A stretch of DNA of 64,000 nt from positions 1-64,000 of the forward strand of contig CACOEZ010000006.1 in assembly GCA_902626385.1 (NCBI GenBank), given 5' to 3'. This stretch comes from an uncultured SAR86 cluster bacterium (GTDB lineage Bacteria; Pseudomonadota; Gammaproteobacteria; Magnimaribacterales; D2472). Of the stretch, positions 1 through 64,000 are shown piece by piece (the stretch's first letter is position 1; each line of letters opens with the position of its first letter). Both the position numbers and the translations under genes were made by a program. The notes below the pieces were generated by a model. That model worked only from the letters and a program-made list of their open reading frames with translations, did no database searches and was not told the origin of the DNA.

Positions 1-1682
1 TTGTTAAATCCAGGATCTGGTCTATTTGGCAAGTCAGAGTTTTGTAATGAAATAAATTTACCAGAACCATCGTTGATAGCGATATGCGCGCCATGATATC
101 CACTACTGTAATCACGTGTTGAATGAATAATGTCTATATATCCATCAAGATTCATATCTCGCAAATAAATATTTCCTTCCCCATGGTGACTTATTGATCT
201 TGGTTGATTAGAAAAATTTACACCTGTTACATCTAATAAATTGCCTTTGCCATCATTTATTAAAACTTGAATATATGCTCCTTCGTAATATGGCAAATCG
301 CGTGTTATGGCTACAACTACATCTTGAAATCCATCATTATTTATATCTCCGGCTGCAGCGTGATTATATTTATTCCTATTAAAGCCAAATGGTCCAACTG
401 GCAAAACAACTTTAGACCATTCATTAATATTTCTTGAATTATTGCTTAATAAAATATACCCCTCATCAGCATCAGACCATGAATCTCTGTTATCAAAATT
501 CCAAAATAAAATATCATCAAATCCATCATTATTAAGATCGGTCATAAGAGATGACATCGGATTTCCATACATATTTTCTCTTTGCCAGTTTAAATTTATA
601 TGTTCATGTATTGTGAAGATTCCATTACCATTGTTTATATTGAGAATATTGCAAGCAAATATATCAATGTCACCATCGCCATCGGGATCTCCTATGCTGG
701 CATCGTGAGCAAAATTGCATAATTGACCATTACCGTTATTATTATCTTCAATTTGGAATGATCTGTCTTCAAATTTTCCATCTGAGTTCGACAATAAAAG
801 CATATGCGGATAGGGATTAATAAAGTTTTCTGAGTAATCACTCGATCTATATTGGATTCCCATTGATCCAGCAAAAATATCATCGATACCATCAGAGTTA
901 AAATCTGCGGCTATGGTTCTATATGCAGATGGATGCCTTGGAGCAGAATTTGATTTATAAATACTTAAATCTTCTTGAAATCTGCCATGACCATTATTCA
1001 AATAAATATTAATTGGCGCGTTAACCTTTTGCGAAGGCTCAACTGTATGAGGAAAAAATGCCCATGAAACTGCAAAATCTTCAAAACCATCTCCATTAAA
1101 GTCGCCCTGAATCATGTTATGAGCGTCTTGACCAAATAATTCATTTTCATAATACACACAGTCGTTTGGTGTTGGATAACAGATGTTAGCTGAGTATCTT
1201 TCCTGTATTATGATGCCATCAAAGCCGATATCACTTACCTGAAAAAATGAACTTTTAAGATCGTTTATATTTATTGGATTTAGATCATATTTTGTTTCAT
1301 ATTTTTTAACTTGTATTTGTAAAATCTTTGAAATGCTCGGGCACATGGCTGTTACATTTGTTTCTACTAAAACTTCAATATCTATTTGGCCTGAATAAAT
1401 TATGGGATTTCTAAAAGTAAAAACTTTATTATCAACAGAATTTAGATGAAGTATGTCAGCGTTGCTGTCAGTCATATTGGAAATTTTATATGTGCAATCC
1501 TTATTATTCGATGAAACTTCAATCTCTTGTTTATAGTAGCTGTCGCTTGGAGAAACTGCACCTGAGATGACCATATTTATGGACTGATCTGCCTCATTTG
1601 AATTTAAGGATGATTTACTTCCACAAGAAGAAATGACAAAAATTATTGAGAAAATAAAAAATATTTTATTTTGTAAAAGCAT
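1..1682 (-). CDS. FG-GAP/VCBS-repeat lipoprotein, C-terminus cut by window edge
   Basis: The minus strand is open from an ATG at 1682 to the left edge (560 codons, no stop). The product starts with a lipoprotein signal: a hydrophobic stretch and the lipobox I-S-S-C with the acylated Cys at residue 20. After about 170 residues of unassigned sequence come at least six calcium-binding type repeats, for example DFNGDGFEDFAV, DFNSDGIDDIFAG, DPDGDGDIDIFA, DLNNDGFDDILF, DINNDGFQDVVV and DMNLDGYIDII. Such repeats normally fold into a beta-propeller. By family knowledge these proteins are surface-anchored and bind ligands or partners; the substrate is not evident here. No clear ribosome binding site precedes the ATG. 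The call of a propeller lipoprotein is firm; its role is not. Confidence 0.88.
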   Translation of the reverse strand, partial: MLLQNKIFFIFSIIFVISSCGSKSSLNSNEADQSINMVISGAVSPSDSYYKQEIEVSSNNKDCTYKISNMTDSNADILHLNSVDNKVFTFRNPIIYSGQIDIEVLVETNVTAMCPSISKILQIQVKKYETKYDLNPININDLKSSFFQVSDIGFDGIIIQERYSANICYPTPNDCVYYENELFGQDAHNMIQGDFNGDGFEDFAVSWAFFPHTVEPSQKVNAPINIYLNNGHGRFQEDLSIYKSNSAPRHPSAYRTIAADFNSDGIDDIFAGSMGIQYRSSDYSENFINPYPHMLLLSNSDGKFEDRSFQIEDNNNGNGQLCNFAHDASIGDPDGDGDIDIFACNILNINNGNGIFTIHEHINLNWQRENMYGNPMSSLMTDLNNDGFDDILFWNFDNRDSWSDADEGYILLSNNSRNINEWSKVVLPVGPFGFNRNKYNHAAAGDINNDGFQDVVVAITRDLPYYEGAYIQVLINDGKGNLLDVTGVNFSNQPRSISHHGEGNIYLRDMNLDGYIDIIHSTRDYSSGYHGAHIAINDGSGKFISLQNSDLPNRPDPGFN

Positions 1683-1940
1683 TATTTGGTCATTATATTA
1701 ACACGATACCTTATGAGTTTTTTTTGTTCATATTTTACGCACTTTTTTTTGAATCTGTAGTAAAACTACAAAAAATATAATCCTAACATACTGTAGTTAA
1801 GGGATTTAAAAATAATTTGACTTACTTAATGTTAATTTATTTTAATGCACTACAAATCGTTTTGCTAAAGTCTTGTTTTAATTGGACACAATTACTACTT
1901 ACATACTTTAGATGCCCGGTAGAGAACTAAAGGAGAATTA

Positions 1941-2312
1941 ATGAACACTTTAAACAGGGTGGTTCTTTTAAAATACTTTTATGAAGCAGCATTATGCTGT
2001 CTCAATAATTTTACTAGATTTGTTCATTATACTTTTGGTGAAAATGTTAAAGAGTTTTCCACTCTAACATTCATCATCGGTTATGGGCAAAATGTAGCAT
2101 TATCACTAACAGTTGACTCAGGAACTATCGAAATATCACGTGGTGAAGGTGGATTTGACCCTGTTACAAATCTTCAATTTGGTGGTAATTCAGATTATTT
2201 TCTGGGTCAACCTGTTACTGAACAAAATAGAACAATTTCAAACTGCATGCTTTGTTTTAGTTCTAACAATGCAGCTTCGGCTGCATTATTAGATCAAATA
2301 AGTTTGCATTAA
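1941..2312 (+). CDS. hypothetical protein, 123 aa
   Basis: I do not recognise this protein. A strong ribosome binding site (AAAGGAG) lies six bases before the ATG, which is the main reason for calling it. The N-terminal 40 residues are Cys- and aromatic-rich (the pair at residues 19-20 of LCCLNN); the remainder is polar and Gly/Asn-rich with FDPVTNLQFGGNSDYF, and two more cysteines sit in CMLCFSS near the end. There is no convincing signal peptide. It precedes the large cadherin-repeat lipoprotein by 28 bases on the same strand, so the two are probably co-transcribed. A weak promoter-like pair (TTGACT at 1817 and TTTAAT at 1841) lies upstream. Confidence 0.55.
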   Translation: MNTLNRVVLLKYFYEAALCCLNNFTRFVHYTFGENVKEFSTLTFIIGYGQNVALSLTVDSGTIEISRGEGGFDPVTNLQFGGNSDYFLGQPVTEQNRTISNCMLCFSSNNAASAALLDQISLH

Positions 2313-2340
2313 ACTTATACAATGTTAAATTGAGAGTTAT

Positions 2341-5300
2341 ATGAGTAAAACAAAAAATAATAAGAATTCAATAATGTTATATGCAAATAATTTTGCAATA
2401 TCAGTCATCACACTTGGATTTTTATATGCTTGTGGCGGCGGCGGTGGCGGCGGTGGCGGCGATGGCGGCGGCTATGAACCTCCAGCAACTCCAGCTCCAA
2501 CAATAAGTATTTCAGCAGACCCAACATCGGTTCTTTTATCAGGTGAAACTGTTCTTACATGGTCAAGTACTAATGCAAGTTCTTGTACTGCTTCAGGAGC
2601 ATGGTCAGGATCAAAAGCTACTTCGGGTACTGAAACAGTTACTATATCAAGTCCTGGCGACAATACCTTTACTCTTACTTGCTCCGGTGACGGCGGATCT
2701 AATTCTGCATCAACTACTGTTGAAGGCTTCAGAAACACTGATGGCGTAGTCGTAGATGGTTATATTTCAGGTGCGGAAGTTTGTATAGATGAAAATGATA
2801 ATTACGTTTGCGATTCAAATGAAAGTTCAACAACGTCAGATAATGATGGTAAATTTACCATTAAATATGCTAATGGAAATTTAGTTTCTATTGGTGGTAC
2901 CGATTTAGACTCGCAAACACTTCTAGATAATCTATTAATTACTCATAAGTTAACAGGTCATTCAGACTTTAAGGCTGTTACTCCAGTCACATCAGTAGCT
3001 GCTTTCATGACAGACTCTTCTCTTGTCAATTTAGCACTTGGAATAGACTCATCAATAGATGTTTTCACTTTTGATCCAGTTGCGAATAAAGGTGACGGCG
3101 GCATTAATGATTACCTATACGAAAAGGGCAATCAATTAACTGTTCTCGCATTTGCTATACAAAATATAACCAATAATCTTAATACTACGACTGAAACAAC
3201 TCAGGACTACTTTAAGGCCATTACTGAGGAGATTGAAAAAGAGTACACTGAAACCGAGTCCAAGGTAGATATTGAAACAGAAGGTTTTGTCACCAAAGCC
3301 ATAGAAAATGTTATTGCAGCGAAAAGTCTAACTATCGCTGAAACAGAAAAAACTAATACCATTAAAGCACTCTCAGGAATGCTTCCGATAATTCAAGTTA
3401 AATCAAGTGATTCTTTAACAACTTCTGTTATCCGTTTTGCAGTATCAACACTTCAAACTGATATTCAGGCTATTGCTAATGGTACTGCATCAGCTGCAAC
3501 AGTTACTAGTTACACAGAAGATCTTTTAAATTACATTGCAGAAGATCAAAGTGTAAATTCAAGCGATATTGCGCCTGATATTTCTGCTATCACAGACACT
3601 GTTAGTACTTCTGAGGATACCGATATAGTTATTAACGTATTGTTAAATGATTCATATGTTACATCATCACCGTTTTCTTTATCAGCAACCAATGGTTCAA
3701 ATGGAACTACATCTGTAACTAGCAATTCAATAACCTATTCACCTGACGCTGATTATAATGGCTCCGATACATTCACTTATACTCTTACTCAAGGTGATAA
3801 GACTGCCAGCGCAGATGTGAATGTAACCATTGAAGCAGTTAATGATGCACCTACAATAAATATAGCTTCCACTATTCAGGTTAATGAAAACCAAACTGCA
3901 GTTACCACTGTTTCAGTATCAGATGTTGATGGGGATGATTTAACACTTACGCTTGGTGGAACAGATGCCGATAGCTTCAACTTATCAAGTGAGAATGTAT
4001 TAACATTCAAAGAAGCACCAGATTATGAGACTAAGACTTCTTATTCCATAACGCTTTCGCTTACAGATGGGACTGTTACTGTTGATAAAGATGTCACAAT
4101 TGCAATTGTAGACATAAATGATGCGGCTCCTGTATTTACGTCTGATGCTACTTTTAGTGCAGCAGAGAATCAGACATCCATTGGAACTGTAACAGCCAAT
4201 GATCCAGAAGGAAATAGCTTTACTTTTTCAATTTCAGGCGATGAGTTAGCTATAACCTCCGAGGGTGTCTTAACTTTTGTTACAGCGCCAGATTATGAAA
4301 CAAAAACAACTTATACAGCAACTGTAACTGTAACAGATACAGATGATAATTCTGCAACGCAAGAAATTACAGTTAACGTAACTAATGTTAATGATAACAA
4401 TCCAGTATTTACGTCAAACTCTACTTTCAGCGTAGCTGAAAATGAATCATCTATAGGCACAGCAACTGCAACTGATGCTGATGGTGATGACGTAACATTT
4501 ACTGTTTCAGGATCTGAATTAGAAATTACTTCAGCAGGGGTATTAACTTTTGTAACCGCTCCAGATTATGAGACCAAGACTAGTTATACAGCAACAGTAT
4601 CAGCCTCAGATGGAACTAACACAACTACTCAAGATATTACTGTTAACATCACCAATGTAAATGACGTTGCACCTGAATTTACCTCGGATGCTACTTTCAG
4701 CGCAGCAGAAAATCAAACAGCTATTGGTACAGTAACTGCAACTGACACTGAAGGTGATGACGTAACATTTACTGTATCGGGATCTGAATTAGAGATTACT
4801 TCAGCAGGTGTCCTAACATTTGCTACTGCTCCAGATTATGAGACTAAGACTAGTTACACAGCAACAGTAACAGCCTCTGATGGAACTAACTCAACTACTC
4901 AAGATATTACTGTTAATGTAACTAATGTTAATGATGTTGCTCCTGAATTTACGTCGGATGCTACCTTCAGCGCAGCTGAGAATCAAACTGCAATAGGAAC
5001 TGTAACAGCGACTGATGCAGAGGGCGATACTGTTACGTTTACTGTTTCAGGATCTGAATTAGAAATTACTTCAGCAGGTGTATTAACTTTTGCTTCAGCT
5101 CCAGATTATGAAACTGACACTAGTTTTGCAGCTACTGTTACTGCCTCAGATGGAACTAACTCAACTACTCAGGATATTACTGTCAATGTAACTAATGTAA
5201 ATGACAACAGTCCTGTTATAACTTCAGATGCAACATTTACTGCAGCTGAAAATCAAACAGCTATTGGAACTGTAATTGCTACAGATGCTGATGGCGATGA

Positions 5301-6603
5301 CATAACATTTACTGTGTCAGGATCTGAATTAGAGATTACTTCAGCAGGTGTCCTAACATTTGCTACTGCTCCAGATTATGAGACTAAGACTAGTTACACA
5401 GCAACAGTAACAGCCTCTGATGGAACTAACACAGTTACACAAGATATAACTGTTAATGTAACCGATGCTAATGATCCACCAACCTTTACTTCAAATGCAA
5501 CATTCAGCGCTGCAGAAAATCAAACAGCTATTGGAACTGTAACTGCAACTGACCCTGAAGGAGATGCTCTCTCATTTACCATAAGTGGCTCTGATATAAC
5601 TATAGTTTCTTCTACAGGCCTATTAGAATTTGCATCAGCCCCAGACTACGAGACACAGACGTCTTATTCAGCAACTGTAACTGTTTCTGATGGCACAAAT
5701 TCAGTAACCCAAGACATTACGGTCAACGTAACCAATGTTAATGATGTTGCTCCTGAATTTACGTCAGATGCTACTTTTAGCGCTGCAGAGAATCAGACAG
5801 CCATAGGAACTGTAACTGCGACTGATGCAGAGGGCGATACTGTTACGTTTACAATTTCAGGTACTGATCTTGAAATTACTTCAGCAGGGGTCCTAACATT
5901 TGCTACTGCACCAGATTATGAAACTGACACTAGTTTTACAGCTACTGTAACCGCTTCAGATGGAACTAACTCAACTACACAGGATATTACAGTGAACGTG
6001 ACTAACGTTAATGACAATAGTCCACAATTTACATCTGGCGCAAACTTTAGTGCAGAAGAAAATCAAACTGCAATAGGAACTGTAACTGCGACTGATGCTG
6101 ATGGCGATACTGTTAGTTTCACAATATCAGGTAGTGAGCTTCAAATTACTTCAGCAGGTGTTCTGAGCTTTGTTTCAGCACCTGACTATGAGTCCAAAGA
6201 CACATATACAGCAACTGTAACTGCTTCAGATGGAACCAATACAACAACGCAAGATATTACTGTTACTGTAACTGATGTTGCGAATGAAACAACGATACTT
6301 AGGGTTATTTCAACAAATAATGGTGGTTATGCATACGTTATTGATGGACAAACAAAACCAACCTTAACATTTGAAAGAGGTAAGACATATGAATTTGATA
6401 TGTCGGATTCAAGTAATGCAATCCACCCATTAAGATTTTCGACAACAAATGATGGAACTCATGGAGGTGGATCTCAGTACTCTGATGGAGTGACACTTGC
6501 ATCTGGTAAGGTAACTATCCAGATAACTAATAGTACTCCAAACACTTTATATTACTTCTGTTTAGCGCATGGAAATCAGGGCGGAAGAATCAACATAAAC
6601 TAA
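2341..6603 (+). CDS. giant cadherin-repeat lipoprotein with cupredoxin-like C-terminus
   Basis: A 1420-residue predicted lipoprotein. The signal segment ends in a lipobox LYAC at about residues 28-31, and the Cys is followed by a long glycine tract. Next come a Ser/Thr-rich Ig-like domain (about residues 50-130), a segment resembling carboxypeptidase-regulatory or EF-hand-like lipoprotein domains (GAEVCIDENDNYVCDSNES), a helical region to about residue 415, a Cadherin_5/VCBS-type domain (SPDADYNGSDTFTYT), and nine tandem 90-residue cadherin-like repeats marked by AENQTAIGTV, APDYET and NVND. The last 100 residues form a cupredoxin-like domain with candidate metal ligands His in HPLRF and Cys/His in YYFCLAHGNQGG. 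By family these are surface adhesins or exopolymer-binding proteins; the specific ligand is unknown. The tRNA-Leu gene on the other strand begins six bases after the stop. Confidence 0.9.
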   Translation: MSKTKNNKNSIMLYANNFAISVITLGFLYACGGGGGGGGGDGGGYEPPATPAPTISISADPTSVLLSGETVLTWSSTNASSCTASGAWSGSKATSGTETVTISSPGDNTFTLTCSGDGGSNSASTTVEGFRNTDGVVVDGYISGAEVCIDENDNYVCDSNESSTTSDNDGKFTIKYANGNLVSIGGTDLDSQTLLDNLLITHKLTGHSDFKAVTPVTSVAAFMTDSSLVNLALGIDSSIDVFTFDPVANKGDGGINDYLYEKGNQLTVLAFAIQNITNNLNTTTETTQDYFKAITEEIEKEYTETESKVDIETEGFVTKAIENVIAAKSLTIAETEKTNTIKALSGMLPIIQVKSSDSLTTSVIRFAVSTLQTDIQAIANGTASAATVTSYTEDLLNYIAEDQSVNSSDIAPDISAITDTVSTSEDTDIVINVLLNDSYVTSSPFSLSATNGSNGTTSVTSNSITYSPDADYNGSDTFTYTLTQGDKTASADVNVTIEAVNDAPTINIASTIQVNENQTAVTTVSVSDVDGDDLTLTLGGTDADSFNLSSENVLTFKEAPDYETKTSYSITLSLTDGTVTVDKDVTIAIVDINDAAPVFTSDATFSAAENQTSIGTVTANDPEGNSFTFSISGDELAITSEGVLTFVTAPDYETKTTYTATVTVTDTDDNSATQEITVNVTNVNDNNPVFTSNSTFSVAENESSIGTATATDADGDDVTFTVSGSELEITSAGVLTFVTAPDYETKTSYTATVSASDGTNTTTQDITVNITNVNDVAPEFTSDATFSAAENQTAIGTVTATDTEGDDVTFTVSGSELEITSAGVLTFATAPDYETKTSYTATVTASDGTNSTTQDITVNVTNVNDVAPEFTSDATFSAAENQTAIGTVTATDAEGDTVTFTVSGSELEITSAGVLTFASAPDYETDTSFAATVTASDGTNSTTQDITVNVTNVNDNSPVITSDATFTAAENQTAIGTVIATDADGDDITFTVSGSELEITSAGVLTFATAPDYETKTSYTATVTASDGTNTVTQDITVNVTDANDPPTFTSNATFSAAENQTAIGTVTATDPEGDALSFTISGSDITIVSSTGLLEFASAPDYETQTSYSATVTVSDGTNSVTQDITVNVTNVNDVAPEFTSDATFSAAENQTAIGTVTATDAEGDTVTFTISGTDLEITSAGVLTFATAPDYETDTSFTATVTASDGTNSTTQDITVNVTNVNDNSPQFTSGANFSAEENQTAIGTVTATDADGDTVSFTISGSELQITSAGVLSFVSAPDYESKDTYTATVTASDGTNTTTQDITVTVTDVANETTILRVISTNNGGYAYVIDGQTKPTLTFERGKTYEFDMSDSSNAIHPLRFSTTNDGTHGGGSQYSDGVTLASGKVTIQITNSTPNTLYYFCLAHGNQGGRININ
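3847..6279 (+). repeat. nine tandem 270-bp coding repeats (cadherin-like units)
   Basis: The unit is exactly 90 codons; several adjacent copies share long identical stretches at DNA level (compare the copies beginning at 4672 and 4942). Total length 2433 bp equals nine units. The repeats are in frame, so recombination between them would change protein length without breaking the frame. Confidence 0.9.
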
Positions 6604-6608
6604 GTATT

Positions 6609-6693
6609 TGGTGCCCCATATCTGAGTCGAACAGATACTCCCGAGGGAACGCGATTTTGAGTCGCGCGCGTCTACCAATTCCGCCAATGGGGC
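6609..6693 (-). tRNA. tRNA-Leu (CAA anticodon)
   Basis: Read on the minus strand the 85-base sequence folds as a class II tRNA. The acceptor GCCCCAT pairs with ATGGGGC, the D-loop contains GGTAGA, and the anticodon stem CGCGA/TCGCG encloses loop CTCAAAA (anticodon CAA). A long variable arm and a T-arm with TTCGA follow. The 3' CCA is encoded (6609-6611). It lies between the convergent cadherin lipoprotein and divergent queA. A TACAAT box upstream on the minus strand could serve as its -10 element. Confidence 0.95.
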
Positions 6694-6741
6694 AAGTTAA
6701 GCATTGTAGCTAAGTATTATCTATTTTAAAATCTGGGACTC

Positions 6742-8866
<2,125 letters not shown>

Positions 8867-8875
8867 GAAATATTC

Positions 8876-9172
8876 ATGGAAACAGCACAACCGTCTTTAT
8901 TATCACCCTTATTATTTTTGGGGATGTTACTTTTGTTCATGTATGTCTTTATTATTAGACCTCAAAATAAAAGAACTAAAGAAATTAATGAAATGCTTGA
9001 TAATTTAGTTGTTGGATCTGAAATAATCGCAGCAAGTGGAATTTTAGGTAAAGTAAAAAGTATTAAAGGCGAATATGTGTCTGTTGAGGTTAGTGAAAAT
9101 GTTGTTTTTAAACTGCAAAGATCAGCAATCGCAAACATTCTCCCTAAAGGAACAATAGACTCAATAAAATAA
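8876..9172 (+). CDS. yajC: preprotein translocase subunit YajC
   Basis: A 98-residue single-pass membrane protein of the SecDF-YajC accessory complex. One transmembrane helix (about residues 8-28, LLFLGMLLLFMYVFII) is followed directly by the hallmark RPQNKRTKE, then the conserved soluble domain with LVVGSEIIAASGILGKV. Known role: it associates with SecDF and the translocon at the inner membrane. It sits between tgt and secD with one base before the secD start codon, the standard arrangement. Confidence 0.95.
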   Translation: METAQPSLLSPLLFLGMLLLFMYVFIIRPQNKRTKEINEMLDNLVVGSEIIAASGILGKVKSIKGEYVSVEVSENVVFKLQRSAIANILPKGTIDSIK

Positions 9173-9173
9173 A

Positions 9174-11030
9174 GTGAATAAGTTTTCTATTTATCAATAT
9201 ATGCTAATTTTGATTGTATTGGTCGTAGGATCTATATATGCACTCCCAAATCTTTATCCCACTCAACCTTCAATTCAGATTGCATATACTGATTCTGCAA
9301 AATCTGCAGATCAAGAGCTCCTTAATGATCTAGAAAATATTCTTGAAGACTCAGAGACAGCTTATGAAGAGATATTTTTGAGAGAAAATAAAATTGTTGT
9401 TAAATTTCCTGACGTAGAAACTCAATTAAAATCAAAAACTGTCTTACAACAGCAGCTTCTTGATAAAGTTATCATTGCTTTGAATCTAGAGCCATCAACA
9501 CCACAATGGTTAAAAAATTTAGGCGGTAATCCAGTAAAACTTGGCCTAGATTTATCAGGTGGCGTTCATTTTCTTCTTGAAGTAGACATCGAAACAGCTG
9601 AACAGGGAAGACTTGAACTTCTTTTAGATAATTATAGAAAATCTTTTAAAGATGAAAATATTAAATATGGCAAATCTGAAATTAGAGACTTGGCTTTATT
9701 ATTTCAATTCTCTGATAAAAGTAGTTACAACAAGGCTTTAAAAAAATATAGAGATGAAAGCCTAGGAATCACAGGAGTTCAATATGTGATTACAGAAAGA
9801 CCAAGTTCAAATACATTGCTCCTAGAATATTCTGACATCGCTCTTAGAGAGATAAGAGATTATGCAGTAGGTCAAAACCTTACCACTTTAAGAAATAGAG
9901 TAAACGAACTGGGAGTATCTGAGCCTATTGTTCAAAGACAGGGATCTAATCGAATAGTAGTTGAACTTCCAGGTGTGCAGGACCCAACTGCTGCAAAAAA
10001 AATTATCGGAAAGACAGCCAATCTTGAATTTCGACTTGAAGCAAATTCAAGAACTTCTCCATTGAGGAAAGAACAATTTAATTTTAAAAATAGTGATTAT
10101 CAATCTGCTTTTTTAGAGAAAGCTGTTGTAGTGACAGGCGATCGAGTTACTAATGCAAATACTGGTTTTGATGAAAGCGGTTTTGCTCAGGTTAATATCA
10201 CTCTTGATATGCAAGGTGGACGAGCAATGCAAAAAGCGACTTCTGGCAATATTGGGAGAGGTTTAGGCGTATTATTTGTTGAACAAAAAACAAAATCAGA
10301 ATTAGTCGTAAATGAAGCTGGTGAAACTGTCATTGAACAAACAAGTTATATTGAAAAAAATATTATTAGTTTAGCTACTATTCAAGCAGTACTTGGAACA
10401 AGTTTCAGAATTACAGGAGTAGGTTCACCAGCTGAAGCTAGTGAGCTTGCCTTACTGCTCAGGGCTGGGGCATTGGCGGCACCAATGAAGTTTGTTGAAG
10501 AAAGAACAGTTGGACCAAGTTTAGGTAAAGAGAATATAGAACTAGGCATGAAATCTATTGTTATTGGTTTCAGTTTGGTTGTTCTATTTATGGCTTTTTA
10601 CTATAGAGTTTTTGGATTAGCAGCAAATATATCTCTTATTATTAATTTGGTTCTGATAACTGGCATCATGTCTCTTCTAGGTGCAACACTAACTCTGCCA
10701 GGAATAGCAGGTATTGTTCTCACAGTAGGTATGGCTGTTGATGCAAATGTTTTAATTTTTTCAAGGATTCGAGAGGAACTTAAAGAAAAAAATCCGCAAC
10801 TAGCAATAAAAGATGGTTTTTCAAGAGCATTCGTAACAATTTTTGATGCAAATATTACAACATTAATTGCAGCTCTAATTTTATATGTAATAGGTACAGG
10901 TCCAGTGAAAGGTTTTGCAATTACCCTCTCAATAGGAATTGTTACCTCAATGTTTACAGCAATTATGTGTACAAGGGCTATGGTAAATCTAATGTATGGT
11001 AATAAAAATATTCAGGAGCTAAAAATATAA
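9174..11030 (+). CDS. secD: protein translocase subunit SecD
   Basis: SecD with SecF uses the proton-motive force to complete export of Sec substrates. The start is GTG at 9174, immediately after yajC. The 618-residue product has an N-terminal membrane helix (about residues 8-25), a large periplasmic region including LGLDLSGGVHFLLEVD near residue 120 and NRVNELGVSEPIVQRQG, and five to six C-terminal helices. The C-terminal part carries the RND-type signatures GAGALAAPM-like (RAGALAAPMKFVEERTVG) and GMAVDANVLIFSRIREEL. The stop shares a base with the secF start (TAATG). Confidence 0.97.
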   Translation: MNKFSIYQYMLILIVLVVGSIYALPNLYPTQPSIQIAYTDSAKSADQELLNDLENILEDSETAYEEIFLRENKIVVKFPDVETQLKSKTVLQQQLLDKVIIALNLEPSTPQWLKNLGGNPVKLGLDLSGGVHFLLEVDIETAEQGRLELLLDNYRKSFKDENIKYGKSEIRDLALLFQFSDKSSYNKALKKYRDESLGITGVQYVITERPSSNTLLLEYSDIALREIRDYAVGQNLTTLRNRVNELGVSEPIVQRQGSNRIVVELPGVQDPTAAKKIIGKTANLEFRLEANSRTSPLRKEQFNFKNSDYQSAFLEKAVVVTGDRVTNANTGFDESGFAQVNITLDMQGGRAMQKATSGNIGRGLGVLFVEQKTKSELVVNEAGETVIEQTSYIEKNIISLATIQAVLGTSFRITGVGSPAEASELALLLRAGALAAPMKFVEERTVGPSLGKENIELGMKSIVIGFSLVVLFMAFYYRVFGLAANISLIINLVLITGIMSLLGATLTLPGIAGIVLTVGMAVDANVLIFSRIREELKEKNPQLAIKDGFSRAFVTIFDANITTLIAALILYVIGTGPVKGFAITLSIGIVTSMFTAIMCTRAMVNLMYGNKNIQELKI

Positions 11031-11944
11031 TGGATATTAGATTTAGGTTCATGAAATTTAGAAAGATTGCCGGAATTATTTCTATTACTATTTTTCTTGT
11101 CTCAATTCTTTCACTAGGTTTAAGAGGTCTTAGCCTCGGATTGGATTTTAGTGGAGGAACATTATTAGAAATCACATATGAGGAGCCAGTCTCTCTTGAA
11201 CTCATAAGAAACACGCTTGAAAAAAATGGATATCCTGATTCTCAAGTTGTAAATTTTGGAACCAATCTAGATGTTTTAATTAAGGTTGCAGATCAAGATG
11301 GAAATAGTTCAATTGGTGAAAATATTTTTAATATCCTCAATGAACAAGGCATTAGCGGCGAGTTAAAAAGAGTTGAGTTCGTAGGTCCTCAAGTGGGCGC
11401 TGAATTGAGAGACCAAGGTGGGCTAGGGATGTTAATAGCTTTATTTATGATATTAATGTACGTTGCATTCAGATTTCAATACAAGTTTGGGCTTGGAGCT
11501 GTTGCTGCTCTTATGCATGATGTAGTAATAATACTAGGCTTATTCTCAATTTTTGCATGGGATTTTGATTTGACGGTTTTGGCAGCACTATTGGCTGTCA
11601 TTGGATATTCATTGAATGATACTATAGTGGTTTCAGATAGAATTCGTGAAAATTTTAGAACAGAACGTGTTCTTGAGCCTATAGATATGGTCGATCTTTC
11701 TCTTAATCAAACATTAGGAAGAACAATAATTACCTCATTTACAACTCTTTTAGTTTTATTTGCACTATTTATATTTGGCGGTGAATTAATTAGAGGGTTT
11801 AGCCTTGCTTTAATACTTGGGGTTTTAGTTGGAACCTATTCATCGATATATGTTGTTGCAAACATGCTTCTATCAATGAACCTTTCACAAGAGGATCTTG
11901 CAATTCCAGAGCCAGAAGGTGCCGACTTTGATGGAATGCCTTAA
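11030..11944 (+). CDS. secF: protein translocase subunit SecF
   Basis: Partner of SecD, 304 residues, six membrane helices. The first helix (about 12-30) leads into GLSLGLDFSGGTLLEI; the later membrane half contains VIGYSLNDTIVVSDRIREN and SLNQTLGRTIITSFTTL, both SecF signatures. Its stop overlaps the stop of suhB on the opposite strand by three bases, so the two transcription units are convergent with no room for a separate terminator. No unusual features. Confidence 0.97.
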   Translation: MDIRFRFMKFRKIAGIISITIFLVSILSLGLRGLSLGLDFSGGTLLEITYEEPVSLELIRNTLEKNGYPDSQVVNFGTNLDVLIKVADQDGNSSIGENIFNILNEQGISGELKRVEFVGPQVGAELRDQGGLGMLIALFMILMYVAFRFQYKFGLGAVAALMHDVVIILGLFSIFAWDFDLTVLAALLAVIGYSLNDTIVVSDRIRENFRTERVLEPIDMVDLSLNQTLGRTIITSFTTLLVLFALFIFGGELIRGFSLALILGVLVGTYSSIYVVANMLLSMNLSQEDLAIPEPEGADFDGMP

Positions 11945-12732
11945 TTTCTAATATAAGGCTTAACTGATTTAAGTATCGATTTATATATTTTTGAAGTAGA
12001 GGCAATTATATTATTACCATCTAAAAACTTTGGATCTCCATAAAAATTACTTACTAGCGCGCCACCTTCTTGAGCAATCAATGATCCTGCTGCAATATCT
12101 ATGATATTTAAATCATGTCCCCAGATACCATCTAGCCTTCCAGTGCCAACATAAGCTAAGTCTAATGAGAAACATCCCGATTCACGCATACTTAATTTTT
12201 GATTAGATAATTCTTTATGAGATTTTTCAAAATCATAATCTTTTGACTTCTGTTTAGACTTACAAAACGCCAACATAGCATCCTCTAAACCTTGTTGTTT
12301 ACTTGCTCTAATTTTATTGTTATTTAGATTTGCTCCTCCACCCACATACGCTGCAAATTCTTCTCGTCTAATAGGATCTATAATTACAGCTGATGTAATC
12401 ACATTATCAATCATCGCACATAAAGATATTGAAAAATGTGGATATCCATTGATGAAATTTTCAATTCCATCTATTGGTTTAAGAATCCATGTTAAATTTG
12501 AATTATTAATGACATGACCTTGTTGCGTACTCAACAAATTATCTTCTTTATGAAATTTTTGAATTTCTTCAAAAACTAGATCTTCAACTCTTCTTTCAAT
12601 AGCCTTGATGTAGCCTTCTGGACCTCCCTTAGACGAATCTAGACTATGAACCTTTTTGACAGCAAACTCTAACTCAGCAGCTCCTTTTCTTGCCGCTAGT
12701 TGATTAACATTTAATAAAGCTTGTTTTGACAT
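11941..12732 (-). CDS. suhB: SuhB-type inositol monophosphatase family protein, active site degenerate
   Basis: A 263-residue member of the inositol-monophosphatase family. Fold signatures are clear: WILKPIDGIENFINGYPHFS (canonical W-[ILV]-D-P-[IL]-D-G-T-x-N-F), ISLCAMIDN, RESGCFSLDLAYVGTGRLDG and DIAAGSLIAQEGGAL. The catalytic metal ligands are not all kept: the first Asp of DPxDGT is Lys, the Thr is Ile, and the usual Glu-Glu of the GEE/SEE loop reads TQQG here. In E. coli SuhB has a non-catalytic role in rRNA antitermination and ribosome assembly. The divergent trmJ is its neighbour in many gammaproteobacteria. I infer a retained structural role and little phosphatase activity. Confidence 0.85.
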   Translation of the reverse strand: MSKQALLNVNQLAARKGAAELEFAVKKVHSLDSSKGGPEGYIKAIERRVEDLVFEEIQKFHKEDNLLSTQQGHVINNSNLTWILKPIDGIENFINGYPHFSISLCAMIDNVITSAVIIDPIRREEFAAYVGGGANLNNNKIRASKQQGLEDAMLAFCKSKQKSKDYDFEKSHKELSNQKLSMRESGCFSLDLAYVGTGRLDGIWGHDLNIIDIAAGSLIAQEGGALVSNFYGDPKFLDGNNIIASTSKIYKSILKSVKPYIRN

Positions 12733-12767
12733 GTCGCTATTGTAATAGAAATCAGCATAATAGTTGT

Positions 12768-13493
12768 ATGAGTTTAAAAACTAATTTAATTAACATAGTT
12801 TTAGTTGACACTATTCATCCAGGTAACATTGGTTCAGTAGCAAGGGCTATGAAGACAATGGGCCTTTGCAGATTGTCTCTTGTAAATCCTCGTGTTTTTC
12901 CTTCAGGAGATGCTAATGCATTAGCAGGTAATGCCACCGATGTTCTTAAAAATGCAAAAATTTTTTCATCAATTAATGATGCCATTAAAGATAGCACATT
13001 TGTTTATGCTACTTCTTCCAGAGATAGATCTATACAATGGCCATTAATGAATGCTGAAAGTGCAGCAAATGAAATATGTAATCAAGTAAATTCTGATAAA
13101 GAGGTTTCAATAGTTTTTGGAAAAGAGGATAGGGGACTTACCAATGAAGAACTTGAAGTGGCAAATAAACTAATTGAGATTCCGGCAAATCCTGAATACC
13201 CTGTTTTAAATTTAGCTATGTCAGCTCAAATAATTTCGTATGAAATATTAAAAGCCTCATCAGACAGTCAGAGCAAAGAGTGGAGGGATTATCCAGAGGT
13301 GAACTCTAAACAATTACAAATGCTAATTGATCATTTTATTGATACTGCAGTTGAGATTGATGTTATAGATCCCAAGAATCCAAAAAAAATTATTTCACGT
13401 ATTAAAAGAATGTTCACTAGGCTTCAACCAGATGAAATGGAAGCAAGTTTTATGAGAGGATTTTTATCTGGTATAAAAAAGAAATTAGAATAA
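12768..13493 (+). CDS. trmJ: tRNA (Cm32/Um32) 2'-O-methyltransferase TrmJ
   Basis: SPOUT-class methyltransferase of about 241 residues that methylates the 2'-OH of residue 32 in several tRNAs. I use the ATG at 12768 (MSLKTNLINIVLVDTIHPGN) because homology begins there; the longer frame from 12726 starts inside the divergent suhB and is Cys-rich junk. The N-terminal motif HPGNIGSVARAMKTMGL and the trefoil-knot SAM-binding motifs SIVFGKEDRGLTNEEL and NPEYPVLNLAMSAQI are unmistakable. Cytosolic. It faces suhB head to head, the order also known from enterobacteria. Confidence 0.95.
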   Translation: MSLKTNLINIVLVDTIHPGNIGSVARAMKTMGLCRLSLVNPRVFPSGDANALAGNATDVLKNAKIFSSINDAIKDSTFVYATSSRDRSIQWPLMNAESAANEICNQVNSDKEVSIVFGKEDRGLTNEELEVANKLIEIPANPEYPVLNLAMSAQIISYEILKASSDSQSKEWRDYPEVNSKQLQMLIDHFIDTAVEIDVIDPKNPKKIISRIKRMFTRLQPDEMEASFMRGFLSGIKKKLE

Positions 13494-13500
13494 ATATAAT

Positions 13501-13528
13501 TTGAATATCTTATTCTATTCCATATAAT
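13501..13528 (+). promoter_or_regulatory. sigma-70 promoter of tRNA-Glu
   Basis: TTGAAT (13501-13506) and a perfect TATAAT (13523-13528) with a 16-base spacer. The predicted start of transcription is about eight bases before the mature tRNA 5' end. Confidence 0.75.
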
Positions 13529-13542
13529 ACACAACTTATCCT

Positions 13543-13618
<76 letters not shown>

Positions 13619-13625
13619 ATTTCTT

Positions 13626-13653
13626 AAAAAGCCCTTTAATTAGGGCTTTTTTT
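13626..13653 (+). terminator. intrinsic terminator of tRNA-Glu
   Basis: Inverted repeat AAAAAGCCC / GGGCTTTTT with a run of T, eight bases after the tRNA. It can also act for the convergent small membrane-protein gene on the minus strand. Confidence 0.88.
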
Positions 13654-13658
13654 ATTGA

Positions 13659-13946
13659 TTATCTAATTAATTTTGGAATTATTTCATATTGAGCAAGTAT
13701 TCCAAAAATAATCACAAATAAGAAAGCAAATAAGATATTTAAATTATTTTTTTCTATCCATTCAAATGAGTTCTCTAAAACTTTTTTTATTAATTTGTCG
13801 GCTTTATCCATAAATGTAATGCCTTTTCTCATCCATTTATCACTTACTTCAATAATTGGAATTAATAATGCAGCAATAATAAGCCATACGATCCCGTTTA
13901 AGACGACATCAATAATCCAGCCAATCACTACCCAATTAATTTCCAT
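13659..13946 (-). CDS. small two-helix membrane protein, unknown function
   Basis: A 95-residue protein I cannot assign. It has two clear hydrophobic segments: residues 5-28 (VVIGWIIDVVLNGIVWLIIAAL) and about 68-88 (ILFAFLFVIIFGILA). They are separated by a charged loop (SDKWMRKGITFMDKADKLIK). Both ends probably lie on the same side of the membrane. A purine-rich AAAGGAT lies a few bases upstream of the ATG. It is flanked by the tRNA-Glu terminator and by the divergent RRM protein gene. Nothing in the neighbourhood suggests a function. Confidence 0.7.
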   Translation of the reverse strand: MEINWVVIGWIIDVVLNGIVWLIIAALLIPIIEVSDKWMRKGITFMDKADKLIKKVLENSFEWIEKNNLNILFAFLFVIIFGILAQYEIIPKLIR

Positions 13947-14045
13947 ATCCTTTCTTAGAGTAAAAGAAAATAAATTAAATTAAAAGTTTTTAACTATCGT
14001 CCTCGTATTTAATGTAAGATGGCGTTTTTAATAAAAGGATATTAA

Positions 14046-14291
14046 ATGAATATATACGTAGGTAATATTTCTTGGGGCTTAAGTGACCAAGATCTAGAAA
14101 ATGTTTTTGCTGAGCACGGCACTGTAACTTCTGCAAAAATAATTACAGACAGAGCAACTGGACGCTCCAGAGGTTTCGGTTTTGTTGAAATGAGCGATGG
14201 TGCAGAAGCTGCAATCGAAGCTCTGAACGGAACTGAAGTTGACGGCAGAGAACTAGTTGTGAACGAATCAAGACCTAAAGATAAAAGTTAA
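14046..14291 (+). CDS. single-RRM RNA-binding protein
   Basis: An 81-residue protein made of one RNA-recognition motif. RNP2 is MNIYVGNISW at the N-terminus and RNP1 is RGFGFVEM near residue 43; NGTEVDGRELVVNE closes the fold. Bacterial single-RRM proteins of this kind are short, abundant and often cold-induced; the RNA targets here are unknown. A good ribosome binding site (AAAAGGAT) precedes the ATG. Its stop codon overlaps the end of the convergent NTF2-like gene by four bases. Confidence 0.93.
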   Translation: MNIYVGNISWGLSDQDLENVFAEHGTVTSAKIITDRATGRSRGFGFVEMSDGAEAAIEALNGTEVDGRELVVNESRPKDKS

Positions 14292-14683
14292 TTTAAACTA
14301 TCTAAAGCTTCTACCATTTTTTCTTGGACTTTCTGGACAGCCTTGAATGGTCTGATCATGACTTTGAAGTCTTTTATTTTTCCATCTTCGTTCCATTCGA
14401 TCATATCAACACCATTGACTGATATTTCATCGATATAAGTTTCAAATTCAAGAACAGAATACATTTCGTCATGAATTTCTCTTGTGTATTTGAACTTGTC
14501 CATGTTGAATGATTGACCAGCCGCGTATAGATACATTTTGGTAATTTCTTTGCCTTTCATTGGATTAAAGACAACTGGTGATGAGAATACCGCATCATCC
14601 GCAAGTATAGCATCCAGCTTATTAAGATCATCGTTATTAATCAGATCATGCCACTTGTGAATTAGATTCTTTGCTTGTGTCAT
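14288..14683 (-). CDS. NTF2/SnoaL-like domain protein
   Basis: A 131-residue cytosolic protein with the NTF2-like cone fold pattern: an N-terminal helix with KWHDLINNDDLNKLDAILAD, then DDAVFSSPVVFNPMKGKEI and a strand-rich C-terminal half ending in a KIKDFKVMIRPFKA-type segment. Such proteins range from ketosteroid-isomerase-like enzymes to binding proteins. The Asp after MIEWNE could be catalytic, but no specific reaction can be assigned. It overlaps the RRM gene at the 3' end. Confidence 0.75.
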   Translation of the reverse strand: MTQAKNLIHKWHDLINNDDLNKLDAILADDAVFSSPVVFNPMKGKEITKMYLYAAGQSFNMDKFKYTREIHDEMYSVLEFETYIDEISVNGVDMIEWNEDGKIKDFKVMIRPFKAVQKVQEKMVEALDSLN

Positions 14684-14752
14684 ATTTAGCCCTTAAATTA
14701 ATTACACATAAATAATTTTTATAGTAGTATCTTATACACACTGGAGACTTTT

Positions 14753-15181
14753 ATGAAGAAATTTTTATTTTTAGGAATGTTGCTACCATCTTTTGTTTTG
14801 GCCATGCATCACAAATCAGAACCAATAATTTTTTATCTCGATTTAGATATTGCTGAGGGTAAATCAGCCGAAGTTAATGAATTTGTAGATTATCTTGTAA
14901 CCACAGTTAAAAAAACTGAACCTAAAACAATGTATTACAAATATTGGATTTCTGAGGACAAGAAAAAAGTATCATTAATGGAAATATATCATTCAAATGA
15001 AGATGCATTATTTCATATGAACGCCTTTGCAAATGCACCGCATAGAGATAAATTCCTAGAAACTTTTCTAGTAACTAATTTTCAAGTTCTTGGTGATACT
15101 AATGATGAGTTAAAAAGTGCTATGAAGGCATACACAGAAGATCATCGAACACTTATCAATGGATTTAAGAGAAAGAAATGA
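14753..15181 (+). CDS. exported monooxygenase-like (ABM fold) small protein
   Basis: A 142-residue protein with a cleavable signal peptide (MKKFLFLGMLLPSFVLA, cut near residue 17). The mature part resembles the antibiotic-biosynthesis-monooxygenase type of dimeric alpha/beta barrel: a first strand IIFYLDLDIAEGKSAEVNEF, a middle VSLMEIYHSNEDALFHMN and NAPHRDKFLE. Family members are quinol monooxygenases or ligand-binding proteins without cofactor; an exported form is unusual. The gene overlaps the next one by four bases (ATGA). It recalls the other exported barrel-like proteins at 27605, 29442 and 29879, although similarity is weak. Confidence 0.65.
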   Translation: MKKFLFLGMLLPSFVLAMHHKSEPIIFYLDLDIAEGKSAEVNEFVDYLVTTVKKTEPKTMYYKYWISEDKKKVSLMEIYHSNEDALFHMNAFANAPHRDKFLETFLVTNFQVLGDTNDELKSAMKAYTEDHRTLINGFKRKK

Positions 15182-15543
15182 GTGAGAAAAACTTAATAGA
15201 AGATTGTGTTGATTTATATTATGCAGGATGTTGTGAGTCTGATCCTTCAAAAATAAAACAGGTATTTGATGAGAATGCAATGATTAGCGGTTATCTACCT
15301 GATGGCTTGCACGAAATGAATTTGGATGAATTTGCTGGTTTTGTTGAGGCTCAACAGCCATCACCAAAGGAAAAGGGTGACGAAGAAAGTATAGAAATTA
15401 TTTCAAGTGATATTTATGGTTCAACAGCAATAGTAATGGTCAGAGAAAAATATTTAGGAATGACTTTTGTTGACACTCTTTCATTTCTTAAAAAAGACGA
15501 CACTTGGAAAATATATACTAAGTTATTTCATGTTGAATCATAA
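15178..15543 (+). CDS. NTF2-like (lumazine-binding type) protein
   Basis: A 121-residue protein of the SnoaL/lumazine-binding type within the NTF2-like superfamily. The first helices contain LIEDCVDLYYAGCCESDPSKIKQVF-like residues, followed by DENAMISGYLPDG. The second half has strands with GSTAIVMVREKYLGMTFVDTL and the typical closing KDDTWKIYTKLFH. No signal peptide, so cytosolic. ATGA overlap with the upstream exported protein implies coupled translation and possibly linked function. The reaction, if any, is unknown. Confidence 0.75.
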   Translation: MSEKNLIEDCVDLYYAGCCESDPSKIKQVFDENAMISGYLPDGLHEMNLDEFAGFVEAQQPSPKEKGDEESIEIISSDIYGSTAIVMVREKYLGMTFVDTLSFLKKDDTWKIYTKLFHVES

Positions 15544-15615
15544 ATTCTCTTAAGTGCTGAATGAATCTGAGATTGCAGTATCTTTTATGTTACATTACCT
15601 TAAAATATCAGTGAC

Positions 15616-16707
15616 ATGATTATTGGCGTACCTACAGAAATTAAAAACAATGAAAAAAGAATTGGTTTAACACCAGATTCTGTGGCTAGGCTTACAGCCA
15701 TTGGCCATGAAGTTTTAATTCAAAAAAATGCTGGCGAAAGCATAGGTTTTACCGATGAAGAATATCTTGCTAATAAAGCTAAAATATTAGATACCGCAGA
15801 AGATGTATACAAATCTTCAGAAATGATAGTAAAAGTCAAGGAGCCTATTCCAGAGGAGTATAAATATTTAAGAGATAATCTAACGCTATTTACTTATCTC
15901 CATTTAGCAGGCGACCCTGAGAATGCAAAAAAAATGATAGATACTGGAGTTACAGGAATTGCATACGAGACAGTTACTGCTGATGATGGTTCGATGCCAT
16001 TACTAGCTCCTATGAGCACTATTGCTGGTCAACTTGCTTTTTTTGTAGGCTCTTATCATTTACTTAAACACAATAAAGGCAAAGGAGTAATGATAGGGAA
16101 ATTAGAAGATATCGATCCAAGAGTTGTTTCAGTGATTGGTGCTGGAGTTGCAGGAACTCAATCAATCGCAAAAGCACTTGAAAATCACGCACATGTAAAA
16201 GTAGTGGATTCCTCTCAACAAAAACTTGAAAGTTTAAAGTCTCAATTCGGAACAAATAATATCGAATACATACTCTCCAACGAAGAATCAATTCAAGCAT
16301 CAATTAATGATTCAGATTTAGTAATTGGAAGTGTTTACGTTGTTGGTAAAGAAGCTCCTAGAGTTGTAACACGAGAAATGCTCACTTCGATGAGTCCTGG
16401 AACAGTGATGGTGGATGTTTCAATTGACCAAGGTGGATGCTTTGAATCAAGTAGACCAACTACTCATGATAAGCCTACATTTGTAGAGAATGATATTGTT
16501 CATTATTGCGTCACGAATATGCCTGGTGCAGTCCCTTTAACCGCAACTGAGGCATTAAATAAGGCAACAATTTCATACATAGAAGAACTAGCTAACAAAG
16601 GAATTGATAGAGCATTATCTGAAAATAAACATTTAAAAAATGGTCTAAATATTCAAGATGGAAATATTACACATCAAGGTGTAAAAGATTCACTAGAAAA
16701 AATTTGA
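15616..16707 (+). CDS. ald: alanine dehydrogenase
   Basis: Ald converts L-alanine to pyruvate and ammonia with NAD+. The 363 residues match the family, starting MIIGVPTEIKNNEKRIGLTP. Recognisable elements are MIVKVKEPIPEEY (with the substrate Lys), LFTYLHLAGD (substrate His), LLAPMSTIAGQLA, the NAD-binding SVIGAGVAGTQ near residue 173 and DVSIDQGGCFESS with the catalytic Asp, ending in NMPGAVPLTATEALN. A soluble enzyme feeding pyruvate dehydrogenase (aceEF lies elsewhere in this window). The reductase gene follows after ten bases, probably in the same transcript. Confidence 0.95.
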   Translation: MIIGVPTEIKNNEKRIGLTPDSVARLTAIGHEVLIQKNAGESIGFTDEEYLANKAKILDTAEDVYKSSEMIVKVKEPIPEEYKYLRDNLTLFTYLHLAGDPENAKKMIDTGVTGIAYETVTADDGSMPLLAPMSTIAGQLAFFVGSYHLLKHNKGKGVMIGKLEDIDPRVVSVIGAGVAGTQSIAKALENHAHVKVVDSSQQKLESLKSQFGTNNIEYILSNEESIQASINDSDLVIGSVYVVGKEAPRVVTREMLTSMSPGTVMVDVSIDQGGCFESSRPTTHDKPTFVENDIVHYCVTNMPGAVPLTATEALNKATISYIEELANKGIDRALSENKHLKNGLNIQDGNITHQGVKDSLEKI

Positions 16708-16717
16708 GGAGAAAAGT

Positions 16718-17725
16718 ATGGAGAAAGTTTTAGTAACAGGTGCTACAGGTTACATAGGCCTTCACTGCATTCATCAGCTTTTAAGTCAAGGTTATGCAGT
16801 AAATGGCTCTGTAAGGTCACCCGAAAGAAAAGATGAAATTTTTCAAGCCTTAGAAAATCATAATACTTCAACAGAAAATCTAAATATTTTTACTTTTGAT
16901 TTGAACGATGATGAAGGTTGGGATGAGGGCATGGAAGGATGCGACTATTTACTTCATGTAGCTTCTCCGATTGCGTTAGAGAATCATGATGAGGATTTTT
17001 TTGTAAAACCTGCTGTAGCTGGAGTAAACCGTGCAATGAAGTTTGCAAAAAAACATAACGTTAAGAAAGTTGTTCTCACATCTTCCGTGGCCGCGATTTA
17101 TGAAACAATGGAATCAAAGAGTTACTATGACGAAAATGATTGGTCTGATCCAGAAAATCCAGCTATAAGCCATTATTCCAAAAGTAAAACACTTGCCGAA
17201 AGAGCAGCATGGGAATTTGTAGAGAATGAAAATCATCCCTTTGAATTAGCAGTTATAAATCCAGCATTAGTAATTGGTCCATCACTCTCTGGTGATCTTG
17301 GAGAATCAAATAAAGCAATTGAAATGGTAGCAACTGGAAAAATGCCAGTTGCCATTCCTCTTCAATTTGGTTATGTCGATGTAAGAGATGTTGCCGCAGC
17401 TCATATTTTAGCTATGCAAAATCCTGCAAGTAATGGAGAAAGATTTGCTTTAGCTGAGAAAGATTTATGGTACGGGGATGTTGCTAAAGTTTTAAGGGAC
17501 AATGGATTTGATAAAGCACCAACTTTAGCTGTCCCAGTCTGGCTTGCAAAAATATTAGCGATTTTTAGTAAGGAATTGAAACTTGCAGTGCCGTACCTTG
17601 GTAGATTAAGGAGTGTTAAAAATACTTCAAAAGCAAAAGATATTCTTGGATGGAATCCTAGACCTGCAGAAGAGTCAATTGTTGAAATTGCTCAACAAAT
17701 TCAAGACATGGGATTAATTAAATAA
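16718..17725 (+). CDS. NAD-dependent epimerase/reductase (dihydroflavonol-reductase-like)
   Basis: An extended short-chain dehydrogenase of 335 residues. The nucleotide-binding motif TGATGYIG is at residues 7-14, catalytic Ser is in VVLTSSVAAIY near 122, and the Y-x3-K pair is in HYSKSKTLAERA. VINPALVIGPSL and YVDVRDVAAAHILAM are typical of dihydroflavonol/aldehyde reductases. Members reduce diverse aldehydes and ketones with NAD(P)H, and a 3-beta-hydroxysteroid-like activity is also possible in this branch. It has a good ribosome binding site (GAGGAGAA). Its 3' end overlaps the convergent steroid-reductase-like gene by eight bases. Confidence 0.88.
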   Translation: MEKVLVTGATGYIGLHCIHQLLSQGYAVNGSVRSPERKDEIFQALENHNTSTENLNIFTFDLNDDEGWDEGMEGCDYLLHVASPIALENHDEDFFVKPAVAGVNRAMKFAKKHNVKKVVLTSSVAAIYETMESKSYYDENDWSDPENPAISHYSKSKTLAERAAWEFVENENHPFELAVINPALVIGPSLSGDLGESNKAIEMVATGKMPVAIPLQFGYVDVRDVAAAHILAMQNPASNGERFALAEKDLWYGDVAKVLRDNGFDKAPTLAVPVWLAKILAIFSKELKLAVPYLGRLRSVKNTSKAKDILGWNPRPAEESIVEIAQQIQDMGLIK

Positions 17726-18467
17726 CTCCAGGAATAATAGCTTTTCTATTTTTTGGATAGTCTTCAAATTTATTTAAATACCATTTGTGATGTGATATTG
17801 CTCTTGGAAATAAATTTGCTATAACCCATATTAAAAAAACTAATCCAGACATACTCCAAGTAAGAACTGCCCATCCAAGCCATTCTATGATTTCTCCAAA
17901 GTAATTTGGCGCCGATAAATATTTGTATAAAAATGAATTAGGAATATGATACCCAGAACCTTTTTCCTTTTTTAAACTGATCATAATGTAATCCGATCTA
18001 ATATTTATATACATCCCAATTAGAAATAGACCCAAGCCTATCTTAAAAGTATTACTAACTAGCCAATCTTGTGAAAACTGAGTGAAATAGAAAATTCCAT
18101 ATGCTTGAATGCTTACATTAATAATATTAAAGAAAAAGGCAGATGCAGCAATAGATATTGGCATATATGGATTAGTCATTTTGATTGCAAATGGATATAT
18201 AAGTGTCCTATGTATATAGTGCATTAACCATAAAATTAAAAAGATAATGTGATAGTTTTTAAGCTGATCGTAGACAAGAATTGCATATAAAATCATGAGA
18301 AACACGCATGGAGATTCCATTACAACCCAACCAAGCCTTGCTGATATTTTTACACCCCATCCATCCTTAATATGCCTTCCATATGGAGCGCTCTCAAAAA
18401 ATAGATATATAAAAGTGATAACCGCAACAGTTACCCAAACTAACAAAAAAATATTAAAAGAGCTCAT
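17718..18467 (-). CDS. steroid 5-alpha-reductase family membrane protein
   Basis: A 249-residue membrane protein with about six hydrophobic helices. The C-terminal half matches the eukaryotic 3-oxo-5-alpha-steroid 4-dehydrogenase pattern unusually well: INIRSDYIMISLKK, NYFGEIIEWLGWA, AVLTWSMSGLVF, RAISHHKWYLNKFEDYPKNR and KAIIPGVI. In that family these segments form the NADPH site. Known members reduce the 4-5 double bond of 3-oxo steroids or enoyl lipids. The bacterial substrate is unknown; a polyprenoid, hopanoid or environmental sterol are possibilities. It is convergent with a dihydroflavonol-reductase-like gene. Confidence 0.85.
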   Translation of the reverse strand: MSSFNIFLLVWVTVAVITFIYLFFESAPYGRHIKDGWGVKISARLGWVVMESPCVFLMILYAILVYDQLKNYHIIFLILWLMHYIHRTLIYPFAIKMTNPYMPISIAASAFFFNIINVSIQAYGIFYFTQFSQDWLVSNTFKIGLGLFLIGMYINIRSDYIMISLKKEKGSGYHIPNSFLYKYLSAPNYFGEIIEWLGWAVLTWSMSGLVFLIWVIANLFPRAISHHKWYLNKFEDYPKNRKAIIPGVI

Positions 18468-18547
18468 AAAATTTATTTAAAAACAAAGTTTACAGTTTTG
18501 GTTCTAAATCTTAAACTAATTAAATAGTTTTTTTGGGGAAGTTAAAA

Positions 18548-20227
18548 ATGGAAAAATATGATTTTATTATTTTAGGTGCTGGTTCTGCAGGGTGTGTGCT
18601 CGCTAATAGATTAAGCTCTAATCCGGATCATAAAGTTTGTCTTATCGAAGCAGGTTCAAAAGATAGTGATCCTAGAATACATATCCCAATAGGTTTTGCA
18701 TTTTTAGGAGATGGGAGCAAATACAGTTGGAATTACGAAACCGTACCTCAGAAAGAGTTCGAAAAAGAAGTTGTTGCAGAGCCAGTCCAAGAGGTCGTAG
18801 ATTCTGCGGGTGGAACCCATAAGGTTGAAGCAGAGTCGCTGGAACACAGAAGAGGATTCCAACCAAGGGGAAAAACTTTGGGTGGCTCAAGCTCAATAAA
18901 TGCAATGTTATATGTTAGAGGACATAAATGGGATTATGACCATTGGTCAGAACTAGGAAATGAAGGTTGGTCATACGATGAAGTACTTCCTTATTTCAAA
19001 AAAGCTGAGCATAACGAAGTTTTTGATGATAACTTTCATGGCCAAAATGGGCCTCTAAATGTTTCTAAAATTCGAAATCAAAATACGCCCACTGATGATT
19101 TTGTAAAAACTGGATCAGAGTTATTTGGTTTTAATGAGGATTTTAATGGTTCCAATCAAGAGGGAATAGGGTATTACCAAACAACTCAAAAAGACGGTAA
19201 ACGCTGCAGTGCTGCTAAAGCATATCTTGTACCTGCATTAGAGAGAAAAAACCTTAATGTAATGACAGATACAAATGTTAATAAAATAATGTTTGAAAAC
19301 AAAAAAGCTGTTGGAGTAGAGTGCATAGACGCAAGTGGTGATGTAGTAAAAATAGGAGCAGACAAAGAAATCATTCTTAGCTCTGGAGCATTTGGTTCAC
19401 CACAGATACTCCTCAGATCCGGAGTTGGTCCTTCCGAAGAAATACTTAAACATAATATTGAGCACATACATGAGCTTCCTGGAGTTGGTAAGAACCTCCA
19501 AGATCATATTGATTATTTATCAGTCCATAAATATAACTCTATTGAATTGATTGGCTTCTCTCTAAAATCAATTTTTTATAAATTCCCCCTAGAAATTCTT
19601 AAATATATTTTTGCTAAGGTTGGCATGTTTACATCAACTGTTGCAGAAGCAGGTGGGTTTATTAAATCAGATGATGAGAAAACCATCCCTGATATTCAAT
19701 TACATTTTGCACCTGCAATGGTCATTGATCATGGTAGGACATCAGTTTGGGGTCATGGTTTAAGCTGTCACGTTTGCTTATTAAGACCCAAATCAAGAGG
19801 CGAGGTGACTTTAAATTCAGCTGATCCTTTTGATGATCCGTTAATAGATCCTAAATTCTTATCTCATCCTGATGATGTGAAAGACCTAGTTGCAGGATAT
19901 AAAAAAATGATGGCCATTCTAAATAGCAGCCCTGTTAGCAAATATACCAGCAACCATGTGCAAAGACCTATTGATTTGAATGATGATAAAGACATAGAAC
20001 AGGCAATTAGAGAGGATGCTGATACCGTTTATCATCCAGTTGGTACTTGTAAAATGGGAAGTGACGAAATGTCAGTTGTTGATAGTAAGCTTAATGTTCA
20101 TGGTATTGAGGGTCTAAGAGTTGTAGATGCTTCTATTATGCCTACACTTATTGGTGGAAATACTAATGCTCCCACGATTATGATTGGTGAAAAAGCATCA
20201 GATATTATTCTAGAACATTGGTCATAA
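18548..20227 (+). CDS. GMC-family FAD-dependent alcohol/choline oxidoreductase
   Basis: A 559-residue flavoprotein. The ATG at 18548 is chosen because GGGGAA lies seven bases upstream and the FAD motif IILGAGSAGC falls at residues 7-16 as in homologues. GMC signatures follow: LIEAGSKD, PRGKTLGGSSSINAMLYVRG, SSGAFGSPQILLRSGVG, LPGVGKNLQDH, and in the C-terminal part YHPVGTCKMG with the catalytic His and NTNAPTIMIGEKASDI. Residues about 70-100, just before PRGKTLGG, form a charged Val/Glu-rich insertion that most GMC enzymes lack. Substrate unknown (alcohols or choline-like). The rhodanese and patatin genes follow closely. Confidence 0.93.
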   Translation: MEKYDFIILGAGSAGCVLANRLSSNPDHKVCLIEAGSKDSDPRIHIPIGFAFLGDGSKYSWNYETVPQKEFEKEVVAEPVQEVVDSAGGTHKVEAESLEHRRGFQPRGKTLGGSSSINAMLYVRGHKWDYDHWSELGNEGWSYDEVLPYFKKAEHNEVFDDNFHGQNGPLNVSKIRNQNTPTDDFVKTGSELFGFNEDFNGSNQEGIGYYQTTQKDGKRCSAAKAYLVPALERKNLNVMTDTNVNKIMFENKKAVGVECIDASGDVVKIGADKEIILSSGAFGSPQILLRSGVGPSEEILKHNIEHIHELPGVGKNLQDHIDYLSVHKYNSIELIGFSLKSIFYKFPLEILKYIFAKVGMFTSTVAEAGGFIKSDDEKTIPDIQLHFAPAMVIDHGRTSVWGHGLSCHVCLLRPKSRGEVTLNSADPFDDPLIDPKFLSHPDDVKDLVAGYKKMMAILNSSPVSKYTSNHVQRPIDLNDDKDIEQAIREDADTVYHPVGTCKMGSDEMSVVDSKLNVHGIEGLRVVDASIMPTLIGGNTNAPTIMIGEKASDIILEHWS

Positions 20228-20231
20228 TTAT

Positions 20232-20540
20232 ATGAAAAGACTTTTACCACTTTTATTTATTTTTTCTGTATCTCTATTTTCTGAAGTGGTTATTGACGTA
20301 AGAACTTCATATGAATTTGAGAGTGGCCATGTTCAAGGTTCACAAAATATAGAATGGGAAAATATTCATCAAATAAAAGAAACTATAAAAAAAGACGAAA
20401 AAATATTTCTTTATTGCAGAAGTGGCAATAGATCTGGCAAAGCTACAAAAATTTTACTTGATTTAGGTTATAGGGATGTTACAAATCTTGGCAGCCTTCA
20501 GTCGGCGGCAGATTTTCTCGAGTTAAAAATTGTTAAGTAA
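20232..20540 (+). CDS. exported single-domain rhodanese
   Basis: A 102-residue protein with a short signal peptide (MKRLLPLLFIFSVSLFS) and one rhodanese domain: VIDVRTSYEFESGHVQGSQN, then the active-site loop YCRSGNRSGKA with the catalytic Cys, then LLDLGYRDVTNLGS. It resembles periplasmic PspE-type sulfurtransferases, which move sulfane sulfur in vitro; the physiological acceptor is unclear. It begins four bases after the GMC oxidoreductase stop, suggesting co-transcription. Confidence 0.9.
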   Translation: MKRLLPLLFIFSVSLFSEVVIDVRTSYEFESGHVQGSQNIEWENIHQIKETIKKDEKIFLYCRSGNRSGKATKILLDLGYRDVTNLGSLQSAADFLELKIVK

Positions 20541-20555
20541 ATTTATAGAAAGTTA

Positions 20556-21479
20556 ATGAAAAATTTTTTTAGCTTTTTATCAAAATTCTCTAATAAAAAA
20601 ATTATATGTTTTGATGGCGGTGGAGTAAGAACTATTGCTTCGATAGTATTTTTAAAAAAACTTGAGGCCGAAAGTGGTAAAAAAGTTTCGGATATTTTTG
20701 ATATGTTCGTTGGAACTAGTGCTGGTGCTTTCAATGCAGCATGTTTTGCTTATGGTGGATTCACTGCAGATAAAATTAAAAGATACTGGTCAAGAAGCTA
20801 TTTAGACAAAATTATGAGAACATCTTTTTTCTGGGATAAAGCTAGTTTGATTCAAGCAAGACCAAGATATGAGAGTGAGGGAAGACTGGAAGTTCTGAAA
20901 GAAATCTTTGGTGAAAGCACTCTAAGAGAATCTAATAAACCTTTTTTATCGCTTTGTTATAACATTGAAACTAGAGAGCATGTAATTCATGATTCAATAA
21001 ATACACCAGAAGTAACCTTTATAGATGCTGTCGCTGCATCAAGTGCAGCGCCAATGTATTTTCCAACTTACCAAATGAAAAATGAGTCATGGATGATAGA
21101 CGGTAGTATCGTCACAAACAACCCTACGCTGATAGGATATCAGTTCGCAAAAAAAATTCTTGATAATGAAAACATAAAAATATTGAGTATTGGATCAGGA
21201 CATAATAAAAATAAAATTAGTGGAGAAACTTCTACAAAGTGGGGCGGCGTTGGATGGTTGAGAAACGATATCATGGGCATGATGCTAGATTCTGAAATTC
21301 ATAATGAAATTTCTAGTAATATTTTTAAAGACAATTATCTTAGAATTAATACACCTATGGGAAAGATTAATAAATTTCTTGATGACGACTCAGAGGAAAA
21401 CCTTGAGAAAATTCATTTAATGGGCATGGAATGGTGGACAGAGTTCGGTGATGATGCATTAAAGTTTATTGAAAGTTAA
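20556..21479 (+). CDS. patatin-like phospholipase/acyl hydrolase
   Basis: A 307-residue protein with all patatin hallmarks: the oxyanion loop CFDGGGVRTI near residue 20, the nucleophile elbow FVGTSAGAFNAA, and the second catalytic residue in MIDGSIVTNNP. Patatins cleave acyl chains from phospholipids or other lipids with a Ser-Asp dyad. There is no signal peptide, so it is probably cytosolic or membrane-associated from the inside. It follows the rhodanese by 15 bases and is the last gene before the TonB-receptor promoter. Confidence 0.92.
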   Translation: MKNFFSFLSKFSNKKIICFDGGGVRTIASIVFLKKLEAESGKKVSDIFDMFVGTSAGAFNAACFAYGGFTADKIKRYWSRSYLDKIMRTSFFWDKASLIQARPRYESEGRLEVLKEIFGESTLRESNKPFLSLCYNIETREHVIHDSINTPEVTFIDAVAASSAAPMYFPTYQMKNESWMIDGSIVTNNPTLIGYQFAKKILDNENIKILSIGSGHNKNKISGETSTKWGGVGWLRNDIMGMMLDSEIHNEISSNIFKDNYLRINTPMGKINKFLDDDSEENLEKIHLMGMEWWTEFGDDALKFIES

Positions 21480-21512
21480 TTATCAATAATGCTTATAAAT
21501 ATACATAAATAC

Positions 21513-21541
21513 TTGACATAATATCTTCAAAAAAGTCTAAT
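21513..21541 (+). promoter_or_regulatory. sigma-70 promoter of the TonB receptor gene
   Basis: A perfect TTGACA (21513-21518) and TCTAAT (21536-21541) separated by 17 bases, about 40 bases before the GTG start. AGGGGGT nine bases before the start is a strong ribosome binding site. Confidence 0.65.
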
Positions 21542-21580
21542 AACTTCTTTCATTTACACACAAAAACCTAGGGGGTTAAC

Positions 21581-24500
21581 GTGAATAAGTATTTATTATC
21601 TTTGTTGGTAATTTTGCCAGCTTTTCAAGTTGTATTTGCACAAGATACTAATGAAGAAGTTGAAGAAGTTGTTGTCACAGGCTACAAATCTAGTTTGAAG
21701 GATGCAATTGACATCAAAAGGAAAAATGTTGGTGTCGTAGATGCCCTTACTGCAGAGGATTTAGGTAAATTTCCGGATGGAAACTTAGCTGAAGCTTTGT
21801 CAAGGCTTGTTGGTGTAACGACTGAAAGAAGTAACGATGAGGGTACAAAAGTTACTGTTCGTGGTCTTGGGCCTGAATTTAACTTGGTAACATTAAACGG
21901 AAGAACTATGCCAACTGTCCCCCCGCAATATGGTGGCGGAAGATCATTTAACTTTGGAGATATTTCATCGCACGGTGTTGCAGCTGTTGAGGTATATAAA
22001 TCTGCAAATGCTGTGCTTCCATCTGGGGGTTTAGGATCAACAATAAATATGGTTACTGCAAAACCATTATTAGCGAATCCTGGTGCCTCAATAAGTGTTA
22101 GAGGAAATAATCATACAAAAAATGAAAATGGAGACGATCTAACTCCTGAACTAGATTTTATTTTCACAACTAAAGGAGAATTTCTAGGTTCAAGTTGGGG
22201 ATTTGCAATTTCAGGTTCTCATCAAGAAAGACATAATAGAGAGGAAGGGACTAATGAAATAACATGGCTTCCTTCTAATGAAAGAAATCACGTACCAGCT
22301 TCAGCTGTAATAACATCCACAAATAAAAGATCAGATGGAGTATTTTTCTATCCTGAGTCTTTGGCGTATAAATTTAAAGATAATGAAAGTGAAAGAGACA
22401 ATCTTCAAACAACTTTTCAATGGGAAACTGGCAGACTTGTTTCTACCCTTGACTATACTGTTTCAAGTACAAGTTTTGATTTTACAGGAATAACTGTTGG
22501 TTCTTATTTTGCTGGTTGGAACACAACAGTAGCATCTATCAATGATAACGGTGCCGTTATTTCAGGAACATCGCTTGCAGTTCCAAACGGAGACAGCTGG
22601 CAAAATGATTTTGAATACGGTAATTCAGACAACAATAATGCTTCTGTAGGTTTAAATTTCGATTTTCAAGTTAACGATAATCTTAATTTAACACTTGACT
22701 ATCATGACTCAACGGCTGCATTTAAGGGAACTCCTGGTGGTACGCAAAATAACATTCTTCAGTTTTCTAATGGTGCATGGGCTGGATGGGGCTGGTGGCC
22801 AGTACAAGAAGCTTCAGGTTATTTGAGAGAAAGATCATTCGACTTTAATAATAAAGTTGGATCATTAACTTGGAATATGGATAAAAATTTCCAGGGAAAT
22901 CCAATAAATGTTACTGAATTCGACGGAAGTGACATGGGACCGAGACAAGCATTTTTAAACTATCAGGAAAGAGAAAGTGAATTAGATCAGCTTCAATTGA
23001 TAGGTACTTGGGATAATAATGATGAAATATTTATGAGTTCTTTAAAATCAGTTGAATTCGGAATATCTCAGATGGATACTAAATTTACGAATCAAAAATG
23101 GTTCAATCAATTAGTGAATGGAAAGCTCGCTGACGGTGACCCTGTAATGATGACTTATGCATTTATGCCTGACGGTGTATGGACAAAGAATTATGCGCCA
23201 GGATATTTAGGATCAGGTACACCATTTTACTATCTTAATATAAGCAAAGAAGATGCATTATATTGGTTTGGAGCTGCTGGAATGGTTGGCGATTTTTCTA
23301 GCCAAGATGGCAGTTGGTGGAATAATAACAATACACCTTATCAATGGCCTGCTGAATGTATTGCTCAGGATGCTGTTGATGCTGATGGTAATCCAAATGG
23401 ATTAGGTTCAAATGTCGGATACGATGGAAATAGATCAACAACTCGAGGAGTCGTAGATGGTTGTTACGGTAGCAGAGATTCAAATGGAATTATTGTTGAA
23501 GAACTAAACTCTGTATTCGTTAACTTTAACTTTGAAACTGAAACTGCCTCAGGTATGCCTGTGAGAGCTCAACTTGGATTGAGATACGAAGAAGAAGAAA
23601 GATCATCAACTGCAACGACTGTTGTGCCTACAAATACTGCATGGAGTCTAGGTGCGTTTATGTATGGTGACAAAGTTGGAGTTGTAACAGCACCAACTCA
23701 ATACACTGGCTACGGTGATACAGATTATTTATTACCTAACTTTAATATGACTATTGAGCCAGCTGAAAATAAAGTTGTTAGGATTTCAGCTAGTAAGACA
23801 ATTGCTAGACCATCACTAGAGCAAATGGACTCTACAGTAAGTGTTGGTGCATTTGATTCAAGATATCCGTTGACTATTGGAACAGGTAATCCAAATCTTC
23901 AACCATATGAATCAACAAACTTTGATTTAGCTTATGAGCATTATTATGCAGAGGGAAGCTATTTCGCTGTAAATTATTTTGTAAAGCAAATTGAAGACTA
24001 TCACGGTGCTGGATTAACCAGCGGACCTTTCAACGGTGTTCGTGATGTTACAGCTGGTCCAAGAGGGGCTTTAATTGTTCCTGAAAATGATGATGCATTA
24101 TGTCAATGGACTGCATCACAAGGATATTGGGCTTGCGGATGGTCAAACGCTTATGATTGGGCTTGGTTAGTTAACACTGGATTTACTTTTGGTTGTAATG
24201 GTGCTCCTGCATCAGACTGTATCCCAGATGCTAATAACGGAAATGCTGTATTTCTTGGAAATTCAGATGATCCTTTTTATATTTTTAATTTAGCTCAACC
24301 AGTAAATAAATATAGTGGCGATCTTGATGGATTTGAAGTTGCTATACAACATTTATTCGAAAATAATTTTGGTGTCATTGCAAATATGACATTTGTTGGA
24401 GGAGATACTGATGCTGATAGAGCAGCTTTAGGAGAGCAATTTGCTTTACCTGGATTTGGAGATGCAGCAAATTTATCCGTTTTTTATGAAGATGAAATTA

Positions 24501-24757
24501 TTTCAGTTAGACTTTCATATAATCTAAAAGGTGAAACTTATGCTGGAATGGATCAATATAATCCTTTATATGTTGTTGAAAGAGCTCAGGTTGACCTAAA
24601 TGCAACATTTAACGCTACAGAAAACACACAATTCTTTTTTGAAGCAATAAACTTAACTGACTCCGAAGTTGAGCTGTATTCAAGATACGAAGAAATGACT
24701 TTCTTATATCAAGATCATGGCCCCATCTACAAAGCAGGGTTTAGATATAAGTTTTAA
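21581..24757 (+). CDS. TonB-dependent outer-membrane receptor
   Basis: A 1058-residue outer-membrane receptor starting at GTG. A signal peptide (cut after VVFAQ) is followed by a TonB box VEEVVVTGYKSS at about residues 28-39, and a plug with LTAEDLGKFPDGNLAEALSR, TVRGLGPEFNLVTLNG and SGGLGSTINMVTAKPL. The rest is a 22-strand type barrel ending in the aromatic terminus FRYKF. The IDIKRKNVGVVDA-type plug start is typical of the subclass found next to peptidases and carbohydrate enzymes in marine and plant-associated bacteria, rather than siderophore receptors. The substrate is unknown; the M64 peptidase lipoprotein downstream suggests peptide or glycopeptide products. Confidence 0.95.
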   Translation: MNKYLLSLLVILPAFQVVFAQDTNEEVEEVVVTGYKSSLKDAIDIKRKNVGVVDALTAEDLGKFPDGNLAEALSRLVGVTTERSNDEGTKVTVRGLGPEFNLVTLNGRTMPTVPPQYGGGRSFNFGDISSHGVAAVEVYKSANAVLPSGGLGSTINMVTAKPLLANPGASISVRGNNHTKNENGDDLTPELDFIFTTKGEFLGSSWGFAISGSHQERHNREEGTNEITWLPSNERNHVPASAVITSTNKRSDGVFFYPESLAYKFKDNESERDNLQTTFQWETGRLVSTLDYTVSSTSFDFTGITVGSYFAGWNTTVASINDNGAVISGTSLAVPNGDSWQNDFEYGNSDNNNASVGLNFDFQVNDNLNLTLDYHDSTAAFKGTPGGTQNNILQFSNGAWAGWGWWPVQEASGYLRERSFDFNNKVGSLTWNMDKNFQGNPINVTEFDGSDMGPRQAFLNYQERESELDQLQLIGTWDNNDEIFMSSLKSVEFGISQMDTKFTNQKWFNQLVNGKLADGDPVMMTYAFMPDGVWTKNYAPGYLGSGTPFYYLNISKEDALYWFGAAGMVGDFSSQDGSWWNNNNTPYQWPAECIAQDAVDADGNPNGLGSNVGYDGNRSTTRGVVDGCYGSRDSNGIIVEELNSVFVNFNFETETASGMPVRAQLGLRYEEEERSSTATTVVPTNTAWSLGAFMYGDKVGVVTAPTQYTGYGDTDYLLPNFNMTIEPAENKVVRISASKTIARPSLEQMDSTVSVGAFDSRYPLTIGTGNPNLQPYESTNFDLAYEHYYAEGSYFAVNYFVKQIEDYHGAGLTSGPFNGVRDVTAGPRGALIVPENDDALCQWTASQGYWACGWSNAYDWAWLVNTGFTFGCNGAPASDCIPDANNGNAVFLGNSDDPFYIFNLAQPVNKYSGDLDGFEVAIQHLFENNFGVIANMTFVGGDTDADRAALGEQFALPGFGDAANLSVFYEDEIISVRLSYNLKGETYAGMDQYNPLYVVERAQVDLNATFNATENTQFFFEAINLTDSEVELYSRYEEMTFLYQDHGPIYKAGFRYKF

Positions 24758-24775
24758 TTTTTTGAATTAATTTAT

Positions 24776-24802
24776 AAAGAGGGCGCTAAGCCCTCTTTTA
24801 TT
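24776..24802 (+). terminator. intrinsic terminator after TonB receptor
   Basis: Stem AAAGAGGGC / GCCCTCTTT with a five-base loop and trailing T residues, 20 bases after the receptor stop codon. Confidence 0.88.
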
Positions 24803-24823
24803 TGAGATATAATTAAATAGATC

Positions 24824-26902
24824 GTGAAAAATTTAAAATTTTTAATTGCACTACTACTTATTGCTTCATGTGGCGGTGGCGGTGGTGGCGGTGGTGGCGG
24901 AGTGCCCTTTGCCTTAACACTTGCTTCAAATGTTTTTTCTCTAAATGAAGATACAACTTATACAGGATCTTTGACTGCCTCAGCAAATGAAGCAGTTACT
25001 TTAACTTATAGTGTTACTTCACAAACAACTAATGGTTCTATCACTTTGTCACAAAATGGAGGCTCAGTTAGCTACACTCCAAATGCAAATTTTAATGGCA
25101 CAGACTCATTCACTTACTCAGTAACAGCTGTTGAGAAAAGCATAGTCAGAGATAGTACTGTTACCATAACTGTTAATCCTGTAAATGATGCTCCTGTTGT
25201 TACAATCACATCAAAATCAAACCTTGATGAGAATAATGTTCTATTTGATCAAAATCCAACATTCTCTATTTCATTCAGTGACATTGACAATGCGAATGAC
25301 GAATTATCTTTTAGTGCAAAAGTTAATAATGCTAACGTTCCTTCAACTTTTATAGGATCAGCTGAGGGACTTGGTGAAATAAGTTTAGATTTAACTTCTC
25401 TTACAAGTGCGGGTTTATTTGATGCTGAAATTATTGTTTCTGACGGAAATCTTACAGGTTCAGATACTTATACAACATGGCATATCTCCAACAAAACAGT
25501 AGTCACCATTAACCAAGATGATGATCCTGAGGATGGTTTTGATGGAGGGGCTAAAACTCCAAAAGATTATTATGTCTATTATTTAGTGGGTAATCCGACA
25601 TCAAAAGGAAGAACAAAATACTTATTCATTGGTGATTCTTTAGATGGAGCAGGAGATATCAGTCTTTACAGAAGAGCATTAATCGCATCTATTAATAAAT
25701 TAAATGCTTCTGACGCTTCAGAATTTTTTAGCGATGACTATTTCACTGTTGTATCTGCTGAGCCAGTTGATCCTGATGGTACATCGCCAGTTGGAGTTAG
25801 AACCGGTTGTTATGACTTTGACGAGGATGTTTATTGTATTGGTGAGATGGATACTGCAATATTTGATGTTTTGTTACCAGATAATGTTCTTGTATCTACG
25901 CTTACAAGAGTTCAGGGCAGAGGAGTAAATCAAGGCAATAAAAATATTCAAAGAATAACTGAGACTGATCCTGAAAGAACAAGGCATACATTAATGCATG
26001 AGCTTGGTCATGCTCATGGTCAAATGGGAGACGAATACAGAACTGATGAGAGAGATTTGACCGATAGAGGTTATAACGTTAATACTACAACCCAGTCTGA
26101 TGTTTCAATTCTTAAGTGGAATCATCATATACCCGATCAACTTAATGTTTTAGGTAAAGATATAAGAGTTTGTTATAACTACGGCGATGGGTCTATAGGT
26201 GATTGGGATGATCAAGGAATTACTGCTGATATGTGCCAGTGTTTTGTTAACGAGTGGAGCACATCCTATGATGCAGATGGCCAGCCATCCTATACTTTCA
26301 TAAGAAAGAATCCTGAATGCAGTGGAGTAGGGCTTTTTGAAGGGAATTACTATGGTTTGTATGGTAATTATAGACCTACTTTTTGCTCGGTTATGGATAG
26401 TTGCACAAGTGCTGGATATGGTCCAGTAAATGTAGAGGGCTTTGCAATTGGATCCATACATAATCAAGGTTTCTACGCAGAGGAAGACGTCAATCTCGTC
26501 AGAGATGATTCACAAGCAAATGTCGGCTTTGAAATAATATTAGATGTTGAATATGACACTTCAAAAATTAAACTTAAGTGGTTTATTAATGGTGTAGAAG
26601 ATGCTTCAAAAGAAAACCAAACAACAGTTGTATTTGATCGTCCGGCAGATAATAGCGTGCAGATATATACAGCAAAAGCTATAGATTTAACCGGTACAAT
26701 CAGCGCAGCCGATGATGTTATTGACAATACAGATTTTTATGAAGGCGCTTTTCAGTCATATTTTTACTGGTGCGCATACAATTCACAAAATCGATGTTCT
26801 TGGTCATATGATCCAAGCCCATCAACTTACTCTAATTATGACTATGGTTATATGAGAGGACCAATGGGTGTAACATGGGCAATAAATTGGGAAAAATGGT
26901 AA
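24824..26902 (+). CDS. M64-type zinc metallopeptidase lipoprotein
   Basis: A 692-residue predicted lipoprotein starting at GTG. The signal MKNLKFLIALLLIASC ends in lipobox IASC and runs into ten glycines. Residues about 30-125 form a Cadherin_5-like domain (FSLNEDTTYTGSLTA, NFNGTDSFTYSVT), 125-220 a second beta domain. The catalytic module carries MHELGHAHGQMGDEY near residue 392: HExxH plus a downstream DEY, the arrangement of peptidase family M64. The C-terminal part is Cys- and aromatic-rich (CAYNSQNRCSW). By family it cleaves proteins outside the cytoplasm. It lies between the TonB receptor and a coupled small exported protein. Confidence 0.85.
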   Translation: MKNLKFLIALLLIASCGGGGGGGGGGVPFALTLASNVFSLNEDTTYTGSLTASANEAVTLTYSVTSQTTNGSITLSQNGGSVSYTPNANFNGTDSFTYSVTAVEKSIVRDSTVTITVNPVNDAPVVTITSKSNLDENNVLFDQNPTFSISFSDIDNANDELSFSAKVNNANVPSTFIGSAEGLGEISLDLTSLTSAGLFDAEIIVSDGNLTGSDTYTTWHISNKTVVTINQDDDPEDGFDGGAKTPKDYYVYYLVGNPTSKGRTKYLFIGDSLDGAGDISLYRRALIASINKLNASDASEFFSDDYFTVVSAEPVDPDGTSPVGVRTGCYDFDEDVYCIGEMDTAIFDVLLPDNVLVSTLTRVQGRGVNQGNKNIQRITETDPERTRHTLMHELGHAHGQMGDEYRTDERDLTDRGYNVNTTTQSDVSILKWNHHIPDQLNVLGKDIRVCYNYGDGSIGDWDDQGITADMCQCFVNEWSTSYDADGQPSYTFIRKNPECSGVGLFEGNYYGLYGNYRPTFCSVMDSCTSAGYGPVNVEGFAIGSIHNQGFYAEEDVNLVRDDSQANVGFEIILDVEYDTSKIKLKWFINGVEDASKENQTTVVFDRPADNSVQIYTAKAIDLTGTISAADDVIDNTDFYEGAFQSYFYWCAYNSQNRCSWSYDPSPSTYSNYDYGYMRGPMGVTWAINWEKW

Positions 26903-27369
26903 AAATTTTTTATATAGTTTTCACTTTAGTAATTAGCGTTTCTATTTCTGCTAATATGCCTCCATTGCTTAAACAAGATTTAGATAAAGCTAACTCCGCT
27001 TTAGAAATTGAAGAAATGGCAAAGATTTATAATCTTTCTGGTAACAGATTTGGTATATCTATTGAAAACTCAAAGATTGGTAAACCTACAAAAGCAGCTA
27101 TTAAGAATATGAAATTGTTAACACCATCTGATAAATACGCTTTAAGCATATTAGATTCAGATAAAAAAGAAATATTTTTAATTGGTCTTGGTGATCCATT
27201 TTATATTCATGCTCAACACATTGATTATGAAGAGAGTGATTTTTTCGGAGGGTATATTGATGCAAACATTGAAATTGCCCTTCCAATTGATACAGATGTT
27301 TCTTATTTAGTCCTCTTATCGCAAGATGACAAGATTCTCAAAAAAATTCGAGAAGTTAAGGTTAATTAA
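26896..27369 (+). CDS. exported protein of unknown function, coupled to the M64 peptidase
   Basis: A 157-residue protein with a signal peptide (MVKIFYIVFTLVISVSISA). The ATG at 26896 overlaps the last seven bases of the peptidase gene, so translation is coupled; the longer frame would start inside the peptidase. The mature part has no motif I recognise; it reads DLDKANSALEIEEMAKIYNL followed by a beta-rich C-terminal half (IGLGDPFYIHAQHIDY, VSYLVLLSQDDKILKKI). A chaperone, inhibitor or accessory domain of the peptidase is a reasonable guess from the overlap alone. Confidence 0.75.
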   Translation: MVKIFYIVFTLVISVSISANMPPLLKQDLDKANSALEIEEMAKIYNLSGNRFGISIENSKIGKPTKAAIKNMKLLTPSDKYALSILDSDKKEIFLIGLGDPFYIHAQHIDYEESDFFGGYIDANIEIALPIDTDVSYLVLLSQDDKILKKIREVKVN

Positions 27370-27406
27370 CCAATCTAAGAATTAATTTCTCTTAAATTAC
27401 AATTGC

Positions 27407-27435
27407 TTGAAACGATATTCTTAAAGGAGTATATT
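27407..27435 (+). promoter_or_regulatory. sigma-70 promoter of tRNA-Gly(GCC)
   Basis: TTGAAA (27407-27412), a 17-base spacer and TATATT (27430-27435), ending 11 bases before the tRNA. Confidence 0.7.
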
Positions 27436-27446
27436 AACTCCCCAAT

Positions 27447-27522
27447 GCGGTACTAGCTCAGTTGGTAGAGCGTCTGCTTGCCAAGCAGAAGGCCGCCGGT
27501 TCGAGACCGGCGTACCGCACCA
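27447..27522 (+). tRNA. tRNA-Gly (GCC anticodon)
   Basis: 76 bases with encoded CCA; acceptor GCGGTAC/GTACCGC, D-arm AGCTCAGTTGGTAGAGC, anticodon stem TCTGC/GCAGA around TTGCCAA, T-loop TTCGAGA. Confidence 0.98.
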
Positions 27523-27604
27523 CTTTGTAGATAAAAAATTTACAAAATTCTTTTTAATATCCAAAATTTTTGATGTACTATTATTCTTTTAATAGGAGAG
27601 AATT

Positions 27605-28312
27605 ATGAGAAAATTTTTATTTAGCTTTTTAGTCCTGTCTTGCTTTTCATTTCAATCACTTAGTGCTGCTGGATATATTGCTTTATATTCAATGGAAGTA
27701 GAAGATCAAAATGCTTTTGCTGCAGATATGGATGAGCTAATGAGCTCTGATTGGGGAAAATCTTTTCCAGGCGCTGTGTCATTAGTTCATTACACTTTTA
27801 ATGGTTACGATGATGCAACTCATGCTGTAGTAATTAATTATGAAACAGAAGCGGATATGGCGAAGGGAACCGATTCGTTTTATGAGCCATATTTTGGAAC
27901 ATTTCTTGCAAAAACAGCTTCTAATGTTTCTGATGTTGAGCAATCATTGAGCATGAAACTTATCTCTGGCGGTGAAAGTAATCCTGAAAATAATCAGGTT
28001 TATACAGTCTTCAGGATGCAGGTTGAAGATCCAGCATCATATGCAAAAGCTTATATGAAAGTAACAGAGGCACAACAAGAAGCTGGAAATATGGACGGTG
28101 CATATGGTCTGAGAGCACAAGTTGCAGGTAGTGTAAATTATTATACTCACTATGCTTTTATTGGGGCTAGCAGTATGCAATCAGCAATTGAGGGAATGGA
28201 AACATTATATTCAAGTGATTCTTTCGCAACTTTTCAAAAAGAAGTTGATGGAAATAGAAAACTTATGAATACTTCAATGTTAAAAGTTTTAAAAGTCTAT
28301 AACACTAATTAA
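27605..28312 (+). CDS. exported internally duplicated barrel-like protein
   Basis: A 235-residue protein with a signal peptide (MRKFLFSFLVLSCFSFQSLSA). The mature part is two similar halves. The first has YIALYSMEVEDQNAFAADMD, then LVHYTFNGYDDATHAVVINY. The second has YTVFRMQVEDPASYAKAYMK, then NYYTHYAFIGASSMQSAIEG. This pattern suits two fused dimeric alpha/beta-barrel (ABM-like) domains forming a pseudo-dimer. The function is unknown. It has a strong ribosome binding site (AGGAGAG), its own terminator, and relatives in this window at 29442, 29879, 48319 and 49193. Confidence 0.8.
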   Translation: MRKFLFSFLVLSCFSFQSLSAAGYIALYSMEVEDQNAFAADMDELMSSDWGKSFPGAVSLVHYTFNGYDDATHAVVINYETEADMAKGTDSFYEPYFGTFLAKTASNVSDVEQSLSMKLISGGESNPENNQVYTVFRMQVEDPASYAKAYMKVTEAQQEAGNMDGAYGLRAQVAGSVNYYTHYAFIGASSMQSAIEGMETLYSSDSFATFQKEVDGNRKLMNTSMLKVLKVYNTN

Positions 28313-28329
28313 TCCATAAAAATGTTATA

Positions 28330-28358
28330 AAAAAGGGAGCAGTTGCTCCCTTTTTATT
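28330..28358 (+). terminator. intrinsic terminator
   Basis: Stem AAAAAGGGAGC / GCTCCCTTTTT with loop AGTT, 18 bases after the stop of the exported barrel-like protein. Confidence 0.92.
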
Positions 28359-28381
28359 TGATTTAATTTAGTATTAACGAT

Positions 28382-29353
28382 GTGAAAAGAATAATATTTT
28401 TATTTTCGATATTTTTTATTTCATCCTGTGGTGGAGGAGGCTCCTCTTCAGGTTCCGATAATGATTCTAATTTTATTATTCCAGCTACAAATTCTATTTC
28501 TGAAAATTGTGAAACAGTTTCATGGAATAACAAGCTTGAAAGATGTGACTTAATTCATAATGAGCTTGAAAGATACTATTACATATACAAACCTTCAAAT
28601 TTAAATATTAATAAAAGTATTCCTTTGCTATTTGCTTTACACGGATATGGGAGCACCGCTCAAAGACATTTTTCATACACTAACTATGAACCGATATCAG
28701 ATACAAATAATTTAGTAGTTATTTATCCCCAAGGCTATCCAATGAGGACAACACTTGCTAGCTCATCCTCGCATTGGAATAGTGGTGGATGGACTGTTGG
28801 TAGTGATGTGGATGATGTTGGATTCATTGATACTGTTATTGATCTTGTTTTAAAAAAGATAATGATTGATGAAACTAGAATTTATTCATCTGGTATGTCT
28901 AATGGTGGATTCATGAGCTACCACTTAGCTTGTAAGCTCAGTTCGAAAATTTCAGCTGTTGCTTCTGTTACTGGTTCGATGAGTCCAGAGACATTATCAG
29001 AGTGCAAACCAAGTCATCCTACACCAATATTACAGATTCATGGATTACAAGATTATACTGTCCCATATTCTGGCCTATCTTATATGGAAAGTATTCCAAC
29101 TGTTATCGATTACTGGTCAGAATTCAATTCATGTGACTCCAATCCAGAAAAACTTATTCTAGATAATTTCGATGCAGGATATGTAATTAATATCGATGAA
29201 TATAAAAATTGTACTAATGATGTAAATGTAAAATTAATCCTTCACACTAGCATGGGCCATACTTGGCCTTCAGTATCAAGCCTAGGCATAAGTGCTAGCG
29301 CTGAAGTCTGGAATTTTGTTTCTCAATATAATCTTGATGGAAAAATAAATTAA
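28382..29353 (+). CDS. PHB-depolymerase-like esterase lipoprotein
   Basis: A 323-residue alpha/beta hydrolase of the polyhydroxybutyrate-depolymerase/LpqC type, starting at GTG. Lipoprotein signal MKRIIFLFSIFFISSC, then a Gly/Ser linker. The catalytic domain shows the oxyanion region LLFALHGYGSTAQ, VVIYPQGYP, the nucleophile elbow YSSGMSNGGFMSYHLAC, the acid region ILQIHGLQDYTVPYSG and the His in MGHTWPS. Such enzymes hydrolyse short-chain polyesters or feruloyl esters outside the cell. The substrate cannot be told. It follows a strong terminator, so it has its own promoter. Confidence 0.88.
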   Translation: MKRIIFLFSIFFISSCGGGGSSSGSDNDSNFIIPATNSISENCETVSWNNKLERCDLIHNELERYYYIYKPSNLNINKSIPLLFALHGYGSTAQRHFSYTNYEPISDTNNLVVIYPQGYPMRTTLASSSSHWNSGGWTVGSDVDDVGFIDTVIDLVLKKIMIDETRIYSSGMSNGGFMSYHLACKLSSKISAVASVTGSMSPETLSECKPSHPTPILQIHGLQDYTVPYSGLSYMESIPTVIDYWSEFNSCDSNPEKLILDNFDAGYVINIDEYKNCTNDVNVKLILHTSMGHTWPSVSSLGISASAEVWNFVSQYNLDGKIN

Positions 29354-29441
29354 ATATAGTAAAAATATATATTTTTAGAAATTTAATATGTTTATTTTAA
29401 TGTTATATTATTTAATCATTTTATTAATAAGGGAGAAAAAA

Positions 29442-29867
29442 ATGAGATTTATATTAATTTCAGCTTTAATAGTTTCATTTACAGCATTTGCTCAAGAAGA
29501 AAATTCAAGAGAATTTGCAGATGGTGTAATAGAGCTTACAACTGTAAAAGTAAAAACCAATTTCCTTCAGGATTATTTAGATGGCATTGAACAAACATGG
29601 ATTGCTGCAGCAAAAATACAGCAAGAAATGGGAATAATATCTAATTATAACGTTTACATTGGGAACGATGGTTCAACTGTATATCTCACGATGACTTATC
29701 CGTCATGGGCAAATAAAGCTCCATGGTCAGATGAGCAGACGGAAGAATTTCAGAAAAAATTTAGAGAAACAATTTCTCAAGAGGACAATCAGCAGCTATC
29801 TCAAAGCTATGAAGATATTCGTGAAATTGTTAGCGTTGAGTTGATAGGAAGATTAATTTTTAACTAA
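29442..29867 (+). CDS. exported small barrel-like protein
   Basis: I use the ATG at 29442 because GGGAG lies upstream and it yields a clean signal peptide (MRFILISALIVSFTAFAQ); the frame from 29388 would add a second hydrophobic stretch. The mature part (about 124 residues) is a single domain with VIELTTVKVKTNFLQDYLDG, then STVYLTMTYPSWANKAPW. The beta-alpha-beta rhythm resembles the domain found twice in the neighbouring exported proteins. Function unknown. The next gene begins 11 bases later with its own AAGGAG site, so the two are likely one transcript. Confidence 0.75.
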   Translation: MRFILISALIVSFTAFAQEENSREFADGVIELTTVKVKTNFLQDYLDGIEQTWIAAAKIQQEMGIISNYNVYIGNDGSTVYLTMTYPSWANKAPWSDEQTEEFQKKFRETISQEDNQQLSQSYEDIREIVSVELIGRLIFN

Positions 29868-29878
29868 AGGAGAAATAT

Positions 29879-30631
29879 ATGAAAGTTTTATTAAGTTTAA
29901 GCTTGCTTTTAAGCTTTAATATCTTTGCAGATAATCATGATTCTGAAGAATCTCAATGGAATGTTGCAGAATATTACGTAAGTGTCTTTAAAGAAGGTAA
30001 AGACATGGATGACATGATGAGGTGGACAGAAAAATGGAATAGTTGGGCTAATGAGACAGATCATTTTAAAGACTATAACGCAGCTATGCTTGTGCCTTAC
30101 TACCATAGCGGTGAGCAACCTCATGACTTTGTTTGGGTTGGACTTAGTCCAAATCCTGAAGCACATTTTAGAGGTAATGATCATTGGTTTAACAATGGAA
30201 CAAAGCTTCTAGCTGAGCTAAACAAAATTCTTGAATCAGGTAATCAAACTACCTATACATGGCAAAGAGTAGTATCTCAGACACCAGGTGGCCAAGCATC
30301 ATATGCAGTATATTCAGACTGTAAACTTGCAGATGGAGTAACAGCTGATGATTTTTATAATGCATATGTTGCATACGCAAAAGCTGCAAAAAAATTAGGA
30401 GATGTTGCTGGGAGAAAAATGATTTTCCCCCAATCAGGTGTTCCTTCAACTTGGGATTATGATTTTGTTCAGTTAGTTACAACTGAGACAATTTCAGATT
30501 ACGGAAAAAACTGGACAAACTTTTGGAGCAAAGCAAATTCAGAAAGTATGCCAGAGTTAAAAGCATTAAATGATCTGGGTGGTTCATGTGAAAATGAGCG
30601 AACTTATGGTATTGTGCAAGCAAGAAATTAA
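29879..30631 (+). CDS. exported two-domain barrel-like protein
   Basis: A 250-residue protein with a signal peptide (MKVLLSLSLLLSFNIFA). Two related halves: the first with VAEYYVSVFKEGKDMDDMMR and PHDFVWVGLSPNPEAH, the second with YAVYSDCKLADGVTADDFY and WDYDFVQLVTTETISDYG. The motif D-F-[VI]-W/Q-[LV] followed by a Trp-containing helix recurs in the lipoprotein at 49193. The final segment has a conserved Cys (GGSCENERTYGI). No catalytic motif is known to me; ligand binding or a cofactor-free oxygenase is possible by fold analogy only. Confidence 0.8.
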   Translation: MKVLLSLSLLLSFNIFADNHDSEESQWNVAEYYVSVFKEGKDMDDMMRWTEKWNSWANETDHFKDYNAAMLVPYYHSGEQPHDFVWVGLSPNPEAHFRGNDHWFNNGTKLLAELNKILESGNQTTYTWQRVVSQTPGGQASYAVYSDCKLADGVTADDFYNAYVAYAKAAKKLGDVAGRKMIFPQSGVPSTWDYDFVQLVTTETISDYGKNWTNFWSKANSESMPELKALNDLGGSCENERTYGIVQARN

Positions 30632-30646
30632 AGACGGCTAATAAAC

Positions 30647-30675
30647 AAAAGGGAGCGCTTAGCTCCCTTTTTTTT
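30647..30675 (+). terminator. intrinsic terminator
   Basis: Stem AAAAGGGAGC / GCTCCCTTTT with loop GCTTA and a run of T. The stem is nearly identical to the terminator at 28330. Confidence 0.92.
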
Positions 30676-30686
30676 GAAAATCAATT

Positions 30687-31829
30687 ATGCATAATACAGT
30701 TGTGAGTAAATATGAAGAACATATAGCAATTATAGGAGCAGGTATATCAGGTTTAACTCTTGGTATTTCCTTGAAACAGAATAATATTCCATGTGTGATT
30801 TTTGAAAAATCTCCAACAATCAGTGAACATGGCGCAGGAATATCAATTTCACCCAATGGTAAACATATTTTGAGTAAATTAAACGTTCTTGACGACCTTA
30901 AAAATGTTTCTGGCAATACAAGTGAAACAATATTTTTTTCTAATTTAAAAGAAATTACAAAAATATCATCCGATGTTTTAACTACATCTAGAAAGAGTCT
31001 ACATGATATTTTGTTAAATAAATTTATCTCTCTTAATGGTGAAATTCTCTTTGATTATGAGCTGGAAAATATAAATTTAGATCTTAAAGAAATATCTTTT
31101 AAAAATGGTAAAAGTTTGAATGTAGGTCATATTGCATCTTGCGATGGAATAAAATCAATATGCAGATCTAAAGCTATAGATTCTAGCCATCCAAAATATA
31201 GTGGATACTCTGTTTGGAGATCGATCATAAATCAAAACCAATCTCACATAGGTTTTTATTTAGGCGCAGGTTTTCATATTGTGTCTTATCCAATAAATAA
31301 TAAGCAAATAAGTTTTGTCGCAGCTGTAAAAACAAATAATCAGACAAAGGAATCATGGATGACAAAAGGATCATATTCTGACCTTCAAAACGATATCCCA
31401 AAAAAAATCCTTGAAAAGTTTAGTAGCCTTAAAGAGTCAAGTGAAATATATAAATGGGGAGTTTTTGTGAGACCAAAAACAAAAACTTTATTTAAGAAAA
31501 ATATTACTTTTTTTGGCGATGCTGCTCACCCAATTGTTCCATTTCTTGGACAGGGTGGCTGCTTAGCACTAGAAGATGCCGATATATTCTCAAATCTTTA
31601 TATAAAAAATAATTACAATATTTCTAAAACACAGGAAGAATATCAATTTATTAGGTTGGGTCGTATTAACGAAATAACTAAATCATCTTTAAGTCAGGGA
31701 AAATTAAATCATTTAAAAAATCCTTTATTAGTATTTGTAAGGAATTTTGCTATGAAAAATACAAATATAATCAAACATATGACTACAAAAATATGGGGAT
31801 ATAGACCTGAAAATGATATTCATTTTTAA
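30687..31829 (+). CDS. FAD-dependent aromatic-ring monooxygenase-like protein
   Basis: A 380-residue class A flavoprotein monooxygenase. The N-terminal dinucleotide motif is HIAIIGAGISGLTLG, followed by FEKSPTISEHGAGISISPNG, an ASCDGIKS (DG) motif near residue 153, and the C-terminal FAD motif FFGDAAHPIVPFLGQGGCLALEDA. Relatives include salicylate-hydroxylase-like and UbiH-like enzymes, which hydroxylate aromatic or quinone-precursor rings using NAD(P)H and O2. Cytosolic, possibly membrane-associated. The substrate is unknown. The start is 12 bases after the preceding terminator with no clear ribosome binding site; a GTG 15 bases further on is an alternative. Confidence 0.88.
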   Translation: MHNTVVSKYEEHIAIIGAGISGLTLGISLKQNNIPCVIFEKSPTISEHGAGISISPNGKHILSKLNVLDDLKNVSGNTSETIFFSNLKEITKISSDVLTTSRKSLHDILLNKFISLNGEILFDYELENINLDLKEISFKNGKSLNVGHIASCDGIKSICRSKAIDSSHPKYSGYSVWRSIINQNQSHIGFYLGAGFHIVSYPINNKQISFVAAVKTNNQTKESWMTKGSYSDLQNDIPKKILEKFSSLKESSEIYKWGVFVRPKTKTLFKKNITFFGDAAHPIVPFLGQGGCLALEDADIFSNLYIKNNYNISKTQEEYQFIRLGRINEITKSSLSQGKLNHLKNPLLVFVRNFAMKNTNIIKHMTTKIWGYRPENDIHF

Positions 31830-31880
31830 AAACATAAATTGACATTATTGGTATATTTAACTAGCTGATATAATTTATTA

Positions 31881-34091
31881 ATGAGCATATTTAAGAAATT
31901 TTTTTCATCAATAAACCCGAATTCAAAAAATTTAAAGTCCTCGGGACCAAATACGTTAAAAATATCTCCAAGCTTAAAAGAATTTGTAAGTGATGAGTTG
32001 TTGCCAGGGTTGAACATTTCTGAAGATTATTTTTGGAAAACCTTTGAAAATATCTTAGATATGTTTACTAAGAGAAATATCGAACTTTTGGAAGAAAGAG
32101 GTGAGATTCAAAAACAAATTGACAATTGGCATATTCAAAATAAAAACAATAATTTTGACATCAGTGAATATAAAGCATTTCTTGAGGATATTGGATATAT
32201 TCATCCAAGAAGCTCAAATTTTTCAATAAAAACTTGGAATGTTGATCCTGAAATAAGAAAAATAGCAGGACCGCAACTTGTGGTACCAGTTATGAATGCT
32301 AGATTTGCGCTTAATGCAACTAATGCTAGATGGGGAAGTCTGTATGATGCTTTGTATGGTACTGATGTTATAAGTGAATCTGATGGGGCGAAAAGGGAGG
32401 GCGGCTATAATCCGATCAGAGGTGAAAAAGTAATTGCTTTTGCAAAGGATTTTCTAGACAAAGCCGTACCACTTCAATCAGGCAAATACGATGAAGTACT
32501 AGATTTTGAGTTCGTAGAAAGTGAACTCCTTGTAACTTTATCAAATGGTAAAAAAGTTAATTTACTAAATAAAGAACAATATATTGGTTACATGGATAAA
32601 GGTGAGGGTGCTTACGGACTTTTATTTAAAAATAATAATCTTCATTTTGAAATTCAAATCGACAGAAGTCATCCAATTGGTCAAGAAGATCCAGCTGGTA
32701 TAAAAGACATTCTTATGGAATCAGCTATTACAACAATTCAAGATTGTGAAGACTCTGTAGCGGCAGTAGATGATGAAGACAAAATAATCGTTTATCGTAA
32801 TTGGTTGGGTCTGATGAAAGGTAATCTTAAAAGAACCTTTGATAAAGGTGGAGAGAGGATAACAAGGGAACTAAATCCTGACAGAAAGTATTTACTTAAA
32901 AATGGAAGAATGATTCTACTTCCTGGAAGAAGTATGTTGCTCGTAAGAAATGTAGGACACTTAATGCAAAATCCAGCTGTAAAAGACAGACATGGGGATG
33001 AAGTTTTCGAAGGGATAATGGATGCAATTTTCACAATATGTATAGGTATTCATGACTTAATCGGTAACGGAATTTATAAAAACTCTAAAACAAAAAGCAT
33101 TTACATAGTTAAACCAAAAATGCATGGTCCAAAAGAGGTTAAGTTTACTTGCGACCTTTTTGCGGCAATTGAGGATGCATTCAATTTACCAATGAACACA
33201 GTAAAAGTTGGAATTATGGATGAAGAAAGAAGAACAACTGTGAATCTTAAAGAATGTATTGAGGTAGCAAAACATCGAGTAATTTTTATTAATACAGGAT
33301 TCTTAGACAGGACCGGTGATGAAATTCATACGAGTATGGAGGCAGGACCTATGGTTACTAAGAGCAAAATGAAACTTGAGAATTGGATAAATGCTTACGA
33401 AAATTGGAACGTAGATATTGGTTTAGAAACTGGATTCAAAGGTAATGCACAAATTGGTAAAGGTATGTGGCCTATGCCTGATGAAATGCTTGATATGTAT
33501 AAAAGCAAGACCGTTCATCCTAAGGCAGGAGCAAATTGCGCATGGGTACCATCACCTACAGCTGCCACGCTGCATGCAATCCACTATCATCAAATATTTG
33601 TTCAAGATGAGCAAGATAAAATTATGACTAGAGAAAAGGCAAGTTTGGAAGACATTTTAAACATTCCTTTAATAAAAAATGATGAGATGCCATCTAAAGA
33701 GGAAATTCAAGAGGAATTAGATAATAATGCACAAGGAATTTTGGGATATGTAGTTAGATGGGTAGATCAAGGAATTGGTTGTTCAAAAGTTCCTGATATT
33801 AATGATATTGGATTAATGGAAGATAGGGCTACATGCAGAATTTCTAGTCAACATATTTCAAATTGGCTTTATCATGGATTATGTTCTGAAGATCAAGTTA
33901 TTGAAACGATGAAGAAAATGGCACGTGTTGTTGATTTGCAAAATAAAGATGACGTTAATTACAGAAAAATGGCTCCCTCCTATGACAGTATTGCTTTTAA
34001 AGCAGCATGTGATTTAGCAATTAAAGGGAGATCACAGCCAAGTGGATATACTGAACCCATACTTCACGAAATGAGACTTAGAAGAAAATAG
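31881..34091 (+). CDS. glcB: malate synthase G
   Basis: Condenses glyoxylate with acetyl-CoA to malate. The 736 residues fit isoform G (about 720), which is larger than isoform A. Typical segments are KIAGPQLVVPVMNARFALNA, NARWGSLYDALYGTDVI, GYNPIRGEKVI, TTIQDCEDSVAAVDDEDK, MHGPKEVKFT, GIMDEERRTTVNLKECI, AKHRVIFINTGFLDRTGDEI and VHPKAGANCAWVPSPTAATL. Soluble. No isocitrate lyase or glycolate oxidase gene lies in the window, so the source of glyoxylate is not shown. The DUF1330 gene begins one base after the stop. Confidence 0.97.
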   Translation: MSIFKKFFSSINPNSKNLKSSGPNTLKISPSLKEFVSDELLPGLNISEDYFWKTFENILDMFTKRNIELLEERGEIQKQIDNWHIQNKNNNFDISEYKAFLEDIGYIHPRSSNFSIKTWNVDPEIRKIAGPQLVVPVMNARFALNATNARWGSLYDALYGTDVISESDGAKREGGYNPIRGEKVIAFAKDFLDKAVPLQSGKYDEVLDFEFVESELLVTLSNGKKVNLLNKEQYIGYMDKGEGAYGLLFKNNNLHFEIQIDRSHPIGQEDPAGIKDILMESAITTIQDCEDSVAAVDDEDKIIVYRNWLGLMKGNLKRTFDKGGERITRELNPDRKYLLKNGRMILLPGRSMLLVRNVGHLMQNPAVKDRHGDEVFEGIMDAIFTICIGIHDLIGNGIYKNSKTKSIYIVKPKMHGPKEVKFTCDLFAAIEDAFNLPMNTVKVGIMDEERRTTVNLKECIEVAKHRVIFINTGFLDRTGDEIHTSMEAGPMVTKSKMKLENWINAYENWNVDIGLETGFKGNAQIGKGMWPMPDEMLDMYKSKTVHPKAGANCAWVPSPTAATLHAIHYHQIFVQDEQDKIMTREKASLEDILNIPLIKNDEMPSKEEIQEELDNNAQGILGYVVRWVDQGIGCSKVPDINDIGLMEDRATCRISSQHISNWLYHGLCSEDQVIETMKKMARVVDLQNKDDVNYRKMAPSYDSIAFKAACDLAIKGRSQPSGYTEPILHEMRLRRK

Positions 34092-34092
34092 A

Positions 34093-34380
34093 ATGAAAAA
34101 AGGTTATTGGGTAGTTAGAGCAAATATTTCTGATATTGATGAATACTCAAAATATATTGAATTAGCCTCTAAAGTTATTCAACAATATAAGGGTAAGTTT
34201 CTTGTTAGGGGAGGTTCTCAGATAGAATTTGAAAAAAATGGATTCGAAAGAACCGTTGTAGTTGAATTTGAAAGTCACCAACAAGCAATAAAATGTTATG
34301 AGTCAAATGGATATCAGTCTGCTTTAGATTATGTCAAGGATTCAGCTGTGAGATATGTTTCTGTAGTAGAGGGATATTAA
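34093..34380 (+). CDS. DUF1330 family protein
   Basis: A 95-residue cytosolic protein of the DUF1330 group (small dimeric alpha/beta-barrel fold). Typical pattern: GYWVVRANISDIDEYSKYIE at the start, GKFLVRGGSQIEFE in the middle, VVVEFESHQQAIKCYESNGY and the closing RYVSVVEGY. Function of the family is unestablished. It sits one base after glcB and its end overlaps the convergent dioxygenase-like gene, so it is likely co-transcribed with malate synthase. Confidence 0.92.
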   Translation: MKKGYWVVRANISDIDEYSKYIELASKVIQQYKGKFLVRGGSQIEFEKNGFERTVVVEFESHQQAIKCYESNGYQSALDYVKDSAVRYVSVVEGY

Positions 34381-35519
34381 ATTTTTTGATCCTGTGTTTC
34401 GTCTCTGTGTTTTTTGAGATATTTCATAAAAGGTGTACCGCCAGTTCCTCTCACTGTTGATCCTCCAGATCCGATATCACTAGTTACTTGTGCTTGTTTA
34501 TGAATGTAAGTTGCTGCATATTCAAGATGCTGAGCTCTAAATTTTCTAATTTCTTCAAGACATTGATTATAAATTTCTGTCAGACACTCAGATTTGTGAA
34601 TTATATCTTTTGCTTTAGATTTTTTTTCAACCTTTTCAATCATCCCTCTATGATGAGGTGGCATATAGTCTCTCATCTCATTTAAATAATGTCTTAAGTT
34701 ATCATTAGTATGATAAATTCCTAATGCTCCATCTAAAAATGGAATGATACTACTTTGAGCGCCAGTCTCACCTCTAAAAAATTGTGGCTCATTATTAAAC
34801 TGATTCTCATAAATTAACCCATTTTTTAAATCAGGATTATCTTTTGTTCCAAATATATATGGCCTAACTCTATGATAGTAAACATATGGATCACATTTCT
34901 CAGGCATTTTAGAAAAAATATTATTTACTTTTACAAGAGACTTTTTGATTCTTTTTAAATGTTTTGAAAATTCACTAATCGAATTTTCGCTGTCCAAGTG
35001 CGCCAATTTATAAGCGGCATCAATTGCATCACTTGCAGCATCTTCAATACAAACATGAATAGTTACAAACCAATCCTCATCAACACCTCCTAGAAAATTA
35101 TTTATTAGAGCTACATTATCAAGAGAGATAGGTTCAGAATTGTCAATTCTATACCAATTATCTAAACAATAACTCGCGTAGCTTAGAATCGGTGGTCTTC
35201 CTAGATATTGAGACAATTTTACCCATGGTTCTGATATAACTTCTGGAAGGATTGGTTCTGGTTTTTTACCTCCCCACATAAAGGCATGTGCAATAAAACT
35301 GATATGTGACATTGCTAGGTTGATCTCATGCAAACTATCCTTTTCTAGAATTTTATCAATAGAAAAATCTTTTTTATTTAATTTTAAAATTGTTTTTTGA
35401 ACTTTACTTGTTAAAAGTAGTTTAGGTAGATGTGAAGCAATGTTTGAAATATTTTCTAATGATGTTGATCTAGTTTTATAAGACGTTAGCGGGTCTATTT
35501 CTGGCAGAAAAGTGTGCAT
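34377..35519 (-). CDS. indoleamine 2,3-dioxygenase-like heme protein
   Basis: A 380-residue protein of the indoleamine-2,3-dioxygenase family. I use the ATG at 35519 (MHTFLPEIDPLTSY), because homologues begin with such an FLP-x-x-x-PL segment; a GTG at 35573 would add 18 hydrophobic residues. Signatures: YLGRPPILSYASYCLDNW, YYHRVRPYIFG, FFRGETGAQSSIIPFLDGAL, MRDYMPPHHRGMI, the probable proximal heme His in FRAQHLEYAATYI, and GTGGTPFMKYLKK at the end. Known members open the indole ring of tryptophan with O2. No kynureninase or formamidase gene is nearby, so the physiological substrate is uncertain. Confidence 0.87.
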   Translation of the reverse strand: MHTFLPEIDPLTSYKTRSTSLENISNIASHLPKLLLTSKVQKTILKLNKKDFSIDKILEKDSLHEINLAMSHISFIAHAFMWGGKKPEPILPEVISEPWVKLSQYLGRPPILSYASYCLDNWYRIDNSEPISLDNVALINNFLGGVDEDWFVTIHVCIEDAASDAIDAAYKLAHLDSENSISEFSKHLKRIKKSLVKVNNIFSKMPEKCDPYVYYHRVRPYIFGTKDNPDLKNGLIYENQFNNEPQFFRGETGAQSSIIPFLDGALGIYHTNDNLRHYLNEMRDYMPPHHRGMIEKVEKKSKAKDIIHKSECLTEIYNQCLEEIRKFRAQHLEYAATYIHKQAQVTSDIGSGGSTVRGTGGTPFMKYLKKHRDETQDQKI

Positions 35520-35618
35520 ATTATTTATATAATAAACACATAAAATTAATAAATACAGCACCTTTTTTAGCACTTAAAAAATTAACTAAAAAAAAGTATA
35601 TTTTTTTACAAAAAAGTG

Positions 35619-35646
35619 TTGACAAGTTATCTAATAGGAGTAATAT
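35619..35646 (+). promoter_or_regulatory. sigma-70 promoter of the ncRNA upstream of aceE
   Basis: A perfect TTGACA (35619-35624), a 16-base spacer and TAATAT (35641-35646). Transcription should start near 35653. Confidence 0.75.
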
Positions 35647-35652
35647 TAAATA

Positions 35653-35876
35653 TACCAACAGCAACCGACTAGTGACCAACTGCAGACGGGAGACCTAGAG
35701 AGAAGCTGAAGGAAGAGACCGAAGGGTGAAAGCATTTACAAGAGTCGGCGATAAAAAAGAGCTTGTAAATCCACCAAGAGTTCAAGAGAAAGGACTCAAG
35801 GAGCTAAAGAAAATCTCACTTTAGACCCCTAAGGAACTCGATTAAGAAAACAGAGTTTAACTCTGTTTTTTTTTGT
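35653..35876 (+). ncRNA. unassigned structured RNA upstream of aceE
   Basis: This stretch of about 225 bases has no plausible protein frame but has its own promoter, a terminator at its end and several strong helices: ATTTACAAG (35734-35742) with CTTGTAAAT (35762-35770), GAGTTC (35778-35783) with GGACTC (35792-35797), CTAAAG (35804-35809) with CTTTAG (35819-35824). CCGACT near the 5' end (35665-35670) is complementary to AGTCGG in the loop of the first hairpin (35743-35748), a possible pseudoknot. The strand is purine-rich with five GGA triplets. I see no match to tmRNA, RNase P RNA, SRP RNA or 6S RNA. It could be a free small RNA or a terminating leader of aceE. Confidence 0.7.
35847..35876 (+). 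terminator. intrinsic terminator of the ncRNA
   Basis: Stem AAAACAGAG / CTCTGTTTT with a five-base loop TTTAA and a run of nine T. It ends about 85 bases before the aceE start. Confidence 0.92.
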
Positions 35877-35960
35877 CTAAAAAAAACCAAAATATTCAAA
35901 TTTAATTTATAAAAATTACATCTAAAATACTGTAAACTTGTTTAATCATGGGAGTTCTAG

Positions 35961-38597
35961 TTGTCAAATAAAGATATTGATCCAATTGAAACTTCTGAAT
36001 GGCTTGAAGCAATAAATAGCGTCATAGAAGAAGAAGGTATTGATCGAGCTTCATTTTTATTGTCTAAGTTGGCAAAAAAATTAAATCAAGAGGGCGCAAT
36101 CCCTTCATATAATCTAACAACTCCATTTAAAAACTCTATACCTGTAAAAGAAGAAGCACCTATGCCAGGTGATCTCTTTATGGAAAGAAGGATAAGATCA
36201 TTAATTCGTTGGAATGCTCTTGTTATGGTTCTAAAAGCGAACATGAACGATGATGAATTGGGAGGACATATCTCAACGTTTTCATCTGCCGCAACATTAT
36301 ATGATGTTGGGTTTAATTATTTCTTTAGAGGCTCAAATGGCCAACTTGAAGATATGGTTTATTATCAAGGACATTGCTCACCGGGTATATATGCAAGGAG
36401 TTATCTAGAGGGATATTTGAATGAAGACGATTTGGATAATTTTAGAAAAGAAGTTCATAAACCAGGATTATCATCATATCCACACCCATGGCTAATGCCA
36501 GATTATTGGCAATTTCCTGTTGTTTCAATGGGATTAGGTCCAATACTTGGGATATATCAAGCTCATGTCATGAGATATTTATCTGCAAGAGGACTTGTGC
36601 CTAGAAATGATAGAAAAGTATGGGTTTTTTGTGGTGACGGTGAAATGGATGAGCCAGAATCTAAAGGAGCTATTGGTTTAGCAGGTCGAGAACAATTGGA
36701 AAATCTGATATTTGTTGTTAACTGTAATCTTCAAAGGCTTGACGGACCAGTAAGAGGCAATGGGAAAATTATTCAAGAATTAGAGGGTGCTTTCAGAGGT
36801 GAAGGTTGGAATGTTATCAAAGTTGTTTGGGGTAGATTTTGGGATCCAATAATGGCAAAAGATACAGAAGGCAAACTTCAAGATTTAATGGATGTAGTGG
36901 TTGATGGTGAATTGCAAAACTTCAAAGCAAAAGGAGGCGCTTATACAAGAGAGAATTTTTTTGCAAAAGATCCCGATGTTTTAGAGATGGTAAAAGATTT
37001 GTCCGATGATGATATTTATAAACTTAACAGAGGAGGACATGATCCATATAAAGTGTATGCTGCTTATCACAAAGCTGTAAATTCTGAGGGAGCTCCAACT
37101 GTAATACTGGCTCTAACAACAAAAGGTTACGGAACCGGTTCAAGAGAGGCAGATAATACAACACATCAAGTAAAAAAATTATCTATGGATAATATTAAAT
37201 CATTTAGAGATAAATTTAATATACCAGTTTTAGACTCAGAAATTGAAAAACTGCCATATGTAAGACCGTCAGAAGATTCACCAGAAATACAATATCTCAA
37301 AAAAACTAGAGAAGAGCTTGGTGGATATATTCCAAGAAGAAGAACTGCATCAGAGGCTTTACCAATGCCAGATACTAAAATATTTGAAAAATTATACGAA
37401 TCAAGTGGAGATAGAAAAATATCAACCACAATGGCCATTGTAAGAATAATTACTGATTTATTAAAAGATAGTGAGATAGGTGAAAGAATTGTTCCTATTG
37501 TCCCAGATGAGGCAAGAACTTTTGGTATGGAGGCATTATTTAGACAGGTTGGAATTTACTCCTCAGCTGGCCAAAAATATGAGCCAGAAGATGCTGATAA
37601 AGTTATGTGGTACAAAGAGTCAAAAGATGGTGTGATGCTTGAGGAAGGAATCACAGAAGCAGGTGCATTTAGTGCTTGGACTGCATTAGCTACAGCATAT
37701 TCGAATTATGACTTTCCAATGATTCCATTTTATCTTTTTTATTCAATGTTTGGATTTCAAAGAGTTCATGATTTATCGTGGGCTGCAGGTGACGCTCAAG
37801 CTAAAGGTTTTCTCATAGGTGCAACTTCTGGAAGAACAACTTTAAATGGTGAGGGTCTTCAGCATCAAGATGGACATAGTCACATTCTTTCATCAACAAT
37901 ACCTAATTGTTTGTCTTATGATCCCGCATTCGCATATGAAGTTGCTGTTATTGTCAAAAATGGCATAAAAGAAATGTTCGTTGATCAAAAAAATTATTTT
38001 TATTATATAACTACAATCAATGAAAATTACTCCCATCCGGAAATTCCAGATGGTTCTGAGTCAGGAATTATAAAAGGAATGTATAAATTAATTGATAATG
38101 AAAATGCTCAAATAAGGCTTCTAGGTTCGGGCGCTATTTTAAGGGAAGCAATAAAAGCAAAAGAATTATTGGAGAAGTTCAATATTAAAGCTGAGGTTTG
38201 GAGTGTTACAAGTTTTAATTTATTGAGAAAAGATGGAATGGAAGTAGAAAGATTTAACCAATTAAATCCTAGTAAAGAACCAAATCCATCATATGTTGAG
38301 CAATGTTTTTCTGATAGTGATATTCCAGTTATTGCTGCCACTGACTATATGCGTTCCTATTCTGAGCAAATTAGACCTTATATTAAGTCTACGTTTTTTA
38401 CCTTAGGAACAGATGGATATGGACGAAGTGATTCAAGGGAAACATTGAGAGATTTTTTTGAAGTTAATTCAAAGAGTATATCTAGGGCAGCTTCATACGC
38501 ATTATATAAAACGAAAGTTATTTCAGAGGATCAAATAGTTGATATATATAAAACTTTGAAAGTTGACACAACCAAGCCCAATCCTTGGGAAGTCTGA
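35961..38597 (+). CDS. aceE: pyruvate dehydrogenase E1 component (homodimeric type)
   Basis: E1 decarboxylates pyruvate with thiamine diphosphate and acetylates the lipoyl group of E2. The 878 residues match the homodimeric gammaproteobacterial form. The start is TTG at 35961 after a GGGAG site; the upstream ATG runs into a stop. Key segments: NALVMVLKANMNDDELGGHI, YYQGHCSPGIYARSYLEG, the ThDP motif WVFCGDGEMDEPES to NLIFVVNCNLQRLDGPVRGN, GATSGRTTLNGEGLQHQDGH and the C-terminal LGTDGYGRSDSRETLRDFFE. aceF overlaps its stop by one base. No lpd (E3) follows within the window. Confidence 0.97.
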   Translation: MSNKDIDPIETSEWLEAINSVIEEEGIDRASFLLSKLAKKLNQEGAIPSYNLTTPFKNSIPVKEEAPMPGDLFMERRIRSLIRWNALVMVLKANMNDDELGGHISTFSSAATLYDVGFNYFFRGSNGQLEDMVYYQGHCSPGIYARSYLEGYLNEDDLDNFRKEVHKPGLSSYPHPWLMPDYWQFPVVSMGLGPILGIYQAHVMRYLSARGLVPRNDRKVWVFCGDGEMDEPESKGAIGLAGREQLENLIFVVNCNLQRLDGPVRGNGKIIQELEGAFRGEGWNVIKVVWGRFWDPIMAKDTEGKLQDLMDVVVDGELQNFKAKGGAYTRENFFAKDPDVLEMVKDLSDDDIYKLNRGGHDPYKVYAAYHKAVNSEGAPTVILALTTKGYGTGSREADNTTHQVKKLSMDNIKSFRDKFNIPVLDSEIEKLPYVRPSEDSPEIQYLKKTREELGGYIPRRRTASEALPMPDTKIFEKLYESSGDRKISTTMAIVRIITDLLKDSEIGERIVPIVPDEARTFGMEALFRQVGIYSSAGQKYEPEDADKVMWYKESKDGVMLEEGITEAGAFSAWTALATAYSNYDFPMIPFYLFYSMFGFQRVHDLSWAAGDAQAKGFLIGATSGRTTLNGEGLQHQDGHSHILSSTIPNCLSYDPAFAYEVAVIVKNGIKEMFVDQKNYFYYITTINENYSHPEIPDGSESGIIKGMYKLIDNENAQIRLLGSGAILREAIKAKELLEKFNIKAEVWSVTSFNLLRKDGMEVERFNQLNPSKEPNPSYVEQCFSDSDIPVIAATDYMRSYSEQIRPYIKSTFFTLGTDGYGRSDSRETLRDFFEVNSKSISRAASYALYKTKVISEDQIVDIYKTLKVDTTKPNPWEV

Positions 38598-39892
38598 TGT
38601 CAGATATTAAAACTATTAATTTACCCGATTACGGCGAATTTGAAGAAGTTGAGGTAATTGAGATATGTGTAGAAAAAGGTCAAAAAGTTAATTCTGAAGA
38701 ACCGATATTAGTTTTAGAAACTGACAAAGCCGCAATGGAAATTCCATCATCAATTAACGGAACAGTAAATAAAGTTCTTCTAAATGTTGGCGATAAAGTA
38801 AGTATTGGAATGCCATTTTTAGATATCCAACCAGAGGAAGCTCTACCTGAGCCAAAAGAGGAAACAAAATCTGAAGATTTAAAATCTATTGAACGAATTG
38901 AAGAAAAAGATGAGCTGCCGTCAGCTGTTGATGATGCTGCAAACATAATGTCTAAATATTCAACACATTCAAATGTAGTTGAATTTAAACAGCCTAAAAA
39001 TAATAGAACACATTCCGGTCCGGCTACTAGAAAACTTGCAAGAGAATTTGGCATTGATTTAACTAAGATAAGAGGATCAGGACCTAAAAATAGGATCTTA
39101 AAAGAGGATTTGCATGAGTATGTTAAAAATATACTTAAGTCTGAAAATCAACCAGGACAAAATATCTCTCAGCCCGAAGTAGATTTTTCTCAATGGGGTA
39201 AAATTACAAAAGAGGAGTTAACAAAGTTCCAAAAAACTTCTTTGGACAATCTTCACTCATCATGGATTAATATTCCTCATGTTACCCAACATGAAGAAGC
39301 GGATATTACAAAACTTTTAAAATTAAGAAATAAATTAAATAAAAAATATAAATGTAAAGTATCTCCATTAGCATATGTCATAAAAGCTACTGCCGAAACT
39401 CTATTAGAATTTAAGCAAATGAATTCTTCTCTATCATCCGATTTAAGTTCAATCATATATAAAGACTATATAAATGTTGGTATTGCTGTTGATACAGATT
39501 ATGGTCTCATCGTGCCAAACGTAAAAGATGTTAATAATAAATCAATCAAAAAAATCTCTAATGAAGTAAATGAAATTGCCGATTTAGCAAAAAAAAGAAG
39601 GCTTAATAATGATCAGCTTACTGGATCAAGTTTTACAATTTCCTCTTTAAGCGGAGTGGGAGGAAAATTTTTTACTCCAATAATTAATCCTCCTGAAGTT
39701 GGAATTCTTGGACTTTCAAAAACATATGATTCGCTTAAATTAGATAAGCTAAAACTTCAAACAACAAATCAATTACCTCTTTCATTGTCATATGATCACA
39801 GAGTCATAAATGGAGTTTATGCCATTAAATTTTTAAATCATTTGATTGAAATATTAAATGATATAAATTTTCTAGAAAGCTCTTTTAAATAA
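38597..39892 (+). CDS. aceF: pyruvate dehydrogenase E2, dihydrolipoyl acetyltransferase
   Basis: Forms the core of the complex and transfers acetyl to CoA. I take the ATG at 38597, overlapping the aceE stop (TGATG), for 431 residues. There is one lipoyl domain (residues about 1-75, lipoylated Lys in ETDKAAMEIPS), an acidic linker, an E3/E1-binding domain (SGPATRKLAREFGIDLTKIR) and the catalytic domain with INIPHVTQHEEADIT and the closing SLSYDHRVINGVYA carrying the catalytic His. Enterobacterial homologues usually carry three lipoyl domains; a single one is a slimmed version. Confidence 0.96.
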   Translation: MSDIKTINLPDYGEFEEVEVIEICVEKGQKVNSEEPILVLETDKAAMEIPSSINGTVNKVLLNVGDKVSIGMPFLDIQPEEALPEPKEETKSEDLKSIERIEEKDELPSAVDDAANIMSKYSTHSNVVEFKQPKNNRTHSGPATRKLAREFGIDLTKIRGSGPKNRILKEDLHEYVKNILKSENQPGQNISQPEVDFSQWGKITKEELTKFQKTSLDNLHSSWINIPHVTQHEEADITKLLKLRNKLNKKYKCKVSPLAYVIKATAETLLEFKQMNSSLSSDLSSIIYKDYINVGIAVDTDYGLIVPNVKDVNNKSIKKISNEVNEIADLAKKRRLNNDQLTGSSFTISSLSGVGGKFFTPIINPPEVGILGLSKTYDSLKLDKLKLQTTNQLPLSLSYDHRVINGVYAIKFLNHLIEILNDINFLESSFK

Positions 39893-39900
39893 TTGTTACA

Positions 39901-39928
39901 ATAGCTTCTTAATTTCAAGCTATAAGGA
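39901..39928 (+). promoter_or_regulatory. hairpin directly before the symporter ribosome binding site
   Basis: ATAGCTT (39901-39907) and AAGCTAT (39917-39923) form a seven-base stem that ends at the AAGGA site of the following gene. No T run follows, so it is not a terminator; an effect on RNA stability or translation is possible. Confidence 0.4.
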
Positions 39929-39932
39929 AAAA

Positions 39933-41498
39933 ATGTTTAACACGTTAGATTGGGTGATAGTAGGGCTTTACTGTATCGGAATTATTTCACTAGCAACTTA
40001 TGTTTCAAGAAATAAAACTGGCTCTGAAAGAAGTGCAGAAGATTATTTTTTAGCTGGGCGAACACTTCCATGGTGGGCAATTGGTGCTTCACTAATTGCT
40101 GCAAATATATCTGCTGAACAAATTATAGGAATGTCAGGTCAAGGATTTGTTGTAGGTATGGCAATAGCAGTATGGGAATTGACTGCCGCAATTGCTCTCA
40201 TAGTAATGGCAAAATACTTCTTACCAATTTTCTTAGAAAAAAAAATCTACACCATGCCGCAGTTTTTAGAACAACGTTTTAATAAGAACGTAAGTTTAGT
40301 TTTATCTTTTTTCTGGTTGGTTGTTTATGTTTTTATTAATCTAACTTCAGTTCTTTGGTTGGGTTCATTGGCAATAAACGCTTTAACAGGACTAGATCTA
40401 TTTTACGGATTAATAATTTTGGCAGCTTTTTCTTTGGCGTATTCGCTTTTTGGTGGTCTGAAAGCAGTTGCTATGACAGATGTTGTTCAGGTTGTTTTAT
40501 TAATCTTTGGTGGACTAGCGGTTTCTTTTATTGCTTTAAATACTATTTCAGAGTCTTCAGGAGTTTTCAATGGTTTAAAAATTGTCTTCAATGAGATGCC
40601 TGAAAAGTTTGATATGATTCTTTCAGCTGATAATCCGTCCTATAAAAATTTACCAGGTATATGGATACTCATAGGTTTAGGTGTATGGATTGGACATTTT
40701 TTCTACTGGGGCTTTAATCAATATATTACTCAGCGAGCTTTAGGAGCAAAATCTATCAAAGAGGCACAAAAGGGCGTAATGTTTGCTGCTTATTTAAAGT
40801 TACTTATGCCAATTGTAATAGTATTACCTGGGATATGTGCTGCAGTTCTTTTTCCAGTTCTTGAAAAATCTGATCAAGCATATCCTACAATGATGTCACT
40901 TCTTCCAAATGGTCTACTGGGTCTTACATTTGCCGCATTGATTGCTGCAATAGTTTCATCACTAGCATCTATGAGCAATAGTATCAGCACAATATTTACT
41001 ATGGATATTTATAGATATTTTCAAAAAAATGACCGTGGACAAGCACATCTTATTAAAGTTGGAAGATCTACAGTAGTAGTTTCTTTAATTATTGCAACAT
41101 TAATTGCAAAACCTCTTTTAGGCAGCTTTGATTCAATTTTTCAATATATTCAGAATTTCACTGGCTATTTTTCACCAGGAATAGTGGTGATATTTTTAGT
41201 GGCTCTTTTTTGGAAAAAGGCTACATCCATGTCTGTAATATTTGCTGCTGTTATATCTCTTGCTGGCTCAATCTTTATAAGTGGAAGTTATCCTGACCTC
41301 CCATTTATACATAGAATGACAATTGTATTTTTGATGTCAGCATTTGGATGCTGGCTTGTGACATTCATCCAAGGCTATAAAGATCAGGAAAAGGCCATAG
41401 ACCTAAGTAATATTGACTTTTCTACAACCAAAGCTTTTAACATCAATACTGCTATTGTTGTTATTACTTTGGGCTTAATTTATGTTTCACTTGCGTAA
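39933..41498 (+). CDS. Na+/sugar symporter (SSS family)
   Basis: A 521-residue sodium:solute symporter with about 14 membrane helices. Family marks: SAEDYFLAGRTLPWWAIGAS (near residue 34), ISAEQIIGMSGQGFVVGMAI, AYSLFGGLKAVAMTDVVQ (the SSS signature region), FNQYITQRALGAKSIKEAQKG and AAIVSSLASMSNSISTIFTMDIYR. This is close to the SGLT-type branch that carries glucose or galactose with sodium. The downstream secreted glucosidase and glucokinase support glucose as the substrate. It lies 40 bases after aceF and could be partly co-transcribed with it. Confidence 0.93.
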   Translation: MFNTLDWVIVGLYCIGIISLATYVSRNKTGSERSAEDYFLAGRTLPWWAIGASLIAANISAEQIIGMSGQGFVVGMAIAVWELTAAIALIVMAKYFLPIFLEKKIYTMPQFLEQRFNKNVSLVLSFFWLVVYVFINLTSVLWLGSLAINALTGLDLFYGLIILAAFSLAYSLFGGLKAVAMTDVVQVVLLIFGGLAVSFIALNTISESSGVFNGLKIVFNEMPEKFDMILSADNPSYKNLPGIWILIGLGVWIGHFFYWGFNQYITQRALGAKSIKEAQKGVMFAAYLKLLMPIVIVLPGICAAVLFPVLEKSDQAYPTMMSLLPNGLLGLTFAALIAAIVSSLASMSNSISTIFTMDIYRYFQKNDRGQAHLIKVGRSTVVVSLIIATLIAKPLLGSFDSIFQYIQNFTGYFSPGIVVIFLVALFWKKATSMSVIFAAVISLAGSIFISGSYPDLPFIHRMTIVFLMSAFGCWLVTFIQGYKDQEKAIDLSNIDFSTTKAFNINTAIVVITLGLIYVSLA

Positions 41499-41499
41499 A

Positions 41500-43365
41500 A
41501 TGAAAAAGTTATTTTTGATTATAAGTTTTTCATCATTTCTTTATTCAGATACTGACTGGAATGATCCAAATAATTGTTCTCTGCCTGACAACAATTATCT
41601 TATAGAAAGTATTCTAAATAATATGACCTTAGAACAAAAAGTTGGCCAGATAATAATGCCTGAAATTAATAGTATTACTCCAGATGATGCAAAAAAATAT
41701 CAATTTGGAACAATATTAAATGGTGGTGGAGGGTTTCCTAACAAAAATAAAAATAGTTCAATTGAGGATTGGAAAAATCTTAGTAAAAGTTATTATGATT
41801 CTTCTCCAATAGTAAACGGCATTAGAGTTCCAATATTATGGGGTACAGATGCAGTTCATGGTCATAATAATGTTATTGGTGCTACCATCTTTCCTCACAA
41901 TATTGCTCTGGGCGCTACCAGAAATCATTCACTCGTTAGGGAAATTGGAGCGGCAGTTGCTAAAGAGGTATTATCTACTGGAATTATTTGGACTTTTGCA
42001 CCTACTATTGCGGTACCTCAGAATGATTTATGGGGAAGAACATACGAGGGCTACTCAGAGGATCCTGCTCTAGTATCACTTTTAGGTAGTAATTTTATTA
42101 TTGGACTTCAGGGTGAGGGCTCAGACTTTTTAGGAAATCACAAAGTTTTAGCTACAGCTAAACACTTTCTTGGAGATGGAGGAACTAGCGAGGGTATTGA
42201 TCAAGGTAATACAGTTATTGATGAGCAATCGCTAAAAAAAATTCATGGTGAGCCTTACTATCACGCTATTGACTCTTGTGCTATTTCTATAATGGCAAGC
42301 TTTAACTCATGGAATGGTCTTAAAAGCCATGGAAATAAGTATCTCTTAGAAAATATATTGAAATCTCAAATGAAATTTGATGGATTTGTTGTTGGTGACT
42401 GGAATGGTCATGGGCAGATACCAGGCTGTGAGGATGCTAATTGTCCAGAAGCATTTAATTCAGGAGTTGATATTTTTATGGTACCAACTGAATGGAAGGG
42501 ACTTTATTGGAATACCCTTAGTCAAGTAAAAGACGGGACTATTAGCGAAGAAAGATTAAACAATGCTGTAAAAAGGATATTAAATGCCAAGGCTTACCTT
42601 GGACTTTTTGAAGGAAGAGTTCCACACACATTTGCAAAAAATTATATTGGAGATTCAAAACATAGGGCGCTTGCACATCAAGCTGTTCGAGAATCATTAG
42701 TTTTGCTAAAAAATAATGCTTCTGTTTTGCCAATGAACCCAACTAAAAAATTTCTAATTGTTGGTAGTCAGTCAAAGAGCATTGAAAACCAAATGGGGGG
42801 TTGGACTATTACATGGCAAGGTAAAAGCTGGGAGGGAGTAAGTATTGATAATAATGACTTCCCAAACACTAAAAGTGTTTATGAATCATTGTCAGATTTT
42901 ATAATTGATTCAGGCGGTTATGTTGAATATTCAGATGATGGATCATTTAATCAAAAACCAGATTATGTAATTTTTGTTTATGGAGAAACACCATACGCTG
43001 AAGGATTCGGAGACATCAAAAGCTTAAATTTCAGTGAAAATAATTTGATGTTATTAGAAAAAATGAATCAATTATCAAATCAGGATATTAATGTAATATC
43101 TTTATTCATATCTGGCAGACCTATGATTGTTGATGAAGAATTAAGTTTGTCGGATGCATTTGTAAGCATATGGTTGCCTGGGACTGCTGTTGAGGGGATT
43201 AATGACGTAATCTTTAAAAATAAAGACAACACTATCAACTATGATTTCGTTGGAAAACTCCCTTTTTCTTGGCCTACTAAAGAATCTAATAATCCATTAA
43301 ATTTTTATGATGCTGTTTATGAGCCTTTATTCGAATATGGCTATGGACTAACTTACTCAAAATAA
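41500..43365 (+). CDS. secreted beta-glucosidase, glycoside hydrolase family 3
   Basis: The ATG at 41500 is preferred because it follows the symporter stop by one base and starts a signal peptide (MKKLFLIISFSSFLYS); the product has 621 residues. GH3 signatures: MTLEQKVGQIIMPEI, ILWGTDAVHGHNNVIGATIFPHNI, WTFAPTIAVPQNDLWGRTYE, KVLATAKHFLGDGGTSEGID, and the nucleophile Asp in DGFVVGDWNGHGQ. The C-terminal GH3 domain (LVLLKNNASVLPMNP, IVDEELSLSDAFVSIWLPG) is present. These enzymes release glucose from beta-1,3 or beta-1,4 gluco-oligosaccharides, for instance laminarin fragments. Periplasmic. Part of the symporter-glucosidase-glucokinase operon. Confidence 0.95.
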   Translation: MKKLFLIISFSSFLYSDTDWNDPNNCSLPDNNYLIESILNNMTLEQKVGQIIMPEINSITPDDAKKYQFGTILNGGGGFPNKNKNSSIEDWKNLSKSYYDSSPIVNGIRVPILWGTDAVHGHNNVIGATIFPHNIALGATRNHSLVREIGAAVAKEVLSTGIIWTFAPTIAVPQNDLWGRTYEGYSEDPALVSLLGSNFIIGLQGEGSDFLGNHKVLATAKHFLGDGGTSEGIDQGNTVIDEQSLKKIHGEPYYHAIDSCAISIMASFNSWNGLKSHGNKYLLENILKSQMKFDGFVVGDWNGHGQIPGCEDANCPEAFNSGVDIFMVPTEWKGLYWNTLSQVKDGTISEERLNNAVKRILNAKAYLGLFEGRVPHTFAKNYIGDSKHRALAHQAVRESLVLLKNNASVLPMNPTKKFLIVGSQSKSIENQMGGWTITWQGKSWEGVSIDNNDFPNTKSVYESLSDFIIDSGGYVEYSDDGSFNQKPDYVIFVYGETPYAEGFGDIKSLNFSENNLMLLEKMNQLSNQDINVISLFISGRPMIVDEELSLSDAFVSIWLPGTAVEGINDVIFKNKDNTINYDFVGKLPFSWPTKESNNPLNFYDAVYEPLFEYGYGLTYSK

Positions 43366-43369
43366 ATTT

Positions 43370-44269
43370 ATGAGTAATGTGTTGTTAGTTGATATCGGTG
43401 GTACAAATATTCGGTATGCAGTCTACGATAGTGGCTCACCTGATATTGATAATGTTCATAAAACTAAATTTGAAATTGATGTTTTCGATGAAATGTTAAA
43501 AAAAATTATAGATGCTAACAATGTGGATCAATTAATTATTTCAGCTGCAGGACCTAAGATAGGAAACACCATCTCTATGACTAACAAAAATTTTGTTTTA
43601 AATTCTGATATGTTGAAGAAAAAGTTTAATTTAAAAAAATGCTATCTGTTAAATGATTGGGAAGCCATAGCTCATAGCTTTGATTATGTTTCTAAGAACA
43701 TTAAATTCATTAAAAATGGAAAAAAATTTAATAATCAAATTCTTTTTTTAGGCCCGGGAACTGGACTTGGCGCTGCGCTCTTGATTGATAATAGAATTGT
43801 TGTTTCAACTGAAATTGGTAATACAGTAAATACAACTCAATTTCTGAAAAAAAATTTTAATTTCGAAATTCCTGAGAATTTAATGTTAGAAGAAATAATA
43901 TCAGGAACAGGAATTTCAAATTTATATAAATTTAAAACAGGAATGACATTAACCGCAGAGGAAATATTTATAAAATATTTAGATAATGAACAAGATTCAC
44001 TTGAAGTTATAAACGGTTTTATTAAATGTCTTGCCCAAACTTTATGTGATTTATCATTAACATTCCTTCCGGGTAACGGGATTTTATTAGCTGGAAGCTT
44101 GATGCGCTCTCTTTATACATATATTGATACAAAAGAATTTAAAGAAAACTTTGTTGGGGTGAAAAAAGGTGCTCATAGAGAAATACTGGATATGATTTCT
44201 ATTGGTATTATTACGAAAGAAAGAACCCCGCTATATGGTAACCTAGGTTTTTATAATAAATTTTCTTAA
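43370..44269 (+). CDS. glk: glucokinase
   Basis: Phosphorylates glucose with ATP. The 299-residue protein belongs to the Glk family (non-ROK): the phosphate-binding VLLVDIGGTNIRYAVYD at residues 4-20, LIISAAGPKIGN, the catalytic Asp in CYLLNDWEAIAHS, FLGPGTGLGAALLI and GILLAGSLMRSLY. It is a little shorter than E. coli Glk (321). It begins five bases after the glucosidase stop, completing a route from external glucoside to glucose-6-phosphate. Confidence 0.92.
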   Translation: MSNVLLVDIGGTNIRYAVYDSGSPDIDNVHKTKFEIDVFDEMLKKIIDANNVDQLIISAAGPKIGNTISMTNKNFVLNSDMLKKKFNLKKCYLLNDWEAIAHSFDYVSKNIKFIKNGKKFNNQILFLGPGTGLGAALLIDNRIVVSTEIGNTVNTTQFLKKNFNFEIPENLMLEEIISGTGISNLYKFKTGMTLTAEEIFIKYLDNEQDSLEVINGFIKCLAQTLCDLSLTFLPGNGILLAGSLMRSLYTYIDTKEFKENFVGVKKGAHREILDMISIGIITKERTPLYGNLGFYNKFS

Positions 44270-44304
44270 ATAAAAAATTATTTTGTGTATAATCATCAAC
44301 AATT

Positions 44305-44499
44305 ATGGCTGACAAAAAACAAACTAAAGTGTATTTAATTCCAGAAAGTGAAACTAGAGATAGTCATACCTATCACTACACTGCAATCAAAACTCGAAAG
44401 TTCACTTTAGAAAATAAAAAAATGAGGTTAAAAAAGTTTAACCCTGTCAAAAGAATTCATGAATGGTTTGTAGAAGCTAAACTCCCACCTCATAACTAA
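44305..44499 (+). CDS. rpmG: 50S ribosomal protein bL33
   Basis: A 64-residue basic protein whose C-terminal half MRLKKFNPVKRIHEWFVEAK matches the bL33 signature (L-K-K-[FY]-[DN]-P-x-x-[RK]-x-H-x-x-[FY]-x-E-x-K). The N-terminal half TKVYLIPESETRDSHTYHYT is a longer, divergent version of the usual I-x-L-x-S-x-A-G-T-G-x-x-Y-T. There are no cysteines, so this is the zinc-independent form. The usual partner rpmB is not adjacent; the gene lies alone between glk and a convergent fusion protein. Confidence 0.82.
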   Translation: MADKKQTKVYLIPESETRDSHTYHYTAIKTRKFTLENKKMRLKKFNPVKRIHEWFVEAKLPPHN

Positions 44500-45605
44500 T
44501 CGTTCTTTGTCAATCTCAGCTCAGTAGATGAAATGTCATCTCTGAAACTATTTTCTTCAAAACCAGTGCATCTATCAGAAATTAACTCTGGAATTTTAAT
44601 TTGATCTAAAGAGATAAACTTTTTACCTACTTTCCTCCCAAATACAAGAAAATTAATATTATGATCATTAAATCTTTGAATGTGATTCATCATATCTTCA
44701 TAACTTTCGTAAAATTTCTCATCAAAGACCCTCATTAGAGTATCAGCACCAATTATAAAAACTGAATTTGGAAACATTTCTGCTTTTTCACTAAATCTTC
44801 CTGCAGAAGTCAACATCCAGCTTTCTCCACTTTGAAACTGATCAATCGTCCTTTTAATTTCAACATAGGTCAATGGGGGCTTATCTGCATTTTTTGCACA
44901 TATTTCAAATGTTGTATGCATTCCCGTTTTTCTTTCAGCAAGCTCTTTCATTTTCATATGACCATCATGAAGAGGATTAAAAGATCCTGGGAAAATGAGT
45001 TCAGGATTATTTCTATTATTTGATATAAAACCAACTTTATTATTAAATAATTTCTTCCATGGCCTTTCAGCGATAACTTTCTCAATTGAAATTTTTTCCT
45101 CAATCTCTGGAAGTGGATAATTAAGCGAACATGAATCTGCTAATAGACTAATTGCACATGCTGTAATTAACTCTTCTTCTTCATTTCTTGTTCTCTTTCC
45201 TTTTTCAAGGTAACACTCTAAATATTTTGTATAGTCATGAGCTTGAAGGACTATGAAGAATTTATGATCACCTTTCTTCTCATATGTAGTTGCTAAATTT
45301 GCAGTAATAGAAAGGCCTAATAAATATTTTGACTTTGTTTTAGATGCAATTTCTCTAGACTTTTTGAAAGCATTTGCCCCCATACTTAAACAAGTGTCCA
45401 AAGAGCAATAATGATCTGGTTTTCTGTTAAGAAACTGATCCATAGATTCTTTAGAGTAGGGTATATATGACTCAAGTATGGTATCACTTGCTCCAGGAAC
45501 CTCTAAAAGTGATGAAATTGCATTAGTTCCGCCACCACTTGAAACAAATGTTATTTTAAATGGCGAGCTGTGGATTTTTTTTACAATGTCAGTATATTTA
45601 TTCAA
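44496..45605 (-). CDS. CinA-like domain fused to nucleotidylyltransferase (possible NMN deamidase/NaMN adenylyltransferase)
   Basis: A 369-residue, apparently cytosolic protein starting at TTG. Residues about 15-165 resemble the CinA C-terminal (PncC) domain: ITFVSSGGGTNAISSLLEVP, then GASDTILESYIPYS, then YLLGLSITANLAT, then KFFIVLQAHDYTKYLE. Residues about 200-369 form a nucleotidylyltransferase of the NadD/CoaD superfamily: LIFPGSFNPLHDGHMKM with the HxGH-type motif HDGH, VFIIGADTLMRVF and the closing RDDISSTELR (ISST-x-x-R). PncC turns NMN into NaMN and NadD turns NaMN into NaAD, so the fusion would couple consecutive steps. Which nucleotide is used is inference. It overlaps rpmG by four bases. 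Confidence 0.8.
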   Translation of the reverse strand: MNKYTDIVKKIHSSPFKITFVSSGGGTNAISSLLEVPGASDTILESYIPYSKESMDQFLNRKPDHYCSLDTCLSMGANAFKKSREIASKTKSKYLLGLSITANLATTYEKKGDHKFFIVLQAHDYTKYLECYLEKGKRTRNEEEELITACAISLLADSCSLNYPLPEIEEKISIEKVIAERPWKKLFNNKVGFISNNRNNPELIFPGSFNPLHDGHMKMKELAERKTGMHTTFEICAKNADKPPLTYVEIKRTIDQFQSGESWMLTSAGRFSEKAEMFPNSVFIIGADTLMRVFDEKFYESYEDMMNHIQRFNDHNINFLVFGRKVGKKFISLDQIKIPELISDRCTGFEENSFRDDISSTELRLTKND

Positions 45606-45670
45606 TTTAATATCTAAAATTAAAGATATATTTTAACCTATAATTTTAAAATCATTGTTAGAATAAATTT

Positions 45671-46531
45671 ATGAACATTAGTAAATATATTTACATTTTT
45701 ATAGTTCTTCTTATGCCGCTATGCGCTCATTCATCAACTATTAGTAAAGTTACCTATGCAGCATGGGAGAAAGCTGATGTAGATCTTTTATATGTACTGC
45801 CGTCAAAAATAAATTCTCAAACAAAAATTTTATTTGTTATTCATGGAGCATCAAGAGACGCCAATAGATATTTATCAATGTGGTTAAAGGAAGCAAAAGA
45901 CAAAAATGTTATTTTAGTTGCCCCTCATTTTAAAAAAGAAGACCATCCTTATTATTCGACCCTAGGTATGGCAACCCATAATGGCAAATTAATTAATAAT
46001 GAAAACATATGGTTAGATGATTCACTAGAAAGGTTTTTTACATTTTTTAAAGGAAGATATAAGTTGTCCTCAGATCAATATCTTATTTATGGCTTTTCTG
46101 GTGGATCTCAATTTGTGCATAGGTATCTAATGTATGGAAGCGATCGAGGCATTCAAAAGGCAGCAATTGGGAGCGCTGGCTGGTATACATTTATAGAAGA
46201 TTCTCCATTTCCCTATGGTATTAGAAATAAGCCATTAGAGCCTGGTAGAATTGAATGGTTAATGTCAAAAGAAGTTCTATTTCTACTTGGTGATGAGGAT
46301 AATAATCCAAATCATTCGTCATTGAACAAAAGCAGTGGTTCAATGAAGCAAGGTTTACATAGATATCAAAGAGGCATAAGGTATTTTGACCATTTAATAA
46401 GAATTGGTAATGAGTTTCAAATTCCTCTTAGATGGAGATACTCAGTTATTAGGGGTGTTGATCATGACACTAAAAAAATGACGCAACCAGCAATAAAATT
46501 TCTTTTAAAAGATCTTGAGTACATAGATTAA
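45671..46531 (+). CDS. exported alpha/beta hydrolase
   Basis: A 286-residue protein with a signal peptide (MNISKYIYIFIVLLMPLCAHS). Alpha/beta-hydrolase features: strand and oxyanion region ILFVIHGASRDANRYL, VILVAPHF, the nucleophile elbow IYGFSGGSQFVHRYLM (G-F-S-G-G-S), an acid region VLFLLGDEDNNPNH and the catalytic His in VIRGVDHDTKKM. Similar proteins are annotated only as secreted hydrolases; an ester or peptide substrate is possible. The stop overlaps the convergent photolyase-family gene by four bases. Confidence 0.8.
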   Translation: MNISKYIYIFIVLLMPLCAHSSTISKVTYAAWEKADVDLLYVLPSKINSQTKILFVIHGASRDANRYLSMWLKEAKDKNVILVAPHFKKEDHPYYSTLGMATHNGKLINNENIWLDDSLERFFTFFKGRYKLSSDQYLIYGFSGGSQFVHRYLMYGSDRGIQKAAIGSAGWYTFIEDSPFPYGIRNKPLEPGRIEWLMSKEVLFLLGDEDNNPNHSSLNKSSGSMKQGLHRYQRGIRYFDHLIRIGNEFQIPLRWRYSVIRGVDHDTKKMTQPAIKFLLKDLEYID

Positions 46532-48024
46532 ACAGTATTTCTTTTTATAAATTCCTCGGCTTTATTAAAGATAATATTTTTTCTTTCAGATTTCATATTT
46601 TTAAGAGATCTTGTCATTACAGCAAGACGAGGATTTGATTCAAAGAATTTAATATTATTGTTAACAAATCTCCAATAAAGTCCATCCACAACATCACACC
46701 ATTCCCCTCTAGAATAATTTGACATTCTTAACATGTAACTTGAACCACAAATGTATGGTTTTGTAGAAAATATTCCTCCGTCAGCATACGACCCCATTCC
46801 ATATACATTTGGAACCATCACCCAGTCATAAGCATCAATATACATTTCCATAAACCATCTATACATTTCATTGGGATGAATGCCCGTTAAATTCATAAGA
46901 TTTGCTATGATCATTAATCTATTAATATGATGTGAGTATGCGAATTTTTTCGACTCTTTAATTGCATCATCAAGAGGTGGTATGCCTGTATTACCCTCAT
47001 ACCAATTCTCATTGAGCTTAAGGGAATGCGACCAATAATTTAAGTTTTTATACTGCGGCATATTTTCCCAATAAACACCCTTAATAAATTCTCTCCAACC
47101 AAGTATTTGTCTTATAAAGCCTTCTAGTGAATTTATTGGTATTTCACCATCAGATTCATAATATCTCTTTTGTGCCTTTTGTATACATTTCATTGGATCA
47201 AGCAAACCAGAATTTAAATAAGGTGATAACAAAGAGTGAAACATGAAAGTGTTTTCTTTATTTATAGCGTCTTGGAAGGCACCATAATTCACCAAAAATC
47301 TTTCAATAAAATCGTCAAGTAATATTTCTGCCTCTTTATGAGTAGTTGCCCAATTGAAGTTTTCAAGAGATCCTGTTGCATTTGGAAAACACTCTTCCAC
47401 ATCAACCATTACATCAAAAGTAACCTCATCAGGCTTAATAGTATTTCTTTTTGGTATTTCCTCTTTGAGATGAGAGATACCTTTTCTGTTGTCTTTGTCA
47501 AAATTCCATTTATCACCTACAGGTTTTGAATCTTCATTCATAAAAATATTATATTTTTTTCTTAGCCATCTATAGTAATATTCTTGTATTCTGGTTTTTT
47601 TATCTGAAGCCCAGTTTAAAAAATCGTCTGTTTCAGATATAAATTTAACATCATCTAATACTTCGAGAACAATGTCGTTCGATTGACAAAAAAACATTAA
47701 ATTTTTATAGACATCAAAATCTGAAGGCTTGGAGATTAAAATTTTGTGAAATTTATGCTCTTTATTAATCTTATCAAGATAAGAGGCCATATTTTCTTTT
47801 GAATTCTTTGTAATTTTTTTATGAATTATATTTTTATGTAAATTATTTTTAATAATTTTCCTGAAAGAGCTTATTAAAAATACAATTTTTTGTTTATGAT
47901 GATTTATTTCAAAAAATGTATCTAATGGCTCATAAAATAACAAATAATCATCATTATTCAGATCGCTATATATAGGATTATTTTTAGAAAGCTGATCAGG
48001 TAATATTATTTTAAGAGTTTTCAT
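46528..48024 (-). CDS. cryptochrome/photolyase-related protein (prokaryotic (6-4)/CryB branch)
   Basis: A 498-residue protein of the deoxyribodipyrimidine-photolyase-related (DPRP, FeS-BCP) branch. N-terminus LKIILPDQLSKNNPIYSDL is the antenna-binding-type domain; the FAD domain carries HSLLSPYLNSGLLDP, NSLEGFIRQILGWREFIKGV, HHINRLMIIANLMNLTGIHP and MYIDAYDWVMVPNVYGMGSY. Relatives repair (6-4) photoproducts or sense blue light, and hold a 4Fe-4S cluster on four Cys. Here the expected Y-C-x-x-C-x-Y to C-P-F-N-x-L-Y-W block is shortened to MSNYSRGEWCDVVDGLYW, so two or three ligands are missing. FAD binding is expected; the cluster is doubtful. Confidence 0.88.
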   Translation of the reverse strand: MKTLKIILPDQLSKNNPIYSDLNNDDYLLFYEPLDTFFEINHHKQKIVFLISSFRKIIKNNLHKNIIHKKITKNSKENMASYLDKINKEHKFHKILISKPSDFDVYKNLMFFCQSNDIVLEVLDDVKFISETDDFLNWASDKKTRIQEYYYRWLRKKYNIFMNEDSKPVGDKWNFDKDNRKGISHLKEEIPKRNTIKPDEVTFDVMVDVEECFPNATGSLENFNWATTHKEAEILLDDFIERFLVNYGAFQDAINKENTFMFHSLLSPYLNSGLLDPMKCIQKAQKRYYESDGEIPINSLEGFIRQILGWREFIKGVYWENMPQYKNLNYWSHSLKLNENWYEGNTGIPPLDDAIKESKKFAYSHHINRLMIIANLMNLTGIHPNEMYRWFMEMYIDAYDWVMVPNVYGMGSYADGGIFSTKPYICGSSYMLRMSNYSRGEWCDVVDGLYWRFVNNNIKFFESNPRLAVMTRSLKNMKSERKNIIFNKAEEFIKRNTV

Positions 48025-48068
48025 ATAATCTTTGAATCGCTATTTTAATGCATTTTAGATGTATAGGT

Positions 48069-48097
48069 TTGACAATATTGTGTCATGCATGTAACAT
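48069..48097 (+). promoter_or_regulatory. putative promoter of the 29-residue protein gene
   Basis: TTGACA (48069-48074) and TAACAT (48092-48097), 17-base spacer. It would start transcription about 30 bases before the small gene. Confidence 0.5.
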
Positions 48098-48134
48098 TTG
48101 TCACAGTTTTGTAACAAATATTAAAGGATTTCTA

Positions 48135-48224
48135 ATGAGTATATTAAAAACACAATGGTCTCGTTTCCATGAGTTTATGAAGTCCGGCAGGATTCATAAA
48201 GTTTGGAATTCAATGGCACGTTAA
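48135..48224 (+). CDS. 29-residue basic small protein
   Basis: A short frame with a good ribosome binding site (AAAGGA, seven bases before the ATG), a promoter-like pair upstream and a strong terminator 16 bases after its stop, so it looks like an independent small gene. The product begins MSILKTQWSRFHEFMKSG and ends in SMAR; it is rich in Trp, His, Lys and Arg and would form one amphipathic helix. I do not recognise it. The alternative is that the transcript acts as a small RNA and the frame is incidental. Confidence 0.6.
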   Translation: MSILKTQWSRFHEFMKSGRIHKVWNSMAR

Positions 48225-48240
48225 AAAAGATTTATTTTTA

Positions 48241-48271
48241 AAAAACCCAACATATGTTTGGGTTTTTTTTT
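48241..48271 (+). terminator. intrinsic terminator after the 29-residue protein
   Basis: Stem AAAAACCCAA / TTGGGTTTTT, loop CATATGT, followed by further T. Confidence 0.9.
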
Positions 48272-48318
48272 GGAGAATCATATTATTTTAAATTTGTTAG
48301 CAATATAATATTTGGCCA

Positions 48319-49059
48319 GTGAATATCTTATTAAAAATTCATCCTATTTTTATCTGCTTAATAATTATTTTTGGATGCAGTAATGAAAATTCTGACGCAG
48401 TTGATTTTAACAAGCTAATAAAACCTGACTTTGCATTTACTACTTATTTTCTAAACTGCAGTTTAAAAAATGATTCATCGCTTCTAGAATTAGAGTCTTT
48501 TTTTTCAAGTTTTAATAAAGCTAAAAAAAATAAGTACTTAGGCTCCTCAAATTTATTCTTATACTTTCCAGACTCTTTGTATCTTGATACTTTTGTCTTA
48601 AATTTAGTCAATACGGATGAGGAAAATACTTATTCAAACTTCATAAAAGATCTAAGTGATGATGGTTTTGACAAGCTCGCGTCTTGCAACTTTAATACTG
48701 ACAGTGAAAAAGGGATAAAAATTTTATCTTCTAAAAACTTAATTCAAAATGAAAATTTCTCGTCTGAAATTTTAAGATGTAAATATAAGGATGGATATAA
48801 TTTTGCCACTTTTAGAGTTTCTATCGATAAGTTTACGGAATTTTTAGACCGCAAGGATTTTGATTATGAGGTCATTTATGCGGAAAATGAAAATTCAAAC
48901 AATTTTTTATGGATTAATAATTTTTATTCTCAAGATTATTCGAAATATATTCTTGAAAATTGGCAAACTTCTGATGAAGCTCTTCAGATTAAAAAAGAAT
49001 TTACCGAAAATGCTCAATGTATTGATTCAAGATTTTACAAGGTTTTCAAAGTAATCTGA
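48319..49059 (+). CDS. lipoprotein of the duplicated barrel-like family
   Basis: A 246-residue predicted lipoprotein starting at GTG. The signal ends in lipobox IFGC (Cys at about residue 20). Two similar halves follow. The first has FAFTTYFLNCSLKNDSSLLE; the second has SSEILRCKYKDGYNFATFRV and NNFLWINNFYSQDYSKY. The second-half pattern (Cys, x-x-x-G, 50 residues, F-[LV]-W-[ILV]) is shared with the lipoprotein at 49193 and the exported protein at 29879, which argues for common ancestry. Function unknown. No clear ribosome binding site. Confidence 0.72.
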   Translation: MNILLKIHPIFICLIIIFGCSNENSDAVDFNKLIKPDFAFTTYFLNCSLKNDSSLLELESFFSSFNKAKKNKYLGSSNLFLYFPDSLYLDTFVLNLVNTDEENTYSNFIKDLSDDGFDKLASCNFNTDSEKGIKILSSKNLIQNENFSSEILRCKYKDGYNFATFRVSIDKFTEFLDRKDFDYEVIYAENENSNNFLWINNFYSQDYSKYILENWQTSDEALQIKKEFTENAQCIDSRFYKVFKVI

Positions 49060-49116
49060 TTAATAAAAGAAATAGTGAGCAAAATAATCTCATTTTGATT
49101 ATAATTCCACGACGAT

Positions 49117-49192
49117 GCGGGTGTGGTGTTAACGGCTAGCACAATAGCCTTCCAAGCTATTGGTACGGGTTCGAATCCCGTCACCCGCTCCA
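49117..49192 (+). tRNA. tRNA-Gly (TCC anticodon)
   Basis: 76 bases with encoded CCA; acceptor GCGGGTG/CACCCGC, anticodon stem ATAGC/GCTAT enclosing CTTCCAA, T-arm GGTTCGAATCC. A TATAAT box (49100-49105) lies 11 bases upstream. The 3' end directly abuts the stop codon of the convergent lipoprotein gene. Confidence 0.97.
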
Positions 49193-49948
49193 TTAACTTC
49201 TTATTTGAGTTCCTTTGAAGCTTATACCTTCTAAATTTTGATTTTGGTTACAAGATACCATTGCTTGAGCTTTTGCAGGTAAGTCTGTAGCCTCCCAAAT
49301 TGCAGTATCTGATGCCTTATCTTCATCAGAACCCCATAGATCTAGCCAAACAAAATCCGGCTTAGGATCAGCTGGCTCAAATGTTGGCTCAAGTAAAACA
49401 TACCAATGATAATCTGAGAAATTTTCAATTTTTGCTAAATCAGATCGATATGAATCAAGATCAATCATTGAATAACCTTCGTTAAAGTTACAAAAGAAGA
49501 ATGAATTTACAAATGAACCTGTATCATTTGTCTTCTTCGGAACTCTGCCAGTAGTAATGTCAAAGAGATATACATTATTTAAATCATATTGCATGATTCC
49601 CTCAATGGCCTTATCCCAATCTGCTTGGTAGCTAGAGCCTGACCATGTATTCCAACACTCATCTCTAGCTGATTGAGATGTCCATAAATGCACCCAAATA
49701 AAATCATAGCCATCATTAGCGACTTCAGGGGTGAGAATATTTGCTCCATTTAAACTGCATTGCATGTCATCAAGCATTTGGTTCCATGTATTTACTGCAT
49801 TTGCTAAATTATCAGCAGAGAAGTTAGGTCCAGCTTTCATCCATGTATACTCAACCATGGATTGAGAATTAGATTGTTCATTATTTTTAGTTTGAGTGCA
49901 TGCTCCAATTAAAAAGATTGTTGTAACGAGTAAAGTAATTTTTTTCAT
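49193..49948 (-). CDS. lipoprotein of the duplicated barrel-like family
   Basis: A 251-residue predicted lipoprotein (signal MKKITLLVTTIFLIGAC, Cys at residue 17). The mature part has two related halves: VEYTWMKAGPNFSADNLANA with YDFIWVHLWTSQSARDECWN, and NSFFFCNFNEGYSMIDLDSY with PDFVWLDLWGSDEDKASDTA. The D-F-[IV]-W-[LV]-x-L-W motif occurs once per half. By pattern it is a paralogue of the proteins at 29879 and 48319. No catalytic residues are recognisable; a periplasmic binding or cofactor-free enzyme role is guesswork. Confidence 0.8.
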   Translation of the reverse strand: MKKITLLVTTIFLIGACTQTKNNEQSNSQSMVEYTWMKAGPNFSADNLANAVNTWNQMLDDMQCSLNGANILTPEVANDGYDFIWVHLWTSQSARDECWNTWSGSSYQADWDKAIEGIMQYDLNNVYLFDITTGRVPKKTNDTGSFVNSFFFCNFNEGYSMIDLDSYRSDLAKIENFSDYHWYVLLEPTFEPADPKPDFVWLDLWGSDEDKASDTAIWEATDLPAKAQAMVSCNQNQNLEGISFKGTQIRS

Positions 49949-50014
49949 AATTTTATATATTTGTTTTATGTTCTATATTTATAACATATTTATGGATGAA
50001 GAATTATATTTTTT

Positions 50015-50043
50015 AAAAAAAAGCAGGCCTTTGACCTGCTTTT
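50015..50043 (-). terminator. intrinsic terminator of the prepilin peptidase gene
   Basis: Stem AAAAGCAGG (50019-50027) / CCTGCTTTT (50035-50043). On the minus strand the left A run becomes the T tail, about 45 bases after the prepilin peptidase stop. Confidence 0.8.
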
Positions 50044-50089
50044 AAGACCTAGGGGATATGAATTTAAGAGGATATTCAAAGGCCTTCAT

Positions 50090-50941
50090 TTATAAGACTA
50101 TAAAATTTTGAAAAAGTTCAAATCTTTTAATAAAAAAATATAAAATTCCACCTAATATAATGAAAGATCCTAATGGCAATTCTTTTTGATTAAGCGTCCG
50201 TTTGAAAATATAGTAAATAATACCTAAACTCGCAGCCATAAAAAGGACTGGGCCTAAGGATAAAGGGCCGATAATACTTCCAATTCCTCCAAGCAAGATA
50301 AAATCTCCTCCACCAATACCATCAATATTGTTAAAAAATCTATAAATAGAGTTTACGATCCATAAAAATGAATATCCGCATATAAAACCTATCAATGAAA
50401 ACATTAATGGAGTTATGTCAAAAAATAATATAGTGGAATCAGTAGCAAAATTAAAAAATATATTGCCAGTAAATCCAAGAACAAGAATGCTTAAATTTAA
50501 TGGTAGCGGTAAATATAAATACGTTAGATCAAGAAAAAATAGAATATAAAAAACTGTAAATATGAGAAACAGATATATTGAAAAAATAGAGATTCCATAC
50601 TCATTAAAAATCATTATGCCGACTAAGTAGAATATAGCCTCTGTTAGCGGATAGAATATAGAAATATTCTTTTTACATTTTTGACATTTACCAAACTGTT
50701 TTAAATATCCAACAATCGGGATTAAATTAATAAGGCTTATATTTTTTTTACAATTCTTACAGTTGGATCTTCTAAACAATATATTTGAAATTTTAAGACT
50801 AATTGATGGCTCTAACCTCAATATTAAAGTTGAAACAAAACTACCTATTGATAAAAAAAGCAATGAGAGAAGAACGACTTCAAATAAATTAACTTGGGAA
50901 ATAAAAGAGCTATTATTTGAAAAGTTATATATATTGCTCAA
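50090..50941 (-). CDS. gspO: type 4 prepilin peptidase/methylase
   Basis: A 283-residue inner-membrane aspartic protease (PilD/GspO) that cleaves and N-methylates prepilins and pseudopilins. Visible: an N-terminal helix (FEVVLLSLLFLSIGSFVSTLI), the zinc-binding loop with two pairs CKNC and CKKC/CQKC (residues about 61-90), several helices, the first catalytic-Asp region FLDLTYLYLP and the second in GIGGGDFILLGGIGS (GxGD motif). The usual L-P-D is L-P-L here and the usual Lys after GD is Phe-Ile, modest deviations. It should process GspG and GspH encoded at 63 kb. Confidence 0.9.
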   Translation of the reverse strand: MSNIYNFSNNSSFISQVNLFEVVLLSLLFLSIGSFVSTLILRLEPSISLKISNILFRRSNCKNCKKNISLINLIPIVGYLKQFGKCQKCKKNISIFYPLTEAIFYLVGIMIFNEYGISIFSIYLFLIFTVFYILFFLDLTYLYLPLPLNLSILVLGFTGNIFFNFATDSTILFFDITPLMFSLIGFICGYSFLWIVNSIYRFFNNIDGIGGGDFILLGGIGSIIGPLSLGPVLFMAASLGIIYYIFKRTLNQKELPLGSFIILGGILYFFIKRFELFQNFIVL

Positions 50942-51024
50942 TTTACTTTTTTCTTGTTATATAGAAACAAAATAAAAGAAGAAGAACTACTGGAAGTGCA
51001 TAAGCACCGATAATCATTAATTTA

Positions 51025-52770
51025 TCAATCATTTATATTACCTGAAGCAAATGCATCTGGCCTTCTAAAGTCGCCATATCCTGAAAAAGTCCCATTTTTA
51101 AGCATTATAGTCTGAATACAAGTTAATGGATTCGATACTTTTAACTCATAGCCAATATTTGATAATTCTTTATTTAAATTGTCCTCAATAGAAAATTCAA
51201 CTTCTAATATATCTGGTTGCCATTGATGATGTATTCGTTTTGCATAAGTTGCTTCTTCAAGATTCATTTCAAAATCTACGATGTTCAATATAGATTGAAG
51301 TACTGCTGAAATAATCCTTGCTCCACCAGGACTTCCGGTTGTAAAAAAAAGTTCATTGTTTTTCATGACTATTGTCGGTGTCATTGAGCTAAGTGGTCTT
51401 TTATATGGTGCAATTTCATTTGCTTTTGCTCCAAGTAAGCCAAATTGATTAGGTATGCCTGGGGCTGAAGAAAAATCATCCATTTCATTGTTCATTAAAA
51501 TACCTGTGCCTTCAATTACAACTCCAGACCCAAAAGTAGAATTTAAAGTATATGTTGAGGAGACTACGTTTCCATACTTATCAGCAACTGAGAAATGAGT
51601 TGTCTCAGAACTTTCGTTATCTATGTACATTCCAGGATTTATATCAGATGAGTCTACAGATATACCAAATTGTATATTTTGTGAAATACTATTTGCATAT
51701 GATTTGCTTGTTAGTTTACTCAAAGGAACATCATAAAAATCGGGGTCGCCTAAATACTCAGATCTATCTGCATAGGCATATTTCATAGTTTCCGCAAGAA
51801 GATTTATATATTTACTAGAATTATGCTCGAAAGAACTAAGATCGTAATTTTCCAATACATTTAACATTTGGATTATATGAACTCCTCCAGAAGAAGGAGG
51901 ACCCATCGTTATTATTTGTAAATTACGATAGTCTGATTTAAGAGGCTCTCTCCATATTGCTTCATAGTTGCTGAGATCATGGAGCGATATGAGTCCACCA
52001 TTTTTTTTCATTGATGATGATATTTTTTGTGCAATGGCGCCTTTATAAAAACCATCTCTTCCATTAGTAGAAATAGTTTTAAGGGTATTTGCTAAATCCT
52101 TCTGTATAAGATTATTTTTAAAGTCAGGATAATCAGCTAGAAAGATTTTTTTTGTTTCTTCAAAATAAGATAGTTTTTCGTGATATGTTCTAAGAACATT
52201 TGACATATAAGGCGATATTTGAAACCCATTCTCAGCATAATGAATAGCATCCTCTAGAAGATCTTCCCATGGAAGTGATCCAAATTTTTGGTGAACTTCC
52301 CACAAGCCAGCAACAGTTCCTGGAACACCACTCGAAAGATAACCAAAAGTTGATAATTTTTGATCATTAAAAGATCCATCATCTTTTAAATACATGTCTC
52401 TGTTCGACAGTTTTGGAGCTTTTTCTCTGTAGTCTATTGAATATGATTTTTGAGTTTCATCATGAAACATTACCATAAAACCACCTCCACCTATATTTCC
52501 AGCCCTAGGTAGAACAACTGCGAGCGTAAAACCAATTGCAATAGATGCATCAAATGCATTACCGCCTTTGTTTAGAATTTTTTCACCAACTTCAGTTGCA
52601 ATAAAATGTTGTGTTGTAACCATTCCATTTTTGCCATAAGAAATTCCTTTCTGAGCAGGAGAATAACTATTTTTTAATGAATAAATAGGTGTCGAATTTA
52701 TATAAGAAGAGCTTATAAAAAAGACAATTAGAAAAAATGGGAAAATAAATTTTCTAAGCTGAAGATTCAT
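51025..52770 (-). CDS. ggt: gamma-glutamyltransferase (glutathione hydrolase)
   Basis: A 581-residue periplasmic N-terminal-nucleophile enzyme that cleaves gamma-glutamyl bonds, for instance of glutathione. The start is set at 52770, inside the end of the acyl-CoA synthetase gene, because it opens a signal peptide (MNLQLRKFIFPFFLIVFFIS); a longer frame from 52836 lacks one. Signatures: GMVTTQHFIATEVGEKIL, GNIGGGGFMVMFHD, GPPSSGGVHIIQMLNVLENY, the autocleavage/nucleophile Thr in SSETTHFSVADKYGN, LMNNEMDDFS and RPLSSMTPTIV to GSPGGARIISAV. Large and small subunits arise by self-cleavage before that Thr. Confidence 0.95.
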   Translation of the reverse strand: MNLQLRKFIFPFFLIVFFISSSYINSTPIYSLKNSYSPAQKGISYGKNGMVTTQHFIATEVGEKILNKGGNAFDASIAIGFTLAVVLPRAGNIGGGGFMVMFHDETQKSYSIDYREKAPKLSNRDMYLKDDGSFNDQKLSTFGYLSSGVPGTVAGLWEVHQKFGSLPWEDLLEDAIHYAENGFQISPYMSNVLRTYHEKLSYFEETKKIFLADYPDFKNNLIQKDLANTLKTISTNGRDGFYKGAIAQKISSSMKKNGGLISLHDLSNYEAIWREPLKSDYRNLQIITMGPPSSGGVHIIQMLNVLENYDLSSFEHNSSKYINLLAETMKYAYADRSEYLGDPDFYDVPLSKLTSKSYANSISQNIQFGISVDSSDINPGMYIDNESSETTHFSVADKYGNVVSSTYTLNSTFGSGVVIEGTGILMNNEMDDFSSAPGIPNQFGLLGAKANEIAPYKRPLSSMTPTIVMKNNELFFTTGSPGGARIISAVLQSILNIVDFEMNLEEATYAKRIHHQWQPDILEVEFSIEDNLNKELSNIGYELKVSNPLTCIQTIMLKNGTFSGYGDFRRPDAFASGNIND

Positions 52771-54373
52771 TCGCGACATTTTTTGCCCATTTGTAGTTTG
52801 CTTTACCATTTGGAGCTCGTTGAACTTCGTCAACAAATATCACTTTCTTAGGAAGTTTATATCCGGCTATAAACTCTCTCGTAGAATCAACGAGTGCTTC
52901 TTCACTTACATCTTTATTTTTTTCAAGTGAAACTACTGCAACTACCTTTTGACCAAATTTAGGATCATCTATTCCGACAACTAAACAATCGAACACTTCG
53001 TTATTTCTTTTAATTGCTTCTTCTACTTCTTCGGGATAGATCTTTTCACCTGCAGAGTTAATACAATTACTTCCTCTGCCTAGGAGGGTTATCGTTCCAT
53101 CATCTTCAAGTTTTGCATAATCGCCAGGGAAACTATATCTGACACCATTAACTTCTTTGAATGTTTCCGCAGACTTCTTCTCATCTTTATAATAACCGAC
53201 TGGCACAAGACCACTTGTACCAATAAGACCTATTTTTTTTGAACCCGGTTGGAGAATTTCGCCGTCATCTGAAATTACAATAACACCAGGATTAAGAGAA
53301 AATTTTGCTGTCTTTGGAGGATTTTCTCTTGTAGATACTGAACTACCCATTCCGCCTTCAGTTGACCCCATTGTATCCATAAGCTGCATATCATGATGTT
53401 TTAAAAGACCATTTTTCACTTCCTCACTCCACATTACCCCACTTGAGATAATTACATTGACTGAGCTTAGATCATATGGCTTTCCAGATTCTTCAGCTCT
53501 ATCAAGAGCATCTAACATAGGCTTAGCAAAAGCATCTCCTACGATTACTATATTTGAAGTTTGTGTATCTTCAACTTGAGTCCATAATTGATCTGCATCA
53601 AATCCAAGATTTCTTGATGTAATAGCTGTTCCTCCCAAAAGTAAGGGTAAAAAAGCACCTAGCCACATACCAGTTCCATGCATCAAAGGACATCCAATAA
53701 GACTTCTTATAAATGTATTATCTTTTTTGAAATTATGAATTTGTTCTTCTAGATTATTAATATCTTCAGGCACGTTGTAGCCCATTGCTTTTAATGTTCT
53801 AAAAAGGAAAACCAGAAACTCTCCTTGTTTGTACATAACTCCTTTTGGCATCCCAGTTGTACCACCTGTATATAGCATATAAATAGTTTCTGGATCTCTA
53901 TCAATTCTTTCCATTGGAGAACATGAATTCAGTAAATCCTCAAATTTTAATGAATCTGGAAAATGTGATTCAGTGCCATCCGATATTTCAATCCACGCTT
54001 TAATATTGGGAAGAGAATTTGAGATTTCTTTTATTCTGGAGCTATAGCAAGCATGATAAAAAACTGCTTCAGAATCTGAATTATCTAATAAGTAAATAAG
54101 TTCTTCTGCGACATATCGATAATTTACATTTATTGGAACCCCGCCGATTTTAAAAATAGCATTTTGACCAATAAGATATTCATTTGAATTATTTAAGTAC
54201 AAGCCTGCTTTTGAATTTGCCTTCAAACCAGCATTTGAGAGAGCAGTTGCAATCTTGCTTGATTTCTCATCGTATTCTTTCCAGGATACAATTTCATCAC
54301 CACATATGAGAGCATTATTTTCAGGAACAATATCAGATATCATTTCCCAAACTGAAGCAAAATCAAGATTCAT
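52754..54373 (-). CDS. acyl-CoA synthetase (AMP-forming)
   Basis: A 539-residue adenylate-forming ligase that activates a carboxylic acid with ATP and joins it to CoA. Motifs: the P-loop MLYTGGTTGMPKGVMYKQGE (residue about 170), NVIISSGVMWSEEVK, MDTMGSTEGGMGSS (A5), the hinge region GDYAKLEDDGTITLLGRGSN and the catalytic Lys near the end in RAPNGKANYKWA. It resembles the FadD3/steroid-or-fatty-acid CoA-ligase branch, but the substrate cannot be deduced. ggt begins inside its last codons. A second ligase lies divergently at 54482. Confidence 0.92.
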   Translation of the reverse strand: MNLDFASVWEMISDIVPENNALICGDEIVSWKEYDEKSSKIATALSNAGLKANSKAGLYLNNSNEYLIGQNAIFKIGGVPINVNYRYVAEELIYLLDNSDSEAVFYHACYSSRIKEISNSLPNIKAWIEISDGTESHFPDSLKFEDLLNSCSPMERIDRDPETIYMLYTGGTTGMPKGVMYKQGEFLVFLFRTLKAMGYNVPEDINNLEEQIHNFKKDNTFIRSLIGCPLMHGTGMWLGAFLPLLLGGTAITSRNLGFDADQLWTQVEDTQTSNIVIVGDAFAKPMLDALDRAEESGKPYDLSSVNVIISSGVMWSEEVKNGLLKHHDMQLMDTMGSTEGGMGSSVSTRENPPKTAKFSLNPGVIVISDDGEILQPGSKKIGLIGTSGLVPVGYYKDEKKSAETFKEVNGVRYSFPGDYAKLEDDGTITLLGRGSNCINSAGEKIYPEEVEEAIKRNNEVFDCLVVGIDDPKFGQKVVAVVSLEKNKDVSEEALVDSTREFIAGYKLPKKVIFVDEVQRAPNGKANYKWAKNVANESSA

Positions 54374-54481
54374 AAGAACTCCTTCTAAACAAAATTTTTA
54401 ATACTAACTATAAAAATATTAGTATCGCATTATTTACTAATCTAATAGTAAAATATCGTAAATACATAATAAAGAAATTTT

Positions 54482-56161
54482 ATGAATGATTCTAATAAAT
54501 TATTTGATCAGATATCTAAAGAATTAACGCAACCTGGTCAACTTTTCGAAACTAGAGAATATACAAATCAAGATGGTTATCTAAATATAGAGTATGCAAA
54601 CTTTCCAGATAATCTTAAAAAATATTTTGATGTTGGTGCAATGCATGGAGATAAAGAGTTTTTGGTTTTTGAAGATGAACGATATACCTACGATCAAGCA
54701 ACGAAGATTGCAGCAAAGGTAGGCAATGCTCTAATTGAAAATGGAATTCAAAAAGGAGACAGGGTCGCAATATGCATGCAGAATAATCCTGAATTTATGT
54801 TTGCATATATGGGTATTGTTGGCATAGGTGCTGTTTGTGTTCCGTTAAATTCTTGGTGGGTTCCAAGCGAAGTCATATATGGGATTGAACATTCTCAAGC
54901 TAAATTACTAATTGGTGATCAAAAAAGACTTCAGGGTTTAGAATCAATTCAAATTCCCAAGATAGTCACCAGTTATACACCTGATGATAATTTTGTAAAT
55001 TTTCGTAAATTTATAAAAGATAAATCAGAAGAATGGCCCGATATAGAAATTTCAAGAGATGACAACGCAACAATATATTATACCTCTGGCTCAACCGGAA
55101 AACCTAAAGGAGTCTTATCTTCACATAGAGGCATTCTTTCATCTATGTTTAGTTGGGCGTTTATGTCTACTGTTTTAAATGAAAGAGAAAAAAGACTTGG
55201 AAAAGATAGTACGCCTCTTGCTGATTCAAACTCATCTATTCTGCTATGCGTCCCTTTATTTCATGCAACAGGAAGCCATGTTGCCTTTTTATTGTCTGTA
55301 TTGGTTGGCAGAAAAGTGGTAATGATGAAAAAATGGGATGCGGGAGAAGCATTAAAACTTATCAATGATGAGAAAATTTCTGATATTACAGGAGTTCCAA
55401 CTCAGTCATGGGAGCTTTTAAATCATCCTGATAAAGATAAATACGATTTAAGCTCACTTAAAAATCTTGGTGGAGGAGGCGGACCACGACCAGCTGAGCA
55501 TGTAAAATTATTAGATGAGAATTTTAAAGGTAGACCCGGAATAGGATATGGTTTAACTGAAACAAATGCTTTAGGTACTCTTGGTAGCGGCGATGAATAT
55601 ATTAATCATCCTTCCTCTGCCGGCAGAGTGGTACCACCATTAACGGAAATTAAAATTATTGATGATGATTGGAATGAACTTCCAGAAGGTAGCATTGGTG
55701 AGGTTGCAATAAAATCTCAATCAAATATGAAAGGTTATTGGAGAAATGAAGCAGCTACTGAAGAGTGTATGAATGAAGAGGGTTGGTTTAAGTCTGGAGA
55801 TTTAGGAAAATTTGATGGCCCATTCTTATACATACTTGATAGGCTGAAAGATATGGTTATTAGAGGTGGCGAGAACATTGCGTGTCCAGAAGTTGAAGGC
55901 GCAATTTATGAACATCAGGATGTTTTAGAAGCAAGTGTTTTTGGCATTCCAGATGAAAGGCTCGGTGAAATTTTATGTACCTCAATTTATTTAAAAAAAG
56001 GTTCTAAAGTATCTGAAGAAGATATAAGAAAATTTTTATCAGACAAGCTTGCGGCTTTTAAAATACCTGCAGTCATTGATTTTTCAGAAAAACCATTACC
56101 TAAACTTGCTTCTGGAAAATTTGATAAACCAACTTTAAGAGAGGTTTTTCAAAATAAATAA
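54482..56161 (+). CDS. acyl-CoA synthetase (AMP-forming), FadD-like
   Basis: A 559-residue class I adenylate-forming enzyme. Motifs: ATIYYTSGSTGKPKGVLSSH (P-loop), CVPLFHATGSHVAFLLS, GYGLTETNALGTLGSGDEY (A5), GWFKSGDLGKFDG (A7), ILDRLKDMVIRGGENIACPE (A8) and the catalytic Lys in PKLASGKFDKPTLRE. The pattern is that of fatty or aromatic acid:CoA ligases. It is divergent from the first ligase across a 108-base gap that presumably holds both promoters. Substrate unknown; a soluble, perhaps membrane-associated, enzyme. Confidence 0.93.
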   Translation: MNDSNKLFDQISKELTQPGQLFETREYTNQDGYLNIEYANFPDNLKKYFDVGAMHGDKEFLVFEDERYTYDQATKIAAKVGNALIENGIQKGDRVAICMQNNPEFMFAYMGIVGIGAVCVPLNSWWVPSEVIYGIEHSQAKLLIGDQKRLQGLESIQIPKIVTSYTPDDNFVNFRKFIKDKSEEWPDIEISRDDNATIYYTSGSTGKPKGVLSSHRGILSSMFSWAFMSTVLNEREKRLGKDSTPLADSNSSILLCVPLFHATGSHVAFLLSVLVGRKVVMMKKWDAGEALKLINDEKISDITGVPTQSWELLNHPDKDKYDLSSLKNLGGGGGPRPAEHVKLLDENFKGRPGIGYGLTETNALGTLGSGDEYINHPSSAGRVVPPLTEIKIIDDDWNELPEGSIGEVAIKSQSNMKGYWRNEAATEECMNEEGWFKSGDLGKFDGPFLYILDRLKDMVIRGGENIACPEVEGAIYEHQDVLEASVFGIPDERLGEILCTSIYLKKGSKVSEEDIRKFLSDKLAAFKIPAVIDFSEKPLPKLASGKFDKPTLREVFQNK

Positions 56162-56224
56162 TTTATTTCTTTCAAAAATCGAAAAAAAGAGTAAAAATGT
56201 TAATTCGATTTTATTAATAACATT

Positions 56225-56911
56225 GTGAAAATTTTAGTAATTGAAGACGAGCCTGATATTCGCAAGAACTTAGAATATAATCTTGCTCGTGAAGGTTTTT
56301 CTGTCATAGGTGCCGCATCTATATCAGAAGCTGAATCAAATCTCTCGGCTCAAACTTTTAATTTAATTTTATTAGATCTTATGTTGCCTGATGGGTCTGG
56401 TCTGGATTTATGTAAAAAAATAAAAGCTGACTCAAAAACAGAATCTATTCCTGTAATAATTTTGACTGCAAAAGATGATGAAGTTGATAAGGTGGTTGGA
56501 TTTGAAATTGGTGCTGATGATTATGTTACAAAACCTTTTAGTGTTAGGGAGCTAATATTAAGAGTAAAAGCTGTTTTAAAAAGAGGCACAGAAAAGAAAG
56601 ACATCCTTGAGGTTGAAAGAAAGTTTGGTGACCTAAGGATAGATATTGATTCTCACGAGGTCCATGTCGATGATTCGAAAATTAATTTAACCGCTTTAGA
56701 ATTTAAATTATTAAGACAGCTGGTTGATACAAGAGGAAGAGTTCAGTCTAGAGACCAATTACTATCAGAAGTTTGGGGATATAGTTCTGATGTAACAACC
56801 AGAACCGTTGATACACATGTTAAGAGATTAAGAGAAAAGCTTGGACCAATGGGCAAATACGTTCAGACTATTAGAGGAGTTGGTTACAAATTTGCAAGAT
56901 CTCCAGATTAG
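56225..56911 (+). CDS. phoB: phosphate regulon response regulator PhoB
   Basis: An OmpR/PhoB-type regulator of 228 residues starting at GTG. Receiver domain: acidic pair in VIEDEPDIRKN, phospho-acceptor Asp in LILLDLMLPDGSG (about residue 53), LTAKDDE and the Lys in DYVTKPFSVREL. The C-terminal winged helix has LTALEFKLLRQLVDTRGRVQ and TRTVDTHVKRLREKLG, close to PhoB. With phoR three bases downstream this is the phosphate-starvation two-component pair; no pst genes are in the window. Confidence 0.92.
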   Translation: MKILVIEDEPDIRKNLEYNLAREGFSVIGAASISEAESNLSAQTFNLILLDLMLPDGSGLDLCKKIKADSKTESIPVIILTAKDDEVDKVVGFEIGADDYVTKPFSVRELILRVKAVLKRGTEKKDILEVERKFGDLRIDIDSHEVHVDDSKINLTALEFKLLRQLVDTRGRVQSRDQLLSEVWGYSSDVTTRTVDTHVKRLREKLGPMGKYVQTIRGVGYKFARSPD

Positions 56912-56914
56912 ATA

Positions 56915-58261
56915 ATGGGATATAGATTACGAACGTTTATAATTGTTTCAATATCTATGGGAATAGGCGTGCTGTTCTCAAACATAATCTCTGCCAATTC
57001 TGATATTTCATTACTGTTGGTTGCATTTTCTTTGATTATAATCGCCTCAATTTCTTCAATAGTTTTTGCAAATTTCTCATATAAAAGTATTTCTAACTTA
57101 GAGGCACTCGCTTCAAAAATAGCTGATGGCAGAACAAAAAAAAGGTACATAAAGGCACTGAAAGAAGATTCAGGAGAGTTTGGTGATGTTGCATTGAGTA
57201 TCTCTAAAATCTCAGAAAATCTTAAAGATAAGATAAATCTAATTGCAAAACAAAGAGATCAATTTGGATCAGTATTAGATGACCTAGGTGAGGGAATTGT
57301 TGTTACAGATAATAATGGGAATATAACCTTTGAAAATGATCAATTTACACAAATACTTAATTTAAAAAATGTAAATGGTAAAAACATTAAAGATCTTGAC
57401 ATTAAACAACTTGGATACCTTTTTAGAAGATCGAAAAAAAGGAAAAGAGCTGATATTGAGTTTGAGATTGAGCTAAATGATAAATCAAATAAATGGGTCT
57501 TAGCTACAATCAATCAGAGCAAAACAACGAAAGAATACATTATAGTTGTTCATGATATTACTCAATTAAGAAGTCTTGACTCAATGAGAAGGGATTTTAT
57601 TTCAAATTTATCACACGAACTTAGAACACCTGTAAGTGTTATCAGAGCAAATTCTGAAACACTTATAGATAGTGCTTTAGATGACAAAGAGCAAGCCAAA
57701 ATTTTTGCAAGTGCAATTTTGCATAATGCAGAAAGACTTACTGACATGGTTTCTTCTTTACTGGACTTGTCTCGAATTGAATATGGAGAGCTAAAATTAA
57801 ATTTCGAAGAGCTAGATTTGGATAGCTTCTTCAAAACATATGTTCAATCAATAATAACTCTATCAAAGAAAAAAAATATTGATATTGTTTACAAAACTAA
57901 CCATAAAGGAAAGATTATTGCTGATTCACAAGCTTTTGAGAGAATTATGAATAATTTAATTGATAATGCTATTAAATATTCTGAAAAAAATTCTCAAATA
58001 ATTATATCTACTTCAAATGAAGCTGATGAATATATAAAAGTTATGGTTGAAGATAGCGGCGCAGGTATTTCTTCAGAGGATAAAGATCACATATTTAGTA
58101 GATTTTATAGGACTGCTTCTGCTAGAGCCACTGATAATCAGGGCAGTGGGCTTGGACTTGCAATCGTTAAGCACCTAGTAAATAGCCTTAACGGGGAGGT
58201 TGGTGTTCAAAATTCAGAATCAAAAGGTTCTTTATTTTGGTTCACAGTGCCTCTGGCATAG
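56915..58261 (+). CDS. phoR: phosphate regulon sensor kinase PhoR
   Basis: A 448-residue membrane sensor kinase. Two N-terminal helices (residues about 7-50) with almost no periplasmic loop, as in PhoR, then a PAS domain (DDLGEGIVVTDNNGNITFEN), the H box with the phosphorylated His in FISNLSHELRTPVSVIRANS, the N box MNNLIDNAIKYSEKNS, G1 VEDSGAGIS, F box IFSRFYRT and G2 GSGLGLAIVKHLV. It receives the phosphate signal and phosphorylates PhoB. The T2SS operon starts 62 bases later on the same strand. Confidence 0.92.
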   Translation: MGYRLRTFIIVSISMGIGVLFSNIISANSDISLLLVAFSLIIIASISSIVFANFSYKSISNLEALASKIADGRTKKRYIKALKEDSGEFGDVALSISKISENLKDKINLIAKQRDQFGSVLDDLGEGIVVTDNNGNITFENDQFTQILNLKNVNGKNIKDLDIKQLGYLFRRSKKRKRADIEFEIELNDKSNKWVLATINQSKTTKEYIIVVHDITQLRSLDSMRRDFISNLSHELRTPVSVIRANSETLIDSALDDKEQAKIFASAILHNAERLTDMVSSLLDLSRIEYGELKLNFEELDLDSFFKTYVQSIITLSKKKNIDIVYKTNHKGKIIADSQAFERIMNNLIDNAIKYSEKNSQIIISTSNEADEYIKVMVEDSGAGISSEDKDHIFSRFYRTASARATDNQGSGLGLAIVKHLVNSLNGEVGVQNSESKGSLFWFTVPLA

Positions 58262-58323
58262 TTTTTCTGTTTTTGACATTTAACTTTCATGTATAAAATA
58301 AGATAAACTAGATTTTCTCTGTT

Positions 58324-58722
58324 ATGAACTTAATTAATATTAAAAAAATTATATTTGTTGTGCTTGTCTGTTTAGCAATCCTAATGACTGCATTTACATT
58401 ACTTCAAATTTTAAATAAACCTAACATCAAAGAAATTAATATACCAAATATCAAAGACATTGAATTTACCTCATCAATTGATACATCTTCTAAGTCTGAT
58501 GCTAACTCTAATAATAATATTAACTTTGATTATCAATTAATTGGTTATAGGTCTGGTGAAACTGATTTTTCAGTTATTCTAAAAAAAGGCAATAAAGAGT
58601 TTGTTGTGTCTAGTGGTGATAAACTAGAAGGATTGTATGAGCTTGTTGCTGTTAATGAAGATGAGGTAATATTCAGCAATAAAGGAAAACTATACAAAAT
58701 AAAGAATTCTGTTGGAAAATAA
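58324..58722 (+). CDS. gspC: short GspC-like type II secretion protein (no PDZ domain)
   Basis: A 132-residue bitopic inner-membrane protein: one helix (residues about 7-30), an Asn/Ser-rich linker, and a C-terminal HR-like domain (YQLIGYRSGETDFSVILKKG, then EGLYELVAVNEDEVIFSN). GspC normally also carries a PDZ or coiled-coil domain after the HR domain; that part is absent. GspC links the inner-membrane platform to the secretin. Position directly before gspD supports the call. Similarity is structural rather than strong in sequence. Confidence 0.78.
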   Translation: MNLINIKKIIFVVLVCLAILMTAFTLLQILNKPNIKEINIPNIKDIEFTSSIDTSSKSDANSNNNINFDYQLIGYRSGETDFSVILKKGNKEFVVSSGDKLEGLYELVAVNEDEVIFSNKGKLYKIKNSVGK

Positions 58723-58725
58723 AAA

Positions 58726-60573
58726 ATGAAATTATTTAAGAAAAAATTAGCTTTTTTTGCAATCTCAGCTTTCTTTATAGCTGCTAGCGCACAAGAAACA
58801 TTTATTCTTAATTATGAAGATGTTGATATCAAAAAAGTTACTCAGGACATTGCTCAGTTTTCAAAAAAAACAATTATCTTAGATCCAAGAGTTAAAGGGA
58901 AAATCACAATATACTCAAATGCAAATCTTGACAGAGATCAGGTTTGGAATGTTTATTTGAGAACAATTCAGGTAAATGGTTTCAGTACTATTGAGGAAGA
59001 TGGGTTTTTAAGAGTTGTTCCAGAAAATGAGGCAACAAGAGATGATTCTTTCGGTTATGGTTCTGGTAACTTTGAAACAGCAATAATTCCTTTAAACAAT
59101 AGGCCGATTGAAGAAATCTTGCCTATGATAAAACCTATTACAGGCAGGCAAGCTCATTTATCAAGTATTCCCTCAGTAAATTCAGTCCTTCTTGTTGATA
59201 GATCAAGCAATGTAGATAGAATTAAAAATTTGCTACAAGATCTAGATAAAAATAATACAGCAAAAATTACAATTATCAGGCTTGATAATTTGTCCTCGAT
59301 TGAAGCGGTTAGAATTCTTGAAAAATTGAAATCACAAAATAATCCAACTATAAATCAATTTATTGCAATACCATTCACTCCGTCGAATTCGGTGATTTTA
59401 TCCGCAAATGATTTAATAACACAAAATATTATTTCTACATTAGATACACTTGATAAAGACATTACAGATAATGATTCTACTGATGTTATATATCTTAAAT
59501 ACGCTAAAGCAGCTGATATTGCCCCTATATTGACCTCAATTGCAGGAACTTTTGTGAGTGATATTGAGGGAAGTAAAACTGTTATAACTCATCACGAAAA
59601 AACAAACTCCTTAATAATTTCTTCAGCCGAGGAGAATGTCAATTCAATAAGAAATATTATTGCTAAATTAGATATTCGAAGGGCACAAGTATTAGTTGAG
59701 GCAATTGTAGTAGATTTATCAGAGAATGCTGCTAAAAGCCTTGGAGTTGAGGCCATTTTTACAGGTGATGATGAGGAAAGTATCCCAATAGGTATCACTA
59801 GATTTTCTGGTTCTGGTCCAGATTTATTGGGTATTGCCGGAGCAGCTGATGATGCAACTGATGTAACACTAACAACAACAGCAGTCTCATCACTGCTTAA
59901 TACTCAAGGCCTTGTTGCAGGCTTTGGAGATTTAACAAAAGGCGATGATAATTTTATCGGGATATTGAATGCAATTGCCTCAGATACTGACTCAAATATA
60001 TTATCTACACCATCAATATTGGCCATGGACAATGAACCAGCTAGATTATTTATTGGTCAAGAAATACCTATTACAACCGGAGAAAGTTTGGGTACAAATA
60101 ATTCCAATCCATTTAGGACCACGTCAAGACAAGAAGTTGGTATTGAATTAGAAATAACACCACAAATTGACGAGGGATCATCAGTTATTTTAAATATCAA
60201 ACAAGGTGTTTCTGGTGTAGCAGGTGTTGCACAAAGCGGCCTTGATTTAATAACTAATAAAAGAGAAATAGAAACGACAGTTCTTGTAGATAACAATCAA
60301 ATTATTGTTTTAGGAGGCCTTATTGATGAAGACATTCAAGAGGTAATTTCAAAGGTACCAGTTCTTGGTTCAATTCCAATACTTGGAAGACTCTTTCAAT
60401 CTTCATCGAGCACATCCAATAAGAAAAATCTAATGGTATTTTTAAAGCCAACAATTCTTACTGATTCAGATTCTAGTCAAGAAGTTTCACTAGAAAAATA
60501 TAATTATCTCAAAGCGCAAAAAGAGTTAAACGGAAAATTAGATATCATCGATCTTACAGAATCAAAAGATTAA
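58726..60573 (+). CDS. gspD: type II secretion secretin GspD
   Basis: A 615-residue outer-membrane secretin. Signal peptide (cut near ASAQ), N0 domain (ILNYEDVDIKKVTQDIAQFS), N1-N3 domains with repeated LDNLSSIEAVRILEKL and ILSANDLITQNIISTLD elements, then the secretin domain with RRAQVLVEAIVVDLSENAAK, ILSTPSILAMDNEPARLFIG and the closing VPVLGSIPILGRLFQSSSS. It forms the export channel of the system. Three bases after gspC, three before gspE. A lipoprotein pilotin gene is not apparent in the window. Confidence 0.95.
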   Translation: MKLFKKKLAFFAISAFFIAASAQETFILNYEDVDIKKVTQDIAQFSKKTIILDPRVKGKITIYSNANLDRDQVWNVYLRTIQVNGFSTIEEDGFLRVVPENEATRDDSFGYGSGNFETAIIPLNNRPIEEILPMIKPITGRQAHLSSIPSVNSVLLVDRSSNVDRIKNLLQDLDKNNTAKITIIRLDNLSSIEAVRILEKLKSQNNPTINQFIAIPFTPSNSVILSANDLITQNIISTLDTLDKDITDNDSTDVIYLKYAKAADIAPILTSIAGTFVSDIEGSKTVITHHEKTNSLIISSAEENVNSIRNIIAKLDIRRAQVLVEAIVVDLSENAAKSLGVEAIFTGDDEESIPIGITRFSGSGPDLLGIAGAADDATDVTLTTTAVSSLLNTQGLVAGFGDLTKGDDNFIGILNAIASDTDSNILSTPSILAMDNEPARLFIGQEIPITTGESLGTNNSNPFRTTSRQEVGIELEITPQIDEGSSVILNIKQGVSGVAGVAQSGLDLITNKREIETTVLVDNNQIIVLGGLIDEDIQEVISKVPVLGSIPILGRLFQSSSSTSNKKNLMVFLKPTILTDSDSSQEVSLEKYNYLKAQKELNGKLDIIDLTESKD

Positions 60574-60575
60574 AT

Positions 60576-62072
60576 ATGAACATTAAAAGCGAACATGTTA
60601 GAACAGATTTGCTTCCATATGACTTTGTTAGAACCAATGAAGTAATAGTTTTAGAAGAAGAGGATAAGTACCTCATTATTTCTACAAAAAATCCATCCAT
60701 GCAAACTTATCATGAGTTACAAAGACATCTTTGCTCTAGTTTTGATATTAAAATATGCGATTCAGCTACTTTTAATGAGATTTTAACAACATCTTTTTCA
60801 ACTACTAATCATAATAATGATATATCAGAGGAGTTGTCAGATGAATTTGATATTCAAGATTTTGCAGGAAGTATAAATGCTACTGAGGATCTTCTAAGCG
60901 GCAATAATGATACGCCCATCATAAAGTTAATCAATGGAATAATCAGTCAAGCTATTAAGAACAGAGCATCCGACATACATTTTGAGCCTTATGAGGATCA
61001 TATTGTTGTTAGATATAGAATAGATGGAATTTTAAAAGAGATCTTAAAACAAGACAGTAAAATAGCATCAGTATTGATATCTCGAATAAAAATAATCTCA
61101 GGATTAGATATTTCAGAGAGAAGATTGCCACAAGATGGGAGAGTGTCTCTCTCATTAGGAGATAAAAATATAGATGTTCGAGTATCTACATTGCCTTCTT
61201 CATATGGAGAGAGAATAGTTCTCAGAATTCTTGATAAACAATCCGCTCAAATAAATATCGATGATCTAGGATTGCCAACAACAATATTATCAAACTATAA
61301 ATCTTCGCTTAAAGATCCTGAGGGTATAATTTTATTTACTGGACCAACTGGATCTGGTAAAACCACCACCTTATACGCTGGTCTCAGATATTTAAGTGAT
61401 TCGTCGCAGAATATTTTGACTGTTGAGGACCCAATAGAATATACACTAAGCGGCATTGGACAAACTCAAGTTAATACAAAAACTGGCTATACTTTTGCAA
61501 AAGGATTAAGAGCAATTCTAAGACAAGACCCAGATGTTGTGATGGTAGGCGAAATGCGTGATGTAGAAACTGCTCAGATTGGTATCCAAGCCAGTTTAAC
61601 CGGACATTTAGTGTTATCGACTGTTCATACAAATAGCGCTGTTGCTGCTTTAACAAGACTGCGTGATATGGGAATTGAATCATTTTTGTTAGCTTCAAGT
61701 GTAAGAACGATAATATCTCAAAGGCTTGTTAGAAGATTATGTAAAAATTGTAAAGCTTCCTCACAACCCTCAAATGAAGCTTTAGAGATTTTTAAGTTAA
61801 AAAAGAATGAAGTAGTTCATGTTGCTGAGGGTTGTGAAAATTGTAGTAATACAGGCTACCAAGGAAGAATAGCCATAGCTGAATGTATTCAGATTGATAA
61901 AAACTTAAAAGACTTGATTCATAATAATGCATCAGAAAATGAAATAGCTGATTATGTTTTTAAAGAAAATAAATCCATTGATGAGGCATCAGTTGACCTT
62001 ATAAAAAATGGAGTTACATCCTGTGAAGAGATCATGAGAGTTAATAACATAAAAGAAGATGCCAGCTTATAG
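60576..62072 (+). CDS. gspE: type II secretion ATPase GspE
   Basis: The cytoplasmic motor ATPase, 498 residues. N1 domain, then RASDIHFEPYEDHIVVRYRI, the Walker A GPTGSGKTTTLYAGL near residue 255, the Asp box LTVEDPIEYTLSGIGQTQVN, Walker B ILRQDPDVVMVGEMRD and the His box TGHLVLSTVHTNSAV. A zinc-binding CM domain is present (CKNCKASS and CENCSNTGYQGR). Ends 14 bases inside gspF. Confidence 0.97.
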   Translation: MNIKSEHVRTDLLPYDFVRTNEVIVLEEEDKYLIISTKNPSMQTYHELQRHLCSSFDIKICDSATFNEILTTSFSTTNHNNDISEELSDEFDIQDFAGSINATEDLLSGNNDTPIIKLINGIISQAIKNRASDIHFEPYEDHIVVRYRIDGILKEILKQDSKIASVLISRIKIISGLDISERRLPQDGRVSLSLGDKNIDVRVSTLPSSYGERIVLRILDKQSAQINIDDLGLPTTILSNYKSSLKDPEGIILFTGPTGSGKTTTLYAGLRYLSDSSQNILTVEDPIEYTLSGIGQTQVNTKTGYTFAKGLRAILRQDPDVVMVGEMRDVETAQIGIQASLTGHLVLSTVHTNSAVAALTRLRDMGIESFLLASSVRTIISQRLVRRLCKNCKASSQPSNEALEIFKLKKNEVVHVAEGCENCSNTGYQGRIAIAECIQIDKNLKDLIHNNASENEIADYVFKENKSIDEASVDLIKNGVTSCEEIMRVNNIKEDASL

Positions 62073-63249
62073 CTATGTAGCTTTAAGTAATAATGGCTCT
62101 AAAAAAAAGGGTATCATTAGCGCTGAATCTGAAAGAGAAGCCAGAAGATTAGTCAAAGATTTAAAATTAACCCCACTTAAAGTCATTGAATCAAAAGACC
62201 TAGGTAAAGCATTAAGAATAAAAAATAAAGATGTAGTCTTAATGACAAGACAACTTGCTACACTTTTGGAAGCAAGCACACCACTTGTAGAGTCGATAGA
62301 AATAACAGCCAATCAAACCAAAAATCAAAATCTTGTATATGTTCTATATGGTTTGAAAGAAGAAATAATTCAAGGTAGAAGACTTGGAATTGCAATGAAA
62401 AAATTTCCTGGTGTTTTTTCAGATACATATATTTCTATGGTTTCAGCTGGAGACTCCTCGGGTAATCTCGATACCGTATTTACAAAATTAGCTAATTATT
62501 TAGAGGAGGGCGCTGCCATAAGGCAAAAAGTGATTTCCGCCCTTACTTATCCATTAATTCTTGTAGGATTTTCGATTATAGTAATAGTTTCTTTGCTGGC
62601 ATTTGTTTTACCAAATGTTGTAAATCAATTTATTAAAGCTGGCGCAGACTTACCTTTAATTACAAAAATATTATTAGGTATATCAAACAATATTGGAATT
62701 ATTCTAATCGTCAGCTTCATTGTTTGTGCAGGCCTATACTTTCTTTATCTAAATATTGTTAAAGACTTAAATAAGAAAATTTCATTTGATAAAAAAATAT
62801 TGAGTATTCCTATAATTGGTAACTTTGTTCTCAATTCTGAGTTAGAGAGATTTTCAAGCACTATGGAATTATTGATTTCTTCTGGAGCAAATTTAGATAT
62901 AGCATTAGATGAGTGTTCCAAAATTTTCAATAATAAATATCTATCCAGCATTGTATTAAAAGCTAAAAACGATGTGGTTGAAGGCAAAGACTTTATTAAA
63001 TCTTTACAACAAGAATCAATATTTCCAGATATTTTTACTCAACTAATTTCAAGTGGTTATAAGTCAGGTAATTTAGCAGGTATGTTTAATAAAGTATCTC
63101 AGTTTATGAAAGCTGAAATTGAAACCAAACGCTCAGTTTTTTTATCCTTACTTGAACCGATTGTAATTATTTTAATGGGCGGATTTATTATGCTCATTGT
63201 TCTAGCTATACTTATACCTATTATGCAAATGAATACTTTAGCAATATGA
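62059..63249 (+). CDS. gspF: type II secretion inner-membrane platform protein GspF
   Basis: A 396-residue polytopic protein with two repeated cytoplasmic helical domains and three membrane helices (about residues 165-190, 215-240, 368-390). Marks: PAYSYVALSNNGSKKKGII, LLEASTPLVESIEITANQ, VSAGDSSGNLDTVFTKLANY, and in the second half MELLISSGANLDIALDE and SSGYKSGNLAGMFNKVS. It converts ATPase motion into pseudopilus assembly. Overlaps gspE by 14 bases and gspG by four (ATGA), so the genes are translationally coupled. Confidence 0.96.
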   Translation: MPAYSYVALSNNGSKKKGIISAESEREARRLVKDLKLTPLKVIESKDLGKALRIKNKDVVLMTRQLATLLEASTPLVESIEITANQTKNQNLVYVLYGLKEEIIQGRRLGIAMKKFPGVFSDTYISMVSAGDSSGNLDTVFTKLANYLEEGAAIRQKVISALTYPLILVGFSIIVIVSLLAFVLPNVVNQFIKAGADLPLITKILLGISNNIGIILIVSFIVCAGLYFLYLNIVKDLNKKISFDKKILSIPIIGNFVLNSELERFSSTMELLISSGANLDIALDECSKIFNNKYLSSIVLKAKNDVVEGKDFIKSLQQESIFPDIFTQLISSGYKSGNLAGMFNKVSQFMKAEIETKRSVFLSLLEPIVIILMGGFIMLIVLAILIPIMQMNTLAI

Positions 63250-63677
63250 AAAATAATCGAAAAGGTTTTACTCTCGTAGAGTTAATGGCCGTTCTTGTTA
63301 TATTAGGAATTTTAGCAACTGTAGTTGTTGTCAGTGTTGATCCAGTATTCCAAAGAGCAAATTTAGAAAAAATAAGAGCTGATATGGCAAATACTGGTAA
63401 AGCCCTCGAGCTATATAAGTTTAATGAGCTAACTTATCCTTCAACATCTCAAGGTTTAGATGCATTAGTAATGCCTCATTCAGAACTTAAAAACCCTTTT
63501 TTATATCCAGATGGTGGTTATATTTCATCTATTCCGAAAGATCCATGGGGAAGAGAGTATATATATGAACATCCACCTAGAAGATCTGCCAAATATGATC
63601 TATACACACTTGGAGCAGATGGTGTAGAGGGTGGTTCTGGTGAGGATTCTGATATTGGAAATTGGATGCAAAACTAA
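63246..63677 (+). CDS. gspG: major pseudopilin GspG
   Basis: The main pseudopilin, 143 residues. The type III signal is MKNNRKG with cleavage before FTLVELMAVLVILGILATV (Glu at position +5). The C-terminal GspG domain shows RADMANTGKALELYKF, YPSTSQGLDALV, GGYISSIPKDPWGREYIY and a calcium-site-like GADGVEGGSGEDSDIGNW. Processed by the prepilin peptidase encoded at 50090-50941. Confidence 0.97.
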   Translation: MKNNRKGFTLVELMAVLVILGILATVVVVSVDPVFQRANLEKIRADMANTGKALELYKFNELTYPSTSQGLDALVMPHSELKNPFLYPDGGYISSIPKDPWGREYIYEHPPRRSAKYDLYTLGADGVEGGSGEDSDIGNWMQN

Positions 63678-64000
63678 AATTTTCTCAAGAGGATTTACAC
63701 TTATTGAGGTGTTGGTAGTTATCTTAATAATTGGGATAACTACAACTCTTATAACTTTAAATTTTAGTTCAATAAATTCAATAGAAAAACAGTCAAATAC
63801 CATTGATAAAAGGTTTTCGTATTTAACTGAGGAAAGCATAATTACTGGAAGAGTTATTGGATGGTACGCCACAAATAGTAATCATTATGCTGCATATTTA
63901 TCAAATAATGATTCTCAAGATGATGATAAATTTTTTGCAGAAACCTCTTGGGCTGATGATAGTTCTGTTAAGAAAATATTTAAGTTTGCTGATGGCACAA
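63655..64000 (+). CDS. gspH: minor pseudopilin GspH, C-terminus cut by window edge
   Basis: An open frame runs to the right edge. The prepilin signal is KIFSRG with cleavage before FTLIEVLVVILIIGIT (Glu at +5), then an alpha-helical stalk and a beta region (IITGRVIGWYATNSNHY). No ATG precedes it in frame; a TTG at 63655, 23 bases inside gspG, is the most likely start. Position after gspG supports GspH. About 115 codons are visible of a usual 150-190. Confidence 0.82.
   Translation, partial: MEIGCKTKIFSRGFTLIEVLVVILIIGITTTLITLNFSSINSIEKQSNTIDKRFSYLTEESIITGRVIGWYATNSNHYAAYLSNNDSQDDDKFFAETSWADDSSVKKIFKFADGT

Follow-up and report, generated by a model that had tools for sequence, protein, structure and literature searches.

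The locus between positions 35600 and 35880 of the window (the whole 64,000-nucleotide stretch of SAR86 cluster DNA analysed here) raises the question of which RNA is encoded upstream of aceE, whether it acts on that gene, and how it might work. The first-pass annotation had left the RNA unassigned and had proposed an Infernal search against Rfam as a check. That search (cmscan) returned a significant match to IMES-1 (RF02034) at window positions 35659-35850, which spans the full model (1-191) and scores 196.8 bits (E = 1.2e-44) against a curated gathering cut-off of 81 bits. The RNA upstream of aceE is therefore a copy of IMES-1, an already described RNA of marine bacteria, with which it shares sequence and structure across the full model, no difference being found in the window copy. 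IMES-1 is, according to the original reports, an abundant transcript in marine metatranscriptomes. Weak Rfam matches to AgrB and STnc410 over the terminator fell below the cut-off. We also rejected a divergent 6S RNA and a divergent RNase P RNA, as the genome contains the canonical form of both elsewhere (6S RNA at C5:52367, 54.4 bits; RNase P RNA at C3:118887, 314 bits).

Table 1. Features of the IMES-1 gene in the window (coordinates are those of the whole stretch).
Feature	Position	Strand	Basis
Sigma-70-type promoter TTGACA (35619-35624), 16-base spacer, TAATAT (35641-35646), with A/T tracts upstream	35619-35646	+	Sequence; same arrangement at most homologues
IMES-1 RNA (RF02034), full model 1-191	35659-35850	+	cmscan
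5' domain enclosing L1: P1 CAGC (35659-35662) / GCUG (35705-35708); P2 CUAG (35669-35672) / CUAG (35695-35698)	35659-35708	+	Rfam structure line, fold
L1 palindrome CUGCAG in loop AACUGCAGAC (35678-35687), candidate symmetric kissing loop	35680-35685	+	Lineage comparison
Closing helix AGG (35723-35725) / CCU (35828-35830), enclosing hairpins 2-4	35723-35830	+	Outer-pair covariation A-U/G-U/G-C
Hairpin 2: stem AUUUACAAG / CUUGUAAAU, loop L2	35734-35770	+	Compensated changes in 6/6 predicted pairs; Rfam structure
L2 hexamer GUCGGC, candidate symmetric kissing loop (main evidence)	35744-35749	+	125/125 distinct sequences self-complementary
Hairpin 3, loop with GAGA (35786-35789)	35779-35796	+	Covarying stem
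Hairpin 4 CUAAAG / CUUUAG, loop with UCUC (35814-35817)	35804-35824	+	Rfam structure, fold
Intrinsic terminator ACAGAGU-UUA-ACUCUGU and U-run	35850-35874	+	Sequence, fold; U-run at 52/52 loci

With its own promoter and terminator, the IMES-1 gene occupies positions 35619-35874 (Table 1). The perfect promoter motifs and 16-base spacer read from the sequence at the outset are indeed present, and TTGACA-16-TAATAT or TTGACA-16-TATTAT precedes 28 of the 52 homologous loci, while any match to TTGNNN-15/18-TANNNT precedes 49 of them. A simple scan overlooked the terminator, which is visible in the fold as a hairpin (35850-35866) followed by a U-run; it ends near 35874 and the aceE open reading frame starts at 35961, in agreement with the 85 bases given initially. 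Compared with dinucleotide shuffles, the RNA strand has the more stable predicted fold (z = -2.49; 1/200 shuffles equally good), and in an alignment of 29 sequences 12 of the 17 predicted pairs show compensated changes. The helices described by the first-pass annotation are thus real and conserved in relatives, as its proposed covariance check was meant to establish, but their number is five internal helices plus the terminator instead of three. Its view of a discrete, terminated and structured small RNA is supported.

The strongest indication of how this RNA may work comes from loop L2. We scanned every six-column window of the alignment, family by family, and counted self-complementary hexamer types with G.U pairs allowed, in a sample of 149 IMES-1 copies (125 distinct). 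L2 ranked first in all four groups, with 8/8 types self-complementary in family f1, 4/4 in f2, 4/4 in f4 and 2/2 at the outgroup loci. Overall, self-complementarity is kept in every distinct sequence and in 12/12 hexamer types (GUCGAC, GCUAGC, GUCGAU, GUCGGC, GGUACC, GCAUGC, GUUAAC, GUAUAC, GUUGAC, GUGCAU, GUGCGC and GCCGGC), so that the loop palindrome covaries as a self-complementary element. The hexamer changed at least 26 times, an approximate number obtained on a tree built from the IMES-1 RNA itself without the L2 loop. When substitutions were placed at random on the same branches, a mean of 28% of the tips were self-complementary, and the outcome in which all tips were so occurred in 0/5000 runs. 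Five of the types (GUCGAU, GUCGGC, GUGCAU, GUGCGC and GUUGAC) require G.U pairs, which favours RNA-RNA pairing over a DNA site. Because adjacent bases of one loop are unable to pair within one chain, an argument that has been applied to the OLE and GOLLD RNAs (PMC12286853), the L2 signature points to pairing between two molecules. A search across the IMES-1 RNA found no consistent or conserved partner for L2 elsewhere in the molecule. We consider it likely, from this pattern of covariation, that IMES-1 self-associates through symmetric kissing loops formed by L2. Some hexamers pair weakly (GUUGAC, -2.6 kcal/mol; GUUAAC, -3.4 kcal/mol), and flanking contacts would thus be needed.

Loop L1 carries a palindrome in every lineage, namely CUGCAG in f1 and f4, CUCGAG in the IMES-1 copies of f2 and CUUAAG in the outgroup. 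Its closing pair is kept as C-G, U-A, G-C or U-G in 124 of the 125 sequences, and the closed loop has the layout AA-N6-A, with CA replacing AA in one f2 copy. As few independent changes have occurred in L1, we regard it as weaker evidence than L2, supporting and not decisive. The same layout is found in the dimerisation initiation site of HIV-1, where a six-base palindrome in an apical loop is preceded by two purines and followed by one A (PMC4066764, PMC7357161), corresponding to AA-CUGCAG-A in L1. The HIV-1 site is a packaging signal of a viral genome, however, and we do not claim homology. A parallel to L2 is offered by OLE and GOLLD, in which loop palindromes covary between chains (GGCC/GAUC/AGCU; GC/CG) and the contact has been seen by cryo-EM (PMC12286853). 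Covarying palindromes in symmetric kissing loops, predicted in the case of IMES-1, are what these RNAs have in common. OLE and GOLLD are much larger and have been solved by cryo-EM, whereas IMES-1 measures about 190 nt, has a variable hexamer and bears no sequence relation to them.

A different partner for L2 had been suggested earlier, namely a pseudoknot between a 5' segment (35665-35670) and the hairpin loop (35743-35748). The complementarity does exist in the window sequence, but it does not covary in relatives: the 5' CCGAC stays invariant while L2 becomes GUGCGC, GUUAAC, GCUAGC and others, and the two are complementary only in copies with GUCGGC or a close variant as L2. A conserved pseudoknot between the 5' segment and L2 was rejected on this ground. 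An intramolecular contact is plausible between hairpins 3 and 4, as the GAGA of the former is complementary to the UCUC of the latter in most sequences, and one compensated variant (GAAGA/UCUUC) was found.

The position of the gene next to aceE had led to the proposal of a terminating leader, possibly riboswitch-like, that controls pyruvate dehydrogenase in cis. In the window, as in three further genomes (G025, G028 and G032), the RNA is followed by aceE. The comparison of neighbours, in which window genes were named by Pfam and those of relatives were read from the sequences and not from a family search, does not bear out such a leader. In f1, one side is usually occupied by an indoleamine-dioxygenase-like gene or by a DUF1330 gene and malate synthase, and the other by a pyruvate-kinase-like gene, aceE or another gene; where enough flank is available, the next gene is mostly pyruvate-kinase-like, oxidoreductase-like or transporter-like. 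In f4, IMES-1 precedes a prephenate-dehydratase-like gene. Its f2 neighbours are a flavoprotein-like gene and a convergent gene that ends about 28 bases away. The cis position upstream of one gene is thus not conserved, every copy (52/52 loci) is closed by a U-run terminator, and two copies, in tandem or close together, occur in several genomes, so that we regard a leader acting on aceE as highly improbable. Since the neighbours change between families and several genomes have two copies, IMES-1 is an autonomous gene of which aceE is merely one neighbour. The window gene at 34377-35573 encodes an indoleamine 2,3-dioxygenase family protein (PF01231, E = 3.5e-86) and adjoins genes for malate synthase G and a DUF1330 protein; this block is kept beside IMES-1 in many f1 genomes. 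Second copies of IMES-1 (L036, L037, L039-L041) are separated by about 320 bases or by 4-5 kb, sometimes with neighbour genes duplicated too, and the L2 hexamer is nearly always identical between copies of the same genome (13 of the 15 genomes with distinct copies).

The remaining alternatives depend on protein partners or on other RNAs. The purine-rich unpaired segments contain several GGA triplets, which would suit an RNA of the CsrB/RsmY type that sequesters CsrA, as had also been suggested. CsrA, however, was absent from all of the 36 f1 and 8 f4 genomes searched (0/44), including single-contig ones with 93-95% completeness, as well as from the six genomes of the outgroup IMES-1 loci, and it was easily detected in the 16/16 f2 and f3 genomes searched. 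Conservation of IMES-1 in f1 and f4, where its supposed target is missing, makes this function extremely improbable in this lineage, barring a CsrA homologue that escapes recognition. The independent promoter and terminator and the C/U-rich loop of hairpin 4 (UCUC) could instead indicate an antisense RNA that pairs in trans with mRNAs through its loops. Hfq and ProQ were each found in 0/60 relatives, with the E. coli controls detected, so that neither protein is present for such an RNA to depend on; with CsrA also absent in f1 and f4, the usual protein partners of small RNAs are unavailable here. Moreover, conservation extends over the whole 190 nt and not over a short seed, and the GAGA loop of hairpin 3 accounts better for the UCUC. 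Antisense action is accordingly improbable in our view. A monomeric RNA whose palindromic loops are read by a dimeric protein or engage in another symmetric contact would account for the long conserved unpaired stretches, which suggest protein or tertiary contacts. L2 nevertheless varies among 12 hexamers, with self-complementarity alone kept and G.U tolerated, which argues against sequence-specific recognition by a protein, as this would conserve the letters; we judge such a monomer unlikely, if slightly less so than an antisense RNA. As a separate observation, the order, as sampled by these 60 genomes, appears to be a lineage without the standard small-RNA chaperones.

We thus favour self-association. 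IMES-1 is a stand-alone gene, transcribed from its own strong-looking promoter and ended by its own terminator, whose RNA folds into about five helices and has no cis role for aceE. It most likely works as a homo-oligomer, in which L2, and probably L1 too, pairs with the same loop of a second molecule via the self-complementary hexamer, so that either a dimer with two bridges or a chain would form. The pairing in the cell, the stoichiometry and the end use we infer from the comparison; a scaffold or a protein-binding platform is our guess for the last of these, as the long unpaired purine-rich stretches are also conserved. The covarying palindromes provide a concrete and easily tested statement on how the orphan RNA IMES-1 works. 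Natural RNA homo-oligomers supported by covariation are few and mostly very large, and a case of 190 nt would be a tractable model. The IMES-1 structure line in Rfam draws L1 and L2 as unpaired and contains no intermolecular pairing.

A weak IMES-1 match in a genome of family f3 turned out to be IMES-5 (RF02995). A covariance model built from IMES-1 only recovered 35 of 36 IMES-5 loci over their full length, with strand and location correct (E = 6e-9 to 0.005); its next matches, starting at 0.0096, were to other places or unrelated loci and were partial or misplaced. From this result we conclude that IMES-1 and IMES-5 are homologous, which merges two orphan families. Both share the AACUCGAGAC loop, AAGGGUGA, CCACC, GACCCCUU and CUUCG. 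IMES-5 differs in its length of about 150 nt, lacks hairpins 3 and 4 in the form found in IMES-1 and, read by eye, has a possible GGGU/AACCC loop pairing in place of the palindromic L2, while its first loop contains CUCGAG in 35/35 distinct sequences. We lean towards the view that IMES-1 and IMES-5 form one small-RNA superfamily of a marine gammaproteobacterial order without Hfq and ProQ, whose members may assemble into homo-oligomers or filaments via symmetric kissing loops, one in IMES-5 and two in IMES-1. On this view, a very abundant RNA of the ocean would be an RNA-only assembly of subunits of about 190 nt. No clan in Rfam joins the two families, and as far as we checked, Rfam records neither the self-pairing signature nor the link to IMES-5, both of which are apparently new.

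IMES-5 is confined to f3 and f2; f1 and f4 have only IMES-1, and f3 has only IMES-5. Most f2 genomes carry the two RNAs at a distance of about 14 kb, which suggests old paralogues with differential loss. Within the order of the window, an IMES-1 match was obtained in 128 of 203 genomes, a few of these being the weak f3 matches that are IMES-5; among the 75 genomes in which IMES-1 was not found are f3 genomes, with IMES-5 only, and many incomplete assemblies. When 369 genomes from across the class were searched, IMES-1 matches came only from members of the same order. A phage origin was considered and rejected, as the core pattern of IMES-1 had 12 matches among viral contigs and none of them was IMES-1. 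In named genomes the core pattern gave 83 matches, most of which look like chance; of the 12 that were scored, eight are IMES-1 (seven gammaproteobacterial, one titled Woeseia sp.). A divergent IMES-1 group (L082, L095, L106, L120, L141 and L145) scores 103-113 bits, has CUUAAG as L1 and comes from other named gammaproteobacterial records, including one with the title Woeseia sp.
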